Assembly: GCA_943842245.1 (NCBI GenBank)
Contig: CALTAJ010000001.1
Location: 434,001-498,000 of the forward strand
Origin: an uncultured Flavobacteriaceae bacterium
GTDB taxonomy: Bacteria > Bacteroidota > Bacteroidia > Flavobacteriales > Flavobacteriaceae
Direction of reading: 5' to 3'
DNA length: 64,000 nt
A program made the position numbers and the translations under genes. Position 1 is the stretch's first letter, and each line of letters opens with the position of its first letter. Positions 1-64,000 of the stretch are shown here, piece after piece. The notes under the pieces were generated by a model that saw only the letters and a program-made list of their open reading frames with translations, ran no database searches and was not told where the DNA came from.

Positions 1-668
1 GCCATGGAGTAAGCACGTTCAACAGTCTCTGGATTTTTCATTTTCAAAGGCCATAATTTGAACTTATCCCACTCTAATTTAAACTTATCCGGTTCTCCTG
101 GATGTTCTTCTGGATGGGCAGAAATATCGATATCTTCATATTTAACTTCACATTTTGGAATCTCAATTTGGATATAGCCTCCAGCTTTGTAATCCATTTC
201 TTCGGGTATTTCAACCACAAACTCTTTAATAAAAGAAGCAACATTCCAGTTTCTAATTACTTTTGCTTCATATTTTTTAATGCCAAAAACTTCTTCTGGA
301 ACTTGAATAACCATGTCCTGTTTTACTTTTACTTGACATCCTAGACGCCATCCTTCCGCAACTTCTTTTCGAGAAAAATGAGGTGTTTCAGTAGGAAGAA
401 TTTCTCCTCCTCCGTCTAACACTTTACATTTACATTGGATGCATGTACCCCCTCCACCACAAGCTGAAGGTAAAAAGATTTTATTATTACCTAAGGTGCT
501 TAATAAAGTACTCCCTGAAGATACTTCAACTTTGTTGTCACCATTAATTTGTAAGGAAACCGGCCCAGAAGGCAATAGTTTTGCTTTTGCACCTAAAAGC
601 ATCCCAACTAACATAAATGTGATGGTTAAAAAAACAACAATACTCGCAATAACAACTGTATAATCCAT
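1..668 (-). CDS. nqrF: Na+-translocating NADH:quinone reductase subunit F (partial, cut by window edge)
   Basis: NqrF is the NADH-oxidising entry subunit of the Na+ pump. It takes hydride onto FAD and passes electrons through a 2Fe-2S centre. The first 222 residues are visible; the C-terminal half lies outside the window. One N-terminal membrane anchor spans about residues 4-26. The ferredoxin-type cluster cysteines fall at 70, 76, 79 and 111 (CGGGGTCIQC, then RLGC), the positions I recall for the Vibrio protein. The FAD-binding RAYSM motif is at the window edge. It follows nqrE by 7 bp as the last gene of the nqr operon. The frame is fully open and the identity is secure. Confidence 0.97.
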   Translation of the reverse strand, partial: MDYTVVIASIVVFLTITFMLVGMLLGAKAKLLPSGPVSLQINGDNKVEVSSGSTLLSTLGNNKIFLPSACGGGGTCIQCKCKVLDGGGEILPTETPHFSRKEVAEGWRLGCQVKVKQDMVIQVPEEVFGIKKYEAKVIRNWNVASFIKEFVVEIPEEMDYKAGGYIQIEIPKCEVKYEDIDISAHPEEHPGEPDKFKLEWDKFKLWPLKMKNPETVERAYSM

Positions 669-675
669 TCTTAAA

Positions 676-1293
676 TTATAATTTAATTCCCATAAAGCTC
701 ATAAATCCTAATGCCATAAGCCCTGTTATTATAAAGGTAATCCCTAAGCCTCTTAATGGGGCAGGCACATTTGAATAAGTAATTTTTTCTCGAATAGCAG
801 CAATTGCTAAAATAGCAAGCAACCATCCGATTCCTGATCCTAAACCATAAACTGCTGACTCTACAATACCTGAAAAATCCTTTTGCTGCATGAAAAGTGA
901 GCCACCAAGAATAGCGCAATTAACAGCAATAAGTGGAAGGAAAATCCCCAGAGCTCCGTATAAAGCAGGAGCAAATTTTTCAACAATCATCTCAACAAGC
1001 TGAACCATAGAGGCTATTACAGCTATAAACATTATGAAACTTAAAAAACTTAAATCAAGATCTACATAGTCCGAATCCAACCAAGATAAGGCTCCAGGAC
1101 GAAGTAAGTAAGTATCTAAAAGGAAGTTGATTGGTACTGTAATTGCTAAAACAAAAATAACAGCAAAGCCAAGACCAACAGCTGTTTTAACAGTTTTAGA
1201 AACAGCTAAATATGAACACATTCCCAAAAAGTATGCAAAAATCATATTTTCAATAAATATACTTTTTACAAAAAGGTTTAAATATGCTTCCAC
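676..1293 (-). CDS. nqrE: Na+-translocating NADH:quinone reductase subunit E
   Basis: An integral membrane subunit of 205 aa, the usual family length, with about six hydrophobic helices. NqrD and NqrE are an inverted-topology pair that share an intramembrane iron-sulfur centre. The cysteines expected for it are present: Cys26 (GMCSYL) and the NCAILGG cysteine near residue 120. It lies between nqrD (6 bp upstream) and nqrF (7 bp downstream). The identification rests on sequence pattern and gene order. Confidence 0.97.
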
Positions 1294-1299
1294 GTTTAT

Positions 1300-1989
1300 T
1301 TAATTTTTTTCTATTAGTATTCGATTTCTATAACGTTGAACCCAGATTATTAATCCTACAGTAATTAAAGCCATAGGTGATAATAACATTAATCCGTTAT
1401 TGACATATCCCATTTCATATATTATATCAGGAATCACTTGATAGCCAAATAATTTTCCAGAACCCAAAAGTTCTCTAAAAAAAGCAACTAAGATTAAAAT
1501 AAATCCGTAGCCAGCAGCATTTCCGATTCCATCAAGAAAAGATTTCCAAACTCCATTTCCTAATGCAAAAGCTTCTAATCTTCCCATCACAATGCAATTG
1601 GTAATAATTAATCCGATGAAAATTGAAAGTTCTTTACTTACATCATAAGCATATGCACGTAAAATTTGATCAACTAAAATTACCATAGCGGCAACAACAA
1701 CTAATTGAACTATAATCCGAATTCTATTTGGAATTAAGTCTCTAAGTACAGAAATGATAACATTACTGGCTGCCATCACTGCCATTACAGAAATACTCAT
1801 CACTAATGCTGGCTTTAACTGAACCGTAATAGCCAGAGCTGAACAAATTCCTAGTACTTGAACAGTTATTGGATTATTATCATCCATTGGGTCAGACAAT
1901 AACTTTCGATTTTTCTTTGAAAAAAGTGGCTCCCTCTCTTTATTTAAAAAAAGAATAGTGGGTTGCTTTTTGGTCGATCTTTCTTTCAT
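1300..1989 (-). CDS. nqrD: Na+-translocating NADH:quinone reductase subunit D
   Basis: An integral membrane subunit of 229 aa, partner of NqrE in the intramembrane electron-transfer and Na+ coupling region. Conserved cysteines occur in LGICSALAI and in TNCIVMGR. The N-terminus before the conserved FSKKNRKLLSDP segment is about 20 residues longer than the classical proteobacterial protein. The extra part is charged, and a later start cannot be excluded. It begins 7 bp after nqrC, and spacing throughout the operon is tight. Confidence 0.96.
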   Translation of the reverse strand: MKERSTKKQPTILFLNKEREPLFSKKNRKLLSDPMDDNNPITVQVLGICSALAITVQLKPALVMSISVMAVMAASNVIISVLRDLIPNRIRIIVQLVVVAAMVILVDQILRAYAYDVSKELSIFIGLIITNCIVMGRLEAFALGNGVWKSFLDGIGNAAGYGFILILVAFFRELLGSGKLFGYQVIPDIIYEMGYVNNGLMLLSPMALITVGLIIWVQRYRNRILIEKN

Positions 1990-1996
1990 TGTTTTA

Positions 1997-2725
1997 TTAA
2001 TTTATTGCAACAATTTGTTCTTCAGCTTTCAAATAAGGTAAATAATGAGTTAAGCGTTCAATGATCATGTTGGTAACTCCGTCTCCAGTAATTGTAGCTC
2101 CAGAAATTGCATCTACCTCATGATCATTTTTATCCAAATCTTTGGGATCATTGTTTGTTTTTGAAACATTAATTCCTACCAAATTTCCTTGCTTATCAAA
2201 TACTTTTTCTCCCAAAAAACGATTTTGAAACCATTGTTGAGTAATTTCAGCTCCCAATCCAGCTGTTTCTCCAACATGATCAAATACAGCTCCTTTAATG
2301 GTGTTTTTATCTTCTTCTAAAGCAATATATCCCCAGATAGCATTCCAAAGTCCTGACCCTCGAAGAGGAACGATGTAAAATTTTTCTCCTTCTACGTTGG
2401 CTTCATACATTGGAAAACGTTGCTCAGATGAGGGTTTTTTTAACTCCTTATTTAATTTTATTTCAAAAGCATTGATATTCTGATCAACAGCTCCTTCTTG
2501 AGTCAAAGAAAGCTGAGCTTTTATGTACTTGTTATATAGAGCCTCAGCTTGTTCCCTATCAGAATCAATGCCAATTGTAGCAAGTATGTTTTGCATCTTT
2601 TCTTTTCTAACATTTGCATCTTGTAGATCTTTTAAGGAGCTTGCAGTAAATGCTAGAGTAGATGCTACAACCAAAACCATAAGGGTTGCAAATAAAAAAG
2701 TATAAATATTACTATCTCTGTTCAT
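1997..2725 (-). CDS. nqrC: Na+-translocating NADH:quinone reductase subunit C (covalent FMN subunit)
   Basis: A 242-aa protein with one N-terminal membrane anchor (about residues 8-28) and a periplasmic FMN-binding domain. The ApbE-type flavinylation motif is intact: DAISGATIT, with the acceptor threonine at about residue 211. Within the family this threonine carries FMN through a phosphodiester bond. It is translated 2 bp after nqrB. Confidence 0.97.
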   Translation of the reverse strand: MNRDSNIYTFLFATLMVLVVASTLAFTASSLKDLQDANVRKEKMQNILATIGIDSDREQAEALYNKYIKAQLSLTQEGAVDQNINAFEIKLNKELKKPSSEQRFPMYEANVEGEKFYIVPLRGSGLWNAIWGYIALEEDKNTIKGAVFDHVGETAGLGAEITQQWFQNRFLGEKVFDKQGNLVGINVSKTNNDPKDLDKNDHEVDAISGATITGDGVTNMIIERLTHYLPYLKAEEQIVAIN

Positions 2726-2727
2726 CT

Positions 2728-3891
2728 TTACGCAGTTTTAAGTTCTTTTGAGGCCAAAGCCCAACGCTTTTTGCGTTTATTAATGTTTCCATTAACTACA
2801 TAGTGATCAATTGTGGGTGCAAAAACATTCATCAATAATATTGCTAACATAACACCTTCAGGATAGGCAGGATTAAAAACACGAATCATAATACAAAATA
2901 TTCCAACTAAAAAACCATAAATCCATTTTCCTTTTGTGGTTTGAGTGCCAGATACAGGATCAGTTGCCATGAAAACAATTCCAAATGCAAATCCACCTAC
3001 TACCAGATGGTTTAACCAAGAAAAGCTCATTAACTCATTGGCTCCCCAAAGGTTAAACAATAACCCCATAATGGCAGCACCTATAATTCCACCAGAAATA
3101 ATACGCCAACTTCCTACTCCTGTCAATATAAGAATCAAAGCTCCCACAGCCACCCATAAAGTAGAAGTTTCTGCAATAGAGCCTGGGATTGATCCTTGAA
3201 ACATTTCCATCATCGAATAATTTACTTCTCCACCAGCTGCCAAAGTACCCAAAATGGTCTCTCCAGAAATTGCATCTATGTTTCCTGCTTCAGAAACCCA
3301 CACTTTATTTCCAGACATATATGTTGGATAAGCAAAAAAGGCAAATGCTCTTGCTGTTAACGCGGGGTTTAAAATATTCATACCTGTTCCTCCAAAGGCT
3401 TCCTTTGCAACTAAAACTGCAAATGCTGTTGAGATTCCAACCATCCATAGAGGAATATCCACTGGCATAATCATCGGGATCAAAAGTCCAGTAACTAAGT
3501 AGCCTTCATTTACTTCTTCTCCTCGGTAAACAGCAAAACCAAACTCAATGGAAAGGCCTACTACATAAGAAACAATAATCATAGGAATAATTTTCCATGA
3601 TCCATGAATAAAGGCCTCTAAAAATGTAAAAGATTCTTCGATTTGAATATAATGCTGGTATCCGGTATTGTAAATCCCATAAATTAATGCAGGTAATAAA
3701 GCAAAAATAACTGTTACCATAGTTCGCTTTAAATCAACTGCATCACGGATATGAGCTCCTTTTTTTGTTGTGTGGTTAGGTACAAATAATAACGTATCAA
3801 AGGCGTTAAATGCTGGTGCAAATTTCTCAAGTTTTTGTCCTTTACCAAAGGGTTTCTTAAGGTTGTCTAAACTTTTTCTTATAAAATTCAT
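2728..3891 (-). CDS. nqrB: Na+-translocating NADH:quinone reductase subunit B
   Basis: A 387-aa polytopic membrane subunit that carries covalent FMN and forms much of the Na+ path. About ten hydrophobic segments are visible. The flavinylation site reads DAISGETIL (acceptor Thr near residue 212), not the SGAT seen in NqrC. The threonine is kept but Ala is replaced by Glu. The rest of the protein looks normal and the operon is intact, so I regard it as functional. It starts 10 bp after nqrA. Confidence 0.97.
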   Translation of the reverse strand: MNFIRKSLDNLKKPFGKGQKLEKFAPAFNAFDTLLFVPNHTTKKGAHIRDAVDLKRTMVTVIFALLPALIYGIYNTGYQHYIQIEESFTFLEAFIHGSWKIIPMIIVSYVVGLSIEFGFAVYRGEEVNEGYLVTGLLIPMIMPVDIPLWMVGISTAFAVLVAKEAFGGTGMNILNPALTARAFAFFAYPTYMSGNKVWVSEAGNIDAISGETILGTLAAGGEVNYSMMEMFQGSIPGSIAETSTLWVAVGALILILTGVGSWRIISGGIIGAAIMGLLFNLWGANELMSFSWLNHLVVGGFAFGIVFMATDPVSGTQTTKGKWIYGFLVGIFCIMIRVFNPAYPEGVMLAILLMNVFAPTIDHYVVNGNINKRKKRWALASKELKTA

Positions 3892-3901
3892 ACGTTTTCT
3901 T

Positions 3902-5260
3902 TTATCCTACTTCATTAATCATTAATTCTATGCCTTGACGTATAATCTCTTGGGCTTCAATCTTTGAAGTATTAGCATAATCTACTAAACCAAAGTCTTC
4001 TGGCACTACTTCATATATCCCTAAGGCTTCCATTTTTTCAATATCTTCTGTCATACAAGCTTTTATTAATTGCATTGGATAAATATCAAGAGGAAAAAAT
4101 TTTTCCATTTCACCTGTAACAACTAGAGCTCGCTCTTCGCCATTGAGATTAGTATCTACTTCAAATCCTTTTCGATTAAACAAACGAGATAAAGAAGTAT
4201 TTGATAAACTTAGAATTTTATTATCCTTAAATGGTAACCAACCAAACATTCGGTAATGACTTCCTTCAGGAATTACGGTTACCAAATTGTTGAAATAGCC
4301 TAGATGACCTGAAATAAAAGCTGTGTTCCCGGTAAGGACATCGCCATTTATGACTCTTACATTGTCAAATTTAATTCCAACCTTATTGAGTATAGGTGCT
4401 AATTCAGCCCCTATTTTAGTTCTAAAATATTTAGGGTTTTTAACAGCATTTCCAGAGACTGCGATTGTTCTTTGTGGTGAAAAAACTCCAGAACTAACAA
4501 ACCTCCCAATGTTTACTACGTCTTCAGGGTTCACTGTCCATACATGATCATTCATGTTAAGTGGACTGAGCTTTTGGATGTGTAAACTTAAATTACCAGC
4601 AGGGTGTGGTCCTTCAAAAGAATAATGTTGAACACCCTCTATTGATTCAAAATATCCTGGAAATGATTTATCTAACCCTAAAAATACTGGTTGATCAACC
4701 AGCCTATTAAGTAAGTCAATTCCTAGTTGAAATTCTTTTTGATCTTCTTTTAAAACAAAGTGATAATCTTCACCTAAAGGATCAGTTTTTGCTGTACTTA
4801 CAAATATAGATTTTGGAGTATCTAATGGATTGGCCATAATACCATAGGGCCTCTGGTGGATAAAAGACCAATTTCCACTTTCCATTAATAATTGCTTTAA
4901 ATTATTAATATCCATTTTTTTCCACCCTTTAACTTCATGTATAATTGATTCTTGATTTGTAGAAGATTCGATTATGATATTTTCAATTTTTCGTTTAGGA
5001 CCTCTTAAAATTTTTTTTATGGTACCCGAAATAGGGGAAACTATTTTAATATCAGGAGTTTTTTTACTGTAAAAAACTGGGGCACCAGCAAGAATATTAG
5101 AACCTTCTTTGAGACAAAGCTTAGATGTGGTTCCAAAAAAGTCATCTGGTCTCAATCCATAGGTATTAATTGACAATGTTTTATCAAGAATTTTTTCAGC
5201 TATTCCATTTAAACTGAGATTCGCTCCCCTTCGTGTTTCAATTCTTTTAATAACCTCCAT
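3902..5260 (-). CDS. nqrA: Na+-translocating NADH:quinone reductase subunit A
   Basis: A 452-aa cytosolic subunit and first gene of nqrABCDEF. It shows the typical N-terminal segment (RRGANLSLNG) and the central SGNAVKNPKYFRTKIGAE region of NqrA. The family lacks its own redox cofactor and contributes to the quinone site region. The start at 5260 lies about 33 bp after a TAnnTTTG box and sets the operon start. The C-terminal part is complete. Confidence 0.97.
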   Translation of the reverse strand: MEVIKRIETRRGANLSLNGIAEKILDKTLSINTYGLRPDDFFGTTSKLCLKEGSNILAGAPVFYSKKTPDIKIVSPISGTIKKILRGPKRKIENIIIESSTNQESIIHEVKGWKKMDINNLKQLLMESGNWSFIHQRPYGIMANPLDTPKSIFVSTAKTDPLGEDYHFVLKEDQKEFQLGIDLLNRLVDQPVFLGLDKSFPGYFESIEGVQHYSFEGPHPAGNLSLHIQKLSPLNMNDHVWTVNPEDVVNIGRFVSSGVFSPQRTIAVSGNAVKNPKYFRTKIGAELAPILNKVGIKFDNVRVINGDVLTGNTAFISGHLGYFNNLVTVIPEGSHYRMFGWLPFKDNKILSLSNTSLSRLFNRKGFEVDTNLNGEERALVVTGEMEKFFPLDIYPMQLIKACMTEDIEKMEALGIYEVVPEDFGLVDYANTSKIEAQEIIRQGIELMINEVG

Positions 5261-5292
5261 TAAGTAACAATAAGTTATATTTTAAAATCGCC

Positions 5293-5300
5293 CAAATTTA
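5293..5300 (-). promoter_or_regulatory. Promoter -7 box for the nqr operon
   Basis: Minus strand TAAATTTG matches the Bacteroidetes -7 consensus TAnnTTTG and lies 33 bp before nqrA. A TTTG lies 24 bp further upstream, a longer spacing than usual, so the -33 element is uncertain. Confidence 0.5.
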
Positions 5301-5433
5301 CTAACTAAACCACTTTTGATAAAACAAATATCAAGGGAAATGAATTATTTATATTAATTCTAAATAAGTGTTTGATTTTTTCATTAATAATGTTGTGATT
5401 TGGTTAACACAATCCGAACATTTAAATTTACTT

Positions 5434-6690
5434 ATGATAAAAATGAGAGCTTTTGTTATTGTAGCTTTAAGTTTAATTTCCACATTTTTAATTAACGCCC
5501 AGCAGATTATTGAATATGCACCTAAGGATAATATTAAATCTATCAAATTTTTCGGCTCAGATAGTACTGAGAACTTTCCATTAGTAGCATTAGGTCAAAA
5601 TATTACACTTATTTTTGATGATTTGAACGGCGATGAGGCTGATTATTACTTCAAAATTAAACACTTCAACCATGATTGGACTCCTTCAAAACTTTTTCAG
5701 AATGAATTTTTAGTTGGTTACGATAATTTGAGAATTAATAATTACAATACATCTTTTAACACTATTCAAAACTTCACCAATTATCGTTTAACTCTTCCAA
5801 ATGAAAATATTCAATTCAGGGTCTCTGGAAACTATCTCATAGAGATATATGATTCTTATGAAGAGCTTGTTTTCTCCAGAAGATTTTGCATATATGAGGA
5901 AAAAGCTAGTGTTCAAGCAGCAGTATATCGCCCTCAAAATATGGCTCGTTTTACCACTCATCAGTCTCTACATTTTGGTATAACTCCTTTTCAAGGAGTG
6001 TTTCGAAATCCAGAACAAACCGTTTTTGTTCATATATTACAAAATAGGCAATGGGATTCAAATCTTTTGGTATTAAAGCCTCAATATTTTACAGGAACGA
6101 CTTTAGAATATAGATATGAAACTCCAACCCAATTTGAAGGAGGTAATGAATACTATTTTTTTGATACTAAAGATTTAAGAATTACAGGTCCTAATATCAG
6201 CTACACAAATTTAGCTCAACTTTACGAAACCTATTTGAATGTAAATATTCCTAGAAAATATCAAAACTACACATATGCTCCCGATATAAACGGTGGATAT
6301 GAAATTAGGAATATTATGCGTCCTGGAGATCCAAATACAGAAGCTGACTATAGTTACGTATATTTCAGCCTAGCAGCAGATTATGAATTAAATGATAATG
6401 AAATTTATATTTATGGCAGTTTTAACAATTATCACCTTGGCAATAATAACCGAATGTACTATAATCCCTCATTAGAGATTTATGAAGGTGTTTTACTTTT
6501 AAAACAAGGGTTTTACAATTACAAGTATGTAGTAAAAAAAGATAATCAGCTTGATAAAAATTTTCTTAGTGGTTCAAATGCTTTGACAGAAAATGATTAT
6601 TTAATCCTAGTCTATTATCGAAATATTGGATCGCAATATGATGCTTTAGTTGCTTTTGGTCAAGTGAATTCTTTTCAACTAGACAATTAG
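5434..6690 (+). CDS. Type IX secretion system plug protein (DUF5103 family)
   Basis: A secreted beta-rich protein of about 418 aa. Family members plug the SprA/Sov translocon pore of the T9SS from the periplasmic side. Recognised from the N-terminal domain pattern (KIKHFNHDWTPS, FLVGYDNLRINNY, FSRRFCIYE) typical of DUF5103. A signal peptide (MRAFVIVALSLISTFLINAQ) is best served by the ATG at 5434 or 5443. The open frame extends to 5368, but the added residues would precede the signal peptide. A TTTG/TAAATTTA promoter-like pair at 5399-5430 also favours the later start. It is divergent from nqrA. Confidence 0.85.
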   Translation: MIKMRAFVIVALSLISTFLINAQQIIEYAPKDNIKSIKFFGSDSTENFPLVALGQNITLIFDDLNGDEADYYFKIKHFNHDWTPSKLFQNEFLVGYDNLRINNYNTSFNTIQNFTNYRLTLPNENIQFRVSGNYLIEIYDSYEELVFSRRFCIYEEKASVQAAVYRPQNMARFTTHQSLHFGITPFQGVFRNPEQTVFVHILQNRQWDSNLLVLKPQYFTGTTLEYRYETPTQFEGGNEYYFFDTKDLRITGPNISYTNLAQLYETYLNVNIPRKYQNYTYAPDINGGYEIRNIMRPGDPNTEADYSYVYFSLAADYELNDNEIYIYGSFNNYHLGNNNRMYYNPSLEIYEGVLLLKQGFYNYKYVVKKDNQLDKNFLSGSNALTENDYLILVYYRNIGSQYDALVAFGQVNSFQLDN

Positions 6691-6767
6691 CTTTTCTTTT
6701 ATAATAGAGACATTGTTTTTTTTATTACTTTTAAATTAAATCATTTATTAATTACAATTAATAAGCT

Positions 6768-7154
6768 TTGATACAACAAGTTACAAGAGGTATTAAAATC
6801 TCCGTAAAAACAAAATTTGAAGGTAGTTTCCTAAAAGAAAATGTACCCCATCATGCATTTATGTATTTTATTACTATTGAAAATCAAAGTAAAAATGTGG
6901 TTCAACTCTTGTCTCGACACTGGAAAATTAAGGAGACGATAAATCGACCCCAGTATTCAAATGGAGTTGGAGTAGTAGGTAAAAAACCCATCCTTCGATC
7001 AGGTCAAAGTTATACGTACCAATCAGGAAGTTTAATTACATCTCCAATGGGATCCATGTCAGGAGCTTTTATCATGATAAACTTCTCTAATGCCAATAAA
7101 TTTAAAGTTGAAGTTCCCCATTTTAAACTTAATGTACCTTATATTCTTAATTAA
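6768..7154 (+). CDS. apaG: ApaG family protein
   Basis: A 128-aa protein, the full single-domain ApaG length (Ig-like fold). Members are linked to Co2+/Mg2+ tolerance, but the biochemical role is poorly settled. Recognisable motifs are HHAFMYFITIENQS, LLSRHW and the GxxP...GQSYTYQSG region. The start is TTG at 6768: an in-frame TAA lies at 6762 and the product begins with the expected MIQQVTRGIKISV. It sits between the plug protein and pruA, transcribed in the same direction. Confidence 0.92.
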   Translation: MIQQVTRGIKISVKTKFEGSFLKENVPHHAFMYFITIENQSKNVVQLLSRHWKIKETINRPQYSNGVGVVGKKPILRSGQSYTYQSGSLITSPMGSMSGAFIMINFSNANKFKVEVPHFKLNVPYILN

Positions 7155-7170
7155 GATAATTTTATAAGAC

Positions 7171-7198
7171 TTGTTAATTTGATTTATAAATACTTTTA
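7171..7198 (+). promoter_or_regulatory. Promoter for pruA
   Basis: TTG at 7171-7173, a 17-bp spacer, then TACTTTTA at 7191-7198. This is a one-base variant of TAnnTTTG and lies just 9 bp before the pruA ATG, so any 5' leader would be very short. Confidence 0.45.
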
Positions 7199-7207
7199 GA
7201 AAAAATA

Positions 7208-8833
7208 ATGTCTAATAGCATTCCTCAAGTTCCATTCCCATCAAATGAGCCGATATTATCTTATGCTCCAGATAGTTCTGAAAAAAATGAAGTTCTAAAG
7301 ATGTATAACTCTATGTTTAATAAAACTATAGAGATTCCTATGAGAATAGGAAGTATAAATGTAAAAACAGGAGATCTGGGCAGTATGAGTCCTCCTCATG
7401 ACCACAATCAATTACTTGGCAACTACCATAAAGCCAATAAAAAAAATATTGAAGATGCAATAAGTATTGCACTTGAAGCTCGAACTGCTTGGTCTAAAAT
7501 GCCATGGCAATCTAGAGCTGCCATATTTTTGAAAGCTGCAGACTTGGTTGCTGGACCCTATCGTGCTAAGATAAATGCTGCAACTATGCTTTGTCAATCC
7601 AAAACAATTTATCAAGCTGAGATTGACGCAGCTTGCGAGTTAATCGATTTCCTTCGATTTAATGTACAATTTATGCATGAGATTTATGAAAATCAACCAG
7701 AGAGTAGTCCTGGAGTTTGGAACAGATTAACTTACCGACCTTTAGAAGGGTTCATTTATGCTGTAAGTCCCTTTAACTTTACCGCAATTGCAGGAAATCT
7801 ATCAGCTAGTGCAGCCATGATGGGAAATGTAGTTATTTGGAAACCCAGTGATCACCAAGTGTACTCTGCAAATATTTTAATGGAAATATTTATAGAGGCG
7901 GGATTACCTGATGGAATAATTAATATGGTATTTGGTGACCCTGAAATGATTACAGATACCGTCTTGAAAAGCAAAGAATTCGCTGGGATACATTACACTG
8001 GTTCAACTTCTGTTTTTCGTAATATTTGGAGCAAAATAGGGAAAAATATTAATGGTTATAATTCTTATCCAAGAATCGTAGGAGAAACTGGAGGAAAAGA
8101 TTTTATTGTAGCGCATCCTTCAGCAAAACTGAAAGAAGTTGCAACAGGAATAATTCGTGGAGCATTTGAATTTCAAGGTCAAAAGTGTTCAGCAGCTTCA
8201 CGAGTTTATCTTCCAAAATCAAAAGCTAAATCCATAATTAAAGCGGTTAAAGAAGAGCTAAAGACTATTAAAATTGGATCACCGGCAGACTTTGAGAACT
8301 TTATAACTGCTGTAATTCACAAAGGTGCATTTGATCGATTAGTCGATACTATTGAAAAAATTAAAAAAGATGAGGATGTAGAAATTATTGCAGGGGGTAA
8401 TTACGATGACTCTAAAGGATATTTTATTGAGCCAACTGTAGTGGTTACTTCTAATCCTAATTACGACACTATGAATAGGGAGCTGTTCGGACCTCTTGTG
8501 ACTATTTATATTTATCCTGATTACGACTGGGAAAACACCCTAAGACTAATAGATAAGACCTCCGATTATGCCTTAACTGGGGCTGTATACTCACAAGATC
8601 GATATGCACTTGAAGAAGCATTAATTGCTCTTGAAAATAGTGCTGGCAACTTTTACGTCAATGATAAGCCAACTGGAGCAGTTGTGGGGCAACAACCATT
8701 TGGAGGAGCAAGAGGATCTGGAACGAATGACAAAGCAGGGTCTGTTTTGAACTTATTACGCTGGGTGTCTCCCAGATTAATAAAAGAGACTTTTGTACCT
8801 GATTCTGATTATCGTTATCCCTTTATGAAATAA
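7208..8833 (+). CDS. pruA: L-glutamate gamma-semialdehyde (1-pyrroline-5-carboxylate) dehydrogenase
   Basis: An aldehyde dehydrogenase superfamily enzyme of 541 aa, the length of the monofunctional long P5C dehydrogenases. It oxidises glutamate semialdehyde to glutamate with NAD+ in proline breakdown. It shows the cofactor-binding WKPSDH segment, the general-base glutamate in VGETGGKDF, the catalytic cysteine in GQKCSAASRVY and the C-terminal QQPFGGARGSGTNDKAG loop specific to this subfamily. No proline dehydrogenase gene lies beside it. Confidence 0.96.
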   Translation: MSNSIPQVPFPSNEPILSYAPDSSEKNEVLKMYNSMFNKTIEIPMRIGSINVKTGDLGSMSPPHDHNQLLGNYHKANKKNIEDAISIALEARTAWSKMPWQSRAAIFLKAADLVAGPYRAKINAATMLCQSKTIYQAEIDAACELIDFLRFNVQFMHEIYENQPESSPGVWNRLTYRPLEGFIYAVSPFNFTAIAGNLSASAAMMGNVVIWKPSDHQVYSANILMEIFIEAGLPDGIINMVFGDPEMITDTVLKSKEFAGIHYTGSTSVFRNIWSKIGKNINGYNSYPRIVGETGGKDFIVAHPSAKLKEVATGIIRGAFEFQGQKCSAASRVYLPKSKAKSIIKAVKEELKTIKIGSPADFENFITAVIHKGAFDRLVDTIEKIKKDEDVEIIAGGNYDDSKGYFIEPTVVVTSNPNYDTMNRELFGPLVTIYIYPDYDWENTLRLIDKTSDYALTGAVYSQDRYALEEALIALENSAGNFYVNDKPTGAVVGQQPFGGARGSGTNDKAGSVLNLLRWVSPRLIKETFVPDSDYRYPFMK

Positions 8834-8834
8834 A

Positions 8835-8861
8835 TTCACTTTATTATATTGAAAAAGTGAA
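8835..8861. terminator. Hairpin between convergent pruA and rsmG
   Basis: Perfect 8-bp inverted repeat TTCACTTT / AAAGTGAA with an 11-base loop, 1 bp after the pruA stop and 37 bp beyond the rsmG stop. It lacks a clean T-run. A role as a bidirectional terminator is inferred from position. Confidence 0.4.
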
Positions 8862-8898
8862 CTTGAAAAATAAAAATCAGTAATATTTAAAAATAATT

Positions 8899-9516
8899 TT
8901 AAAATGAAAGGTGGACTATTTTTTTAGTTTCAAAAAAAGGTCTATCAAAATAATTATATAAACTATATTGAGATGCTTTAGGAAAATTTTTCAGCTCTTT
9001 AGTTAAATCCCCACCCTTCAAATAAAGTATCCCATTTTTTAATTTATGATTGCTTTTAGGGCTTATATTATTCTTAACCAAAGGAACAAACGACCCCATT
9101 TGAGCGACAGCTCGACTTACTACGAAATCTACCTTTTTAGTATATTGCTCAGCACGCATTTGCTGCGCATTGATATTTTTCAATTCTAAGTATGCCCCTA
9201 TTTCTTGTACCACTTTAATTTTTTTTCTAATACTATCAATCAACTCAAATTGTACTTCGGGAAATAAAATAGCTAAGGGAATTCCAGGAAATCCACCACC
9301 AGTTCCCACATCTAGAACGCAAGATTTTGAATGAAACTTTAAAACCTTTGCTATACCCAAAGAATGTAATACATGTCGTTCATAAAATGAGTCCATGTCT
9401 TTTCTTGATATAATATTAATTTTTGAATTCCACTCTGAATAGATTGAAAACAATGAGTCAAACTGCTTCTTTTGTGCCAAGTTGATGTTCGGAAAGTATT
9501 TTAATATTATTTCCAT
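8899..9516 (-). CDS. rsmG: 16S rRNA (guanine(527)-N7)-methyltransferase RsmG
   Basis: A 205-aa SAM-dependent methyltransferase of normal length that modifies G527 of 16S rRNA. Seen: N-terminal NIISRKD and ERHVLHSLG motifs, the SAM-binding VLDVGTGGGFPGIPLA motif and the SRAVA segment characteristic of GidB/RsmG. It converges with pruA and diverges from the desaturase gene. Confidence 0.96.
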   Translation of the reverse strand: MEIILKYFPNINLAQKKQFDSLFSIYSEWNSKINIISRKDMDSFYERHVLHSLGIAKVLKFHSKSCVLDVGTGGGFPGIPLAILFPEVQFELIDSIRKKIKVVQEIGAYLELKNINAQQMRAEQYTKKVDFVVSRAVAQMGSFVPLVKNNISPKSNHKLKNGILYLKGGDLTKELKNFPKASQYSLYNYFDRPFFETKKIVHLSF

Positions 9517-9556
9517 TTTTTTTTATTTTACTTATTTAAAAATACTTTTTTCATTG

Positions 9557-9564
9557 TACTTTTG
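9557..9564 (+). promoter_or_regulatory. Promoter -7 box for the desaturase gene
   Basis: TACTTTTG is a perfect TAnnTTTG match 17 bp before the ATG at 9582. No clear TTG is seen at -33. Confidence 0.5.
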
Positions 9565-9581
9565 CTATAGAAACAATTTTT

Positions 9582-10676
9582 ATGCAAGCTACTCAAAGCC
9601 TTCGCTTTTCAAGAAAAGACTCAAGAAAATTTTTTAAAACTTTAAATCAACGAGTTAATAATTATTTCAAAGAAAATAAAATTAAAAAAACGGGTGACTG
9701 GAAACTTTATCTAAAAACATTATTTATGTTTTCTTTGCTAATAACTCCTTATTGTCTTGTATTTATTTTGGATATCAGCTTATGGTTTAAGTTGCCAATG
9801 TGTATGTTAATGGGTATTGGTATGGCAGGAGTAGGAATGAATGTAATGCATGACGGAAACCATGGTTCGTTTTCGAAGCATTCCTGGATAAATAAACTTA
9901 TGGGAAGTAGTATTTATATTCTAGCCGGAAACGTATTTAATTGGAAAGTGCAACACAATGTTTTACACCATACTTTTACAAATATTCATGGGCATGATGA
10001 AGATTTAGAAGCTGGAAGGATTCTTCGTTTCTCTAAACATGCAAAGTGGTTTCCACATCACAAATTTCAACATATTTATTCTGTTTTTCTTTACGGTCTT
10101 TTGACTATTAATTGGGCAATATTTACAGATTTTCAACAAATGAAACGCTATACATCTCGAAAGCTATCATATCTTAATAGTAAGCGCCCTAGTCTTCAAT
10201 GGATCGGATTAATTATCTCAAAAATCGTGTATTTCTCTATCTGGATTGTGGCACCAATTATTTTTCTTAATGCACCTTGGTGGGCTATAATTATTGGATT
10301 TGTAGTAATGCATTACACTGCTGGATTAATTTTAAGTACAGTATTTCAATTAGCTCACGTTATTGAAGACGCAGATATGCCTAAACCAGACAAATCAGGT
10401 ACTATGAAAAATACATGGGCAATTCACCAACTTTTAACTACTGTCAACTTTTCAACTAAAAATAGTTTTATTAATTGGTTTACAGGTGGTTTAAATCATC
10501 AAATCGAACATCACATCTTTCCCCACATTAGTCATATACATTATGCTAATATCGGTTCAATTGTTAAAAAAACTGCCCAAGAATTTAACTTACCATATAA
10601 TGAATATCAAACCACAAAAAGTGCACTCTTTTCTCACTTTAGATTTTTAAAACAAATGGGGATTCAGCCCAACTAA
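9582..10676 (+). CDS. Membrane fatty-acid (acyl) desaturase
   Basis: A 364-aa di-iron membrane desaturase. All three histidine boxes are present: HDGNHGSF, HNVLHHTF and HQIEHHIFPH. The HxxHH third box with a preceding Q matches front-end/linoleoyl-CoA-type desaturases. Unlike eukaryotic relatives there is no cytochrome b5 domain. Hydrophobic segments flank boxes 1 and 2 and the region near 215-255. It likely introduces double bonds into membrane lipid acyl chains; regiospecificity cannot be read from the sequence. It is followed 8 bp later by an aminotransferase gene. Confidence 0.88.
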   Translation: MQATQSLRFSRKDSRKFFKTLNQRVNNYFKENKIKKTGDWKLYLKTLFMFSLLITPYCLVFILDISLWFKLPMCMLMGIGMAGVGMNVMHDGNHGSFSKHSWINKLMGSSIYILAGNVFNWKVQHNVLHHTFTNIHGHDEDLEAGRILRFSKHAKWFPHHKFQHIYSVFLYGLLTINWAIFTDFQQMKRYTSRKLSYLNSKRPSLQWIGLIISKIVYFSIWIVAPIIFLNAPWWAIIIGFVVMHYTAGLILSTVFQLAHVIEDADMPKPDKSGTMKNTWAIHQLLTTVNFSTKNSFINWFTGGLNHQIEHHIFPHISHIHYANIGSIVKKTAQEFNLPYNEYQTTKSALFSHFRFLKQMGIQPN

Positions 10677-10684
10677 TACATTAA

Positions 10685-11869
10685 ATGGATATACTTTCAG
10701 CAAGAATTAACAGTCTCCCTATCTCAGCTACACTTGAAATGGCGGCTAAAGCTAGAGAACTAAAAACCAAAGGAATTGATATAATTGGATTAAGCTTAGG
10801 AGAGCCTGATTTTAATACTCCTGAATTTATTAAGGATGCTGCAGTCCAAGCAGTTCAAGATAATTGGAATTCTTACTCACCAGTTGATGGTTATGCAGAT
10901 TTAAAGACTGCCATTTGTAATAAATTTAAAAGAGATAACAACCTAGATTACAATCCTACCCAAATTGTTGTATCCACAGGTGCAAAACAATCTATCGCTA
11001 ATATTTGTATGGTTCTATTAAATCCTGGAGATGAAGTACTGCTTCCGGCCCCATACTGGGTTAGTTATTCTGCCATAGCTACACTTGCAGAAGCTAAGTC
11101 TAAAATAATCCCGTCTTCAATTGAAACCGATTTTAAAATTACTCCTGAACAATTAGAAGCTGCAATTACACCAAAAACAAAACTAGTGATGTTTAATTCA
11201 CCAAATAATCCAAGTGGAACAATTTATTCTGAAAAAGAATATCGCTCCTTGGGTAAGGTGTTGGAAAAATTTCCTGACGTATTTATTCTTTCTGATGAAA
11301 TCTACGAACATATAAATTATGGCACTCCTCATTTTAGTATTGCTTCTATTCCAGAGTTATATGATAGAACTATTACTGTTAATGGGGTAGCAAAAGCATT
11401 TGCAATGACAGGATGGAGAATTGGTTATATCGGTGCCCCAGAATGGCTGGCTAAGGCCTGCAATAAAATGCAAGGGCAAATCACGTCAGGAGCAAATTGT
11501 ATTGCACAAAGAGCAACTATTGCTGCTGTTGAAGCCCCAGTAAGCAATATCCAATATATGGTAGATGAATTTGCCAAGCGAAGAGAAATTATTATTCAAT
11601 TACTAAGTGAAATTCCGGGTATTAAAATCAATCAGCCCGAAGGAGCTTTTTATGTTTTTCCTGATATTTCCTTCTATTTTGGAAAAACCCTTACAGGAAA
11701 AAAAATTGAAAATGCTTCAGATTTTGCTCTTTATTTATTGGAGTACGCACATGTAGCTACAGTTACAGGTGATGCTTTTGGCAATTCAAACTGTATTCGA
11801 ATCTCTTATGCTGCGTCGGAAAAGAATATCCGAACTGCAGTTGCACGAATATCAAAATCCCTTCAATAA
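10685..11869 (+). CDS. aspC: Aspartate aminotransferase (class I/II, subgroup I-gamma-like)
   Basis: A 394-aa fold-type I PLP enzyme that interconverts aspartate/2-oxoglutarate and oxaloacetate/glutamate. Visible: substrate-loop GLSLGEPDF, NSPNNPSGT (Asn contacting PLP), ILSDEIYEHI and the Schiff-base lysine in VAKAFAMTGWRIGY. It starts 8 bp after the desaturase stop and is probably cotranscribed. Some members of this group also use prephenate; that cannot be excluded. Confidence 0.92.
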   Translation: MDILSARINSLPISATLEMAAKARELKTKGIDIIGLSLGEPDFNTPEFIKDAAVQAVQDNWNSYSPVDGYADLKTAICNKFKRDNNLDYNPTQIVVSTGAKQSIANICMVLLNPGDEVLLPAPYWVSYSAIATLAEAKSKIIPSSIETDFKITPEQLEAAITPKTKLVMFNSPNNPSGTIYSEKEYRSLGKVLEKFPDVFILSDEIYEHINYGTPHFSIASIPELYDRTITVNGVAKAFAMTGWRIGYIGAPEWLAKACNKMQGQITSGANCIAQRATIAAVEAPVSNIQYMVDEFAKRREIIIQLLSEIPGIKINQPEGAFYVFPDISFYFGKTLTGKKIENASDFALYLLEYAHVATVTGDAFGNSNCIRISYAASEKNIRTAVARISKSLQ

Positions 11870-11892
11870 TTTTCCAACTAAAATCAATGCGC

Positions 11893-11900
11893 TACATTTG
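11893..11900 (+). promoter_or_regulatory. Promoter -7 box for tsaC/sua5
   Basis: TACATTTG is a perfect TAnnTTTG match 17 bp before the GTG start at 11918. Confidence 0.5.
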
Positions 11901-11917
11901 TAACTAAATGTTTTTTT

Positions 11918-12868
11918 GTGATTACTAGCGACTTAAACCAAGTAAAAACTGCATTGATAAATGGCGATATTATCGCCTTACCAACTGAAACTGTATATGG
12001 TCTTGCCGCAAATATATATTTGGATAGTGCTTTAGAAAAAGTTTTTAAATTAAAAAAGCGTCCCTCATATAATCCCTTGATTGTTCACATATCAAACGCT
12101 GGCATCCTTGAACAAATAGCAAAAAATATACCTGCTAAAGCACGAGAATTAGCCAATGTATTCTGGCCAGGGCCACTTACATTAGTTCTTGAAAAACAAG
12201 ATCAGATTCCTAATCGTATTACTGCTGGAAAATCAACAGTTGCAGTTCGAGTTCCGAACCACCCAATAGCGCTCCAACTATTAAAATCTTTAAATTTTCC
12301 ATTAGCTGCACCTAGTGCAAACCCTTTCGGATCTTTGAGTCCAACCTCAGCAGAACATGTTGCTCTCTATTTTAAAGAAGAAATAAACTTTATTTTAGAT
12401 GGAGGTCCTTGTTTTTGTGGTTTAGAATCTACTATCATTGGTTTTGAAAATGACAAACCCATTTTATATCGTCATGGTGCTATTTCAATAGAGGAAATTG
12501 AAAAAATTATTGGGCCAATAAAAATAAAAAATAAAAATAGTAAAAATCCCTCTGCACCAGGAATGCTTACTAGACACTATGCACCAAAAACCCAAATTCA
12601 AATAAATGACGATATTTCTCTAGCTTTAGCACAAAACCCTGATAAAAAAATAGGTGTTTTAAGTTTTAGGAAAAATAAAAAAATAAAAACTGAGATTCAC
12701 CAAGAAGTTTTATCCATTTCGGGTGATTTGAATGAGGCTTCTAAAAATTTATATGCTGCTTTACACCGTTTAGATCAGATGAATTTAGATCTTATCATTA
12801 GTTCCTTTTTTCCTGAAAAAGGTTTAGGAAAAACGATTAATGACAGGTTAAAAAGAGCCATAAAATAA
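11918..12868 (+). CDS. tsaC: L-threonylcarbamoyladenylate synthase (Sua5 type)
   Basis: A 316-aa enzyme that makes threonylcarbamoyl-AMP from threonine, bicarbonate and ATP for t6A37 tRNA modification. The N-terminal YrdC domain has the KKRPSYNPL motif and the LAAPSANPFG segment. A linker (SAPGMLTRHYAPKT) leads to a C-terminal Sua5 domain, so it is the long Sua5 form. Translation starts at GTG: no ATG fits the N-terminus, and a -7 box lies 17 bp upstream. Confidence 0.95.
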   Translation: MITSDLNQVKTALINGDIIALPTETVYGLAANIYLDSALEKVFKLKKRPSYNPLIVHISNAGILEQIAKNIPAKARELANVFWPGPLTLVLEKQDQIPNRITAGKSTVAVRVPNHPIALQLLKSLNFPLAAPSANPFGSLSPTSAEHVALYFKEEINFILDGGPCFCGLESTIIGFENDKPILYRHGAISIEEIEKIIGPIKIKNKNSKNPSAPGMLTRHYAPKTQIQINDDISLALAQNPDKKIGVLSFRKNKKIKTEIHQEVLSISGDLNEASKNLYAALHRLDQMNLDLIISSFFPEKGLGKTINDRLKRAIK

Positions 12869-12884
12869 TAGTCTAAAAGGCACT

Positions 12885-13472
12885 TTATATGTAATTCATA
12901 TTCTTCTGTTTTAGTGCATTGTAGTAAGATGTAATACTTAAGTTGTGCCAAGGAATAACAAAAAAAATTCCTATTACAAAAAATAATAACCCTAGTAAAT
13001 ACCATGGAATAAATCGCAAATGTAAGCTAAAAAGTTCCCTTTTATGTCCATCCATCATTTTCCAGCTATGCTCCAATGCCTCATTAAATTGCATTTCGGG
13101 ATGCTCTGCTATTATAAAATAAGTCATAGAAAAACCAAGGCTAATTATTATACCAGGAACTAGCAAAAAAAATAAGCCTAAAAGTGTAAGTGCATTTATA
13201 ATAATAAATACCAACAAAACATTAAGTAAGGGTTTGAATCCTTCAAAAAGATCAAAAAAAGAAGGATTATTACCATTATAAATTTTTAAAAAATAAATAC
13301 ATAACCCTAATTGTAGGGGACCAGCTAGTAGAATAGAAAGTAATTCGCCGTATGTATTTAACTCAGATGGGCCTCCGATAAGCATTCCATAAACCATACA
13401 AACCACTACAGAGAGGGGCCAAAACGGTTTTAACTGCAAACGTGCATTTTGCATTAAGAGAACTAAATCCAT
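12885..13472 (-). CDS. Unrecognised integral membrane protein
   Basis: A 195-aa protein with about five hydrophobic segments and few charged residues. It resembles the loosely defined DUF975-like membrane proteins common in flavobacteria (polar segment with EHSWKMMDGHKRELF between helices). I assign no function. It starts 19 bp after the DAHP synthase-chorismate mutase stop on the same strand, so it may be the last cistron of the aromatic operon. It converges with tsaC. Confidence 0.75.
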   Translation of the reverse strand: MDLVLLMQNARLQLKPFWPLSVVVCMVYGMLIGGPSELNTYGELLSILLAGPLQLGLCIYFLKIYNGNNPSFFDLFEGFKPLLNVLLVFIIINALTLLGLFFLLVPGIIISLGFSMTYFIIAEHPEMQFNEALEHSWKMMDGHKRELFSLHLRFIPWYLLGLLFFVIGIFFVIPWHNLSITSYYNALKQKNMNYI

Positions 13473-13491
13473 AAAACAGATAATTTATAAT

Positions 13492-14574
13492 TTAAGAGTT
13501 TAAAATCTTCTCTTGTTTATTTATTGATTCTTGGTGAATAGCTTTAAAGACTCTAAGAATAAATTCTTCAGATAACTCACGTTCTTGTCCTTCTAGTATC
13601 ATTTTGCCTAAAATTTCATTCCAACGCTTATTTTGAAGAACTGCAACATTATTGGTTAGTTTTAAGTTACCAATTTGTTTAGCTACCTTCATACGCTTTC
13701 CTAGTGTATCTAATAGTGTTTGGTCAACAACATCTATTTGAGCTCGAAGTGTATTAAGTTCATGTTTATAAGCCTCTTCCTCAGTAGTTTTCTTTCTTAC
13801 TTTTAAGTCTTTCATAATTTTCACTAAACGGGTAGGAGTAACTTGCTGTTTAGCGTCACTCCATGCATTTTCAGGATCCCAGTGACTTTCTATCATTAGG
13901 CCTTCAAAATTCAAATCTAAAGCTGCTTGAGATATATCAAAAATCAAATCTCGACGCCCCGCAATATGCGACGGATCACAAATCATTGGAAGATCAGGAT
14001 ATCTATTTTTAACTTCAATAGCAATCTGCCATTCTGGGATATTTCTATATTTTGTTTTTTCATAAGTTGAGAATCCTCTATGAATTAGGCCTAAATTTTT
14101 GATATTAGCTGTATATAAACGCTCTACACCTCCAAGCCAAAGAGCTAAATCAGGATTTACAGGATTTTTAACAAGTACAATTTTATTAGTACCTTCCAAA
14201 GCATCTGCTATTTCTTGGATAATAAATGGACTAACTGTAGAACGCGCACCTATCCACAAAATATCTACATCATTATCGACTGCCAACTTTACATGGTCTT
14301 TATTAGCGACCTCAGTTGCAGTTAACAAGCCCGTTTCTTCTTTTACCTTCTTGAGCCAACCCAATCCAATTGCTCCGACTCCTTCAAACATACCTGGTCT
14401 TGTTCTCGGCTTCCAAATTCCTGCTCTATAAACAGTTACGTCAGTATCTTTAAGTTCATGAGCAATTTTAAGAACTTGTTCTTCAGTTTCAGCACTACAA
14501 GGTCCGCCAATTACTAAGGGATGATCTAATCCAAAGTTATTTAACCATTGGCGCATTTCTTTTTTATTTTTCAT
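13492..14574 (-). CDS. aroF: Bifunctional 3-deoxy-7-phosphoheptulonate synthase / chorismate mutase
   Basis: A 360-aa fusion. Residues 1 to about 260 form a class I-beta DAHP synthase barrel (GGPCSAETEEQ, YRAGIWKPRTRPG, ICDPSHIAGRR), the first step of the shikimate pathway. Residues about 270-355 form an AroQ-type chorismate mutase (LNTLRAQIDVVDQTLLD, KRMKVAKQIG). This fusion order is known in Bacteroidetes and Bacilli; in other cases the mutase domain also mediates feedback inhibition. It lies last or next to last in the phe/tyr operon, 31 bp after tyrA. Confidence 0.95.
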   Translation of the reverse strand: MKNKKEMRQWLNNFGLDHPLVIGGPCSAETEEQVLKIAHELKDTDVTVYRAGIWKPRTRPGMFEGVGAIGLGWLKKVKEETGLLTATEVANKDHVKLAVDNDVDILWIGARSTVSPFIIQEIADALEGTNKIVLVKNPVNPDLALWLGGVERLYTANIKNLGLIHRGFSTYEKTKYRNIPEWQIAIEVKNRYPDLPMICDPSHIAGRRDLIFDISQAALDLNFEGLMIESHWDPENAWSDAKQQVTPTRLVKIMKDLKVRKKTTEEEAYKHELNTLRAQIDVVDQTLLDTLGKRMKVAKQIGNLKLTNNVAVLQNKRWNEILGKMILEGQERELSEEFILRVFKAIHQESINKQEKILNS

Positions 14575-14605
14575 CTTTATAATCTAATTTAAAATTATTA
14601 TTGAT

Positions 14606-15454
14606 TCAATTTATTCCTGCCAAAATTTCTCTTATGGCATTTGTCTCTTGAATTTTTTTAAAAACCGTTTTATAATCTTTTTGTTCCATTAATGATTTAA
14701 ATTCCTTTAAATTGGTAATGTATTCATCTAAAACTTCTAAAATATTTTCTTGATTTTGCTCAAAAATGGGTGTCCACATTGAAGGAGAACTTTTTGCCAA
14801 ACGAACTGTAGATGCAAAACCACTTCCAGCCATATCAAAAATAGCTTTTTCGTCTTGCTCCTTTTCCATGACGGTTTTTCCAAGCATAAAAGAGGATATA
14901 TGAGAAAGGTGAGATACATAAGCAATATGCTGATCATGCTCGTTTGGATCCATTTCCTGAAGTTCCATTCCCATATTTTTAAACCATTGAACAGCCCACT
15001 CTAGAAGATCAGATCTTGTTTTATTTGATTCACACAAAATTTGTGCTTTTCCATTATATAATGTTTCATATGCTGCTGAAGGCCCTGAAAATTCTGTTCC
15101 TGCAATTGGATGAGTAGCTAAAAACTGATTTCGTTTGGGATGTAATTCTAATTTTTTACAAATCATTGATTTAGTTGATCCAACATCTATTAATAGAGTA
15201 TTATCATTTATTTGATCTAATAAGGGTATAACTTTATCAAGCGCAGCGTTCACTGGTATTGCTAGTATAATTACATCCATATAATAATAATTCGAGGGTT
15301 TAAGACTCTGATCAACAATCTTAAGTTCTAGAGCTTGTTTTTGATGGAGATCATTTTTGTCTTCTCCATACAAGACAGAGTCCTCAATAAGTTTACGAGC
15401 CGATAAAGCAAAAGATCCACCTATCAAACCCAATCCAATAATACCTATATTCAT
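14606..15454 (-). CDS. tyrA: Prephenate dehydrogenase
   Basis: A 282-aa NAD-dependent enzyme converting prephenate to 4-hydroxyphenylpyruvate for tyrosine. Rossmann motif IIGLGLIGGSFA is at the N-terminus; ATHPIAGTEFSG and the SHLSHISSFML helix carry substrate-binding histidines. There is no fused chorismate mutase or ACT domain. Its ATG overlaps the stop of the upstream aminotransferase by 4 bp, implying translational coupling. Confidence 0.94.
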   Translation of the reverse strand: MNIGIIGLGLIGGSFALSARKLIEDSVLYGEDKNDLHQKQALELKIVDQSLKPSNYYYMDVIILAIPVNAALDKVIPLLDQINDNTLLIDVGSTKSMICKKLELHPKRNQFLATHPIAGTEFSGPSAAYETLYNGKAQILCESNKTRSDLLEWAVQWFKNMGMELQEMDPNEHDQHIAYVSHLSHISSFMLGKTVMEKEQDEKAIFDMAGSGFASTVRLAKSSPSMWTPIFEQNQENILEVLDEYITNLKEFKSLMEQKDYKTVFKKIQETNAIREILAGIN

Positions 15455-16602
15455 GATTCCATTCTTTTAATTGCTTCTTTGATAGATTCCTCAGATACAC
15501 ACAAAGAGAAACGAATATAACCCTCACCTTGACTTCCAAAAATAGTCCCTGGAGTGATAAAAATATTTTTCTGATATAAAATTTTATCAATAAAGGTTTC
15601 TGCGTCAGGAGATCCTTCTGGGAGTTTAGCCCACAAAAAGAGACCTACACTTTCAGTTTCAACAGTAGCTCCAAACTTTCCAGCTAAATCTTCCATCAAG
15701 TTTTTTCGCTTTTTATAAATTTTATTTAACGATTCAAACCAATCTGGTTTCATTTTTAATGCTGCTATGGCTCCTTGTTGAACACCAAAGAACATTCCAG
15801 AATCCATATTACTTTTAACTTTTAAAGTCTGTTTTAAAACTTCTGCTTTTCCAGTAAGCATTCCAATTCTCCAACCTGCCATATTAAAAGACTTACTGAG
15901 CGAATTTAATTCCACAGCAACTTCTTGAGCTCCTGGTCTGGATAGAATACTTTGAGGTTTTTTTGTTAAAACAAAACTATAAGGATTATCGTTAACTAAA
16001 AGAATATTGTTTTTCTTGGCCCATTGAATTAAACGATCAAATATTTTTTCATTTACATCTGTACCAGTAGGCATATGCGGGTAATTGAGCCACATTATTT
16101 TAATTTTAGATGTATCAAGTGATTCTAAATATTCAAAATCGGGTTGCCAGTTATTCTCTGATTTGAGGTCATATAAAAGAGTTTTAGCTTGCATCAAACT
16201 AGCAACAGATGCATAAGTGGGGTAGCCAGGATTGGGAATTAATACTTGATCCCCTGGATTAAGGTAAGCCATTGATAGGTGCATTATACCTTCTTTTGAC
16301 CCCATTAAAGGTAATACCTCCGTATTTGGATCTAAAGTGACTTTATAGAATTTTTTATAAAAATCTACTATAGCATCTCGCAATTCCGGTAGGCCTTGAT
16401 AGCTTTGATACATATGAGCACTAGGATGATTCATCGCCTCTGTTAAAGCTTTAATAACATCAGGATGTGGATTTAGATCTGGACTCCCAATCCCCATATT
16501 AATTATAGGATTTCCACTTTTAATTAACTTTGTTACCTCTCTTAGTTTTCGAGAAAAGTAGTATTCTTTGATACTTTTTAAACGAACAGCAGTTGATTTC
16601 AT
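15451..16602 (-). CDS. PLP-dependent aminotransferase of the aromatic operon
   Basis: A 383-aa class I/II aminotransferase. Visible: GIGSPDLNPHPDV, NYPHMPTGT (replaces the usual NPNNPTG) and the Schiff-base lysine in LSKSFNMAGWRIGML. Wedged between pheA and tyrA with 4-bp overlaps on both sides, it most likely aminates phenylpyruvate and 4-hydroxyphenylpyruvate, or prephenate. The substrate is inferred from context, since sequence alone places it near LL-DAP/aromatic aminotransferases. Confidence 0.88.
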   Translation of the reverse strand: MKSTAVRLKSIKEYYFSRKLREVTKLIKSGNPIINMGIGSPDLNPHPDVIKALTEAMNHPSAHMYQSYQGLPELRDAIVDFYKKFYKVTLDPNTEVLPLMGSKEGIMHLSMAYLNPGDQVLIPNPGYPTYASVASLMQAKTLLYDLKSENNWQPDFEYLESLDTSKIKIMWLNYPHMPTGTDVNEKIFDRLIQWAKKNNILLVNDNPYSFVLTKKPQSILSRPGAQEVAVELNSLSKSFNMAGWRIGMLTGKAEVLKQTLKVKSNMDSGMFFGVQQGAIAALKMKPDWFESLNKIYKKRKNLMEDLAGKFGATVETESVGLFLWAKLPEGSPDAETFIDKILYQKNIFITPGTIFGSQGEGYIRFSLCVSEESIKEAIKRMES

Positions 16603-17432
16603 CTTTGGTGTTGGGTATATTCGCCCAGAATTTTAAACTTTGAAGCCATTATAGCAATTAACTTCTTTGCCTTAGTATAATTAGAAAAATCTTCAAAAGT
16701 TACATCAACAAAAAATGCGTATTTACCAGGAGTTTCGATTACTGGAAGAGATTGAATTTTAGTTAAATTTAATTGACAATCACTCATAACATTCAAAACT
16801 GCTGCTAGACTACCTCTTTGGTGATCTAAAGTAAACTTAAGGGATGCCTTATTTATTTTATCCTCAGAAACCAAGCTCCCTTTTTTTTGTATAATTACAA
16901 ATCGAGTAATATTATTTTTTATACTTTGAATGGAATGTGCTAAAATGTCTAAATGATATATATCAGAGGCTTCTTGACTTGCAATAGCTCCAATTCCCTT
17001 AATTTGATCTTTTGATATTCTAAAAGCTTCTTCTGCTGTATCTTCTGATTCGACCAAAACGATACTTGGATATTTTTGAAAAAAGTTTTTACATTGTAAT
17101 AGAGCCATCGGATGAGAATGCACCTCCTTAATATCGTCAATTATCTGACCCGGTAGTACCATTAAATTATGATTTATACTCAATCCGTATTCTCCTACTA
17201 TTTTTAAGTCATTTCGATCAATTAAAGCATAGTTAGGAATTATAGAACCGGCAATTGAATTTTCGATAGCCATAACTGCAAGGTCTGCACTATTCCGTAA
17301 AAGCTCTTTAACAGAAGTATCAAATGTTTCACAAGTGACTAAGGATAATTGATTTCCAAAGTAACGCTGAGCTACTATATGATGGAAAGATCCTTTTTTT
17401 CCCTGTATTGCTACTTTTATTTTTGCTTTCAT
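16599..17432 (-). CDS. pheA: Prephenate dehydratase
   Basis: A 277-aa monofunctional enzyme making phenylpyruvate. The PDT domain has the AVMAIENSIAGS segment and the essential Thr-Arg-Phe in NNITRFVII. A C-terminal ACT domain (about 195-275, LDHQRGSLAAVLN and KIQSLPV) would bind phenylalanine for feedback inhibition. It is the first structural gene of the operon; its ATG lies 9 bp after the T-run of a leader terminator hairpin, so expression is probably set by attenuation. Confidence 0.95.
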   Translation of the reverse strand: MKAKIKVAIQGKKGSFHHIVAQRYFGNQLSLVTCETFDTSVKELLRNSADLAVMAIENSIAGSIIPNYALIDRNDLKIVGEYGLSINHNLMVLPGQIIDDIKEVHSHPMALLQCKNFFQKYPSIVLVESEDTAEEAFRISKDQIKGIGAIASQEASDIYHLDILAHSIQSIKNNITRFVIIQKKGSLVSEDKINKASLKFTLDHQRGSLAAVLNVMSDCQLNLTKIQSLPVIETPGKYAFFVDVTFEDFSNYTKAKKLIAIMASKFKILGEYTQHQR

Positions 17433-17440
17433 TTTAATCC

Positions 17441-17473
17441 AAAAAAAAAGTCCCGATGATCTCAGGACTTTTT
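17441..17473 (-). terminator. Attenuator terminator in the pheA leader
   Basis: On the minus strand AAAAAGTCC (17473-17465) pairs with GGACTTTTT (17453-17445) across an 11-base loop and runs into nine T residues. It sits between the leader peptide and pheA. The 5' arm contains AGTCCT (17469-17464), which can instead pair with AGGACT (17504-17499) at the end of the leader peptide, giving a mutually exclusive antiterminator. Confidence 0.85.
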
Positions 17474-17492
17474 AATATGTTATTTTTAAATA

Positions 17493-17561
17493 CTATATAG
17501 TCCTATTATCCTCAATGTTGAAGTAATAAAAATTATTATAGTAAAAAAAGGTTTTATTCAT
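17493..17561 (-). CDS. Phe/Tyr-rich leader peptide of the pheA operon
   Basis: A 22-codon ORF starting with ATG at 17561 and stopping at TAG (17493-17495). Residues 5-14 read FFYYNNFYYF: eight of ten are Phe or Tyr, the two end products of the operon. The stop lies 20 bp before the terminator hairpin. A ribosome stalled on these codons would leave AGGACT at the 3' end of the ORF free to pair with the terminator arm. A ribosome that reaches the stop would cover it and allow termination. This is the classic leader-peptide attenuation layout. Too short for automatic gene calling. Confidence 0.85.
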   Translation of the reverse strand: MNKTFFYYNNFYYFNIEDNRTI

Positions 17562-17577
17562 CTTTTAAAAATCATCA

Positions 17578-17608
17578 CAAATGTACTATTGCTTTGATGA
17601 AAAACAAA
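17578..17608 (-). promoter_or_regulatory. Promoter of the phe/tyr operon
   Basis: Minus strand TTTG (17608-17605), a 19-bp spacer and TACATTTG (17585-17578) form an exact Bacteroidetes promoter. Transcription would start near 17571, about 10 bases before the leader peptide ATG. Confidence 0.75.
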
Positions 17609-17905
17609 TTTTTAAAGTTTTTTTTTTGGTTTGTAAATAATTAATCACATGATGAATAAGGTCATGGTCTAAAAAAAGTACGCACTTTTTTGAGTCTTTT
17701 TATATTTTTTTAAAATATAAATATTTCCCAAATGGAAAAAAATTGACAAAAGGAAAGACTACTCAATTCCTTTTTTTAGGAAGAATTTATTAAAATATTT
17801 CATGATGTTAATTGCTAAACTTTTTTTTCAATAAAAAATAAAGCATTTACAAGGGAAGGAAAGATCAAAACATTTTTGTTTATTTAAATTTCAAATCCAA
17901 AAAAA
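17609..17905. other. Non-coding stretch between the phe/tyr promoter and the EamA gene
   Basis: Very AT-rich. The only structure I see is a hairpin at 17672-17691 (AAAAAAGT, ACGC loop, ACTTTTTT) that could be a weak terminator in either direction, and poly-T tracts. No convincing TAnnTTTG box was found for the downstream transporter and no ORF of note. Confidence 0.4.
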
Positions 17906-18775
17906 TTGAAATCCAAAAATCCTTATCTATATAATTTACTGGTTCTTAATGTAGGCGTTCTGTTTATAAGTACTTCAGGAGTTTTGGGACGTTACATAGC
18001 GCTTCCACCTCCTGTTTCTATTTGGTTTCGATCTCTAATTGCAATTTTAATACTGCTTCTTTATTGCCGATATAAAAAATTTATATTTAAAATTAAATGG
18101 AAAAAATATGGTTTGGCAGTTTTTTGCAGTGGTTTTTTAATGGCCCTACATTGGATTACCTACTTTTTCGCCTTACAATGGAGTAATGTTGCTATTGGAA
18201 TGCTTTCCCTTTTTACATATCCTATTATAACTGTTTTTTTGGAACCCCTATTTCTTCCTGTAAAACTTCAAAAAAGACATTTATTTTTGGGTATTCTTAT
18301 TTTATTTGGTATTTATTTTTTAGTTCCAGATTTTAATATTCAAAACACTTCTACTCAAGGTCTTTTAATTGGTCTTTTTTCAGCTGTTTCTTATTCACTA
18401 AGAAATATAATTTTAAAAAAAAGTAATGCTATGGGTAATGAATCTGTTCAGATGATATATCAACTAGCAGTTGTCATTATTTTATTATTACCGGTTCACT
18501 GGATCTATCCAAATATTGATATAAGATCTCAATGGCCTTATCTTCTAATACTTGGCATATTTACAACAGCCATTGGCCATACACTCTTTCTTGGTAGTTT
18601 TTCTCACTTTAGAATTAGTACAGTTAGTATTATAAGTAGCATACAACCACTATTTGGAATATTATTAGGGATTTTCTTTTTGAGTGAAATACCCAATCTG
18701 AAAAGTATATTAGGAGGAGCTTTAATTTTATTAACTGTAGTAATTGAAAGTAGAAGTTCAAAACCGAATAAATAA
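17906..18775 (+). CDS. DMT-superfamily (EamA-type) transporter
   Basis: A 289-aa inner-membrane protein with ten hydrophobic segments arranged as two EamA halves (about 10-135 and 150-285), typical of drug/metabolite exporters. The start is TTG at 17906, giving MKSKNPYLYNLL just before the first helix. The substrate is unknown. It ends 35 bp before gldA on the same strand. Confidence 0.88.
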   Translation: MKSKNPYLYNLLVLNVGVLFISTSGVLGRYIALPPPVSIWFRSLIAILILLLYCRYKKFIFKIKWKKYGLAVFCSGFLMALHWITYFFALQWSNVAIGMLSLFTYPIITVFLEPLFLPVKLQKRHLFLGILILFGIYFLVPDFNIQNTSTQGLLIGLFSAVSYSLRNIILKKSNAMGNESVQMIYQLAVVIILLLPVHWIYPNIDIRSQWPYLLILGIFTTAIGHTLFLGSFSHFRISTVSIISSIQPLFGILLGIFFLSEIPNLKSILGGALILLTVVIESRSSKPNK

Positions 18776-18810
18776 GCCAAAAGAAAAAAGTATCTTTAAA
18801 CAAAAACTAT

Positions 18811-19704
18811 ATGAGTCTTGTCTTAGAAAAAATTTCTAAAAACTTTGGAGGTACTATGGCCCTTAAAGGAGTTTCTTTGACATTAAAAAAAGGGGAAATT
18901 GTTGGATTGCTGGGACCCAATGGTGCTGGAAAATCTACCTTAATGAGAATATTAACCGGTTTTTACAAACAATGGGAAGGAAAGGGTACTCTTTTTGAAA
19001 AAGACTTAAAAACAGAACTTAGGGACATCCAGAAACAGATTGGTTATTTGACAGAGAACAATCCACTCTATCCAGAAATGTATGTCAAAGAATACATAAA
19101 GTATGTTGCAGATTTGTACCGTTTAAAAAATCCACCCATTGAGAGTATTATAAAGCAAACAGGCTTAGAGGAGTATCAATTCAAAAAAATTCAAATACTT
19201 TCCAAAGGCTATAGACAGCGTGTAGGTTTAGCAGCAGCACTAATTCATAAGCCTAATTTATTAATCTTAGATGAACCTACCACAGGTCTAGATCCAAATC
19301 AATTGTTAGAAATACGTAATCTCATTCGGAGTTTTGGGAAAGAAAAAACAGTTTTACTTTCGACACATATTCTTCAAGAAGTCGAAGCTCTCTGTGACCG
19401 TGTTATAATAATTAATAAGGGGAAGATTATTCTAGATGAAAAATTAGAAAGCCTTAGGAATGACCAAAAACAAATAATTGAAGTAAGCTTTGACTATCGA
19501 CTCGAAACAGAAGCACTTATTCGTATTCCAAATGTTTTAAAAGTAAAAAATACTCATGATTTTGAATATGAAATTCATATTAAGGGTAAAAAAGATTTAC
19601 GGCCAGTGATCTTTGATTTTGCTCATGACAATGGACTCAAAATTTTAAAGCTGCAGATGAAAAATGAAAGTTTAGAACAGCTTTTTAATAATTTGACAGC
19701 TTAA
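18811..19704 (+). CDS. gldA: ABC transporter ATP-binding subunit, GldA-like
   Basis: A 297-aa ATPase with Walker A GPNGAGKST, signature LSKGYRQRVGL, Walker B LLILDEPTTGLDP and switch histidine LLSTHIL. The N-terminus, the 297-residue length and the C-terminal tail after about residue 215 match GldA, the ATPase associated with gliding motility that partners GldF and GldG. Those membrane subunits are not in the window, so another ABC exporter ATPase is possible. The presence of other T9SS genes supports the assignment. Confidence 0.8.
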   Translation: MSLVLEKISKNFGGTMALKGVSLTLKKGEIVGLLGPNGAGKSTLMRILTGFYKQWEGKGTLFEKDLKTELRDIQKQIGYLTENNPLYPEMYVKEYIKYVADLYRLKNPPIESIIKQTGLEEYQFKKIQILSKGYRQRVGLAAALIHKPNLLILDEPTTGLDPNQLLEIRNLIRSFGKEKTVLLSTHILQEVEALCDRVIIINKGKIILDEKLESLRNDQKQIIEVSFDYRLETEALIRIPNVLKVKNTHDFEYEIHIKGKKDLRPVIFDFAHDNGLKILKLQMKNESLEQLFNNLTA

Positions 19705-19766
19705 ATTTCCTCTAACTATTTTCTGATACCAAGATACGTATCTCAAATACTTTAATTATATCTAAT

Positions 19767-19859
19767 TTAAACATCTATAGTTTTTTTAATATCGTTCCAA
19801 ATATCTTGACGGTGTTCTAAGCTAACTGTTTCAAATAAATAGCTAGACTTCGATTCCAT
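19767..19859 (-). CDS. Possible 30-aa small protein overlapping the osmC end
   Basis: ATG at 19859 lies inside the last codons of the OsmC-like gene and the frame runs 30 codons to TAA. The peptide (ending RQDIWNDIKKTIDV) has protein-like composition, with charged and hydrophobic residues mixed as in an amphipathic helix. It could be a translationally coupled small protein or the remnant of a longer C-terminus. No homologue is known to me. Confidence 0.3.
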   Translation of the reverse strand: MESKSSYLFETVSLEHRQDIWNDIKKTIDV

Positions 19860-20268
19860 TTAAGATCACTTTATGAAAGATTTCGGATGTGGGCTCAAGT
19901 GTTTTTGATACAGAACAGTATTTATCGTAAGAAAGTTGTGCGGCACGTTTTGCTTTCTCGGCTGAAAAATCACCCTCCAAATAAATTAAAATGTCAATTT
20001 TATAAAATAACGCTGGAACCTCATCTTCATGGCGGTGTCCTTTGACTTCCATTTTTAATACTTTAGGATTAATTTTTTGCTTATTCAATATAGCGACAAT
20101 ATCGATTGCACTACAGCCAGCAACTCCCATTAGTAATAGCTCCATTGGACTCACGCCTTGAACCTCACCAGTGGTTTTACCCTTATTATCAAGTCGTATA
20201 GTCATTCCATTTGAATTGGTGACCTCGAAAAGATAATCTTCATTAATTCGTTCTAATGAAACATTCAT
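19843..20268 (-). CDS. OsmC family protein
   Basis: A 141-aa single-domain protein of the OsmC/Ohr fold. Expected features: GVSPMELLLMGVAGCSAIDI with the first reactive cysteine, and a second cysteine in YDKYCSVSKTL. Members reduce organic peroxides using the two-cysteine site. It is the last full gene of the metK-metY-metX unit, 18 bp after metX. It may serve sulfur or oxidative stress physiology, but that is inference. Confidence 0.9.
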   Translation of the reverse strand: MNVSLERINEDYLFEVTNSNGMTIRLDNKGKTTGEVQGVSPMELLLMGVAGCSAIDIVAILNKQKINPKVLKMEVKGHRHEDEVPALFYKIDILIYLEGDFSAEKAKRAAQLSYDKYCSVSKTLEPTSEIFHKVILNGIEV

Positions 20269-20286
20269 AATTAGTTATTTTTAGAA

Positions 20287-21252
20287 TTAAAATATTTTGG
20301 CTAAAATTTGAGCCATTTTCTCATTTTCTATCAAAAATGCATCATGTCCATGAATTGAAGTGAGTTCGTGATAAAAAATATTTTTTTTAATTTTTTTACC
20401 TATTTCAAAAGTTTTTCTGTCTTCTCCTGGGGTAAAAAATAAATCACTATCTATTGCTATTAAATGGATTTCTGCATTAATTTTTTTAATTATGTCTTCA
20501 ACACTTTTGCCTTCTCTTTCAATATTAACAGAAGCCAAAAGATGATTCATCATTTGATATGCTTTCAATTTAAAACGCTTAGCTAACTTATCTCCATGAT
20601 ACATAAGCCAACTTTCAATGTTATATACCTCTAGTTCTTGATTTTTAGTTCTTCCAAATCTAGAGTCGAAAGATTGAGGTGTCCTATAAGTCAACATAGC
20701 ATGTATTCTTGCATCTTCCAGAGGTTTTTTAGAGTTTTTCAAGATTCTGTTTTGCAGAAAAGTATTCGCTATAATCCAATCATTTGCCTTCCAATCAGCA
20801 GCTACGGGCACTAAAAATTTACATAATTTTGGTGCAATTGCAATCATTTCCCAAGCAATACCCCCTCCAATCGATCCTCCAATGAGAGCATGGAGAAATT
20901 TAACATCTAAAGCATGTAACCCTTTTAAAAAAAGGAAAGCAATATCACCTGCGTGAAAGTCTTCTGGGTTAGAAAAGGTTTGATCCATAACTCCGTTTCC
21001 AGGAATATTGAACCCTAAAACAGTATAACGATTAGTGTCTATGATTTTATCAGGACCAATCATTTCATTCCACCATCCCCCTTCCCCTGTAAGTTTTGAA
21101 TCTCCAGTAAGCGAATGATTTACCAACACTACAGGCGCTGTACCTATTTGCTTACCAAATTGTTGGTAATACAATTTAATTGAATCAAATACAGCTCCTG
21201 AGTGGGTCTTAAAATCTAATATTGAAATCGTTTTGATCTCTGCCATAGGCAT
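20287..21252 (-). CDS. metX: Homoserine O-acetyltransferase-like alpha/beta hydrolase
   Basis: A 321-aa alpha/beta-hydrolase fold protein, a little short for MetX. The nucleophile serine is in LIGGSIGGGIAWE, the catalytic Asp/His at the C-terminus in AIDSDLFFTPGED and SIHGHDAFLIE. The conserved NHSLTGDS and GWWNEMIGP motifs are present. It would acetylate homoserine for methionine synthesis, supplying the next enzyme in the operon, metY, whose stop its ATG overlaps by one base (TAATG). Acetyl versus succinyl specificity is inferred from the partner gene. Confidence 0.9.
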   Translation of the reverse strand: MPMAEIKTISILDFKTHSGAVFDSIKLYYQQFGKQIGTAPVVLVNHSLTGDSKLTGEGGWWNEMIGPDKIIDTNRYTVLGFNIPGNGVMDQTFSNPEDFHAGDIAFLFLKGLHALDVKFLHALIGGSIGGGIAWEMIAIAPKLCKFLVPVAADWKANDWIIANTFLQNRILKNSKKPLEDARIHAMLTYRTPQSFDSRFGRTKNQELEVYNIESWLMYHGDKLAKRFKLKAYQMMNHLLASVNIEREGKSVEDIIKKINAEIHLIAIDSDLFFTPGEDRKTFEIGKKIKKNIFYHELTSIHGHDAFLIENEKMAQILAKIF

Positions 21253-22523
21253 TAAATATGTTTAAAAGCAGAGTCTAAATCATCTATTAAATCTTTAATG
21301 TCTTCCAATCCTACAGAAAGTCGAATCAAATCTTGAGTAACCCCGGTCGATTTTTGAGCCTCCTCATTTAATTGTTGATGCGTTGTGCTTGCAGGGTGAA
21401 TGATTAAAGATTTAGTATCGCCTATATTAGCTAATAATGAAAACAGTTGGGTATGATCGGCCACTTTTTTTCCAGCTTCAAATCCTTTTTTTAATCCAAA
21501 AGTTACAATTCCACTTTGCCCTTTAGGTAAATATTTTTGAGCTAAAGTATTGTACTTTGATGTTTTTAAACCAGGATAATTGACCCATGCCACCTCTTCT
21601 TTAGTGGATAACCAAGCGGCCAATTTTAAAGCATTTTCAGAATGTTTTTTCATTCTTATGTCTAAGGTTTCAATTCCTTGTATAGACTGAAAGCTATTAA
21701 AAGGGCTTGGGGCGCTACCTAAATCACGAAGTCCTTCAATACGGACTTTGGCAATAAAGGCAATATTACCCAAGGCTTCATGATAATTAAGTCCGTGGTA
21801 ACTAGGGTTTGGTTCTGTAAATTCTGGAAAATTTCCATTAGCCCAGTCAAAAGTTCCAGCATCAATGATTACGCCACCTATTGAGGTTCCGTTTCCAGTT
21901 AAGTATTTAGTCAGTGAATGAATGACTATGTTAGCTCCATGTTCAATAGGGTTCAACAAGGCTGGTGAAGCCACCGTATTGTCAACAATGAAAGGAACTT
22001 TAGCCTTTTTAGAAGCGTCAGAAATTGATTTAAGATCTATCACGTCTAACTTTGGATTTCCTAAAGATTCTGCAAAAAATAAACGTGTATTTGACTTTAC
22101 CGCTTTGGTGAATTCATTTGGATTATCTGGATCTACAAAAGTGGTTGTAATCCCAAAACGGGGAAGTGTATTTGCGAGGAGATTATATGTGCCACCGTAT
22201 AAACTACTTGAAGCTACAATATGATCTCCTGTTCGTAAAATAACCATCAGAGTTGTTGCTATGGCTGCTGTTCCTGAAGCAGTTGCAACAGCTGCAACTC
22301 CTCCCTCAAGAGCTGCAAGTCGTTGCTCTAAAACATCATTGGTTGGATTATTTAAACGGGTATAAATGTATCCTGGTTCAGCTAGCGAAAATAAATTTGC
22401 AGCATGGTCAGAGTCTTTAAAAACATAAGACGAGGTCTGGTAAATAGGAACGGCTTGTGTTCCTTGGGTATTTTTTGCATCATGCCCTGCATGTAATGCT
22501 TTAGTTGATATTTGTGTGTTCAT
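21252..22523 (-). CDS. metY: O-acetylhomoserine sulfhydrylase
   Basis: A 423-aa Cys/Met-metabolism PLP enzyme that forms homocysteine (or methionine with methanethiol) from O-acetylhomoserine and sulfide. Visible: [36 protein letters not shown] and the Schiff-base lysine in [16 protein letters not shown]. The length suits the longer MET17/MetY group, not the shorter MetB/MetC enzymes. It overlaps metK by 4 bp and metX by 1 bp. Confidence 0.95.
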
Positions 22524-23776
22524 AATTGAAATTCTTTTTTTATTAATTTTACATAATCTAATTTTTCCCAGGTGAAAAGCTCTACTTCCTTCGATACTTT
22601 TCCGTTATATGGGGATTGAAACGTTTTAGTAATTTTGACAGGCTGACGCCCCATATGTCCATAAGAGGCAGTTTCTAAATACATTGGATTTCTAAGCTTT
22701 AGACGCTGTTCGATGGCATAAGGTCGCAGATCAAAAAGAGATGAGGCTTTAGCAGCAATCTCAGCATCACTAAGCTCTATTTTAGAACTACCATAGGTGT
22801 CTATAAAAATAGAAGTTGGCTCAACAACTCCAATAGCATAACTCAATTGAACTAAAACTTCATCTGCCAGCCCTGATGCTACTAAATTTTTTGCCATATG
22901 TCTTGCGGCATAAGCTGCACTACGGTCTACTTTACTTGGATCTTTACCGCTAAAGGCTCCTCCTCCGTGACCTCCTTTTCCACCATACGTATCGACAATA
23001 ATTTTTCTTCCAGTTAAACCAGTATCTCCATGAGGCCCACCAATAACAAATTTCCCTGTTGGATTAATGTGATAGGTGATTTCATTTCCAAATAAATTTT
23101 GGATATCAGAGCGTGATTTATTAATAACTCGAGGAATCAAAATATTGATCATATCAGATTTTATTTTTTCTAACATAGCTTTTTCATTAGAATCAAAATC
23201 ATCATGTTGAGTGGAAACAACTATTGTGTCAATTCTTAAAGGATTATTGTTATCGTCATATTCTATAGTTACCTGAGACTTAGAGTCTGGACGTAAATAT
23301 TTAATTTCTCTGTCCTCTCTTCTGAGTAATGCTAGCTCAATTAAGATTTTATGTGAAAGATCAAGTGCTAAGGGAATTAAAGATTCAGTTTCGTTAGAAG
23401 CATATCCAAACATAATTCCTTGGTCTCCTGCTCCTTGAGAAGCTTTTTCTTCACGATCTACTCCTCGATTAATATCTTGAGATTGCTCATGTATCAATGA
23501 GATAACCCCACAAGAGTCTCCACTAAATTGATAAGCCCCTTTTGTATAACCGATATTATTTATGGTTTCACGGGCAATGGATTGAACATCGAGATAAGTA
23601 GAGCTTTTAACTTCTCCTGCTAGAATTACTTGCCCAGTTGTAACTAGAGTTTCACAAGCAACCTTGCTATCAGGATCAAAAGCCAGGAAATTATCTAATA
23701 ATGCATCACTAATTTGGTCTGATATCTTATCAGGATGACCTTCACTTACTGATTCTGAAGTAAAAAAGTATGACAT
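22520..23776 (-). CDS. metK: S-adenosylmethionine synthetase
   Basis: A 418-aa enzyme that makes SAM from methionine and ATP. Family signatures are intact: [28 protein letters not shown] and [20 protein letters not shown]. It is the first gene of the operon. Its leader contains a SAM-II-type riboswitch about 47 bp before the ATG, so SAM probably feeds back on its own synthesis. Confidence 0.97.
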
Positions 23777-23823
23777 TTAATTGCTTTTCAGGAAGGATTT
23801 AAACGGTGCGTTTGGAAAAGCGA

Positions 23824-23876
23824 CACTGCTTTAGCATTTTTTTTTCGAGGTTTGCAATCAGTCAAATCCTTCCTCG
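23824..23876 (-). promoter_or_regulatory. SAM-II-type riboswitch upstream of metK
   Basis: The minus-strand leader shows the compact H-type pseudoknot of SAM-II. P1 CGAGG (23876-23872) pairs with CCTCG (23850-23846). The loop holds GATTTGACTGATTGCAA, and the conserved TGCTAAAGCAGTG follows at 23836-23824. Loop bases ACTG and downstream CAGT (23828-23825) can form P2. The bases recall the crystallised Sargasso Sea metX element (GATTTAAC, ATTGCAAG, GCTAAA). The SAM-II class is known from alphaproteobacteria and Bacteroidetes in front of met genes. Downstream AAATCCTTCC (23800-23791) is perfectly complementary to GGAAGGATTT (23873-23864) inside the aptamer. Confidence 0.85.
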
Positions 23877-23884
23877 TTATAAGG

Positions 23885-23914
23885 CAAAAGTAAACTTTTT
23901 TTTTTATTTACAAA
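23885..23914 (-). promoter_or_regulatory. Promoter of the metK operon
   Basis: Minus strand TTTG (23914-23911), an 18-bp spacer and TACTTTTG (23892-23885), an exact -33/-7 match. Transcription would start a few bases before the riboswitch P1 helix. Confidence 0.7.
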
Positions 23915-24041
23915 CTTTTTTAATTTTATTATTATCGAATTAATCTATCAATCATAATAAAATCTTTTTTTTTACTCACTCCTCTTTTATTCTTAAAAAA
24001 AAGACCCTACTTTGCAATTAGATAATTAATAAACCATAATT

Positions 24042-24650
24042 ATGCATATCGCTATAGCAGGTAATATAGGTGCCGGCAAAACTAGTCTTACAGAACTTTT
24101 AGCAAAACATTATGCCTGGGAAGCCCATTTCGAAGATGTTATCGATAATCCTTATTTAGATGATTTTTATAATCATATGGAGCGATGGTCATTTAACCTT
24201 CAGATTTACTTTTTGAAAAGTCGTTTTCAGCAGTTTTTAAATATTAAAAATGGGAAAAAAACAATAGTTCAGGATAGAACGATATATGAAGATGCACATA
24301 TTTTTGCGCCCAATCTTAAGGCCATGGGATTGATGAATCAAAGAGATTTTAAAAATTATCAAGAACTTTTTGAATTAATGGAATCTCTTATTAAAGGACC
24401 AGATTTATTGATTTATCTTCGCAGTAGTATTCCTAATTTAGTCAACAAAATCCATAAACGTGGTAGAGAATTTGAAAATTCTATAAGTATTGACTACCTA
24501 AGCCGTCTTAATGAAAGATATGAAGCTTGGACCTCAACCTATGACAAGGGAAAAATTATAATCATTGATGTAGATGATATTGATTTTGTTGAAAATAAAG
24601 AAGACCTTAACAAAATCATTTCTAAGGTTGACAAAGCAATTATCAATTAA
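24042..24650 (+). CDS. Deoxynucleoside kinase
   Basis: A 202-aa nucleoside salvage kinase of the dNK/dGK-dCK family. P-loop GNIGAGKTSL is at residues 7-16, DRTIYEDAHIF holds the DRS-like catalytic region, and the arginine-rich lid lies near LVNKIHKRGREFE. It phosphorylates a deoxynucleoside, probably deoxyadenosine or deoxyguanosine. The 391-bp stretch between metK and hppA contains just this gene and the met leader. Confidence 0.92.
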   Translation: MHIAIAGNIGAGKTSLTELLAKHYAWEAHFEDVIDNPYLDDFYNHMERWSFNLQIYFLKSRFQQFLNIKNGKKTIVQDRTIYEDAHIFAPNLKAMGLMNQRDFKNYQELFELMESLIKGPDLLIYLRSSIPNLVNKIHKRGREFENSISIDYLSRLNERYEAWTSTYDKGKIIIIDVDDIDFVENKEDLNKIISKVDKAIIN

Positions 24651-24686
24651 ATTTATCTATTAAAATTAATTTAATAACGGTTGAAA

Positions 24687-27002
24687 CTATTTATTTAACA
24701 TATTGCTATTGTTAGGAATTGCTTTAATATTGGCAGTAGTTAAAGACTCCTGATTAATATCAGATTTTAAATTTTTCGAAAATTCTTCTCTATTTGTTTC
24801 CTCAATTGTTTGATCTACTTGATCTATAAAAAATTCAACTGTATCAGAATCAGTTTTAGCCTCTAAGTAAGAAGAAACTTCATTTTGATCCATAGCGATA
24901 CTAGGTGCAATAACTAGAGCTACTACTGACATCAACTTAAGCAAGATGTTTAATGAAGGACCTGATGTGTCTTTAAATGGATCACCTACAGTGTCTCCTA
25001 CTACTGCAGCTTTGTGTGCATCAGTTCCTTTTTTACCTTGCTCTTCTATAATTTTCTTAGCATTATCCCAAGCACCTCCAGCATTTGACTGGAAAATAGC
25101 CATCAGCACTCCACAGGTAGTTACACCTGCGAGTAATCCTCCGAGCATTTCTGCACCTCCAATGAATCCTACTGCTACAGGTACTACGATAGCTAGTACT
25201 CCAGGTAAAACCATTTCTTTTATAGAAGCTTGAGTTGAAATTGCAACACATTTATCATATTCTGCAACTCCGTCAGCTGCATCAAATATTTTTCTATCAG
25301 CTGCAGAAGCTTTGGACATATCTGAATCATATTTAATCATTACGTCTAATGCAGCTCTTAATGCAGGAATATCTCTAAACTGACGTCTAACTTCTTCAAT
25401 CATAGCCATTGCAGCCCTTCCAACTGCATTCATGGATAAGGCTGAAAAGACAAATGGTAGCATCCCTCCTAATAAAAGTCCCGCCATAATTTTGGGTTGA
25501 GAAACATCAATTGCCATAACTCCTGCGGTTTTCATAAAAGCAGCAAATAATGCTAAAGCTGTCAATGCAGCAGAGGCAATAGCAAATCCCTTTCCTATAG
25601 CTGCTGTTGTATTTCCAACAGCATCCAGTTTATCTGTTCTTTCTCTAACCTCAGGATCGAGTTCTGCCATTTCAGCAATTCCACCTGCATTGTCCGAAAT
25701 CGGTCCATAGGCATCAACCGCTAATTGAATTCCTGTATTGGCTAACATCCCTACCGCAGCTATAGCAATTCCATATAATCCTGAAAAGTGATGTGAAACT
25801 AAAATTGCAGCAGCAATTAAAATTATTGGAATTGCCGTAGACATCATCCCTACACCTAAACCAGCAATGATATTTGTTGCAGCTCCAGTTTCAGATTGCT
25901 TAACTATAGAATTTACTGGCTTATACCCAGTACCCGTATAATATTCTGTTACTTTCCCAACCGCTAAACCGGATACTAATCCAGCAATTGTCGCGTAGAA
26001 AACACCCATAGCACCGAAGGGTAATTCAGGGTGTGATTCAGGAATAAAAGCATTAATAATAAAATAAGAAGATACCAACATTAACCCAGCAGAACCAAAC
26101 TCTCCAAAGTTAAGTGCAGCGTGAGGAGAACCACCTTCTTTTACTCGTACGAAAAAAGTTCCAACAATAGACATTACAATTCCTACTGCAGCTAAAGCCA
26201 TGGGTAAATAAACTGCTCCAAGACCATCAAAATCTGGAGTGATGATTAAAGCTCCAAGCACCATTGTACCTATTATAGAGCCAACATAAGATTCAAAAAG
26301 GTCTGCTCCCATTCCAGCAACATCACCAACATTATCTCCTACATTATCTGCAATAGTTGCTGGATTTAAAGGATGGTCTTCAGGAATACCTGCTTCTACT
26401 TTACCTACAAGATCAGCACCTACATCGGCTGCTTTTGTATAAATACCTCCTCCAACACGAGCAAATAAAGCAATAGAGGATGCCCCTAATGAAAATCCTG
26501 AGAGTACGTTTAGTATTTCTATAATTTCCCAACCTTGACCACTATAAATTGCAAAAAGGCCACTAAGTCCTAAAACACCCAAACCTACAACTCCCAAGCC
26601 CATTACGGCTCCACCTGCAAAAGCTACTTCCAAAGCTTTACCTAAAGAAGTTTGAGCAGCATTAGTGGTCCTTACATTAGCTTTTGTAGCCACTTTCATG
26701 CCGATAAAACCTGCTAGAGCAGAACAAATAGCTCCAACAATAAAAGATACTGCTACCATTCCGTTGGAACCGACTTCTGCTTGTCCTTTAAAGAATAAAA
26801 GAACAGCAACAGCAGCAACGAATATGGATAATATTTTATATTCTGCTTTTAAAAAGGACATGGCTCCGTCTGCAATATTTGATGCTATACGTGCCATCTT
26901 TTCGTTACCTACCTCTTGTTTAGAAACCCAACTATTCTTTATAAAAACAAATAGTAGGGCTAAAACTCCGAATGCAGGCAAAAACTTTATTAATAATTCC
27001 AT
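24687..27002 (-). CDS. hppA: Membrane-bound, K+-dependent ion-translocating pyrophosphatase
   Basis: A 771-aa polytopic enzyme with about 16 membrane segments that couples PPi hydrolysis to H+ and/or Na+ export. The PPi-binding signature [17 protein letters not shown] and [19 protein letters not shown] are intact, as is the C-terminal [29 protein letters not shown] has Ala where K+-independent enzymes have Lys, so it belongs to the K+-dependent group. Together with Na+-NQR this suggests sodium-based energetics. A hydrophilic tail of about 65 residues after the last helix is unusual and of unknown role. Confidence 0.96.
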
Positions 27003-27028
27003 TATATTGTGTTGTTTGAAAGTGTGCG

Positions 27029-27059
27029 TAAAAGTAGTAAAACAATCTAGAATACAAAA
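27029..27059 (-). promoter_or_regulatory. Promoter of hppA
   Basis: Minus strand TTTTG (27059-27055), an 18-bp spacer and TACTTTTA (27036-27029), one base off TAnnTTTG, 26 bp before the ATG. Confidence 0.45.
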
Positions 27060-27120
27060 CCAATTTTAAATGAGGTTTCAAGGTTTTTAAAAATCCGAAA
27101 TTATAGCAGGTATGATATAT

Positions 27121-28101
27121 TTATTTATGGTACATTACTTTTTTTACTGCCTTAATGACATCTTCATGATTAGGCAACCATTCTTTTAAAAGTAATGGAG
27201 AATAGGGTGCTGGAGTATCAGCTGTGTTAATTTTTTCAATCGGTGCATCTAGGTAATCAAAAATTTCATTTTGTACCTGATAGGTGATCTCAGTAGAAAT
27301 ATTTCCAAATGGCCAAGACTCTTCGAGTATTACCAAACGATTAGTTTTTTTTACAGATTCAAATATTGCTTCATAATCCATTGGTCTTATGGTTCGTAAA
27401 TCGATTATCTCAGTATCAATTTCTTCTTTAATTAATTCCTCAGAGGCTTTGAAAGCTTCTTTTAACATTTTTCCATAAGTAACTAGTGTGACATCTTTCC
27501 CAGATCTCTTGATATCGGCAACACCTAAGGGTAAAGTATATTCTCCCTCAGGAACTTCTCCTTTATCACCATACATTTGCTCTGACTCCATAAAAATTAC
27601 TGGATCATTGTCACGAATAGCTGATTTCAATAAGCCTTTTGCATCATAGGGGTTTGAAGGAACAATCACTTTTAATCCTGGACAATTTGCATACCAACTC
27701 TCAAAGGCCTGAGAATGGGTTGCTCCAAGCTGTCCTGCAGAACCGGTAGGACCTCTAAAAACTATTGGACAAGGAAACTGTCCACCTGACATCTGTCGAA
27801 TTTTTGCAGCATTATTGACAATTTGATCAATCCCAACTAAAGCAAAATTGAATGTCATAAACTCAATAATTGGACGATTTCCAGTCATTGTGGAACCAAC
27901 ACCTATTCCAGAAAATCCAGCCTCAGAAATGGGAGTATCTATAACACGTTTTTCACCGAACTCATCTAACATTCCCTTGGATGCCTTGTAAGCACCATTA
28001 TATTCGGCAACTTCTTCTCCCATAAGGTAAATTGATTCATCCCTTCTCATTTCTTCGCTCATAGCTTGAGCAATTGCTTCTCTAAATTGAATGGTTTTCA
28101 T
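27121..28101 (-). CDS. pdhB: Pyruvate dehydrogenase E1 component, beta subunit
   Basis: A transketolase-like beta subunit of about 326 aa. Family motifs: MGEEVAEYNGAYKASKGM (TPP-contacting region), DTPISEAGFSGIGVG, GQLGATHSQAFESWYA and the C-terminal EESWPFGNISTEI. It forms E1 with PdhA to decarboxylate pyruvate; the alpha and E2 genes are not in the window. The frame stays open to a TTG at 28122, but that codon lies inside the -7 promoter box, so the ATG at 28101 (MKTIQFREAI) is the real start. Confidence 0.93.
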   Translation of the reverse strand: MKTIQFREAIAQAMSEEMRRDESIYLMGEEVAEYNGAYKASKGMLDEFGEKRVIDTPISEAGFSGIGVGSTMTGNRPIIEFMTFNFALVGIDQIVNNAAKIRQMSGGQFPCPIVFRGPTGSAGQLGATHSQAFESWYANCPGLKVIVPSNPYDAKGLLKSAIRDNDPVIFMESEQMYGDKGEVPEGEYTLPLGVADIKRSGKDVTLVTYGKMLKEAFKASEELIKEEIDTEIIDLRTIRPMDYEAIFESVKKTNRLVILEESWPFGNISTEITYQVQNEIFDYLDAPIEKINTADTPAPYSPLLLKEWLPNHEDVIKAVKKVMYHK

Positions 28102-28119
28102 TATAATTACATTTGGATG

Positions 28120-28127
28120 CAAATTTA
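28120..28127 (-). promoter_or_regulatory. Promoter -7 box of pdhB
   Basis: Minus strand TAAATTTG, an exact TAnnTTTG match 18 bp before the ATG at 28101; its position decides the pdhB start. Confidence 0.5.
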
Positions 28128-28171
28128 ATCATTAATTATATATTAATTCTACTCAATAAACAAGGAAAATA

Positions 28172-28179
28172 TACGTTTG
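28172..28179 (+). promoter_or_regulatory. Promoter -7 box of the bifunctional nuclease gene
   Basis: TACGTTTG matches TAnnTTTG, 39 bp before the ATG at 28219. No clear TTG is seen at -33. Confidence 0.4.
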
Positions 28180-28218
28180 TAGAAAGTAATATATTTTAAA
28201 AAAATTAATAATTCTAAG

Positions 28219-28833
28219 ATGAAGTTAATTCAAATGTCAGTAAAAGGAATTTCATACAGTGATACCCAAACTGGTGCTTATGCATTAATTTTAAGCGAAG
28301 AAGATGGAGAGAGAAAACTACCAATTATAATTGGAGGTTTTGAAGCACAATCTATTGCAATAGCACTGGAGCAAGAGATAAAACCAGCCCGACCTTTAAC
28401 TCATGACCTTTTTAAAAGTTTTGCTGAACGTTTTAATATATTTGTAAAGCAAGTTATAATTCACAAACTTGTAGATGGTGTATTTTATGCTAGTTTGATC
28501 TGTGAGCGAGATAAAATTGAAGAAATCATTGATTCGAGAACCTCTGATGCTATCGCATTAGCCTTAAGATACAAAGCCCCCATTTATACTTATGATTACA
28601 TCCTTAAAAAGGCAGGATTTACAGCTGCTGTATCTGGAAGTTCTAAAAAAATATCTGAGGATAATTGGATTCAAAATTTCGTTACTGAAAAAAGTAATGC
28701 AAAAGAAGAAATTGGAGACTTAAAAAAACTTTCTATTCCCAAACTAAAGACACTATTGACAAAACTTGTAAATCAAGAAAGCTATGAAAAAGCTGCTCGT
28801 GTAAGAGATGAGTTATCTAAGCGAAAAAGCTGA
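28219..28833 (+). CDS. Bifunctional nuclease family protein (DUF151 plus UvrB/C motif)
   Basis: A 204-aa protein. Residues 1 to about 130 form the BFN/DUF151 domain (LPIIIGGFEAQSIAIALE, RPLTHDL, SRTSDAIALALRYKAPIY). A C-terminal UvrB/UvrC-type helical hairpin (about 165-200, LVNQESYEKAARVRDEL) is added, as is common in Bacteroidetes. Plant and Thermotoga relatives cleave DNA or RNA; the cellular role in bacteria is unclear. Confidence 0.9.
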   Translation: MKLIQMSVKGISYSDTQTGAYALILSEEDGERKLPIIIGGFEAQSIAIALEQEIKPARPLTHDLFKSFAERFNIFVKQVIIHKLVDGVFYASLICERDKIEEIIDSRTSDAIALALRYKAPIYTYDYILKKAGFTAAVSGSSKKISEDNWIQNFVTEKSNAKEEIGDLKKLSIPKLKTLLTKLVNQESYEKAARVRDELSKRKS

Positions 28834-28900
28834 ATCATTTATTGTTAATTTTTTTTTATAAACTTTATTATTTTAAGTTTTTAAATTTATTAAATGCTTC

Positions 28901-28908
28901 TATTTTTG
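28901..28908 (+). promoter_or_regulatory. Promoter -7 box of thyA
   Basis: TATTTTTG matches TAnnTTTG, 14 bp before the ATG at 28923. Confidence 0.45.
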
Positions 28909-28922
28909 ACTAAATAGATTAC

Positions 28923-29747
28923 ATGAAGCAATATTTAACTCTTTTAAAACATATTCAAGAAAAAGGAATTGAAAAATCAGATCGAACGGGTACTGGAACA
29001 AAAAGCGTATTTGGATATCAAATGCGTTTTGATTTATCTGATGGGTTTCCATTAGTTACTACTAAAAAAATTCATGTTAAATCAGTTATTCACGAGTTAC
29101 TTTGGTTTTTGAAAGGGACTACTAATATAGCTTACTTAAAAGAAAATGGTGTACGTATATGGAACGAATGGGCAGATAAAAATGGAGATTTAGGCCCTGT
29201 TTATGGTCATCAGTGGCGTAACTGGAATAGTGAGGGACTTGATCAAATCCAAGAAGTAATCAATACACTTAAAATAAATCCAAACTCAAGAAGAATGCTT
29301 ATTTCAGCATGGAATCCAAGTGTTCTTCCTGATACCAAAGTTTCTTTTTCAGAAAATGTAGCAAATAATAAGGCTGCACTTCCCCCTTGTCATGCATTTT
29401 TTCAGTTTTATGTATCTAATAATAAATTGTCTTGTCAACTTTATCAACGAAGCGCTGATGTTTTTTTAGGGGTTCCATTCAATATTGCTTCATATTCTTT
29501 ACTAACCATGATGATAGCTCAGGTTTGTGGTTACGAAGCTGGAGACTTCATTCACACCCTTGGAGATGCACACATATATTCAAATCACAACGAGCAAGTA
29601 AAAGAACAATTATCGAGAGAGTTGAAACCACTTCCAAAAATGAAAATTAATAAAAAAGTGAAGTCTATTTTTGATTTTACTTTTGAGGATTTTGAATTAA
29701 TAAACTACGATCCTCATCCTTTAATTAGGGGGAGTGTTGCAATCTAA
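28923..29747 (+). CDS. thyA: Thymidylate synthase
   Basis: A 274-aa folate-dependent enzyme converting dUMP to dTMP. Visible: [12 protein letters not shown] (phosphate-binding Arg), LRxNGxRIWxEWA-type region, the catalytic cysteine in [28 protein letters not shown] and DAHIYSNH. An insert of about 10-15 residues before PPCHAFF lengthens it relative to the 264-aa E. coli enzyme. Its dihydrofolate product is recycled by the folA product encoded 1.1 kb away. Confidence 0.97.
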
Positions 29748-29748
29748 A

Positions 29749-30780
29749 CTAGTCTTTTTTTAAAACTTCTAATAAACGATTGAGGTCTTTGTCTGTATTA
29801 TAATAATGAAAGGAAATTCGTATACCTTTTCCACGAGGAACGCACTTGATATTATTTTTTATCAGCTTTTTATGTACCCCTTTTTCACCTTTTAAAATAA
29901 AAATACTACTGTGTTGAGCCCTTTGCAGAACCCAAGGATCAATTAAACCTGTATCGTTTAAAAGTTGTTTGGCATTTTGAGTTAGACTGTCTTTTTTCTT
30001 CATTAACAATCTAAAGTCTTGTTTTTCAAAAGCTTTAATCGCAAAACGTAAGCTAGCAATTGCCAAAATATTAAAATGTCCATTGAAAACTAGATTAAAT
30101 AAAGCCAATGGTTTTTTTCGTATCATATCGATATAGGCTTCCGAAATCAACAGGACACCATTCCCAAAACCAGCTAAGAGCCACTTATATCCACTCGCCG
30201 CAACCACATCAAAGGGAGATGTATCAAAATTAAAATGATGTGCACCTAAAAACTGGGTTCCATCACCAACTATAATCAAGTTAGGGTACCGCTCTTTTAA
30301 GTCTTTTAAAAATTCTATATCAATAAATAAACCCGAAGCGTATTGCACAATACTCAAAGCAAGGATATCTATATCCCCTTTTGCTAACCTTTTTTCAATA
30401 GCCACTTCAATCTCTGGCTGCATTGGAATCTTGTGAATATTAAAATCACCTTCTTCAAAAGCTTTAACTAAAGACGGATATTCTTCTTGTATTAAAAGAA
30501 TATTTAATTTTTTTGGCAATAAAGAAATTGCATTTCTAATTCCTATTGAAAAATTCGGAATCACAAAAGTATTTGCTGGAGTAGATCCAAAAAATTTAGC
30601 CAAAACATTATGGGTTTCTTCTAATGACGCGTATGCTTTTATTTTATAGTCTCCAGCGTTTTGAACATATTCATATTCATGCTTTCTCCTAAAAACTGCT
30701 AAATCCTTAGACATAGGACCAACATAAGCCGTATTTAAATAGGTACTTTTTGTTAATAATGGAAAAATTTCTAATGACAT
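29749..30780 (-). CDS. Class V aminotransferase-fold PLP enzyme
   Basis: A PLP enzyme of about 343 aa with NifS/selenocysteine lyase-like fold. Seen: TYLNTAYVGPMS, the cofactor Asp region IIVGDGTQFLGAHHF and the Schiff-base lysine in AASGYKWLLAGFGNG. No cysteine desulfurase active-site loop is apparent. Kynureninase- or desulfurase-related activity is possible but unassigned. An upstream frame extension to 30852 would overlap folA, so I choose the ATG at 30780 (MSLEIFPLLT). It is convergent with thyA, their stops 1 bp apart. Confidence 0.85.
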   Translation of the reverse strand: MSLEIFPLLTKSTYLNTAYVGPMSKDLAVFRRKHEYEYVQNAGDYKIKAYASLEETHNVLAKFFGSTPANTFVIPNFSIGIRNAISLLPKKLNILLIQEEYPSLVKAFEEGDFNIHKIPMQPEIEVAIEKRLAKGDIDILALSIVQYASGLFIDIEFLKDLKERYPNLIIVGDGTQFLGAHHFNFDTSPFDVVAASGYKWLLAGFGNGVLLISEAYIDMIRKKPLALFNLVFNGHFNILAIASLRFAIKAFEKQDFRLLMKKKDSLTQNAKQLLNDTGLIDPWVLQRAQHSSIFILKGEKGVHKKLIKNNIKCVPRGKGIRISFHYYNTDKDLNRLLEVLKKD

Positions 30781-30830
30781 GTGTGAAAAAGAAAAGTGTA
30801 TTTTTGAGCCAAAATTAATCTTTTCAATAG

Positions 30831-31346
30831 ATGAATGATGTAAATTCCTCAAAAGAAATTATCCTAATCGCTGCAGCTGCCGAAAATAATGTGTTAGGTA
30901 AGGACAATAAATTAATTTGGCATATTTCAGAAGATTTAAAACGATTTAAACGACTTACAGAAGATCATTCAATTATAATGGGAAGGAAAACCTTTGAGTC
31001 TATGCCTAAGGCACTACCTAGAAGAAGAAATATTATCCTTACAAGAAATAAGGAATATAAAGCTGAAAATGCATTAATTGTCCATACCGCTAAAGAAGCT
31101 TTAGACCTTGCTGGAGATGACCCTACTCCTTTTATTATAGGTGGCGGTGAAATTTACTCGTTATTTCTTTCAAAAGCTGATACAATTGAACTAACTCGTG
31201 TGCATAAAAGTTTTGAAGGAGATGCATTTTTTCCTGAAATTAAAAGTGATGAATGGGAGCTTATTTCTAGCGAAAAAAATAAATCTAATGATGATAAAAC
31301 CCTTACTTACTCATATCTAACCTTTAAAAAAATAGATAACAAATGA
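30831..31346 (+). CDS. folA: Dihydrofolate reductase
   Basis: A 171-aa enzyme reducing dihydrofolate with NADPH. The substrate site IWHISEDLKRFKRLT, NADPH loop IIMGRKTFESMP and PFIIGGGEIY are complete. It shares a short divergent region with the class V enzyme and overlaps fabD by 4 bp (ATGA). Some five residues before KEIILIAAAA make the N-terminus slightly longer than usual. Confidence 0.96.
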   Translation: MNDVNSSKEIILIAAAAENNVLGKDNKLIWHISEDLKRFKRLTEDHSIIMGRKTFESMPKALPRRRNIILTRNKEYKAENALIVHTAKEALDLAGDDPTPFIIGGGEIYSLFLSKADTIELTRVHKSFEGDAFFPEIKSDEWELISSEKNKSNDDKTLTYSYLTFKKIDNK

Positions 31347-32221
31347 GGGCTTATGTTTTTCCCGGTCAAGGTTCGCAATTCCCAGGGATGGGAAAAAATT
31401 TTTTTGAAAGTTCAACCTTAGCCAAGGAACGTTTTATTCAAGCGAATGAAATTTTAGGTTTTGATATTACCAAAACTATGTTTGGTGACGATTCTGAAGC
31501 TCTAAAGGAAACTCGTGTGACACAACCTGCCATCTTTTTACATTCAACTATTTTAAGTGAAGTTATGGCTAATAGATTTCAACCAGAGATGGTTTCGGGA
31601 CATTCTTTAGGAGAGTTTTCAGCTCTTGTAGCCTCGGGAGTATTATCTTTTAATGACGGATTGAGCTTAGTTAAAGAAAGAGCTATGGCCATGCAATCTG
31701 CATGTGATAAATTTCCAGGGACAATGGCCGCTATTTTAGGATTAGAAGATAAAGTTGTTGAATCAGTATGTAAAGATACTACTGGAGTGGTAATTGCTGC
31801 TAATTATAACTGCCCTGGACAGATTGTAATTTCAGGAAGTAAAAAAGCAATTGATAATGCATGTATTTCGCTTAAAGAAGCAGGTGCAAAAAGAGCTTTG
31901 GTTCTTCCTGTTGGCGGAGCTTTTCACTCACCTCTAATGGAGCCTGCTAAAGAGCGTTTAGCATCAGTTATTGAAAATACAATATTTGAACAGCCAAAGT
32001 GTGCTGTCTATCAAAATGTTTGTGCTACTGGAGTTATAGATGCTAACGAGCTAAAAGCAAATCTTATCGCACAACTTACTGCTCCAGTTCTTTGGACACA
32101 GACAATTAAAAAAATGATATCCGATGGAGCAACTCATTTTACAGAAGTTGGTCCAGGTAAAGTATTACAAGGTTTAATTAAAAAGATTGATCGAAGTATC
32201 GAAACTGAATCTGGAAGTTAA
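31343..32221 (+). CDS. fabD: Malonyl-CoA:acyl carrier protein transacylase
   Basis: A 292-aa enzyme loading malonyl units onto ACP for fatty-acid synthesis. FPGQGSQFPGMG at the N-terminus, nucleophile serine in GHSLGEFSAL, and the catalytic histidine in GGAFHSPLM are present. It overlaps folA by 4 bp, so the two are cotranscribed, although the other fab genes are elsewhere. Confidence 0.96.
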   Translation: MRAYVFPGQGSQFPGMGKNFFESSTLAKERFIQANEILGFDITKTMFGDDSEALKETRVTQPAIFLHSTILSEVMANRFQPEMVSGHSLGEFSALVASGVLSFNDGLSLVKERAMAMQSACDKFPGTMAAILGLEDKVVESVCKDTTGVVIAANYNCPGQIVISGSKKAIDNACISLKEAGAKRALVLPVGGAFHSPLMEPAKERLASVIENTIFEQPKCAVYQNVCATGVIDANELKANLIAQLTAPVLWTQTIKKMISDGATHFTEVGPGKVLQGLIKKIDRSIETESGS

Positions 32222-32264
32222 ATTAATTGACTTTATATATCTTTTAATCACCCAGTCCAACAGC

Positions 32265-33395
32265 CTAATCAAAAAAACAAATAATTGTATCACATATATA
32301 TTCAATTTGATCAATTGACAGTTCAGAATGCATAGGCAGTGAAATTACTTCTTTAACTAATTGATTTGTTACTGAGAAAGCAGAAGAGTCAACATTAGCT
32401 TTCGCGTAGGCTTTTTGTTTATGCAAGGGCACAGGATAATAAACTCCACAAGGAATTTTATTATCATTAAGATAATTTTTCAAAGCATCCCTATCACTGT
32501 TTATAATTCTCAATGTATATTGATGAAAAACATGAGAATTACAATTCGATTTTCTTAACGGAGTTATAATTTTATGATGATCCTTTAAAAGTTTAGTGTA
32601 TCGTAGCGCAGCTTCTTTACGCCTTTCATTATAAAAATCTAAATACTTTAATTTAACTTTTAGTACTGCTGCCTGAAGAGAATCTAAACGAGAATTAACA
32701 CCAACCACATCATGATAATATCGCTCATACATTCCATGATTAACAATTCCTCTAATAAAATGTGCTAAATTATCATCATTTGTAAAAATCGCACCACCAT
32801 CACCATAGGCCCCTAAATTCTTTGAAGGGAAAAAAGATGTCGCGGAAACGTCTCCTAAAGTTCCTGTTTTAGAAACAGATCCATTCGAAAAAGTATAATC
32901 AGCTCCTATTGCTTGAGCATTATCTTCAACTACATATAAATTATGCTTCTTTGCTAAAGCTAAAATTTGTTCCATATCTGCAGATTGTCCAAATAAGTGA
33001 ACAGGAATAATAGCTTTAGTTTTTGGATTAATAGCTTTTTCAATAGCTAAAGGATCAATATTGAAAGTATTTGGATTAACATCCACTAAAACAGGTTTTA
33101 ACTTTAAAAGAGAAATAACTTCTACTGTTGCTGCAAAAGTAAAATCTGCTGTAATCACTTCATCTCCAGGCTGAAGTTTTAATCCCATTAATGCAATTTG
33201 CAACGCATCTGTACCATTCGCACAAGGTATTACATGTTTGACATCAAGATAATTTTCTAAATCCTTTTGAAATTCATGAACTACTGGTCCGTTTATAAAT
33301 AAGGAAGAGCTTAACACTTCATGCATCCCATGAGCAACTTCTTCTTTAATAAAATTGTATTGTGAATTTAAATCCACCATTTGGATGGGATTCAT
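32265..33395 (-). CDS. DegT/DnrJ/EryC1/StrS family sugar aminotransferase
   Basis: A 376-aa PLP enzyme that transfers an amino group to a nucleotide-linked keto-sugar. Visible: GTDALQIAL, VEDNAQAIGADY and the Schiff-base lysine in SFFPSKNLGAYGDGGAIF. It resembles WbpE/PglE-type enzymes used for surface polysaccharides. It lies 37 bp downstream of a glycosyltransferase and Stealth gene on the same strand. Exact sugar substrate unknown. Confidence 0.88.
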   Translation of the reverse strand: MNPIQMVDLNSQYNFIKEEVAHGMHEVLSSSLFINGPVVHEFQKDLENYLDVKHVIPCANGTDALQIALMGLKLQPGDEVITADFTFAATVEVISLLKLKPVLVDVNPNTFNIDPLAIEKAINPKTKAIIPVHLFGQSADMEQILALAKKHNLYVVEDNAQAIGADYTFSNGSVSKTGTLGDVSATSFFPSKNLGAYGDGGAIFTNDDNLAHFIRGIVNHGMYERYYHDVVGVNSRLDSLQAAVLKVKLKYLDFYNERRKEAALRYTKLLKDHHKIITPLRKSNCNSHVFHQYTLRIINSDRDALKNYLNDNKIPCGVYYPVPLHKQKAYAKANVDSSAFSVTNQLVKEVISLPMHSELSIDQIEYICDTIICFFD

Positions 33396-33432
33396 AGCTT
33401 GATTTTTTTGTAAAGATAAAGAGGAAATTATC

Positions 33433-34275
33433 TTAAACTATGGTTTGAAAACGTTTTGGTATTTTAATTATACTTGGCCCTTTTAAAGGAGCTGGTTTAT
33501 TCCAAGAATACCACTTTCTTGATTTATTTAAATAATGCCTTGCTTTTTCAAAGAACAGATCTCCTTCTTGAGGAGTTTGTGTTTCTAACTCTTTAAATAG
33601 TCGAAAACGACGAGCCATATGTCCCCTCCAGCCTAAACTCAAAAGCTCACTCTTATTTGACTTTTTATCAGTAATTTCTTTATTAACTAAACCAAAATGA
33701 AATAAAAATAAATTTGGATCTATGACATAATCTTTCCCTTTAATACGGTGAAATCCTGACCCCCATTCAAGAGGCTTAAAGCTGACTATTGGTTTGGTAT
33801 ATCGATCTGATACTTTAGCAAATTGTCTTTGAGATAAAAAAGTTTTTTTTAAATCTATACCATTTTCAAATTTTGGATGCTGTCCCACATCAAGACCTAA
33901 AGCTGAAATGGAATCTGTTTTAAAATCCTTTTTTAAATAGGCCTTAAGACTAATCTTCATTTTAGGATCCACCACTAAAAATTCATCTATATCCATGGCT
34001 AATACTGCTTTATATTTAGGATATAAAGTGCTCGCAAATTCAGAGATTTTTTTTGCTCGCTTACGATCCCCTTTAGCTCTTTTAAGATTTTGATGAGGAA
34101 TCTGAAAACAATTTATTTTTGATGCTTCTTTAGGTAGGGGCTGATCCATCCCGTCAATAATAAGGTAGAGGTTTTCATAACCAAATTGAGTCCCATAGTA
34201 AGATATCCATTTATCAGCAAAAAAGACGTCATTTCTAACCATAGATATTGCTGCAACGGGTTTTTCTATCTTCAT
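33433..34275 (-). CDS. Glycosyltransferase (GT2/GT92-like)
   Basis: A 280-aa protein with the pattern of Glyco_tranf_2_4/GT92 enzymes: MVRNDVFFADKWISYYG at the N-terminus and the DxD-type metal/sugar-nucleotide motif in AVLAMDIDEFLVVD (near residue 97). FHFGLVN and the basic C-terminus follow. Its ATG overlaps the upstream Stealth stop by one base, so the two proteins are probably made together and act on the same glycan. Acceptor and donor are unknown. Confidence 0.78.
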   Translation of the reverse strand: MKIEKPVAAISMVRNDVFFADKWISYYGTQFGYENLYLIIDGMDQPLPKEASKINCFQIPHQNLKRAKGDRKRAKKISEFASTLYPKYKAVLAMDIDEFLVVDPKMKISLKAYLKKDFKTDSISALGLDVGQHPKFENGIDLKKTFLSQRQFAKVSDRYTKPIVSFKPLEWGSGFHRIKGKDYVIDPNLFLFHFGLVNKEITDKKSNKSELLSLGWRGHMARRFRLFKELETQTPQEGDLFFEKARHYLNKSRKWYSWNKPAPLKGPSIIKIPKRFQTIV

Positions 34276-35273
34276 TAGATTTGAACTTCTAAAATACGGT
34301 TTAGGTTATTAAAGACTTTATTTTGGTCTGATTTACTTGCCAAATCAAGACTTTGAATACAAAGAAATAATACTCTCTTATCTGATTCAAATTGATTAAA
34401 CTTTTTTTCAATATAGTTTTTTTTGTGACTTTTAGGTTGTGCATATACAGCTTGTGAGGATGCAAGATTTCTATTTCCAGAAACATATTCTAAATGATTA
34501 GCTAAAGCGACTGTATTAAATTGACTAAATTTTCTAAATCGATGTTTGATATTTTCCTCTAAAATTGCTGGATTTGTCATGAAATAATCCCTAATTCTTT
34601 TTTTATCCAATGCTAGTGGTGTATGCCCCGATCGAAAATAACGAAATTTAAAGCCTTGCAATAATGCTGCATTCCATTGATTGACTTGAAAAGATGCTGC
34701 CCTTTCGTTTTTTTTTCTTAAAAAAGTTTTATAAAAAAAAGATTTAAGTCCCTCCCACAATAGTCTTTCATAAGGGGGAAATACCCATTTACCTCTTAAT
34801 ACGGGGCGATTATTTTGAAACCAAACAGATGGATTTAAAGGACGTACTAAAAAAATATCATCGTTGAAATAAACAAATTGATTTGACAAGCCCTTTATTG
34901 CCCATAACATATTTGAAATACAAATACTGTTAAAAGTTGGAAGGTGATTTTCATAGCCCTTAAAAATTTCGGTATGATCTACGATACGAATATCAGAAAC
35001 TCTGGTAGGATAATACTTCTGAACAACATCATAAACATTTGGATTTTGATTATCAGTGACTATGAAAATATTTCTTACAAAAGGGGCGAATTTGAAAATA
35101 GAAAGCACACAATAACTAATTTCGTTTAGGGAATTAAATCGAGTAGAATCTGCCCCAGAAACTGTTTTTTTTTGTTTAGGATTTAAATACCCTATACGCT
35201 TTTTATTCAAATCAGGATCAGAACCATCTACCCAGGCAATAACTACATCAATTGGTTCAGTACTTGCTATCAT
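34275..35273 (-). CDS. Stealth family capsular polysaccharide phosphotransferase
   Basis: A 332-aa protein with the conserved Stealth regions: CR1 IDVVIAWVDGSDPDLNKKR near residues 8-26, CR2 around RFNSLNEISYCVLSIFK to FVYFNDDIFLVRPL, and CR3-like RSGHTPLALDKKRI. Family members transfer hexose-1-phosphate to build phosphodiester-linked capsular glycans. With the downstream glycosyltransferase and DegT aminotransferase it suggests a small phosphoglycan module. Confidence 0.88.
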   Translation of the reverse strand: MIASTEPIDVVIAWVDGSDPDLNKKRIGYLNPKQKKTVSGADSTRFNSLNEISYCVLSIFKFAPFVRNIFIVTDNQNPNVYDVVQKYYPTRVSDIRIVDHTEIFKGYENHLPTFNSICISNMLWAIKGLSNQFVYFNDDIFLVRPLNPSVWFQNNRPVLRGKWVFPPYERLLWEGLKSFFYKTFLRKKNERAASFQVNQWNAALLQGFKFRYFRSGHTPLALDKKRIRDYFMTNPAILEENIKHRFRKFSQFNTVALANHLEYVSGNRNLASSQAVYAQPKSHKKNYIEKKFNQFESDKRVLFLCIQSLDLASKSDQNKVFNNLNRILEVQI

Positions 35274-35384
35274 ATCTAATATCCAAATATAGGCATTTGG
35301 AGCTGTCTGATAATCACAAATAAGATGCGAATGGTTTAATCTTTAGACAAAAAGGATTTGTATATTTAATTTTAAATTTTATTG

Positions 35385-36434
35385 ATGCGCCGATTGTTTT
35401 ATATTTTGCTTTTACTTTATATCCAGATCTTGTTTAGTCAAGAAAATTCCCCGAATATTATTTTAATGATTGGGGATGGAATGGGACTTTCTCAAATCAC
35501 TACTGGGATGTATGCCAATGGTAATAAAACCTCATTAGAGAGGTTCGATTACATAGGTCTATCAAAGACACATTCGTTAGATTATTTAGTTACTGATTCT
35601 GCAGCCTCTGGTACTGCTATGGCATCAGGTGTAAAGACTCTAAACAGAACTGTTGGGATTGATGAAAACAACAACAAACAAAAAAGTATTTTGGAGATTT
35701 GTAAAGAAAAAAATTATAATGTTGGACTTGTTGTTACATCTGAAATTGTCCATGCAACTCCCGCTTGTTTTTATGCTAATGTTCCATCAAGATATGATTA
35801 TGAAGATATTGCTCTCCAATTAAGTGAACATAATGTTGATTTATTTGTTGGAGGGGGGGAGAAATTCTTTAATAAAAGAAAAGATAAAAGAAATTTATTA
35901 GACGAAATGACTAGTTATACGTTTGTTGATGATTTTGAGGAATTTAAAGGCTCTTCTTCTAAAAAAATTGGCTTTTTAACCTATCCTGGAGAACCTCCTC
36001 CTAAAAATTTAGGCAGAAAACCTAGTCTTGATATGTTAACTGAGGTTAGTCTAAGAAAACTATCTAAAGACAAATCTTTTTTTATTATGATTGAAGGATC
36101 TCAAATTGATTGGGGAGGACACGATAACTCATTGAGCTATATTCTTTCCGAATTTAAAGAGTTTGATTTAGCTATTGCTAAAGCTCTTGAGTTTGCAAAG
36201 GCTGATGGAAATACCTTGGTTATTGTTACTGCTGATCATGAAACTGGGGGTATGGCATTAAGTGGTGGAAATGTAAAAAGGTCTCGGGTTAAAGCAGATT
36301 TCACTTCAGAAAGTCACTCAGGATCTATGGTTCCAGTTTTTAGCTATGGTCCCTATTCTGAATTATTTAAAGGAATTTATGAAAACACCGCTATTTTTGA
36401 TAAAATGCTTTCAGCTGTAATGAGTAAAGATTGA
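35385..36434 (+). CDS. Secreted alkaline phosphatase (PhoA family)
   Basis: A protein of about 349 aa beginning with a signal peptide (LFYILLLLYIQILFSQ). Metal and active-site motifs are complete: LMIGDGMGLSQ, nucleophile serine in VTDSAASGTAMASG, EGSQIDWGGHDN, TADHETGGMAL and the late histidine in SESHSGSMVP. It would release phosphate from organic esters in the periplasm or outside. The frame opens at TTG 35382 but ATG at 35385 is preferred. It is shorter than E. coli PhoA and lacks its insertions. Confidence 0.93.
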   Translation: MRRLFYILLLLYIQILFSQENSPNIILMIGDGMGLSQITTGMYANGNKTSLERFDYIGLSKTHSLDYLVTDSAASGTAMASGVKTLNRTVGIDENNNKQKSILEICKEKNYNVGLVVTSEIVHATPACFYANVPSRYDYEDIALQLSEHNVDLFVGGGEKFFNKRKDKRNLLDEMTSYTFVDDFEEFKGSSSKKIGFLTYPGEPPPKNLGRKPSLDMLTEVSLRKLSKDKSFFIMIEGSQIDWGGHDNSLSYILSEFKEFDLAIAKALEFAKADGNTLVIVTADHETGGMALSGGNVKRSRVKADFTSESHSGSMVPVFSYGPYSELFKGIYENTAIFDKMLSAVMSKD

Positions 36435-36435
36435 T

Positions 36436-37455
36436 CTACTTTGTTCTTGCCTTGCTAACAATAATTTTATCGAACATAGAATCACTTTCTATGACCTCAT
36501 AGAAATCATTCATAAAATCAAACATATTTTGAAATTCTTTTGGCTCAGAAAATTGGCTTTCAAAGCTAGCAACCATTTCCATTAGCTCTGGTTTTTTATC
36601 AATAAACTGCTTGCGAACTTGATCAAAGTATTGCTGTTCTCGTTTAAAACCTCTATATACCCTATCCTGCACAGACTTAATACCTAAAGTTGTATTTACT
36701 GTAGCATAGCTAGGATTAACCCAACCTGACATATCAAAATCATAAGGTAATGGTATAATCTTTTTGTCTGAATACAATAGTTTACCGTTATGCTGGTATG
36801 CAGTTGAGAAATCTGTATTACCTAATAAAAACTGAAAAAGTGCAACGTGAACAGAAGTTGTATGATCCATTCCCATGGGATGAACGAATCTTTCGAAAAC
36901 TCTTCCTTCATGACGCTTAGCAATTCGCTTGTCATCCTCTATTAAAAAACCTTTGAGTTGAAAGTTTTTAGTTTTCTTTCCTCGTTGTTCAGTAAAATCA
37001 ATATTAACCCTTTTAGTTTTGAAATGATAAGGAGATATGTTTTCATAAATTTTGTAAGCGATAAATTCCTGAAGAATATTATCATTATTTTCTGCCTCTA
37101 ACTTACATGGAAGTACAAGTTTCATAGTTTTGTTACCATCGAAAATAGTCCCTTTGTATTGATCTTTTTTGATTTTCATTTTAATGGGAGGAAAATAACA
37201 TTCGGCACGTCTAAAATTACCTCTAGCACGAAGTCTCACATCTATTGAAGCCCATTTACCTTCATGAAGAAACTCCATAGATGTTTTAATAAAAGTAGTA
37301 TCATTTGTGTTTTTATTTACTTCTTTATTAGAATAGCTCAATTTAATTTCCATTGGAGTTTGATCAGCATAAAGAGCATCTGATTTTAGTACATTTTGTG
37401 CACTGGTAATAATGGATATCAAGAAAATGATCGGGAGTAAAGCTTGTTTCTTCAT
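36436..37455 (-). CDS. Secreted protein, distantly CotH-like
   Basis: A protein of about 339 aa with a signal peptide (QALLPIIFLISIITSAQ) when started at ATG 37455. A longer frame to 37479 adds eight residues before it. The central part recalls CotH-type kinases: RLRARGNFRRAEC, then LLGNTDFSTAYQHNG and IPLPYDFDMSGWVN, where Asp residues could bind metal-ATP. The similarity is weak and kinase activity is speculative. It converges with the phosphatase gene, with 1 bp between stops. Confidence 0.7.
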   Translation of the reverse strand: MKKQALLPIIFLISIITSAQNVLKSDALYADQTPMEIKLSYSNKEVNKNTNDTTFIKTSMEFLHEGKWASIDVRLRARGNFRRAECYFPPIKMKIKKDQYKGTIFDGNKTMKLVLPCKLEAENNDNILQEFIAYKIYENISPYHFKTKRVNIDFTEQRGKKTKNFQLKGFLIEDDKRIAKRHEGRVFERFVHPMGMDHTTSVHVALFQFLLGNTDFSTAYQHNGKLLYSDKKIIPLPYDFDMSGWVNPSYATVNTTLGIKSVQDRVYRGFKREQQYFDQVRKQFIDKKPELMEMVASFESQFSEPKEFQNMFDFMNDFYEVIESDSMFDKIIVSKARTK

Positions 37456-37476
37456 ATTATAGTTAATAGATTTACT

Positions 37477-37484
37477 CAAATATA
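37477..37484 (-). promoter_or_regulatory. Promoter -7 box of the CotH-like gene
   Basis: Minus strand TATATTTG, a TAnnTTTG match 22 bp before ATG 37455; it supports the shorter start. Confidence 0.4.
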
Positions 37485-37496
37485 CAATTAATTTTT

Positions 37497-38234
37497 ATGT
37501 CCAGATATCTCATAATAATCAATTTCAGAACCTTAATAACTCTGTTCTTATCCTTAATAGTTCCCTATATTGCTTACGAATTCAAAGTATTTTATAACAT
37601 TGATTTGACTTTAATGAGCATTGCAATAATATTTCCTTTAGTTTTTACAATTAGAGGTGCTTTTAGAAGGAGGGAAAAAGCATTAGAACATTTGAGTCGT
37701 TTTAGAGCAAGTTTACTAACGGTTAAAAACTATTTCCATAATTCTAAAATGCCAGATGAATTAAAAGCAGATAGCAGTCAAGTATTACAAGAACTTAATG
37801 ATGCTCTTTTTGGACATTTAAATACAAAGAATGAGGATACATCAGGTTATGATATTAAACTAAAAGCTGCATTTGATTTTATAACAACAAACAAAGAATC
37901 TATCTCTAACGGAACTCGTGAGAAAATCTATCGTTTTTTCAGAGATGTAATGGATAGTGCAGATAATTTAATTGCTATTCATTCTCATAGAACTCCTGTA
38001 AGCTTAAAAGCTTATTGTCTAATATTTATCTATATATTTCCTGTTGTCTACACCCCTACTATAATTAATAAGATCGGTTTAGAGAACCCTAGCTGGCTCA
38101 CCTTCTTTATTGTCGTATTGAGCGAGTTTATTTTGATTTCGCTTTACAATATTCAAGATCAAATGGAACATCCATTTGATGATGAGGGACTTGATGATAT
38201 CAAATTCAAAATCTTTAGGATCAACAGAAAATAA
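37497..38234 (+). CDS. Bestrophin-like membrane protein (copy 1)
   Basis: A 245-aa protein with two N-terminal hydrophobic segments (about 8-30 and 38-52), a soluble middle and two more near 165-215. The end of the protein, YNIQDQMEHPFDDEGLDDIKF, matches the bestrophin anion-channel signature (I-Q-x-x-E-x-PF followed by D-D-x). A paralogue at 42197-42985 has the same layout. Probable ion channel; distant homology, so moderate confidence. Confidence 0.7.
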   Translation: MSRYLIIINFRTLITLFLSLIVPYIAYEFKVFYNIDLTLMSIAIIFPLVFTIRGAFRRREKALEHLSRFRASLLTVKNYFHNSKMPDELKADSSQVLQELNDALFGHLNTKNEDTSGYDIKLKAAFDFITTNKESISNGTREKIYRFFRDVMDSADNLIAIHSHRTPVSLKAYCLIFIYIFPVVYTPTIINKIGLENPSWLTFFIVVLSEFILISLYNIQDQMEHPFDDEGLDDIKFKIFRINRK

Positions 38235-38250
38235 ATTAAATCTTTTAAAA

Positions 38251-39978
38251 GTGAAAAAACTTCTCCTTTTTGGGACACTACTTTTTTTTTTAAAATGTGG
38301 AAGAATTACACCTGAAAAACAGTTAGATTCATTAATCAGTTCTTTTGAAAACTATAAAGACTCTCAAAAAGAAGAAAGCCCTCTAGGAAATTACGATGAA
38401 TCACGTTTTGAGGATTATGCAAAATTTTGTGACTCTTTAAGGTTAGAATTAGAGGCTTTAAAGACTGCAGAATTTAATACCGATGCTCAAATTTCATATG
38501 ACTTACTTCATTTTGTTTTAAACGAAGCTGTCGTTAAATATCAGTTTAAAACTCATTGGAATCCTATACTGTCTGACGCTGGTTTTCATTCGAGTCTTAC
38601 CTACCGAGTTAGACCTCTAACAAATAAAAAAAGTGCACTTAAGTATCTTAAACTTTTAAAAGCGATTCCAAAGTATATAAATCAACAATCAACTTTAATA
38701 AAAAAAGGACTAGATGCTGGTATGGGTCAACCTCTAATTATTTTTAAGGGTTACGAATCTACATATGATCAACATATAACCAAAACAGCCGAAGAAAATT
38801 TTTATTATTCTCCGTTTCTAAAGCTTCCCTCTCAATTGAGTGTTATTGAAAAAGACTCTTTAAGGCAAGCTGCTAAAGAAGTAATCATTAAGGATGTTAT
38901 CCCTGCTTTTAGACTAGTTAAAAGTTTTTTTGAGGATGTGTATTATCCCAATGCAAGATCAGCAATAGGAGTTTCTGAGACACCGAATGGAGCTGCTTAT
39001 TATCAAAGTCGTATAGACTTCTACACTACTTTAAAAGAAACCCCTCAAAGTATTCACGAAAAAGGACTTGAAGAGGTATCTCGAATTCGCAAACAAATGC
39101 AAGATATTATCAAAGAAGTGAATTTTAAGGGCAGTATGGCTGACTTTATAAGGTTCCTTAGAACTGATCCCCAGTTCTATGCTAAAACACCTGAAGAGCT
39201 TTTAAAACATGCGCGTAATATTGCTAAAAAACTAGATGAACAACTTCCTCGTTATTTTAAAACTTTACCCAGAAAACCCTATGGAGTAGCCCCTGTTCCA
39301 GATGCAATTGCTCCAAAATATACAGCAGGACGCTATATAGGAACTTCTAAAGAAAGTACGGATCCTGGTTATTATTGGGTAAATACATACGATCTACCCA
39401 GTAGACCATTATATGCTATTCCTTCCCTTACTGCTCATGAAGCTGTACCTGGACATCATCTACAAGGATCTTTAAACAACGAATTACCTGAATCTATTCC
39501 GAAGTTTCGAAGGAACTTATATCTATCCGCATATGGAGAAGGTTGGGGATTATATACCGAGTTTTTAGCTGAAGATATGGGTATTTACACTACTCCTTAT
39601 GAACACTTTGGAAAACTTACTTACGAAATGTGGCGTGCTTGTCGACTAGTAGTAGACACAGGAATGCATGCCTTTGGATGGACTCGAGAAGAGGCAGTAA
39701 ATTTTATGGCTGATAATACAGCGCTTTCAATGCATGAAATAAACACCGAGATTGATCGGTATATTTCTTGGCCTGGTCAAGCTTTAGCGTATAAAATTGG
39801 TGAAATCACAATACGTGAACTTCGTAAAAAGGCAGAAAAAGAGCTGGGTGGGAACTTTGATATTCGAGATTTTCATGAAATTATTTTAGAAAAAGGAACA
39901 GTTACACTACCTATTCTAAAAAAGCGAGTCAACCATTATATAAATAATAAAAAAAAGGAATTTAATGACCGCTTATGA
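38251..39978 (+). CDS. DUF885 family peptidase-like protein
   Basis: A protein of about 575 aa with a lipoprotein/signal-type N-terminus (KKLLLFGTLLFFLKCG). The HEAVPGHHLQ motif (HExxxGHH) is the zinc-peptidase-like core of DUF885, followed by SAYGEGWGLYTEFLAE that supplies a third ligand glutamate. The GTG at 38251 gives a clean signal sequence; the frame extends upstream to 38176 inside the preceding gene. Its stop overlaps the symporter ATG by 4 bp, suggesting that released products, perhaps peptides or amino-acid derivatives, are taken up by it. Confidence 0.88.
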   Translation: MKKLLLFGTLLFFLKCGRITPEKQLDSLISSFENYKDSQKEESPLGNYDESRFEDYAKFCDSLRLELEALKTAEFNTDAQISYDLLHFVLNEAVVKYQFKTHWNPILSDAGFHSSLTYRVRPLTNKKSALKYLKLLKAIPKYINQQSTLIKKGLDAGMGQPLIIFKGYESTYDQHITKTAEENFYYSPFLKLPSQLSVIEKDSLRQAAKEVIIKDVIPAFRLVKSFFEDVYYPNARSAIGVSETPNGAAYYQSRIDFYTTLKETPQSIHEKGLEEVSRIRKQMQDIIKEVNFKGSMADFIRFLRTDPQFYAKTPEELLKHARNIAKKLDEQLPRYFKTLPRKPYGVAPVPDAIAPKYTAGRYIGTSKESTDPGYYWVNTYDLPSRPLYAIPSLTAHEAVPGHHLQGSLNNELPESIPKFRRNLYLSAYGEGWGLYTEFLAEDMGIYTTPYEHFGKLTYEMWRACRLVVDTGMHAFGWTREEAVNFMADNTALSMHEINTEIDRYISWPGQALAYKIGEITIRELRKKAEKELGGNFDIRDFHEIILEKGTVTLPILKKRVNHYINNKKKEFNDRL

Positions 39979-41555
39979 TGACTTTTGTTAGCTTTTTAGC
40001 CTACACACTTTTTGTTGCAGTTTATTCTTGGTATCGCCTAAGGAAAGAAAATTTAAATTCTCAAGATGGTTACTTTCTAGGAGGTCGTAGTCTAACTGGA
40101 GTTGTAATTGCTGGTTCAATGTTACTTACCAATATCTCAACAGAGCATCTGATAGGTATGAATGGATCCTCTTATAAGAACGGTTTTATCATTATTGCTT
40201 GGGAGGTTACCTCTGCGTTGGCACTAGTTGCTGCTGCTATTTATTTTGTTCCTAAATATCTCAAGATGGGATTAACTACTATTCCTCAATACTTAGAGCA
40301 GCGTTTTGATCGAAATACAAGAACTTTAGTAGCATTTTTTCTTATGGTCTCATTTGTAGTGACCATATTACCTATAGTATTATACACAGGAGCAATCAAC
40401 TTAGAAAGTATTTTTAATATTTCTGAAATATTAGGCATCTCACAACAACAAGGTATAACTCTTACTGTTGTTGTTATTGGTCTTATCGGTTCATTATATG
40501 CAATTATGGGAGGCCTAAAGGCTGTAGCAGTTTCTGATACGCTTAATGGGTATGGATTACTTTTAGGTGGCCTAGCTGTCCCTTGTATTGCTTTATTTAG
40601 TATTGGTGATGGGAGTATCCTTGGAGGATTGGAAAAAGTATATGAGCATGCCCCAGAAAAATTCAATGTAATTGGAAGTGCAGACTCCGTACTTCCTTTT
40701 GAAGTTCTATTTACTGGACTTATTATCAATCAACTTTATTTTTGGAGTATGAATCAAACTATAATCCAAAGAGCGCTGGGAGCAAAAAGCTTAGTTGAGG
40801 CACAAAAAGGATTATTATTTACTGGAATTTTAAAAATATTAGTCCCTCTGATAATTATACTTCCAGGAGTTATAGGGTTTTATTACTACGGAGACAGCTT
40901 GTTTGAAAATCAAGATATGATATATCCAGAATTGATCAAAAAAGTATTTCCTGTAGGTCTTATTGGAATTTTTGCAGCCATAGTAATGGGAGCAGTTTTA
41001 AGCACTTTTAATAGTGTACTAAATAGTGCTGCAACAATTTTTAGTATTGATCTTTACAAAGGATATTTTAATCCTAAAAGCTCAGATAAACGACTGGTTC
41101 AAGTTGGAAAAATTACCTCAACTATACTCGCTGTTTTTGCAATTCTTGTAGCTCCATGGGTAGCGAACGCTCCCGATGGTCTCTACCAGCTTTTACAACA
41201 ATTAAATGGGATCTTCTTTATCCCTATTGCTTCAATTATGATTGCTGGATTTTTCACCAAAAACATATCTGCAATAGCTGCTAAAACTGCTTTGGGTGTT
41301 GGGCTAAGCTTTTATTTAATTTGCACTTTTATTTATCCTGTAAACATACATTTTGTACATATTTGGGGGATTGAGTTTATCCTAAATATGGGTGTAATGT
41401 ATGGTGTATCTTATTTTTATCCAAGAGCTGATATTGCAGAAACCAGTATCCCTCCATTACTGGATCTTAAGAGTTGGAAGTATACCAATCACCTTTCTAT
41501 AACATTGTGCGTTATTACCCTTCTAATTTATATTAGCCTTGGAACCTGGAATTAA
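39975..41555 (+). CDS. Sodium:solute symporter (SSS/SLC5 family, YidK-like)
   Basis: A 526-aa inner-membrane transporter with about 13-14 helices. Family hallmarks: GYFLGGRSLTGVVIAGSML (TM1, Na+ site), LTTIPQYLEQRFDRNTR and the Ser-rich VLSTFNSVLNSAATIFSIDLY. It uses the Na+ gradient supplied by Nqr and possibly the pyrophosphatase. The substrate is unknown; YidK-type members are often linked to sugars. It is translationally coupled to the DUF885 protein. Confidence 0.9.
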   Translation: MMTFVSFLAYTLFVAVYSWYRLRKENLNSQDGYFLGGRSLTGVVIAGSMLLTNISTEHLIGMNGSSYKNGFIIIAWEVTSALALVAAAIYFVPKYLKMGLTTIPQYLEQRFDRNTRTLVAFFLMVSFVVTILPIVLYTGAINLESIFNISEILGISQQQGITLTVVVIGLIGSLYAIMGGLKAVAVSDTLNGYGLLLGGLAVPCIALFSIGDGSILGGLEKVYEHAPEKFNVIGSADSVLPFEVLFTGLIINQLYFWSMNQTIIQRALGAKSLVEAQKGLLFTGILKILVPLIIILPGVIGFYYYGDSLFENQDMIYPELIKKVFPVGLIGIFAAIVMGAVLSTFNSVLNSAATIFSIDLYKGYFNPKSSDKRLVQVGKITSTILAVFAILVAPWVANAPDGLYQLLQQLNGIFFIPIASIMIAGFFTKNISAIAAKTALGVGLSFYLICTFIYPVNIHFVHIWGIEFILNMGVMYGVSYFYPRADIAETSIPPLLDLKSWKYTNHLSITLCVITLLIYISLGTWN

Positions 41556-41565
41556 AGGATTTTAA

Positions 41566-42117
41566 TTATTCTACTTCTACAATCAATTCAATTTCAACTG
41601 CTATACCAATAGGTAGTGATGCCATTCCAACTGCAGACCGGGCGTGTTTTCCTCTTTCTCCAAATACTTCTACCATTAAATCAGAAAACCCGTTGATCAC
41701 CTTAGGTTGATCTGTAAATTCTGTTGAGGAATTTACCATCCCTAAAACTTTGACTATTCTTTTCACTCTTTTTAAATCGCCTAATTCAGCTTTAAGTGTT
41801 GCAAGATGATTTATACCAGTAATTCTTGCTGCCTCATATCCCTGTTCAATAGTTAGATCTGCACCCACCTTTCCTGTTATATAACTCCCGTCTGCTTTTT
41901 TAGGACCACTTCCTGATAAAAATAATAGATTTCCTGTTTTGACTGCTCTAACATAATTAGCAACTGGGGCAGACACCTCTGGTAACTGAATTCCTAGTTT
42001 TTCCAATTGTGCTTCTGGATTATAAGAAGGATCTATTTTTGAATTATTAGATTTTTTTTGGGCTTGATCACAAGAAATAAAACTCAAAATCAATAGAAAG
42101 GAAAAAAGCGGTTTCAT
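41566..42117 (-). CDS. RidA family lipoprotein
   Basis: A 183-aa protein with a lipoprotein signal (LLILSFISC, lipobox cysteine near residue 16) followed by a YjgF/YER057c/RidA domain. The conserved late arginine in HARSAVGMASLPIG, needed in RidA for 2-aminoacrylate binding, is present. RidA proteins are normally cytosolic imine deaminases, so an exported copy is unusual though known among Bacteroidetes. It converges with the symporter gene. Confidence 0.87.
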   Translation of the reverse strand: MKPLFSFLLILSFISCDQAQKKSNNSKIDPSYNPEAQLEKLGIQLPEVSAPVANYVRAVKTGNLLFLSGSGPKKADGSYITGKVGADLTIEQGYEAARITGINHLATLKAELGDLKRVKRIVKVLGMVNSSTEFTDQPKVINGFSDLMVEVFGERGKHARSAVGMASLPIGIAVEIELIVEVE

Positions 42118-42196
42118 ATGGAAATTTGATTAAAAACAATTTACAAAACTTTTACATTTAATCAATCAGTTTTATAAAAGATAAGTGACTTAAAAA

Positions 42197-42985
42197 TTAA
42201 TCAAATAAACCTTCAACTTTTCCGACCTTAAGGTTGTCTATTTTTAAATCATCCAAACCTTCTTGATCAAATGGATTTTCAATATAATCCTGAATATTAT
42301 AAAGCGCCATCAAAACAAAACTCACAACTAAAACGAAAAATAATGGCATGAAATTTTCAATATTAGAACTACTAGCGCTAACAAAAGACTGAGAATTATA
42401 CAAGAAGGGTGAGAAATATATAAAGATCAAACAATACTTTTTTAATGAAATTGGAGTTCCATGAATTTTGATACCTCTAACTTTCTCTGCGGAAAGAAAA
42501 AGTTCATTTTTAATTCTAATCAAACTATCTTTTTCTCTTTCATTAAAAAAGTTTTTGTATGAATCTATTAAGTATAAAACTTGTTTTCTTTGAGATCTTA
42601 TTTGATCAAATATTTTTTCATCATTTTCAAAAACTAAATACTTTATAAGAAGTGATTGAACCTGTTGAAGTAATGTAAATAATTCATTGTATTCTTTTTC
42701 CTTAATCCCTTCTACAGCATAAAAAATATTAGTTAGGTCTATTATTTTATTTCTGAATTCAAGAAAAAGATTTATAGCATCCTGGCGTCTTTGATAAGCG
42801 CTAGTAATTGAAAAAACAAGTGGAAACACAATGGCGATGCTCATGATTGTAAAATCAATATTAAAATTGATTTTGTAATTTTTATACAAAAAATAAATTA
42901 AAACTGTTTCAACTAAAATAAATAGTAATCTGAAATTAAAAACAGATAAAATTGCTCTATAATCTTTTTTAAATGAGAATGCCAT
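42197..42985 (-). CDS. Bestrophin-like membrane protein (copy 2)
   Basis: A 262-aa paralogue of the 37497 gene. Shared landmarks: NIDFTIMSIAIVFPLVFSI near residues 41-59, the GTPISLKKYCLIFIY helix, and the C-terminal LYNIQDYIENPFDQEGLDDL, where ENPF...DD matches the bestrophin signature well. Four membrane segments are likely. It follows the 76-aa gene by 10 bp and may belong to the downstream part of the adhesin transcription unit. Confidence 0.7.
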   Translation of the reverse strand: MAFSFKKDYRAILSVFNFRLLFILVETVLIYFLYKNYKINFNIDFTIMSIAIVFPLVFSITSAYQRRQDAINLFLEFRNKIIDLTNIFYAVEGIKEKEYNELFTLLQQVQSLLIKYLVFENDEKIFDQIRSQRKQVLYLIDSYKNFFNEREKDSLIRIKNELFLSAEKVRGIKIHGTPISLKKYCLIFIYFSPFLYNSQSFVSASSSNIENFMPLFFVLVVSFVLMALYNIQDYIENPFDQEGLDDLKIDNLKVGKVEGLFD

Positions 42986-42995
42986 ATTTATTTGA

Positions 42996-43226
42996 TTAAA
43001 AAAAATTAGAATTGTTTATCAAATACCCAATTAATATACCCAAAAAAAGAATAATTATATTTTGTAATTTAAAAAATATGCTAAATCTTTTTTCCCAAGA
43101 ATCTGGAATTTGATTATTGTTTTCATCAATAGAAAATCCTGATTTAGCACTGTATTTTGCATACCAATAAAAAATTAATACTAGAACCGTAAAAACTGTA
43201 ACCGTAATTAATAATATATTTATCAT
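42996..43226 (-). CDS. Unrecognised 76-aa membrane protein with an Asp/Asn-rich loop
   Basis: Two hydrophobic helices (about 2-22 and 53-71) flank a soluble loop containing SIDENNNQIPDSWEKRF. The DxNxNxIPDxWE pattern is the same sort of calcium-loop motif found in TSP3/EF-hand-like repeats of secreted Bacteroidetes proteins. I do not recognise a function. It sits 15 bp after the 280-aa gene and 10 bp before the bestrophin-like gene. Confidence 0.55.
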   Translation of the reverse strand: MINILLITVTVFTVLVLIFYWYAKYSAKSGFSIDENNNQIPDSWEKRFSIFFKLQNIIILFLGILIGYLINNSNFF

Positions 43227-43241
43227 AATAGAAACCTTATT

Positions 43242-44084
43242 TTAATTCTGTTTTCTTTCAAAGAAGCCGTTCTGTTTATTCCAAATAAAATCAGATATTG
43301 CTTCTTTCTTAAAAGGATTATATAAAACTTCAATAAACTGAGAACTGTCTGATTCTCTAAGCTTAACCTGAACTACATATGTGTGATAATTGTATATATC
43401 ATAGTTGCTTAAAAAGGTACTATAAGAGTCCCAAGCGATATTCATAACAAAGGAAACATTATTAAAATCTTTTTTTACGTAGGCTACTATTTTATCATAA
43501 ATTTCATAATTGTCAGGACCTGTTATTAAAAATCCTGGTATTTGATTTTTTCTCTCTCCATTCACTAATTCTTTATAGTCAAAGATTATTTTTTCAATAT
43601 TTGTTTTTTCTGGTGCATTTTTAATTCCAAGCTCTTCAAGATTTGATAAAAAAGACCTTCTTTCTGCTTCTTTTTCATTTAAAACAAAATTTCTCTTTCC
43701 TTTATTAAAGTCATATTTTGAAGAAAATTTATCTGTATTCATGTCATGCTCAACTTCTAAATATCTAAATTCTTGGTTTTGGTTCTTGTTTTTAATTTGA
43801 ACTCTTACACTATATTTTTCAATATGCGATTTAGAAATTGGATTAGTAAAAGTCTCATATGATAGCCAAACTACATTCCTAACTGACTCTACTACATTTG
43901 GATAATTAAATTGGACATAGGATGTTATAGCTTTATTTATTCCAGAATCAACAGGTGTAATTAAAATACCTCTATCACTATATTCGAATTGATTATGTCT
44001 AAAAATAAAATTTTCTGTTTTTTGTAGTTGAGCACAAACAGAAATTGAAAAAATTAAAAAAAAATATGTTAAAAAAAATTTCAT
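43242..44084 (-). CDS. Unrecognised secreted protein with an internal duplication
   Basis: A 280-aa protein with a signal peptide (FFLTYFFLIFSISVCAQ). Two segments align with each other: about 36-120 (GILITPVDSGINKAITSYV, VVWLSYETF, YSVRVQIKN, YLEVEHDM) and about 180-265 (GFLITGPDNYEIYDKIVAYV, IAWDSYSTF, TYVVQVKLR, FIEVLYNPF). The repeat unit of about 85 residues is probably an alpha/beta domain. No family is recognised. It lies 86 bp after the PorP/SprF gene on the same strand. Confidence 0.65.
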   Translation of the reverse strand: MKFFLTYFFLIFSISVCAQLQKTENFIFRHNQFEYSDRGILITPVDSGINKAITSYVQFNYPNVVESVRNVVWLSYETFTNPISKSHIEKYSVRVQIKNKNQNQEFRYLEVEHDMNTDKFSSKYDFNKGKRNFVLNEKEAERRSFLSNLEELGIKNAPEKTNIEKIIFDYKELVNGERKNQIPGFLITGPDNYEIYDKIVAYVKKDFNNVSFVMNIAWDSYSTFLSNYDIYNYHTYVVQVKLRESDSSQFIEVLYNPFKKEAISDFIWNKQNGFFERKQN

Positions 44085-44170
44085 TATTTCGATGTAAAAG
44101 TACTATAAATGAATTTAAAACATTTTAAATTTTGGGGTTTTACTTATTATTTATTTTTTTTACTATATAG

Positions 44171-45088
44171 TTATTCAGGGGTTGAAGGTCCATCTTTAGT
44201 TGTTTGATCCCCTTCCCCTAGGTTAATTCTAAGTACAAGTTCATGTGTTCTTAGGTTTAATTGCGAGAGTCCGTTATCTGTTGGAGTCTCATAGGCATAT
44301 CCTATATCAAACATCCCAAGAGAGATCATACTCATAAGAGCCATCGAGCTATTGGTTCTTATTGAGAGTCCAATATCAAACTGATTCTGCCAACTGACCA
44401 TTCCAGTGATATCAGCTGTGGTAGGAAGACCCTTTACCTTTCTAATCATCAGTGATGGTTTTATATAGATCCCGTTAGATACAGGAAAGTCTACCCCACC
44501 TCCTAAATAAGTATGCACCCTGTCTTTAGCTGTCACTGCTAGATTATCACCATTTCTTTTTACATTAAATAGCCTGGGTATAGAAAACGAGACCCAATAA
44601 TTGGTAGCCTTAAAATAAGCTCCTGCTCCAATATTGGGATTAAATTTACTCAGACTTACCTGACTGGGATCGCCCACTGAAAGGTATGCACTTAAAGAAG
44701 TTGGATCTGCACTGTAGAAGTTACCACCACCTTTTAGCCCTAAAAACAGGGCAGACTCTCCACTGGTTTGAAGCTTGTATGAGAAGTCTACATAAGCAAA
44801 GGTTTGTTGTTCTATAAATACTTTATCAGATACCAAAGAGATTCCTAGTCCCACATTGTTTTCTCTGGCAGAGGAAAAAGCAAGAGCAAGAGTGTTGGGA
44901 GCGTCTTCAACTGAGGCCCACTGACTCCTTGAGGTAAAAGAAAGCATATTGGCCGCATCTGCTCCTGCATAGGCAGGATTGATCACATTCATATTATAAC
45001 GATAAAGTGAGTAGTAGGATTCTTGTTGACCAAAGGTCAGTTCAGACAAAACTAGCAGTAAGAATACAATATACTTTTTCATCATCAT
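44171..45088 (-). CDS. sprF: PorP/SprF family type IX secretion membrane protein
   Basis: An outer-membrane beta-barrel protein of about 305 aa (TIGR03519-type) with a signal peptide ([17 protein letters not shown]). Typical motifs are [16 protein letters not shown] near the start and [10 protein letters not shown] near the end. In Flavobacterium johnsoniae SprF is needed to secrete and anchor the adhesin SprB encoded next to it. Here too it directly follows the giant type-B cargo gene. The ATG at 45088 overlaps the cargo TGA by 4 bp, so the two are coupled. Confidence 0.9.
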
Positions 45089-48000
45089 CTTGTTAAATAA
45101 AGCCATCCTTCAAAATCTACTGAACTATTACCATCTAGATCGATCCTGTAATAATAGCTTCCTGCTGGGAGCTGTTTTCCATCTAAACTACCATTCCAAT
45201 TATTATTATAAGGCTTGGCGGTAAATAGCTCTCTACCCGTTCTAGAATAAATCCATACCTGGTTATCTAGATAGCGATCAATCTCTCTAACCTGCCAGGT
45301 GTCATTTTTTCCATCTCCATTAGGAGAAAAGAAATTCACAATCTCAATCGAGGCTCTAAGTTCAGGGTTACTAAATCCTTGAGGGAAGCTGTTTGGTATC
45401 AGTGGATCTGTTCCAGCAACTTTCTCATCTAAGTTCGGGAAGCCATCTCCGTCCTGATCATTATATGGGTCATCATCCGCACTGTCTAGCTGATCAACCA
45501 CTCCATCATTATCTGCATCTAAAAAGCTCGATTCTAAATAATTCGCCTTACCATCAAAGTCCGTATCGTCATCACGCGGATCTCCATTTCCATTTAAATC
45601 TTCATCAATGGTTAAAAGCCCGTCCCCATCATCATCGGTATCCACATGATCTAGGATACCGTCATTATCGGTATCTAGAGCAAAGCTCTCTCCAGGGAAT
45701 TTAATCTCGTCCTCAGAAGGTACTCCATCTCCATCGTCATCTAGATCATAGTGATCCGAGATACCATCTCTATCGGTATCTTTTACAAAAGCAGAGCCAC
45801 TACTGATTTCTTGTTTAGTAGGTATTCCATCGTTATCATCATCGGTGTCTAGATAATCTGGAGTCCCGTCTTTATCAAAGTCAAGTGCATCAGAAGGATT
45901 ACCGTCTAGATCTTGATCAGCAGACTCATCAATAGATTTAATACCGTCCCCATCATCGTCATCATCTAGGTAATCAGGCGTACCATCACCATCACTATCT
46001 ATTGCATCGCTAGGATTAAAGTCCCCATCGGGATCGGTTCCTTCAAACAAACTAAATATTCCATCATTATCATCATCTGGATCTAAAAAGTCTGCAAAGC
46101 CATCTCCATCGGTATCTAGTGAACCGCCATCAGCAAGAACTCGCTCTATGGCACCTTCTACATAAGAACCTTCAAAGACACTGTAGATATGATCTCCATC
46201 ATCATCAGGATCAAGAGAGTTAATCAGTCCATCGGCATCAGTGTCGGAGCTAACCAGATCTGGAGATACTTCTTTGATAGGGGTAATATTTGTGTCTAGA
46301 TCAAAGATCTCTTCACTATTTGGATCTACCTCTATAAACTCTTCTGTTTTTGGAATAGGCACATTTGGATCCCCAGCGGTAACATTAACATAAGCAATCT
46401 CTACCTCATAAACACCATCTTTATTAGCATCATCTGGGTTTTTAGGATCAGGCACATTTACAAAGGCCAAGTATCCTTCTCCAACATTACCTGTTCTTCT
46501 AGAATAAGCAGAGAAGTACTTCTGTTCTCCCTTAGCAGCAGGTTCACCACCCACTATTTTTACCTTATTCGCATCCGCTCCACCAACTACTTTTTTACGC
46601 ACCTTCCACTTCCCTACATTACGGTCGGAGTTAGGATCTGTTTTAGGACGGACCGTAGGTGTTGTTTTTCCAAATTCTCCTCCTGCAAACTTCCCAATGC
46701 CAATAGAGATGTTATGGAATTGATAAAAAGTGACAAAGACATTCTCCGATACATCAGATACACCATCATTATCATCATCAATATCTGGAATGTCTCCAAG
46801 ATCATCCGAGTCATTATCTGCATAGACATCTACAGAGTCAGGAATACCATCATCGTCATTATCACTACTAAATTCTGGGTTTAAAGGGAACTCATCTTCT
46901 GAGTCTATCACCCCATCTCCATCAGTGTCTTCATTATTAGGATCCGTCCCTTTAAGTTCTTCGATAAAGTCTGAGAGTCCATCAGCATCGCTATCTAACG
47001 GATTATCATTAGCATCTTTCGGATCACTGCCTGCTAGAAGCTCATCCTGATCGCTATAACCATCATTGTCATCATCGGTATCCTTATTATCACCTATCTG
47101 ATCACCATCGGTATCAATTTGTTCTGTCTCATCCTCTGGGAAGGCATCCTCACTATCTGGAGTACCGTCGTTATCATCATCCGGATCAATCTCATCGGGT
47201 ATACCATCCCCATCAGTGTCTTTTGTATACTCAGGATCCAGTGGGAAGGGATCCTCTTTATCATCTACCCCATCACCATCGGTGTCCGGATTCTCAGGGT
47301 CGGTGCCTAAGACCGCTTCTTCAAGATCAGAGAGGCCGTCGCCATCTAAATCTTCTGGGAAGTCTTCTTTGTCTAAAGGATCTGTACCTGCTGCGATTTC
47401 TATAACATCTGGATAACCATCATTATCGTCATCATCATCAGTATTATTACCAATACCATCAGAGTCCGTGTCCTGACTCTCTGTAGGATCGTAAGGGAAG
47501 GTGTCTGTTCTATCCGGTACCCCATCATTATCATCATCAGGGTCTAAAAGGTCTGGTATACCATCCCCGTCCTGATCACTATTGTGCTCTGGATCTAGTG
47601 GGAAGGCATCAATACTATCGTTGACCCCATCCCCATCAGTATCATAATTATTAGGATCTGTACCTATTATAATTTCTTCAGCATCAGAGAGTCCGTCCTT
47701 ATCAGCATCCTCTGGTACACTTGCCGGATTAAGTGGATCACTACCTTCTTGTATTTCTATCACATCAGAGTACCCATCATTATCATCATCTAGATCCGCA
47801 TTATCCCCTATGCCGTCTTTATCATTATCCCTAGATTCGTTAGGATCAAAGGGGAAGCGGTCACTGGCATTGTTAACCCCATCGCCATCTCTGTCAGGAT
47901 CTTTATTATCGCCTATACCATCTCCATCTAAATCACTACTCTCTGTCGGATCAAAAGGGAAGCGATCTTTGCTATCTGGAACCCCGTCATTATCATCATC

Positions 48001-49842
48001 CGGATCAATATCATTTGGTATACCGTCGCCATCAAAGTCATTGGCAAGTATCTCATTTAACGGATCAAGAGGTGCAGGGTCTTCTCCATCGTTAAAGCCA
48101 TCATCATCCGTATCAGGATCATCAGGATCTGTACCTATGATAGTTTCTTGCGGATCAGAGAGCTGATCGTCATCCCGGTCTCCAGGAGTACTATTAGGAT
48201 CTTTAGGATCAGAACCACCGATGGTTTCTGTTACATCTGAGTACCCATCGTTATCATCATCCGGATCATTATTATCCCCTATACCATCGCCATCGGTATC
48301 CACACTCTCACTAGGGTTAAGTGGGAAGGCATCGTTTTGATCCAATACCCCATCGTTATCATCATCAGGATCCTGATGATCTGGGATACCATCCCCATCA
48401 GTGTCAGTTGAACTCTCAGGATCAAGTGGGAAGTCATCCTCTCCATCTTGTATTCCATCCCCATCAGTATCGGGATTGGTAGGGTCCGTACCCAATTCTT
48501 TTTCCTTAGCATCTGGGAGGAAGTCTCCATCTTGATCCTCAGGGAACTCCTCAGGATCTTTAGAGTCTGTGCCTAATTCTAATTCTAACAGATCATCATA
48601 CCCGTCGTTATCGTCATCGGTGTCTATTAAGTCAATAATACCGTCTCCGTCGCTATCAACGTTTAACCCACCATCTAAAGGTTCTGGATCATCCTTATCA
48701 CTAATACCATCACCATCGGTGTCCGGATTAGCAGGATCTGTACCGAGCTCTATCTCTTGGTTTGTGGTCAGCCCATCCCCATCAGGATCACGTGGGTAGT
48801 CCAGAGCATCTTTAGTGTCAGTGCCGTCCTCTATCTCTACAGTATCTTCAAAGCCGTCATTATCATCGTCCGTATCCGCATTATCTCCAATCCCATCCCC
48901 ATCATAATCTGAAGTCTCGTTCGGATCAAACGGTAGGTCATCATTCTCATCTCTTACCCCATCGTTATCATCATCAGGATCTGTAGCGTCAGGTATACCA
49001 TCGCCATCGGTGTCAAGACCCGTGTTAGGATCTAGTGGCGCAGAATCAAACTTATCACTCACCCCATCACCATCGGTATCTGGATTCTCAGGATCTGTGC
49101 CTAGCTCAGCTTCCTCAACATCACTAAGTCCATCATTGTCCCTATCTCTTGGGATACTGTTTGGATTCAGTGGATCTGTACCTGCAGCCTCTTCTTGAAG
49201 ATCAGTAAAGCCGTCGTTGTCATCATCAGGATCAATACCATCGTTTAGACCATCCCCGTCTGTATCAGGCTGGTTAGAAGGATCCAGCGGATAAGGATCA
49301 TCCTCATCTAGTAGCCCGTCATTATCATCATCTGGATCTTCTTTATTTGGTATACCGTCCCCATCGGTATCGGTCTGGTAATTAGGGTCTGTCGGGAAGT
49401 CATCCTCTCCATCGATTACACCATCACCATCAGTATCAGGATTAGAAGGATCTGTTCCTAGGCCAGGCTCTAAGCTGTCTGGAAGTTTATCGTTGTCCGA
49501 GTCTTCAGGTATGCTACTAGGATCTAGTGGATCTGAACCGGCAGCAGTTTCATTAGTATCAGAATACCCGTCGTTATCATCATCGGTATCGGCGTTATCA
49601 CCAAGACCATCTCCATCATTATCCGAAGATTCGTTAGCATCTAGTGGGAAGGTGTCATTAGTGTCATTCACCCCATCATTATCATCATCTGGGTCAATAA
49701 CATCCGCGATACCATCACCATCACTGTCTCCAGGGGCAGGGTTTGCAACAAGTGGATCCGTACCGTTTGTAATCTCTAATTCATCTGACTGTCCGTCGTC
49801 CATCATCATCTGTATCAGCGTTGTCTCCAATACCATCTCCAT
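45085..49842 (-). CDS. Giant T9SS-secreted adhesin, C-terminal part (TSP3 repeats and type-B sorting domain)
   Basis: A 1585-codon open frame that continues the 50646-57722 gene after a cluster of frame changes; its first 14 codons are out of the original frame and its ATG is not a real start. Most of it is a long tandem array of Asp-rich thrombospondin type 3 repeats ([17 protein letters not shown]), expected to bind many Ca2+ ions and form a stiff stalk. A non-repetitive block (about residues 1010-1190) interrupts the array. The last about 95 residues are a gliding-motility-associated C-terminal domain ([15 protein letters not shown] to the final LTR), the T9SS type-B signal. It is followed by the coupled sprF. 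Confidence 0.9.
45400..49830 (-). repeat. Thrombospondin type 3 (TSP3) coding repeats
   Basis: Tandem DNA repeats coding for DxDxDGxxD units in about 3.7 kb, split by unique sequence at about 46250-46740. On the plus strand they appear as recurring atcatcatc and ccatcaccatc tracts, which create many false ORFs. Units vary in sequence (about 20-40 codons) with alternating short and long spacers such as [14 protein letters not shown] and FPLDPxxxxDTDGDGI. Confidence 0.9.
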
Positions 49843-50705
49843 CGTATCTATATACTCGTTTGGATCATTAGGGAAGGCGTCATCATAGTCATAGAATCCG
49901 TCATTATCTGCATCTACTTCATCGTCTACTAGAGTAATGGTAAAGTCATTGGTAGTCTGCAGCGGTTAAGACTAGTATAGTTTGATCCTGTGAAGTAGGT
50001 TTTCCTGTTGCAATCGTTACCGTTAGATCTCCATCTGCAGCTAGTGTTATCATTGTGTTAATTGTTACCGTCTGTGGTACATTCCAGTTTGCTGCGGTAA
50101 AGGTTAAACTACTTGGAGATAAGGAACTTCACCCACATCGTTAGTGAAGTAAATCGGAATGGTCACCGGCGCTGTAGGAGGTGAAGTAAGTACTGCTGTA
50201 TAACTTCCCTGCTCCCCTTCGATGGACAACCTCTACAGCAGTAAACTCTACCCCAAAAGGAACCTCTAAGACACTCACCTGCATTGGACGAGTAACTGCA
50301 TATCCTACCTTATCAGTTGCCGTAACCTCTATCTCATAAATACCATCCTGATTTGCATCGGTTGGCGAGTCAAACTCTGGGGATGGACTGATGCTTATCG
50401 CTCCTGTTTGAGCGTTGATCGTTACATTCCCCTGCGTCTGCTCCCCCTGTTATACTATAGGTAACCTGCTCACTAGCGAGTAACCGAACCTCCAGAGGTC
50501 GTCCCTTCTGTAATGGTAAGAGAAGTAGTCGATGTAATCGATGGCGTAGTATTATCTAAACTAAAGCTGCCACTAAGAATGCTTTGGTTGGTGGAGATCT
50601 TGTTAGGGGTAGTTACCTTAGTAGAGGAAACAACATCCGAAGCTTCTATAGCAAAACCGATCGTACCATCGCTATAGGTGTTCGATGCAGTAAGGGTAAA
50701 GCTTG
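49800..50705 (-). other. Cluster of eight frame changes in the giant adhesin gene
   Basis: On the minus strand the protein is readable throughout if the frame is changed near 50700 (base missing), 50480 (extra), 50430 (extra G in GGGG), 50220 (extra), 50125 (missing), 49953 (extra), 49843 (missing) and 49800 (extra). Read this way the region gives plausible Ig/cadherin-like and Calx-beta-like sequence ([72 protein letters not shown]). That links the two long frames as one gene of about 4,200 codons. Codons between the changes look normal, arguing for local sequence error or very recent damage. Confidence 0.8.
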
Positions 50706-53700
50706 CGTGTAAGTATAAGGGTTATTATTAGTCTCAACAAAAGTAACAGTAGGCTGTGGACTAAGCCCCGTAATAGTCATCGAGATCGTTGAGGCATCTA
50801 ATGCCCAAGCCGTATCTGATAAAACAGTTACTGTAATTACATCACCTTCCTTAGCATCAGTAGCTGAAGTCCCATTGTTAGAAGTAATTGTTACTGCAAG
50901 CCCTGGATCAGTGGCTCTTATATCTATGCCGGTTGATACTGCAATACTATTGGTTGCAAAAGAGGTGTCTAAATTATTGTTGTAAAGGTCAGTAACTGAT
51001 CCTCCGTTAAGATCTAAATCGGTACTTGTAAGGGCAATTTGTACACTTCCAGACTCATCCCCATCTTGAACATTATAGACAAAAGTTGCTGTGGCTGTAC
51101 CTGAGCCTGAGACATAGCTAGCATATACCTGATTACCATTAGCATCTACCATATTATCAAGCGGTAGTCTTGGTGTACCGGTTATGGTAGTCGCCTCATC
51201 AAAGCTTACGGTAAAGGTCACCGTATCGGAGTTAGATGGATTAGCATCATCATCAGTATAAATACCGTCTGGGGTAACTGCTGTAACTGCTGTAATAGTT
51301 GGACCAGTAAGGTCGATATCTAAGTCTCCTGTGGAGAGCGAAGAGAAGTTACCCGCAGGATCTACCACTACTATTTTATAAATACCTCCAGCGCTAGGAG
51401 TAGTGATCGTACCGTTATTCCCTGTGGTTTGTTTTGTAAGGTTTGTACCCAGGGTTAATGAAGTTACAGAAGACGGATTTACTAAATACGCCTTAAGATC
51501 TGCATTCGACACCGTAGAGGGAACGAGCCATACCTGGTCTGTGGCTGAAATCCCAGAAGTGGTATAGGTCGTTGTAGAAGAAGCTGCGATCTTTTTATCT
51601 GTTGCTACAGGGCTAGTAGAAGGAGAAGGCGCCGCCGTATCAATAGTTAGATCCAGTAGTGTGGATGTAGCGGTATTACCAAAGGTGTCTACAAGTTCTA
51701 TATAAAAGTCGTTGTTGTCAGAATCACTTAATGACTCACTATCAGGGATGGTTATGCTGTAATTCCCTGAACTGTCTGATGTTGAAGACACCACAAAGGT
51801 ATTTGTATCATCGTAAATATTAATTACTGTATTAGGCGAGGCTGTTCCAGTTAGTGTAGGGGTATTATCTGAGGTGATATTATCAGTAGTGCTTATCCCT
51901 AGATCTGAGACAGTAGCGAGCGTTGGAACTGTTGGTGCTTGGGGACTAGTTTGGATGGTAACATTCACAGGAGGTGAGTTTCCAGAAGTATCCCCAGCAG
52001 CGTTTTCAATGGTTACATAGAACTGATAGCTACCTGAGGTAAGAGCCGATGTAGGTGATATCGTATAGCTACCATCACTAGCAGTAGTTACAGAGACTAC
52101 AATAGAAGGCGAGCCGCCATCTTTCTCTGCATAAAGATACACAGTACCTGTAGAAGGGCTAACTGTCCCAGTAAAGGTAGGGGTGGTCACATTAGTAAGG
52201 TTGTCCGTGTTACTTGGTCCTGCATCTGAGCCAGCATCAAGATCAGGTCCTGAGGAGGGCGTAGAAGGTGGAGAAAGTAAGGTAAAGGTAATGCTATCGG
52301 TGCCCGCATAAGACCTACCATTTGTTGAAACACCAGTTACCGTTGCTGAGTAAACTGCGTCAGCTAAGTCACCCCCTGCATCTACATCCCATACGTATCT
52401 AAAGGTAGAGCTTGACACTACTGTCATAGCTACATCACTAATTACACTGCCAATACTTATCGTAGCTGTGGGGGACATAGCAGAGGAGAAGGTAGCGGTA
52501 ATGGTAACCACAGAGCTGTTAAGCACATAGTTATCATCATCAGTATCGGTTAGAGTAACAGAGGGCGCAGGGCAAGTTCCCCATTTGGGTAGTTTCTCAT
52601 TATAATCTGATGAACCTATCCAACTATAAGCACGGGCAGAGAAATTATAAGACCCCCCCGGAGAAACTCCATAAATACTAGAAACACACCATCCGGAGAG
52701 GTCTTGATTGAATTCTTCTGCATCATCAAACATATATTGCATACCAGTGACATTCGAAGTATTCCAACTACCAATATCTTGATTAAATTTACTTGTTCTA
52801 GCTTGGTAGCGTCCAGCAAACATTGATCCCATATCTCTTACATTAGAAGTATTCCAGTTACCAATATCTTGATTAAATGCAGGTGCGATATAAAACATAT
52901 ATGACATGGTTATGTTTGTAGCTTTCGAGAAATCCCAATTCAGCGTATTTGATGTTACTCCGCTAGCATCACCATTGTTAAAGGCTGTAGCCTCTGCAAA
53001 TAAATATTGAAAATTAGTTATGTTCGATACGTCCCATGAACCTATATTTTGATTAAATGATTCAGCCTGTCTAAACATACTTTCGACATTAGTTACACTG
53101 GACATATTCCAGGAACCAATATCTTGGTTAAAATCTTCGGCATTGTAAAACATACTATTCATAGAGACAACTGAGTCAGGTTCCCAGGAGGAAATATTCC
53201 CATTAAAGCTTGTTGCGTTAATGAACATATAGGTCATAGTGGTAACATTTGAGACCTCCCAATTTAAGTCCTGATTGAATACTGGTGCACCATTAAACAT
53301 GCTCTGCATATTTTCAACACTAGAGGTATTCCAAGAGCCAATGTCAATATTGAACACATTAGTTCTACCAAACATTGATTCCATATTGATCACATTCGAA
53401 GTATCCCAATTCAATGTATTAGTGCTAACCCCAGAAGCAGATCCGTTATTAAATGTTCTTGCTTTGAAAAACATGTGATCCATGTTTTCCACATTTGAAG
53501 TATCCCAACCACCAATATTTTGATTGAAATTATCGGCGGAAAAAAACATATAACTCATATCCCTAGCACTAGACGTATCCCAATAACTTAAGTTTTCATC
53601 GAAACCATAAGAATTAATAGGAGAATTTTTATGCTGAAACATGCCATGGAAAGTGGTCACTTTTGAAGTGTCCCAGGTACTAATATCATTAGAATTAAAG

Positions 53701-56700
53701 AAACTCTCTAGGTGTGAATCAGCCGAACCATTGAAGTAAAATAAATCCGACATATCCGTAACCAAGCTTGTTACAACCCCACCCCAATCAGAATCACTCA
53801 ACGATTTTGCTTTTAAAGAAGTATTGTCATATGCAGTGTATAAAACGTTTCCTATGTACCCTGTATCTCCATCGCTACATCCTCTACATTTTACTGTGAC
53901 CCCATTAGCATCTAGGTAGAAAGTAGGACTGATTGTAAAGGTGATACTGTCGGTTCCAGCATAGATATTTCCGATAAGATCTGTTCCACTTACTGTAACT
54001 GAGTAGGCTCCAGCAGCAAGGGTTGGAGTCGATGTATTCCAGTTATAGGTATAGTCATTTGTACTTCCTACTCTTGTCATCGCTACATTGGTTACTACTC
54101 CGGTTATGTAAATCGAAGGAGTGGCAGTCATGGCTTCAGAGAAACTAGCAGTAATAGTTACCGTATTAGTTGGTGAAAAAGTAGTGGATATAATATTGTC
54201 TGCAGCATTATCAGTAAGGGTTACCGTTGGTAATGTGGCATCTAAAGTAAAGGTGATGCTTTCTGTACCTGAGTAGGCATTGCTGGCCTTGTCAATACCA
54301 GCAACGGTAGCGTAGTAGGTTCCGCTTGACAAGCTATTTGAAACAGTAAAGGTATACTGATAAGAATTATTTTTATTACTTACCCATATCCATCCACCAT
54401 CAGGCTCTACAGCACCTGTGTCCTGGTATGCACCAATATGGTAATTTTCAGAATTACTAGAAATTACGGAATTTAAGTAATCTAGCTCAGCTTGAATATT
54501 AATCACAACCAGATTACCACCCAGAGTTATTGCATTATCTTTTGCCGTTGTCCAATTTGAGCTATTAGTACTTTTATAGTAACTATGACCTTGATAAGAT
54601 CCAACATAAGTGAAATTTGAAATCGTGGAATTTCTATTATCAGAAAATTCAATAATTGATTTCTGGCTAATACTTGAAGGTATATCATTTATTTTACTTC
54701 TATCTAATTCTAGGACATCTTCACCACCTGAGTTGTTTGGTTCACCAGTGTTCCAAAAGTTGCTGTTCGCTTCAAGTACCAGCCCATTCTGAGGAGACAT
54801 AGTTACATTGGTTACTACACCCGTAATTGAAATCGTTGGCGTAGCAGTCATCCCTTCATTAAAAAATGCGGTTATGGTTACCGAATCAGACACGGCTAGA
54901 ATGTTATCTGCATCTGTATCACTTAAAGTGGTTGTAGGTGCAGTATTATCCACAGTTAAAGTAATACTATCGTTTCCTGCGTATGTATTTCCGGCAGGAT
55001 CTGTTCCTGTAACAGTGACGGTATAACTTCCTTCAGTAACTGAGGAGATATCCCAATCATAGGTCCAAGTGGTACTACTTGTTGCAGTAAGGGCTACATT
55101 ATCTATAGATGAACCTATTGTAATTGTTGGGGCAGTTGCCATCGCCTCATTAAAGGTGGCAGTAACGGTAATATTGCTATCCGCAGATTTTACTGTATTG
55201 TCCGAATCGCTAGATGTAATGGCTACAGTTGGTGCAGAAGTATCTACTGTAAAGGTGATACTTTGTGTCCCGGATACATAAGCATTTCCGATAAGATCTG
55301 TACCGCTTACTATGGCTGAATAGGCTCCATCAGAAAGGGTGCCTGAAGAAGTATCCCAAGTAAAGGTATACGAATTTGTTCCTGATACAGGAGTCATAAT
55401 GACATTGGTAACAATTCCCGTGATCGAGATTGTAGGAGTAGCGGTCATGGCTTCAGAGAAGCCAGCGGTAATGGTTACTACCTGAGAAATAGAAACTAAA
55501 TTGTCACTATCAGTATCAGTTAAGGTTACCGTTGGCGCTGTGGTATCTAAAGTGAAGGTGATGCTGTCTGTTCCTGAGTAGGCATTGCCTTGTAGGTCAG
55601 CTCCTGAAACAGTTGCTGTATAAGTTCCGTCATTAAGGCTGCCGCTTACGTCCCAATTGAAGGTGTAGCTATTTGTTCCGCTAATCTGGGTCATGGCACT
55701 AGAAATAGAAGCTCCTGATATTAAGATAGTAGGAGTAGCTGTCATCGCCTCACTAAAGACAGCAGTTATGGTTACAGTATCTGATGCTGCCAAGAGGTTA
55801 TCATCATCGGTATCAGAGAAGGTTAGTGTTGGGCCAAATGAATCTATTGTTAAGGTGAGTGATTCAGTACCCACATAAGTTCTACTATTAGTATCTGTTG
55901 CAGTTGCTGTTACATTTAGATCAGTTTCAGAAGTAATTGAACCTGGCACTTGCCAAAAATAAGTCCAAACTGTATCAGTACTTGTTTGCGTCATAGCAAC
56001 ATTAGTAACCACTCCTGCAATTGAAATTGTTGGAGTTGGACTCATACTTAAGGAAAATGTTGCTGTTAGAGTTACCTGACCTGTAGAAATTATATTGTCT
56101 GAGTCATCAGATGTTAAAACTAATGTAGCAGTTGTAGGGCACGTTCCAAATTTTGGATACGTAGATGAAGAATTGGCTGCCATTGGTGTAAGAGAAGCAA
56201 AATCCGTAGCCGTTGTAATATTTGGCACACACCAAGTTGATAAGTCATGAGACATGTTTGTTCTTAGAAACATATAGTCCATACTTCCACTACTACCAGA
56301 TACATCCCAGTTTTTTATCGAATCACTCCCTCCGTTGTTAAAATCATTAGCACCCGTAAACATTCTCGCAAAAGCGCTCGATAATCCGCCAGATACATCC
56401 CATGAACCTATATCTTGGTTGAATTCTTCAGCACCCGCGAACATACTATCAAAAGTTACTACACCCGAAACGTCCCACCCAGTAACACCACCTCCACTAC
56501 CAAGTGGTTGATTAAATTTTTCATTATTAGCAAACATAAACGTCATATCAGTCACTTTAGAGGTGTCCCAATTCCTTATATCAGGACTTCCCCCATTATT
56601 GAAGACATTACGTGTTTGCTCCCAAAACATATGCTCCATAGTAGTTACATTAGAAACATCCCAAGCTCCTATGTTTTGATCGAACTCTTCAGCATCTTTA

Positions 56701-57722
56701 AACATTCGGTACATAGTAGTTACACTAGCAGTTTTAGTAGCCCAAGCCCCAATGGGTTGATTGAATCTAGCAGCATACTCAAACATACGGCTCATATCAG
56801 TTACACTGGAAACGTCCCAAGAGCTAATGTTATCATTGAAACGATCGTTATTCAAAAACATCCCTTTCATTGTAGTCACTTTTGAAGTATCCCAGGTGTT
56901 AATCAGTGTATTCGTTCTATTATTAAACATGTAACTCATATCGGTAACATTAGAGGTGTCCCAGTAAGTTAAATCATAATTATACGGATAGCTTGCATTT
57001 GAAAACATGTTTCCCATATCTATCACATTAGAGGTGTCGAAATTATCGAACACTAAACCACCACCACCAGTAACATTTTTTGATGCAAAGGCAGAAGACA
57101 TGTCGGTTACAAGTGTAGTACATAACTGGTAATTATATCTTGCTCCCCCCTGATTAGAAACCCAAAGTCTGACTTCATTTGTTAAACTATTTTCAGAAGG
57201 GAAGGAGGCCCCTGCACTTGTGTTATTATCAACAGCTTTATACAGTGTCCCACTTACCATACCGTAATCTCCTGCGCTACAACCAGAACATTTTATAGTC
57301 ACTCCATTGGATGCCAAGTAAAAAGTAGGGCTTATAGTAAGTGTAAGGGAAGCATTTCCGGAGTAGGGTGAACTATTGGTATCGGTTGCAGTAGCGGTAA
57401 CATTTACTGTAGTACCCGAAGAAATATTAGAAGGTACTTGCCAGTAGTAGATCCATACTGCAGCTGTAGTGCTTTGTGTCATAGCAACATTGGTAACTAC
57501 CCCCGATATTGAAATCGTTGGCGAAGCAGTCATATTCACTGAGAAGGTAGCTGTTAGGGTCACCTGACCTGTGGTAATTATATTGTCAGAGTCATCAGAG
57601 GTGATGGTGAGAGTTGATGGTGATTGGGCTGACAGACTAAAGCTTGAAATAATAAAAAACAGTAGACAAAAAAGAATCCTATTTTTTGATTTACAATGAA
57701 ATATATTTCTGATTAAAGGCAT
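50646..57722 (-). CDS. Giant T9SS-secreted adhesin, N-terminal part (Ig-like, BspA-type and lectin modules)
   Basis: A 2358-codon frame; its last about 15 codons are out of frame after the first frame change. A signal peptide ends near residue 32 (FIISSFSLSAQ). Then come an Ig-like domain (33-130), BspA/DUF285 block 1 (131-527), Ig-like repeats with the TDxDxDN/VTITAxFSEAMTATPTI pattern (528-1270), a C-type lectin-like insert (about 977-1120), BspA block 2 (1272-1717), another Ig-like repeat and bacterial Ig/cadherin-like domains (1720-2345). This mosaic of binding modules is typical of gliding or attachment adhesins such as SprB. It starts 10 bp inside the preceding small gene, so it is probably cotranscribed with it. 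Confidence 0.9.
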   Translation of the reverse strand: MPLIRNIFHCKSKNRILFCLLFFIISSFSLSAQSPSTLTITSDDSDNIITTGQVTLTATFSVNMTASPTISISGVVTNVAMTQSTTAAVWIYYWQVPSNISSGTTVNVTATATDTNSSPYSGNASLTLTISPTFYLASNGVTIKCSGCSAGDYGMVSGTLYKAVDNNTSAGASFPSENSLTNEVRLWVSNQGGARYNYQLCTTLVTDMSSAFASKNVTGGGGLVFDNFDTSNVIDMGNMFSNASYPYNYDLTYWDTSNVTDMSYMFNNRTNTLINTWDTSKVTTMKGMFLNNDRFNDNISSWDVSSVTDMSRMFEYAARFNQPIGAWATKTASVTTMYRMFKDAEEFDQNIGAWDVSNVTTMEHMFWEQTRNVFNNGGSPDIRNWDTSKVTDMTFMFANNEKFNQPLGSGGGVTGWDVSGVVTFDSMFAGAEEFNQDIGSWDVSGGLSSAFARMFTGANDFNNGGSDSIKNWDVSGSSGSMDYMFLRTNMSHDLSTWCVPNITTATDFASLTPMAANSSSTYPKFGTCPTTATLVLTSDDSDNIISTGQVTLTATFSLSMSPTPTISIAGVVTNVAMTQTSTDTVWTYFWQVPGSITSETDLNVTATATDTNSRTYVGTESLTLTIDSFGPTLTFSDTDDDNLLAASDTVTITAVFSEAMTATPTILISGASISSAMTQISGTNSYTFNWDVSGSLNDGTYTATVSGADLQGNAYSGTDSITFTLDTTAPTVTLTDTDSDNLVSISQVVTITAGFSEAMTATPTISITGIVTNVIMTPVSGTNSYTFTWDTSSGTLSDGAYSAIVSGTDLIGNAYVSGTQSITFTVDTSAPTVAITSSDSDNTVKSADSNITVTATFNEAMATAPTITIGSSIDNVALTATSSTTWTYDWDISSVTEGSYTVTVTGTDPAGNTYAGNDSITLTVDNTAPTTTLSDTDADNILAVSDSVTITAFFNEGMTATPTISITGVVTNVTMSPQNGLVLEANSNFWNTGEPNNSGGEDVLELDRSKINDIPSSISQKSIIEFSDNRNSTISNFTYVGSYQGHSYYKSTNSSNWTTAKDNAITLGGNLVVINIQAELDYLNSVISSNSENYHIGAYQDTGAVEPDGGWIWVSNKNNSYQYTFTVSNSLSSGTYYATVAGIDKASNAYSGTESITFTLDATLPTVTLTDNAADNIISTTFSPTNTVTITASFSEAMTATPSIYITGVVTNVAMTRVGSTNDYTYNWNTSTPTLAAGAYSVTVSGTDLIGNIYAGTDSITFTISPTFYLDANGVTVKCRGCSDGDTGYIGNVLYTAYDNTSLKAKSLSDSDWGGVVTSLVTDMSDLFYFNGSADSHLESFFNSNDISTWDTSKVTTFHGMFQHKNSPINSYGFDENLSYWDTSSARDMSYMFFSADNFNQNIGGWDTSNVENMDHMFFKARTFNNGSASGVSTNTLNWDTSNVINMESMFGRTNVFNIDIGSWNTSSVENMQSMFNGAPVFNQDLNWEVSNVTTMTYMFINATSFNGNISSWEPDSVVSMNSMFYNAEDFNQDIGSWNMSSVTNVESMFRQAESFNQNIGSWDVSNITNFQYLFAEATAFNNGDASGVTSNTLNWDFSKATNITMSYMFYIAPAFNQDIGNWNTSNVRDMGSMFAGRYQARTSKFNQDIGSWNTSNVTGMQYMFDDAEEFNQDLSGWCVSSIYGVSPGGSYNFSARAYSWIGSSDYNEKLPKWGTCPAPSVTLTDTDDDNYVLNSSVVTITATFSSAMSPTATISIGSVISDVAMTVVSSSTFRYVWDVDAGGDLADAVYSATVTGVSTNGRSYAGTDSITFTLLSPPSTPSSGPDLDAGSDAGPSNTDNLTNVTTPTFTGTVSPSTGTVYLYAEKDGGSPSIVVSVTTASDGSYTISPTSALTSGSYQFYVTIENAAGDTSGNSPPVNVTIQTSPQAPTVPTLATVSDLGISTTDNITSDNTPTLTGTASPNTVINIYDDTNTFVVSSTSDSSGNYSITIPDSESLSDSDNNDFYIELVDTFGNTATSTLLDLTIDTAAPSPSTSPVATDKKIAASSTTTYTTSGISATDQVWLVPSTVSNADLKAYLVNPSSVTSLTLGTNLTKQTTGNNGTITTPSAGGIYKIVVVDPAGNFSSLSTGDLDIDLTGPTITAVTAVTPDGIYTDDDANPSNSDTVTFTVSFDEATTITGTPRLPLDNMVDANGNQVYASYVSGSGTATATFVYNVQDGDESGSVQIALTSTDLDLNGGSVTDLYNNNLDTSFATNSIAVSTGIDIRATDPGLAVTITSNNGTSATDAKEGDVITVTVLSDTAWALDASTISMTITGLSPQPTVTFVETNNNPYTYTQALPLLHRTPIAMVRSVLL
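52565..53935 (-). repeat. BspA/DUF285-type repeat block 2
   Basis: About 450 codons of repeats with the core WDTSNVxxMxxMFxxAxxFNQDIGxW, each near 25-40 residues, starting at FYLDANGVTVKC and ending at KWGTCP. The array is preceded and followed by Ig-like modules. BspA-type repeats are known from surface proteins that bind host or matrix molecules. Confidence 0.85.
54360..54800 (-). other. C-type lectin-like domain, halves in permuted order, inside an Ig-like domain
   Basis: The C-terminal half of a CTLD (FWNTGEPNNSGGEDVLEL, INDIPSSISQKSIIEF) comes first. It is followed by the N-terminal half (GHSYYKSTNSSNWTTAKDNA, LGGNLVVINIQAELDYL, GGWIWVS). The insert splits an Ig-like repeat between VTNVTMSP and NSYQYTF. 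The EPN and ED residues expected for Ca2+/sugar binding are retained. Confidence 0.75.
56135..57335 (-). repeat. BspA/DUF285-type repeat block 1
   Basis: About 395 codons of BspA-type repeats (WDTSNVTDMSYMF, WDVSSVTDMSRMFEYA, FNQPIGAW) starting at FYLASNGVTIKC and ending at FGTCP. It has the same entry (CSGCSAGDYG against CRGCSDGDTG) and exit motifs as block 2, so the two blocks arose by duplication of a whole module. Confidence 0.85.
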
Positions 57723-57904
57723 AAAATAAAATTCGTTAAAGTTACATTTCGACTAAGTCCTTTCTTAAGCCTTATACTTGATATTAATTTGGAACAAATA
57801 CTATCAGAAACTTCCACAAACCATTTCCCTTGGTAAGCTGAATTAGTTGCAGTTTTATTTAACAATGCTTTTATCAAATAAAATGACTTATCTAATTTGA
57901 TCAT
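57713..57904 (-). CDS. Small protein related to the upstream HTH protein
   Basis: A 63-aa protein; its ATG follows the 86-aa gene stop directly and its end overlaps the adhesin start by 10 bp. The last 22 residues (SSIRLKKGLSRNVTLTNFIL...) match the end of the 86-aa protein at 14 of 22 positions (SSIRKKLKLKRNESLTNKIL...). VEVSDSICSKL aligns with LEISNSTYFNA. It keeps the recognition-helix part of a LuxR-type HTH but lacks the N-terminal helices. It could be a functional truncated regulator, an antagonist or a decaying duplicate. Confidence 0.55.
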   Translation of the reverse strand: MIKLDKSFYLIKALLNKTATNSAYQGKWFVEVSDSICSKLISSIRLKKGLSRNVTLTNFILCL

Positions 57905-58165
57905 TTACAGAGCTAATATTTTATTAGTAAGACTTTCATTTCTTTTGAGCTTGAGTTTTTTTCTTATACTAGAGCAAGCATTAAAGTATGTGCTATTAGA
58001 AATTTCCAATTGGCTTTGTATTTGTTTTGAATCATAGTTCAATCTTAAATACATGCTAATTTTAATTTCTCTAGGAGTCAAATTAGACGCTGACTTACAC
58101 AATTTGCTTGTAAAAGAGGGATAAGCTTTTGCAAATTCAAGTTCAAATGATAAATTAGTTTGCAT
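57905..58165 (-). CDS. Small stand-alone LuxR-type HTH protein
   Basis: An 86-aa protein that aligns over its length with the last about 80 residues of the 561-aa regulator at 58300: FAKAYPSFTSKL against FIEVYPDFYNKL, SNLTPREIKISMYLRLN against ASLSQTDLRLASYIKMN, SSIRKKLKL against YRLSKKLNL. So it is a DNA-binding module without sensor. It is the first gene of the adhesin unit and has a direct-repeat site and promoter upstream. Probable regulator of the adhesin or modulator of the large regulator. Confidence 0.7.
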   Translation of the reverse strand: MQTNLSFELEFAKAYPSFTSKLCKSASNLTPREIKISMYLRLNYDSKQIQSQLEISNSTYFNACSSIRKKLKLKRNESLTNKILAL

Positions 58166-58186
58166 TATTTTATTTTAAGCACATCA

Positions 58187-58238
58187 TAAATTTATACTAT
58201 AAATAATTACAGAACAAGCATGCAGTAGAAATGCAGTA
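58187..58238 (-). promoter_or_regulatory. Promoter and direct-repeat operator of the adhesin operon
   Basis: Minus strand TACTGCAT-TTC-TACTGCAT (58238-58220), two copies of ACTGCA at an 11-bp period. It is followed at once by TTG (58217-58215), a 20-bp spacer and TAAATTTA (58194-58187), a near match to the -7 box. The repeat is 56 bp before the ATG of the 86-aa gene. Its place just upstream of -33 fits an activator site. Confidence 0.6.
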
Positions 58239-58299
58239 TTGCTGTCTAGATCGTGGAAATACAATAAGTTTATTGACTTATCAAGTATTTTATAAGTAA

Positions 58300-59985
58300 T
58301 TAAATACTAAGTAAAAAGGAATTTAAGTTTTGGTCTTTTCCAAGGTTAAGCTTTTTAGATAGCCTGTATCGTTGGCTTTCAACTGTTCGTAAGGATATTC
58401 CAGAGATGGATGCAATTTCGTTAATTGTGTGGTTCATTTTGATATACGAAGCGAGTCTTAAATCGGTTTGTGATAAGCTCGCAAAAGCATTTAGTTTATT
58501 ATAAAAATCAGGATAAACTTCAATAAACATTTTATCAAAATCACTGTAAGCATTTTCTGATCTAATGACTAAATCTAATTCTTTAGATAAGCGATTAATC
58601 GATACTTCGCTATCAACTTTTCGAGAATCCACTTCCTTCTGAATTTTTTTCAAATAATCATTTCTTTGAATGATGAAATTGGTTTTGCTCATCAATTCTC
58701 TATTTTTTTCTTCTAGTTTAAATGAGATGGCTTTTTTCTCAATCTCTAATCGGCTTCCTTTTTCTTTTTGTAAATTAAAATTAATTCGAATTGTAATCAA
58801 GGAGTAAAATAGAATCAAAGAACAAATAATTAAAATATATAGATAAGTGTTATATTTAATTTTACTTTCATTTATTTCTCTCGCAGTATTGGCTAATTGA
58901 ATCTGTGTCTCAAAAGTATTTAATGTTTTAAAAAGTTTAGAATTAGATGGTCCTGAAGAAATTAAAATTAATGAGTCTTTTATGTTTAAAAGCTTCGAAT
59001 CTTGCCCTTTATACTTGTAAATTTTTTCTAATACTTTGAAATTGTATTTTTTCTCAGTATCGTTCAAATTTTGAATTTTAAGATTTTCGTTAGCGACTTG
59101 CTCAGCCTCTTTAAAATTATCTAATCCTAGATAACATTCTGCTATTCTTGACCCTAAAGCATGAATCTCAGATGGGAATGCCTTTAAAATTTCTTTTGCC
59201 TTGAAAAGATAGGTAAGTGCCAAGTCATATTTTTTCACAGATTGGCTATAGGCACCGTAAACCAGTTGAACATAACCCCAATTTCTAATCAATAGGGAAT
59301 TGTCTTGCTTCTCATCAGCTGTTTGATAGACGCTTTCAGCTTCTTTTAATTTATTTTGAGCTGCTAATTCATCTCCTTGTAATAATTTGACACTTATAAG
59401 TTGCGATAAAGAGTATAATATGTCTTCCTTCTTATCTTTTTCAAGCCTTCTTTGGTAAATTTGATAATAAATTTCTTCGGCTTTTTTATAGTTCCCTTTC
59501 CTTTCTTCAATCAATCCAAGGTTTGAATTGGCAGTGTTTAGACCATAAAATTTAGCATTTTCGTCTCCTATCTTTTCAAATAAACTCAGGGCCTGTTGAT
59601 ATTTTTCAGCAGCTTTTTTGTAATCTCTATTTTTAAAATAAATGCTACCAATATTGAGAATTGCCCAGGGTGGTTGATCTATATTTGGAAAGTTTTTATC
59701 ACTTTTTGGAAGCGTAGAATAAATTTGAACTGAATTATTTAGATAGTTTAATGCACTTGCATACAACCCCATTTCAATGAGGATTTCTCCTAAAAGTGCA
59801 TACGTATTTTGTTTTTCTGAATCTGGCTGACTATTTGCTGTAAGCTTATCATATTCAAGTCCGTATTCAACAGCTAGACTTGGATTTGAGGTTTTGTATT
59901 TTAAAATAGAGTCTCTTAATTGCTTTCTGTTTTGAGCAAAAGCAAAGCAGGTTATTAATAATAAAAAAAGATAGATTCTAAACAT
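58300..59985 (-). CDS. Membrane-bound TPR regulator with C-terminal LuxR-type HTH
   Basis: A 561-aa protein. Signal peptide (YLFLLLITCFAFAQ), then TPR-type helical repeats at about 30-330 (NLGLIEERKGNYKKAEEIYY, ILNIGSIYFKNRDYKKAAEKY). A single membrane helix lies near 377-398, a coiled coil at about 400-455 and a HTH at about 485-561 (INEIASISGISLRTVESQRYRLSKKL). The layout lets an outer TPR sensor signal to an inner DNA-binding domain without a kinase, a type common in Bacteroidetes. It sits just upstream of the adhesin unit on the same strand with 134 bp between. Confidence 0.82.
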   Translation of the reverse strand: MFRIYLFLLLITCFAFAQNRKQLRDSILKYKTSNPSLAVEYGLEYDKLTANSQPDSEKQNTYALLGEILIEMGLYASALNYLNNSVQIYSTLPKSDKNFPNIDQPPWAILNIGSIYFKNRDYKKAAEKYQQALSLFEKIGDENAKFYGLNTANSNLGLIEERKGNYKKAEEIYYQIYQRRLEKDKKEDILYSLSQLISVKLLQGDELAAQNKLKEAESVYQTADEKQDNSLLIRNWGYVQLVYGAYSQSVKKYDLALTYLFKAKEILKAFPSEIHALGSRIAECYLGLDNFKEAEQVANENLKIQNLNDTEKKYNFKVLEKIYKYKGQDSKLLNIKDSLILISSGPSNSKLFKTLNTFETQIQLANTAREINESKIKYNTYLYILIICSLILFYSLITIRINFNLQKEKGSRLEIEKKAISFKLEEKNRELMSKTNFIIQRNDYLKKIQKEVDSRKVDSEVSINRLSKELDLVIRSENAYSDFDKMFIEVYPDFYNKLNAFASLSQTDLRLASYIKMNHTINEIASISGISLRTVESQRYRLSKKLNLGKDQNLNSFLLSI

Positions 59986-59989
59986 TAGA

Positions 59990-60070
59990 CTATTTTTTCA
60001 AATATAAAAATAGAACAATAGCCAAACAAACAACAAAGATGATTTGAAGAACCTCTTTAAGATTCAACAC
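59990..60070 (-). CDS. Possible 26-aa membrane peptide
   Basis: From GTG 60070 (or TTG 60067) to TAG at 59990, 4 bp before the regulator ATG. The peptide has one strong hydrophobic helix (LQIIFVVCLAIVLFLYL) capped by KK. It overlaps the end of the 47-aa ORF by 14 bp. No homologue known to me; could be a small membrane partner of the regulator. Confidence 0.35.
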   Translation of the reverse strand: MLNLKEVLQIIFVVCLAIVLFLYLKK

Positions 60071-60200
60071 TAGCTTTTTTATTCTTGAAGTATCTTTTTT
60101 TTAGTTCTAAAAATTCCTGCTTAGAAATTTTTTTCCCATCTATACACATGTATCTAATTCCTACAGGAAAATCAGAATAAAATAAATGTTCTAAACTCAT
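60057..60200 (-). CDS. Possible 47-aa small protein, first gene of the regulator unit
   Basis: ATG 60200 to TAA 60057. The peptide (MSLEHLFYSDFPVGIRYMCI to NKKASVES) has a lysine-rich helical second half (KISKQEFLELKKRYF) and ordinary amino-acid use. A direct-repeat ACTGCA site lies 58 bp before its ATG, matching the 56 bp at the adhesin unit, which supports a real gene start. Function unknown. Confidence 0.5.
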   Translation of the reverse strand: MSLEHLFYSDFPVGIRYMCIDGKKISKQEFLELKKRYFKNKKASVES

Positions 60201-60511
60201 TAATTTGTTTTTGTTTTAAAATTATAAAATCTGATTTTACAAACACCTTCTTTAGTTACTGCAAAAACACTGCATATAAAAAAACCTGAAGGCAGTTCTC
60301 AGTTTCAATCTGAGTAAGATTATCTTTTGTTATGTTTTCATTTTTTGTAGTTTTAATTATTAGCCAATGAATTTTTATCTGACAACCAACAAAATTGTAT
60401 TTAGTCCAGAAAAATTTGTTCATAATCAGTAACAATAATGATATGGCCAATGATTTAGTTCACAAAGAATACAGAAAGGGCTGGACCCTTTAAAATTTTT
60501 AAAATATAACT
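60201..60511. other. Intergenic region with two regulatory-looking elements and a hairpin
   Basis: It contains ACTGCA-N5-ACTGCA at 60258-60274 (plus strand), a 15-base palindrome TAAAATCTGATTTTA at 60225-60239 between that site and the 47-aa ORF, and a hairpin AAAGGG/CCCTTT at 60475-60491 just before the hexulose-phosphate-synthase-like gene. A 64-codon minus-strand frame at 60256-60450 looks non-coding. No clear TAnnTTTG promoter was found for either flanking unit. Confidence 0.5.
60258..60274. promoter_or_regulatory. Direct-repeat operator ACTGCA-N5-ACTGCA before the regulator unit
   Basis: Plus strand ACTGCA at 60258-60263 and 60269-60274, period 11 bp. It is the same motif as at 58221-58237 but in opposite orientation relative to transcription, 58 bp before the ATG of the 47-aa ORF. 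Confidence 0.55.
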
Positions 60512-61216
60512 ATGAAGCCTTTAGTTCAAATATCTCTTGATCTGACAAATATTGATGAAGCGTTGGAAACAGCTGCTATGGCAATGCGTGCAGGTGTCGA
60601 TTGGCTTGAAGCTGGAACACCATTAATTCTTGCCGAAGGGCTTCATGGAGTTAGAAAACTTAGAGAATCATTCCCTAAAACTCCAATTGTAGCAGATTTA
60701 AAAACAATGGATGGTGGTTATCTCGAAGCTGAGATGATGGCAAAAGCAGGTGCAACTCATGTTGTGGTTATGGCTAGAGCTCATAAAGAAACAATAAAAT
60801 GTGTCGTTCAGGCTGGAAAAGACTTTGGAATCAAAGTTATGGGAGACAATATGATAAGTGAAAACATGATTGATGGAGCAAAATTTCTTGAAGACCTTGG
60901 ATGTGATTTTATAATTCATCATATTGGCTACGACGAAAGAAGGGGTATAAAAGCCTCTGGAATGGAAATGCCAAGTCCATTAGATGAATTATCTGAAATT
61001 GTAAAGGCAGTAGATGTTCCCGTTCAGGCTGTAGGAGGACTTTCTTTAGAACAAGCCGTAAAATGCCCCCAGTATGGTGCGCCCTTAGTTGTCCTTGGTG
61101 CTCCCCTCGTAATCGATGCTGATTCATTTAAAACTGCAGATGGAAATCTAGAATCATCTCTAAAAAAAATATGTATTGCAATACATTCTCAAACCGTATT
61201 AACAGATAAGAATTAA
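60512..61216 (+). CDS. 3-hexulose-6-phosphate synthase / 3-keto-gulonate-6-phosphate decarboxylase-like enzyme
   Basis: A 234-aa TIM-barrel protein of the OMP-decarboxylase suprafamily. Substrate/metal motif VADLKTMDGGYLEAEMM (DxKxxDxG) is closest to HPS; DWLEAGTPLI, DFIIHHIGYDERRG and VQAVGGLS complete the phosphate-binding pattern. It would catalyse aldol cleavage or condensation, or decarboxylation, of a keto-sugar phosphate. It is first of four linked genes; its TAA overlaps the next ATG by one base. True substrate unresolved. Confidence 0.78.
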   Translation: MKPLVQISLDLTNIDEALETAAMAMRAGVDWLEAGTPLILAEGLHGVRKLRESFPKTPIVADLKTMDGGYLEAEMMAKAGATHVVVMARAHKETIKCVVQAGKDFGIKVMGDNMISENMIDGAKFLEDLGCDFIIHHIGYDERRGIKASGMEMPSPLDELSEIVKAVDVPVQAVGGLSLEQAVKCPQYGAPLVVLGAPLVIDADSFKTADGNLESSLKKICIAIHSQTVLTDKN

Positions 61217-62253
61217 TGTCTTTACCAAATAAAATTCCCGGAGTTGTAAACTATTCTGAAGAAAAAGGCTCAGTCGAATTAAGAGAAATAGATCTTCCAA
61301 AAATTGGTGGAAATGATGTACTGCTTCAAGTTGAAAATGTAGGTGTATGTGGTTCAGATCTTCATCAATGGACTTCAGATCATAGCTGGAAGGTAAATTA
61401 TCCTGTTGTTCTGGGTCATGAATTTGGAGGTGTTATTGTTCAGCTAGGAAAAAATGTAAATGGCTTCAAAATTGGAGACCGTGTTGTAAGTGAGACTGCA
61501 GCAGTGATTGACAGTCAAAATCCGATGAGTAAAATCGGTCTATATAATCTTGACCCAACAAGGAAAGGTTTTGGTTATGGAGTAAATGGTGCAATGACAA
61601 AATATGTAAGTACACCAGCAAGGTGTCTTCATCATATTCCTGATAGTCTTTCATTTGAAGAGGCTTGTTTAACAGAGCCGTGTTGTGTTGCTTACAATGC
61701 AATTGTAGGGAATTCTAATGTTAAACCTGGTGATAGAGTTTTAGTTATAGGGCCTGGTACAATTGGAATTCTGTGTGCTGTAATTTCTAAAATTTGTGGA
61801 GCTGAAGTTGCTATTTTAGGACTTGAAAATGACAAGAATAGACTTTTAAAGGCTGACAATTATAATATAAAAACAATTATAAATGACGGTTCAAAATGGG
61901 CAAAAGAGAAAGATGGCCTAGGAGTTGATCTTGTAGTTGACGCTGCGGGTGTTAGTGACACACTTTTGATTGCAATGGATTTAGTTCGCCCTAATGGTCA
62001 AATTACTAAAGTGGGTTGGGGGCCGAAACCACTGGGGTTTTCTTTGGATAAAATTGTACAAAAAAATATTCGCCTGCAAGGAAGCTTCAGTCATAATTGG
62101 CCTATATGGGAGAAGGTTATTGAACTTCTTTCTAATGGCACCTTGGATGTTAAACCTATAATTGGAGGAGTTTGGCCAATTAACGACTGGGAAAAAGCAT
62201 TTAAAGAAATGCACTCTGGTAAAATTATAAAGAGTGTTTTAAAACCAGTTTAA
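61216..62253 (+). CDS. Zinc-type MDR dehydrogenase (sorbitol/threonine dehydrogenase-like)
   Basis: A 345-aa medium-chain dehydrogenase. Catalytic zinc ligands appear in VGVCGSDLHQW and VLGHEFGG, and Rossmann motif VIGPGTIGIL near residue 175. The lobe that normally carries four structural-zinc cysteines (after SETAAV) has none here, only IDSQNPMSKIGLYNLDPTRK, so the structural zinc is probably lost. It probably oxidises a sugar or polyol hydroxyl within this catabolic operon. The next gene starts 1 bp after its stop. Confidence 0.85.
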   Translation: MSLPNKIPGVVNYSEEKGSVELREIDLPKIGGNDVLLQVENVGVCGSDLHQWTSDHSWKVNYPVVLGHEFGGVIVQLGKNVNGFKIGDRVVSETAAVIDSQNPMSKIGLYNLDPTRKGFGYGVNGAMTKYVSTPARCLHHIPDSLSFEEACLTEPCCVAYNAIVGNSNVKPGDRVLVIGPGTIGILCAVISKICGAEVAILGLENDKNRLLKADNYNIKTIINDGSKWAKEKDGLGVDLVVDAAGVSDTLLIAMDLVRPNGQITKVGWGPKPLGFSLDKIVQKNIRLQGSFSHNWPIWEKVIELLSNGTLDVKPIIGGVWPINDWEKAFKEMHSGKIIKSVLKPV

Positions 62254-62254
62254 A

Positions 62255-63049
62255 GTGAGACTCAAAGACAAAGTAATATTAGTAACAGGAAGTACAATGG
62301 GAATTGGTAAGGCAATTGCTAAAAGAGTTGTAGCTGAAGGAGCAAAAGTAGTTATTCATGGTTTAGAACAAGAATTAGCTTTAGAGCTTCAAAACGAACT
62401 TGGAAAAAAAAATAGTGTCATTCACATAGAAGATCTTTCTATTAAAGGGTGTACTGATCGTTTAGTTTCCATAGCTATAAAAACCTGGAATAAAATTGAT
62501 GCTATTGTAAATAATGCTGCACTGGTTATAAGTTCAAATATTAAAAATACAGACGATAAACTTTTAGAGGATGTATTTAAAATAAATACTATGGCCCCTT
62601 TTCTTCTAATAAAATCTGCCTTACCACATTTGACAAAATCCAAGGGAGCTGTTTTAAATATCGGTTCTGTTAACGCTTGGAGTGGAGAACCAAATTTGTT
62701 GGCCTATAGTATGTCAAAAGGAGCACTAATGACAATGACAAGAAATTTAGGTGATAGTCTTCATAGAGACAATGGAGTGAGAGTAAACCAGATCAATCCT
62801 GGCTGGGTGTTAACTGAAAAAGAAATAGATCGTAAAAAAGAACATGGCTTAAAAGATGATTGGTACGAAGATTTACCCAATATTTTTGCTCCCTCAGGAA
62901 AAATTATTTCTCCAGATGCGATAGCTTCGTCAGCATTATACTGGCTTTCAGATGAAAGTGGACCAGTTAGTGGACAAGTTGTAGATATTGAACAATATCC
63001 TGTTATTGGAAGAAATATTTCTAAGGATTCTTCTAATATTCCTCATTAA
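62255..63049 (+). CDS. Short-chain dehydrogenase/reductase
   Basis: A 264-aa SDR. Cofactor motif VTGSTMGIGKAIAKR at the N-terminus, NNAA, catalytic Ser in LNIGSVNAW and YSMSK (Tyr/Lys). PGWVLTEKE follows as expected for classical SDRs. It starts with GTG 1 bp after the MDR stop, so it is tightly coupled. With the MDR enzyme it could carry out an oxidation/reduction that inverts a hydroxyl. Substrate unknown. Confidence 0.9.
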   Translation: MRLKDKVILVTGSTMGIGKAIAKRVVAEGAKVVIHGLEQELALELQNELGKKNSVIHIEDLSIKGCTDRLVSIAIKTWNKIDAIVNNAALVISSNIKNTDDKLLEDVFKINTMAPFLLIKSALPHLTKSKGAVLNIGSVNAWSGEPNLLAYSMSKGALMTMTRNLGDSLHRDNGVRVNQINPGWVLTEKEIDRKKEHGLKDDWYEDLPNIFAPSGKIISPDAIASSALYWLSDESGPVSGQVVDIEQYPVIGRNISKDSSNIPH

Positions 63050-63084
63050 GCCAAAAATAGTTTAAACTTTTAATTTTAATTAAT

Positions 63085-63969
63085 ATGCCAAAATTAGCTG
63101 TATTCCCAAAAGCTTATATGAAAGCACTTTGTAAGGACGGTACCATGAAAATTTCTGAATGGATAGCAATGGCTTCGAAACTTGAGGTTGCAGGTTTAGA
63201 ATGGTATGCTGGTTTTATTGAAATGAAAGACCAAAAAAAATGGCCTGAGTTTAAAAAAATGGTTGCAGACACTGGTAAAGAAATACCGATGATGTGCTGT
63301 TCACCAGATTTCACTCATCCGGACAAAAAATTTAGAATAAACCAGGTTGAGAAACAAAAGAAATGGATCGATATGATTACTATTCTGGGAGGTAAATATT
63401 GCAGAGTCCTGTCTGGTCAAAAACGGCCAGATTTGTCATTAGATGAGGGAATAAAATTTGCTTCAGATTCAATAAATGAATGTTTACCATATGCTAAGAG
63501 TAATGGAATTACATTGATTTTGGAAAATCATTATAAGGATGATTTTTGGGAGTATCCTGAATTTGCCCAAAAAAAAGATGTTTTTAAACTTCTTGTAGAA
63601 AGCATCAACCACCCAAATTTTGGTGTGAATTTTGATCCAAGTAATGCTTTTTTAGCAGGAGAAGATCCTCTTGATCTACTATATGAAATATCTGACAGGA
63701 TAGTAACCATGCACGCTAGTGATAGATATTTAAAATATGGAACTATTGATGATTTAAGAGACAGTGAGACTGGTGTAGTTGGATATGCTAAAATGCTAAG
63801 CCATGGAGAAGTAGGAAAAGGCATGAATAATTATGACTTAATTTTTAAAGAACTCAAAAGAGTAGATTTTGATAGTTGGATTAGTATTGAGGACGGTGTT
63901 GATGGATTTGATCAACTTGAGAGGAGCGTTAACTTTGTAAATAAAAAGATCTTAGAATATTGGAAGTAA
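63085..63969 (+). CDS. Sugar phosphate isomerase/epimerase-like TIM barrel protein
   Basis: A 294-aa xylose-isomerase-like barrel. Metal-binding residues are likely the Glu in TLILENHYKDD, the Asp in GVNFDPSNAF, the His in VTMHASDRY and the Glu in SWISIEDGVDG. Members isomerise or epimerise keto-sugars or act as dehydratases. It is the last gene in the window, 35 bp after the SDR; the operon may continue. Confidence 0.82.
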   Translation: MPKLAVFPKAYMKALCKDGTMKISEWIAMASKLEVAGLEWYAGFIEMKDQKKWPEFKKMVADTGKEIPMMCCSPDFTHPDKKFRINQVEKQKKWIDMITILGGKYCRVLSGQKRPDLSLDEGIKFASDSINECLPYAKSNGITLILENHYKDDFWEYPEFAQKKDVFKLLVESINHPNFGVNFDPSNAFLAGEDPLDLLYEISDRIVTMHASDRYLKYGTIDDLRDSETGVVGYAKMLSHGEVGKGMNNYDLIFKELKRVDFDSWISIEDGVDGFDQLERSVNFVNKKILEYWK

Positions 63970-64000
63970 GAAAATCCATATTTATATTTAAATAGTATCC

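Follow-up and report, generated by a model that had tools for sequence, protein, structure and literature searches.

An indel patch in a giant surface-adhesin gene of a marine Flavobacteriaceae genome, most likely an error of the assembled sequence

The closest described counterpart of the gene studied here is the SprB-SprF system of Flavobacterium johnsoniae, in which the PorP-like protein SprF is the binding partner of the type B CTD adhesin SprB; the proposal has been made that PorP-like proteins serve as anchors for the type B proteins that belong to them (PMC9143113). As in that system, a very large repetitive surface protein with a CHU_C domain is encoded here beside a gene of the PorP/SprF family, in a genome that also holds SprA. 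Unlike SprB, the adhesin has repeats of the DUF285, Big_13 and TSP3 families, with no SprB repeat family found by Pfam. A second precedent concerns the sequence itself, namely the indel-fragmented genes of long-read or low-coverage assemblies (Kastor, PMC12007338), where single-base indels likewise split a conserved gene whose orthologs are intact. The changes described below differ from these in being packed into 0.9 kb and in lying mostly outside homopolymers, whereas residual errors of PacBio circular-consensus (CCS) reads are, by a figure cited in PMC12007338, mainly homopolymer indels (92%).

The window, that is, the whole 64,000-nucleotide stretch analysed, is contig C1 434001-498000 of a 2.08-Mb genome, in four contigs, from an uncultured marine flavobacterium. 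An earlier note on its sequence had drawn attention to a short, frame-broken part of one giant gene. Using frameshift-aware alignment to orthologs, measures of coding constraint and a scan of the same genome, we determined the number and setting of the frame changes and weighed the explanations for them.

The adhesin gene, its neighbours and its orthologs

The giant surface-adhesin gene occupies positions 45085..57722 of the minus strand (12,638 bp, or 12.6 kb); it is one gene in orthologs and is read here as two ORFs. ORF 1 (50646..57722, minus; 2358 aa), whose final residues are out of frame, has a hydrophobic N-terminus resembling a signal peptide when judged by eye, followed in Pfam searches by DUF285 repeats, Big_13 and Big_3_3 Ig-like domains and a weak C-type lectin match, and it contains no secretion domain. 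ORF 2 (45085..49842, minus; 1585 aa), whose first residues are out of frame, has no signal peptide and consists of TSP3 repeats and then a C-terminal CHU_C type IX secretion signal domain (Pfam E 1.7e-23, residues 1499-1583). About 0.8 kb without any long ORF lies between them. The prediction that annotators would wrongly report two genes, one lacking the secretion signal and the other the signal peptide, agrees with this domain content.

The 3' end of the adhesin gene is overlapped by a gene for a PorP/SprF-family outer-membrane protein (44171..45106, minus; PF11751, E 5.6e-56), which, by analogy with SprF, is likely to be the dedicated secretion and anchoring partner of the adhesin. There are six PorP/SprF matches in the genome, and SprA_N matches (PF14349) in a stop-free frame of 2486 aa identify SprA, the translocon of the type IX secretion system (T9SS). 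Taken whole, the gene reads as that of a type B CTD substrate of the T9SS, a known kind of gene, and both secretion and anchoring of its product are predicted. Two possible regulators lie just upstream of it: a small ORF matching GerE (57905-58165, minus) and a gene whose TPR product gives a weak match of LuxR type (GerE) (58300-59985, minus).

The closest public relatives are uncultured marine Flavobacteriaceae. By their titles they are single-cell-style isolates (AG-, SCGC), MAGs and members of the MS024-2A group, which the literature assigns to the NS5 marine group (PMC9122927). Orthologs from MS024-2A / NS5 (for example L024, L027, L030 and L036) have the same domains through the patch, mostly at 69-83% identity over the aligned region, and are open in one frame where the window gene is frame-broken. 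In total, twelve ortholog regions are open across the patch, including those with single-cell-style (AG-, SCGC) or NODE contig names in their titles, and one is broken (L026, from FRAM18_bin161). As single open genes the same-genus orthologs span 3,579 to 5,399 codons, a range that includes the single frame of about 4,200 codons expected by the earlier note. An ORF of 307-313 aa comes after the adhesin in L024, L030, L032 and L036.

Some irregularities were seen among the public matches. The adhesin locus is seemingly present twice, about 428 kb apart, in QFDA01000001.1, a 1.06-Mb contig of SCGC AAA795-G10 (L032, 942972-966079, and L033, 515185-538280), where other matches are also doubled, reflecting either duplication or assembly error. 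L045 and L048, on two contigs of one MAG, AC_MB531 (CALSPF010000002.1 and CALSPF010000001.1), agree in length, identity and match position, as though a single stretch had been included twice. Finally, a contig binned as Alphaproteobacteria (L041, WTHW01000002.1) holds a piece of the flavobacterial adhesin family, probably through a binning error.

Indels and coding constraint within the patch

Frameshift-aware alignment to each of three intact ortholog proteins (L009, L010, L013) gave eight net frame changes, at approximately 50704, 50475, 50430, 50225, 50130, 49950, 49844 and 49797, with conserved protein on either side of every one. The eight changes originally reported, and their coordinates, therefore hold for the net frame but not as a total of lesions, which a lower-penalty profile of five orthologs raised to 13 single-base events in the patch (49795..50704, minus), or 14 if the change at ~50130 represents two gains. 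In the profile alignment the net '-2' near ~50225 resolves into two separate one-base losses, and two compensated -1/+1 pairs (50052/50036 and 49983/49967) keep the net frame while garbling a few residues. Indel density in the patch is thus about 13 per 910 bp, or 1.4%. Under identical settings, four ortholog controls (L023, L024, L025, L027) yielded zero events. The flanking 7.1 and 4.8 kb, said earlier to be free of frame changes, proved to be so as far as they could be aligned: most of the gene was compared with L027 and L024, events at the artificial ends of aligned pieces were set aside, and no further events were found in the alignable remainder. Were the 13 events uniformly distributed over 12,638 bp, the probability that all would fall within 910 bp would be of the order of 1e-13 (13 x 0.072^12).

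The sites themselves share no evident guiding feature. A homopolymer run of 4 lies within 16 bp at 2/13 indel sites, against a background of 14%; most sites lie outside homopolymers, and tract-guided slippage does not fit. Simple-sequence repeats beyond a 2.1-copy 9-mer were absent from the patch, a repeat and palindrome check found no strong hairpin there, and megablast against plasmids returned no match. The patch terminates inside the first TSP3 repeat.

Once the frame is followed, the patch contains no stop codons. Differences were scored as private only at sites where all other sequences agree; on this basis the patch has 12/368 private changes at codon positions 1 and 2 (orthologs 18/374, 20/376, 11/367, 13/369 and 0/356) and 6/150 private amino-acid changes (orthologs 9/153, 11/155, 7/151, 8/152 and 0/144). 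Third codon positions in the patch vary far more than first and second positions, and coding constraint is intact between the indels and on both flanks. The lack of stops and of any private excess, together with the third-position variation, indicates that ordinary selection acted on the patch until the indels appeared. Consequently, the indels are either very recent or were never present in a living cell.

Frame integrity elsewhere and in FRAM18_bin161

The window and 38 further stretches of 20 kb (824 kb, ~40% of the genome) were scanned with a coding-frame HMM for frameshifts and with a search for coding-like ORF gaps. A first, permissive HMM gave many calls that were gene junctions, and the model was tightened; on inspection, all but one of the stricter calls were gene-end-like or lacked confirmation as frameshifts. 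The coding-like ORF gaps were likewise rejected as broken genes, since small ORFs were found inside them, two (L114 and L108) being also searched in the genus; for that of L108 (C1:879-880 kb) the explanation is incomplete. The call that remained is an isolated one-base gain at C1:247,610 (L134:17610), which splits a large gene open in four relatives and is either an error or a true mutation.

No second indel patch was found in the 824 kb scanned. In the known patch the HMM itself picks up just one event, because the composition of the adhesin is unusual, so the absence of patches elsewhere rests on the estimated power, which was 43/60 for a 13-indel patch in 900 bp and, within long ORFs, 34/80 for one indel. 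With one isolated frameshift and no second patch, base accuracy in this genome appears high and the patch a local exception.

The broken ortholog of FRAM18_bin161 (L026, G033:C4 11413-15696) carries seven one-base indels within 4.3 kb, most of them where the TSP3 repeats are, and two gains lie near the position matching the 3' end of the patch. When 227 kb of FRAM18_bin161 were scanned, the stronger frameshift calls gathered in the adhesin and in L173, and most ordinary stretches had no calls; many of the calls are putative. L173 (G033:C3:125001-145000) is a second region with TSP3-like repeats, and its several frameshift calls are putative. Sequencing in the FRAM18 project was by Illumina and by PacBio Sequel II, whose circular-consensus reads were Illumina-corrected and then assembled with metaFlye (PMC8254474); from its 10 contigs we infer that FRAM18_bin161 belongs to the PacBio set. 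With two genomes, the idea that giant adhesins and the indel errors of long-read assemblies go together is a lead and not a result. Such adhesins may be so variable among strains that few reads would stand behind the consensus, and errors would be kept.

Consensus error and real lesions compared

We consider, with a probability of about 0.9, that the frame changes reflect errors in the assembly of a poorly sequenced patch, and that the organism has one uninterrupted gene. Read coverage of the stretch of ~0.9 kb would have been very thin or noisy, and scattered one-base gains and losses would have been retained in the draft consensus, with the flanks well supported. Since errors in the patch are not homopolymer-dominated, they are unlike the PacBio CCS profile and are better fitted by raw or single-pass long-read sequence; the source may be nearer to that, or to another low-quality bridge. 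The preference of the earlier note for poorly resolved sequence over decay is supported by the retained constraint, by a sampled genome nearly free of frameshifts and by orthologs that are single open genes. A point that tells against an artefact is that a very recent set of real lesions would likewise leave no substitution trace, unlikely as such lesions are. One version of this would be a pseudogene, genuine but very recent, the adhesin having been inactivated in this lineage and lesions having accumulated afterwards. The gene as assembled cannot yield a full-length protein, and a surface adhesin is plausibly dispensable; nevertheless, the lesions are limited to 7% of the gene instead of being spread, the outer parts of 7.1 and 4.8 kb are still open, and about 13 indels stand without in-frame stops or substitution excess, a combination that argues against gene decay. 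We regard a pseudogene as improbable.

Had the indels been real and arisen together, they would mean that a living marine flavobacterium had undergone, in one of its surface adhesins, a localized burst of indel-only mutation, which we hold to be very unlikely. Error-prone DNA synthesis or repair, acting locally in a burst, could produce many one-base indels at once, and would suit the tight cluster, its sharp edges and the presence of gains as well as losses. Such synthesis is, however, expected to leave substitutions as well, and the patch shows no substitution excess; nor is there a guiding tract or repeat at the indel sites, or a second example in 40% of the genome, so that the chance of this origin seems extremely slim. 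Phase variation commonly acts on large surface adhesins, and a switch of this kind, or programmed frameshifting, might be thought of here. That would need one tract, against the ~13 unrelated sites observed, most of them outside homopolymers and without a simple-sequence tract (the 2.1-copy 9-mer being the only simple-sequence repeat in the patch), and the orthologs are open; its probability is slighter still. Indels without substitutions, placed outside homopolymers and within sharp edges, speak together against decay, slippage and programmed shifting.

With the consensus-error reading preferred, the true gene would have one frame of ~4,200 codons and encode a type IX-secreted cell-surface adhesin held by the downstream PorP/SprF protein. 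The patch is most likely not a biological feature, and the adhesin itself is of a known kind. The result is a warning for annotation, as a single 4,200-codon adhesin would be recorded either as two incomplete proteins or as a pseudogene. Furthermore, since the same gene is broken in FRAM18_bin161, from a project with PacBio reads, the apparent loss of a giant adhesin in a comparable assembly from this group calls for verification before it is given a biological meaning.
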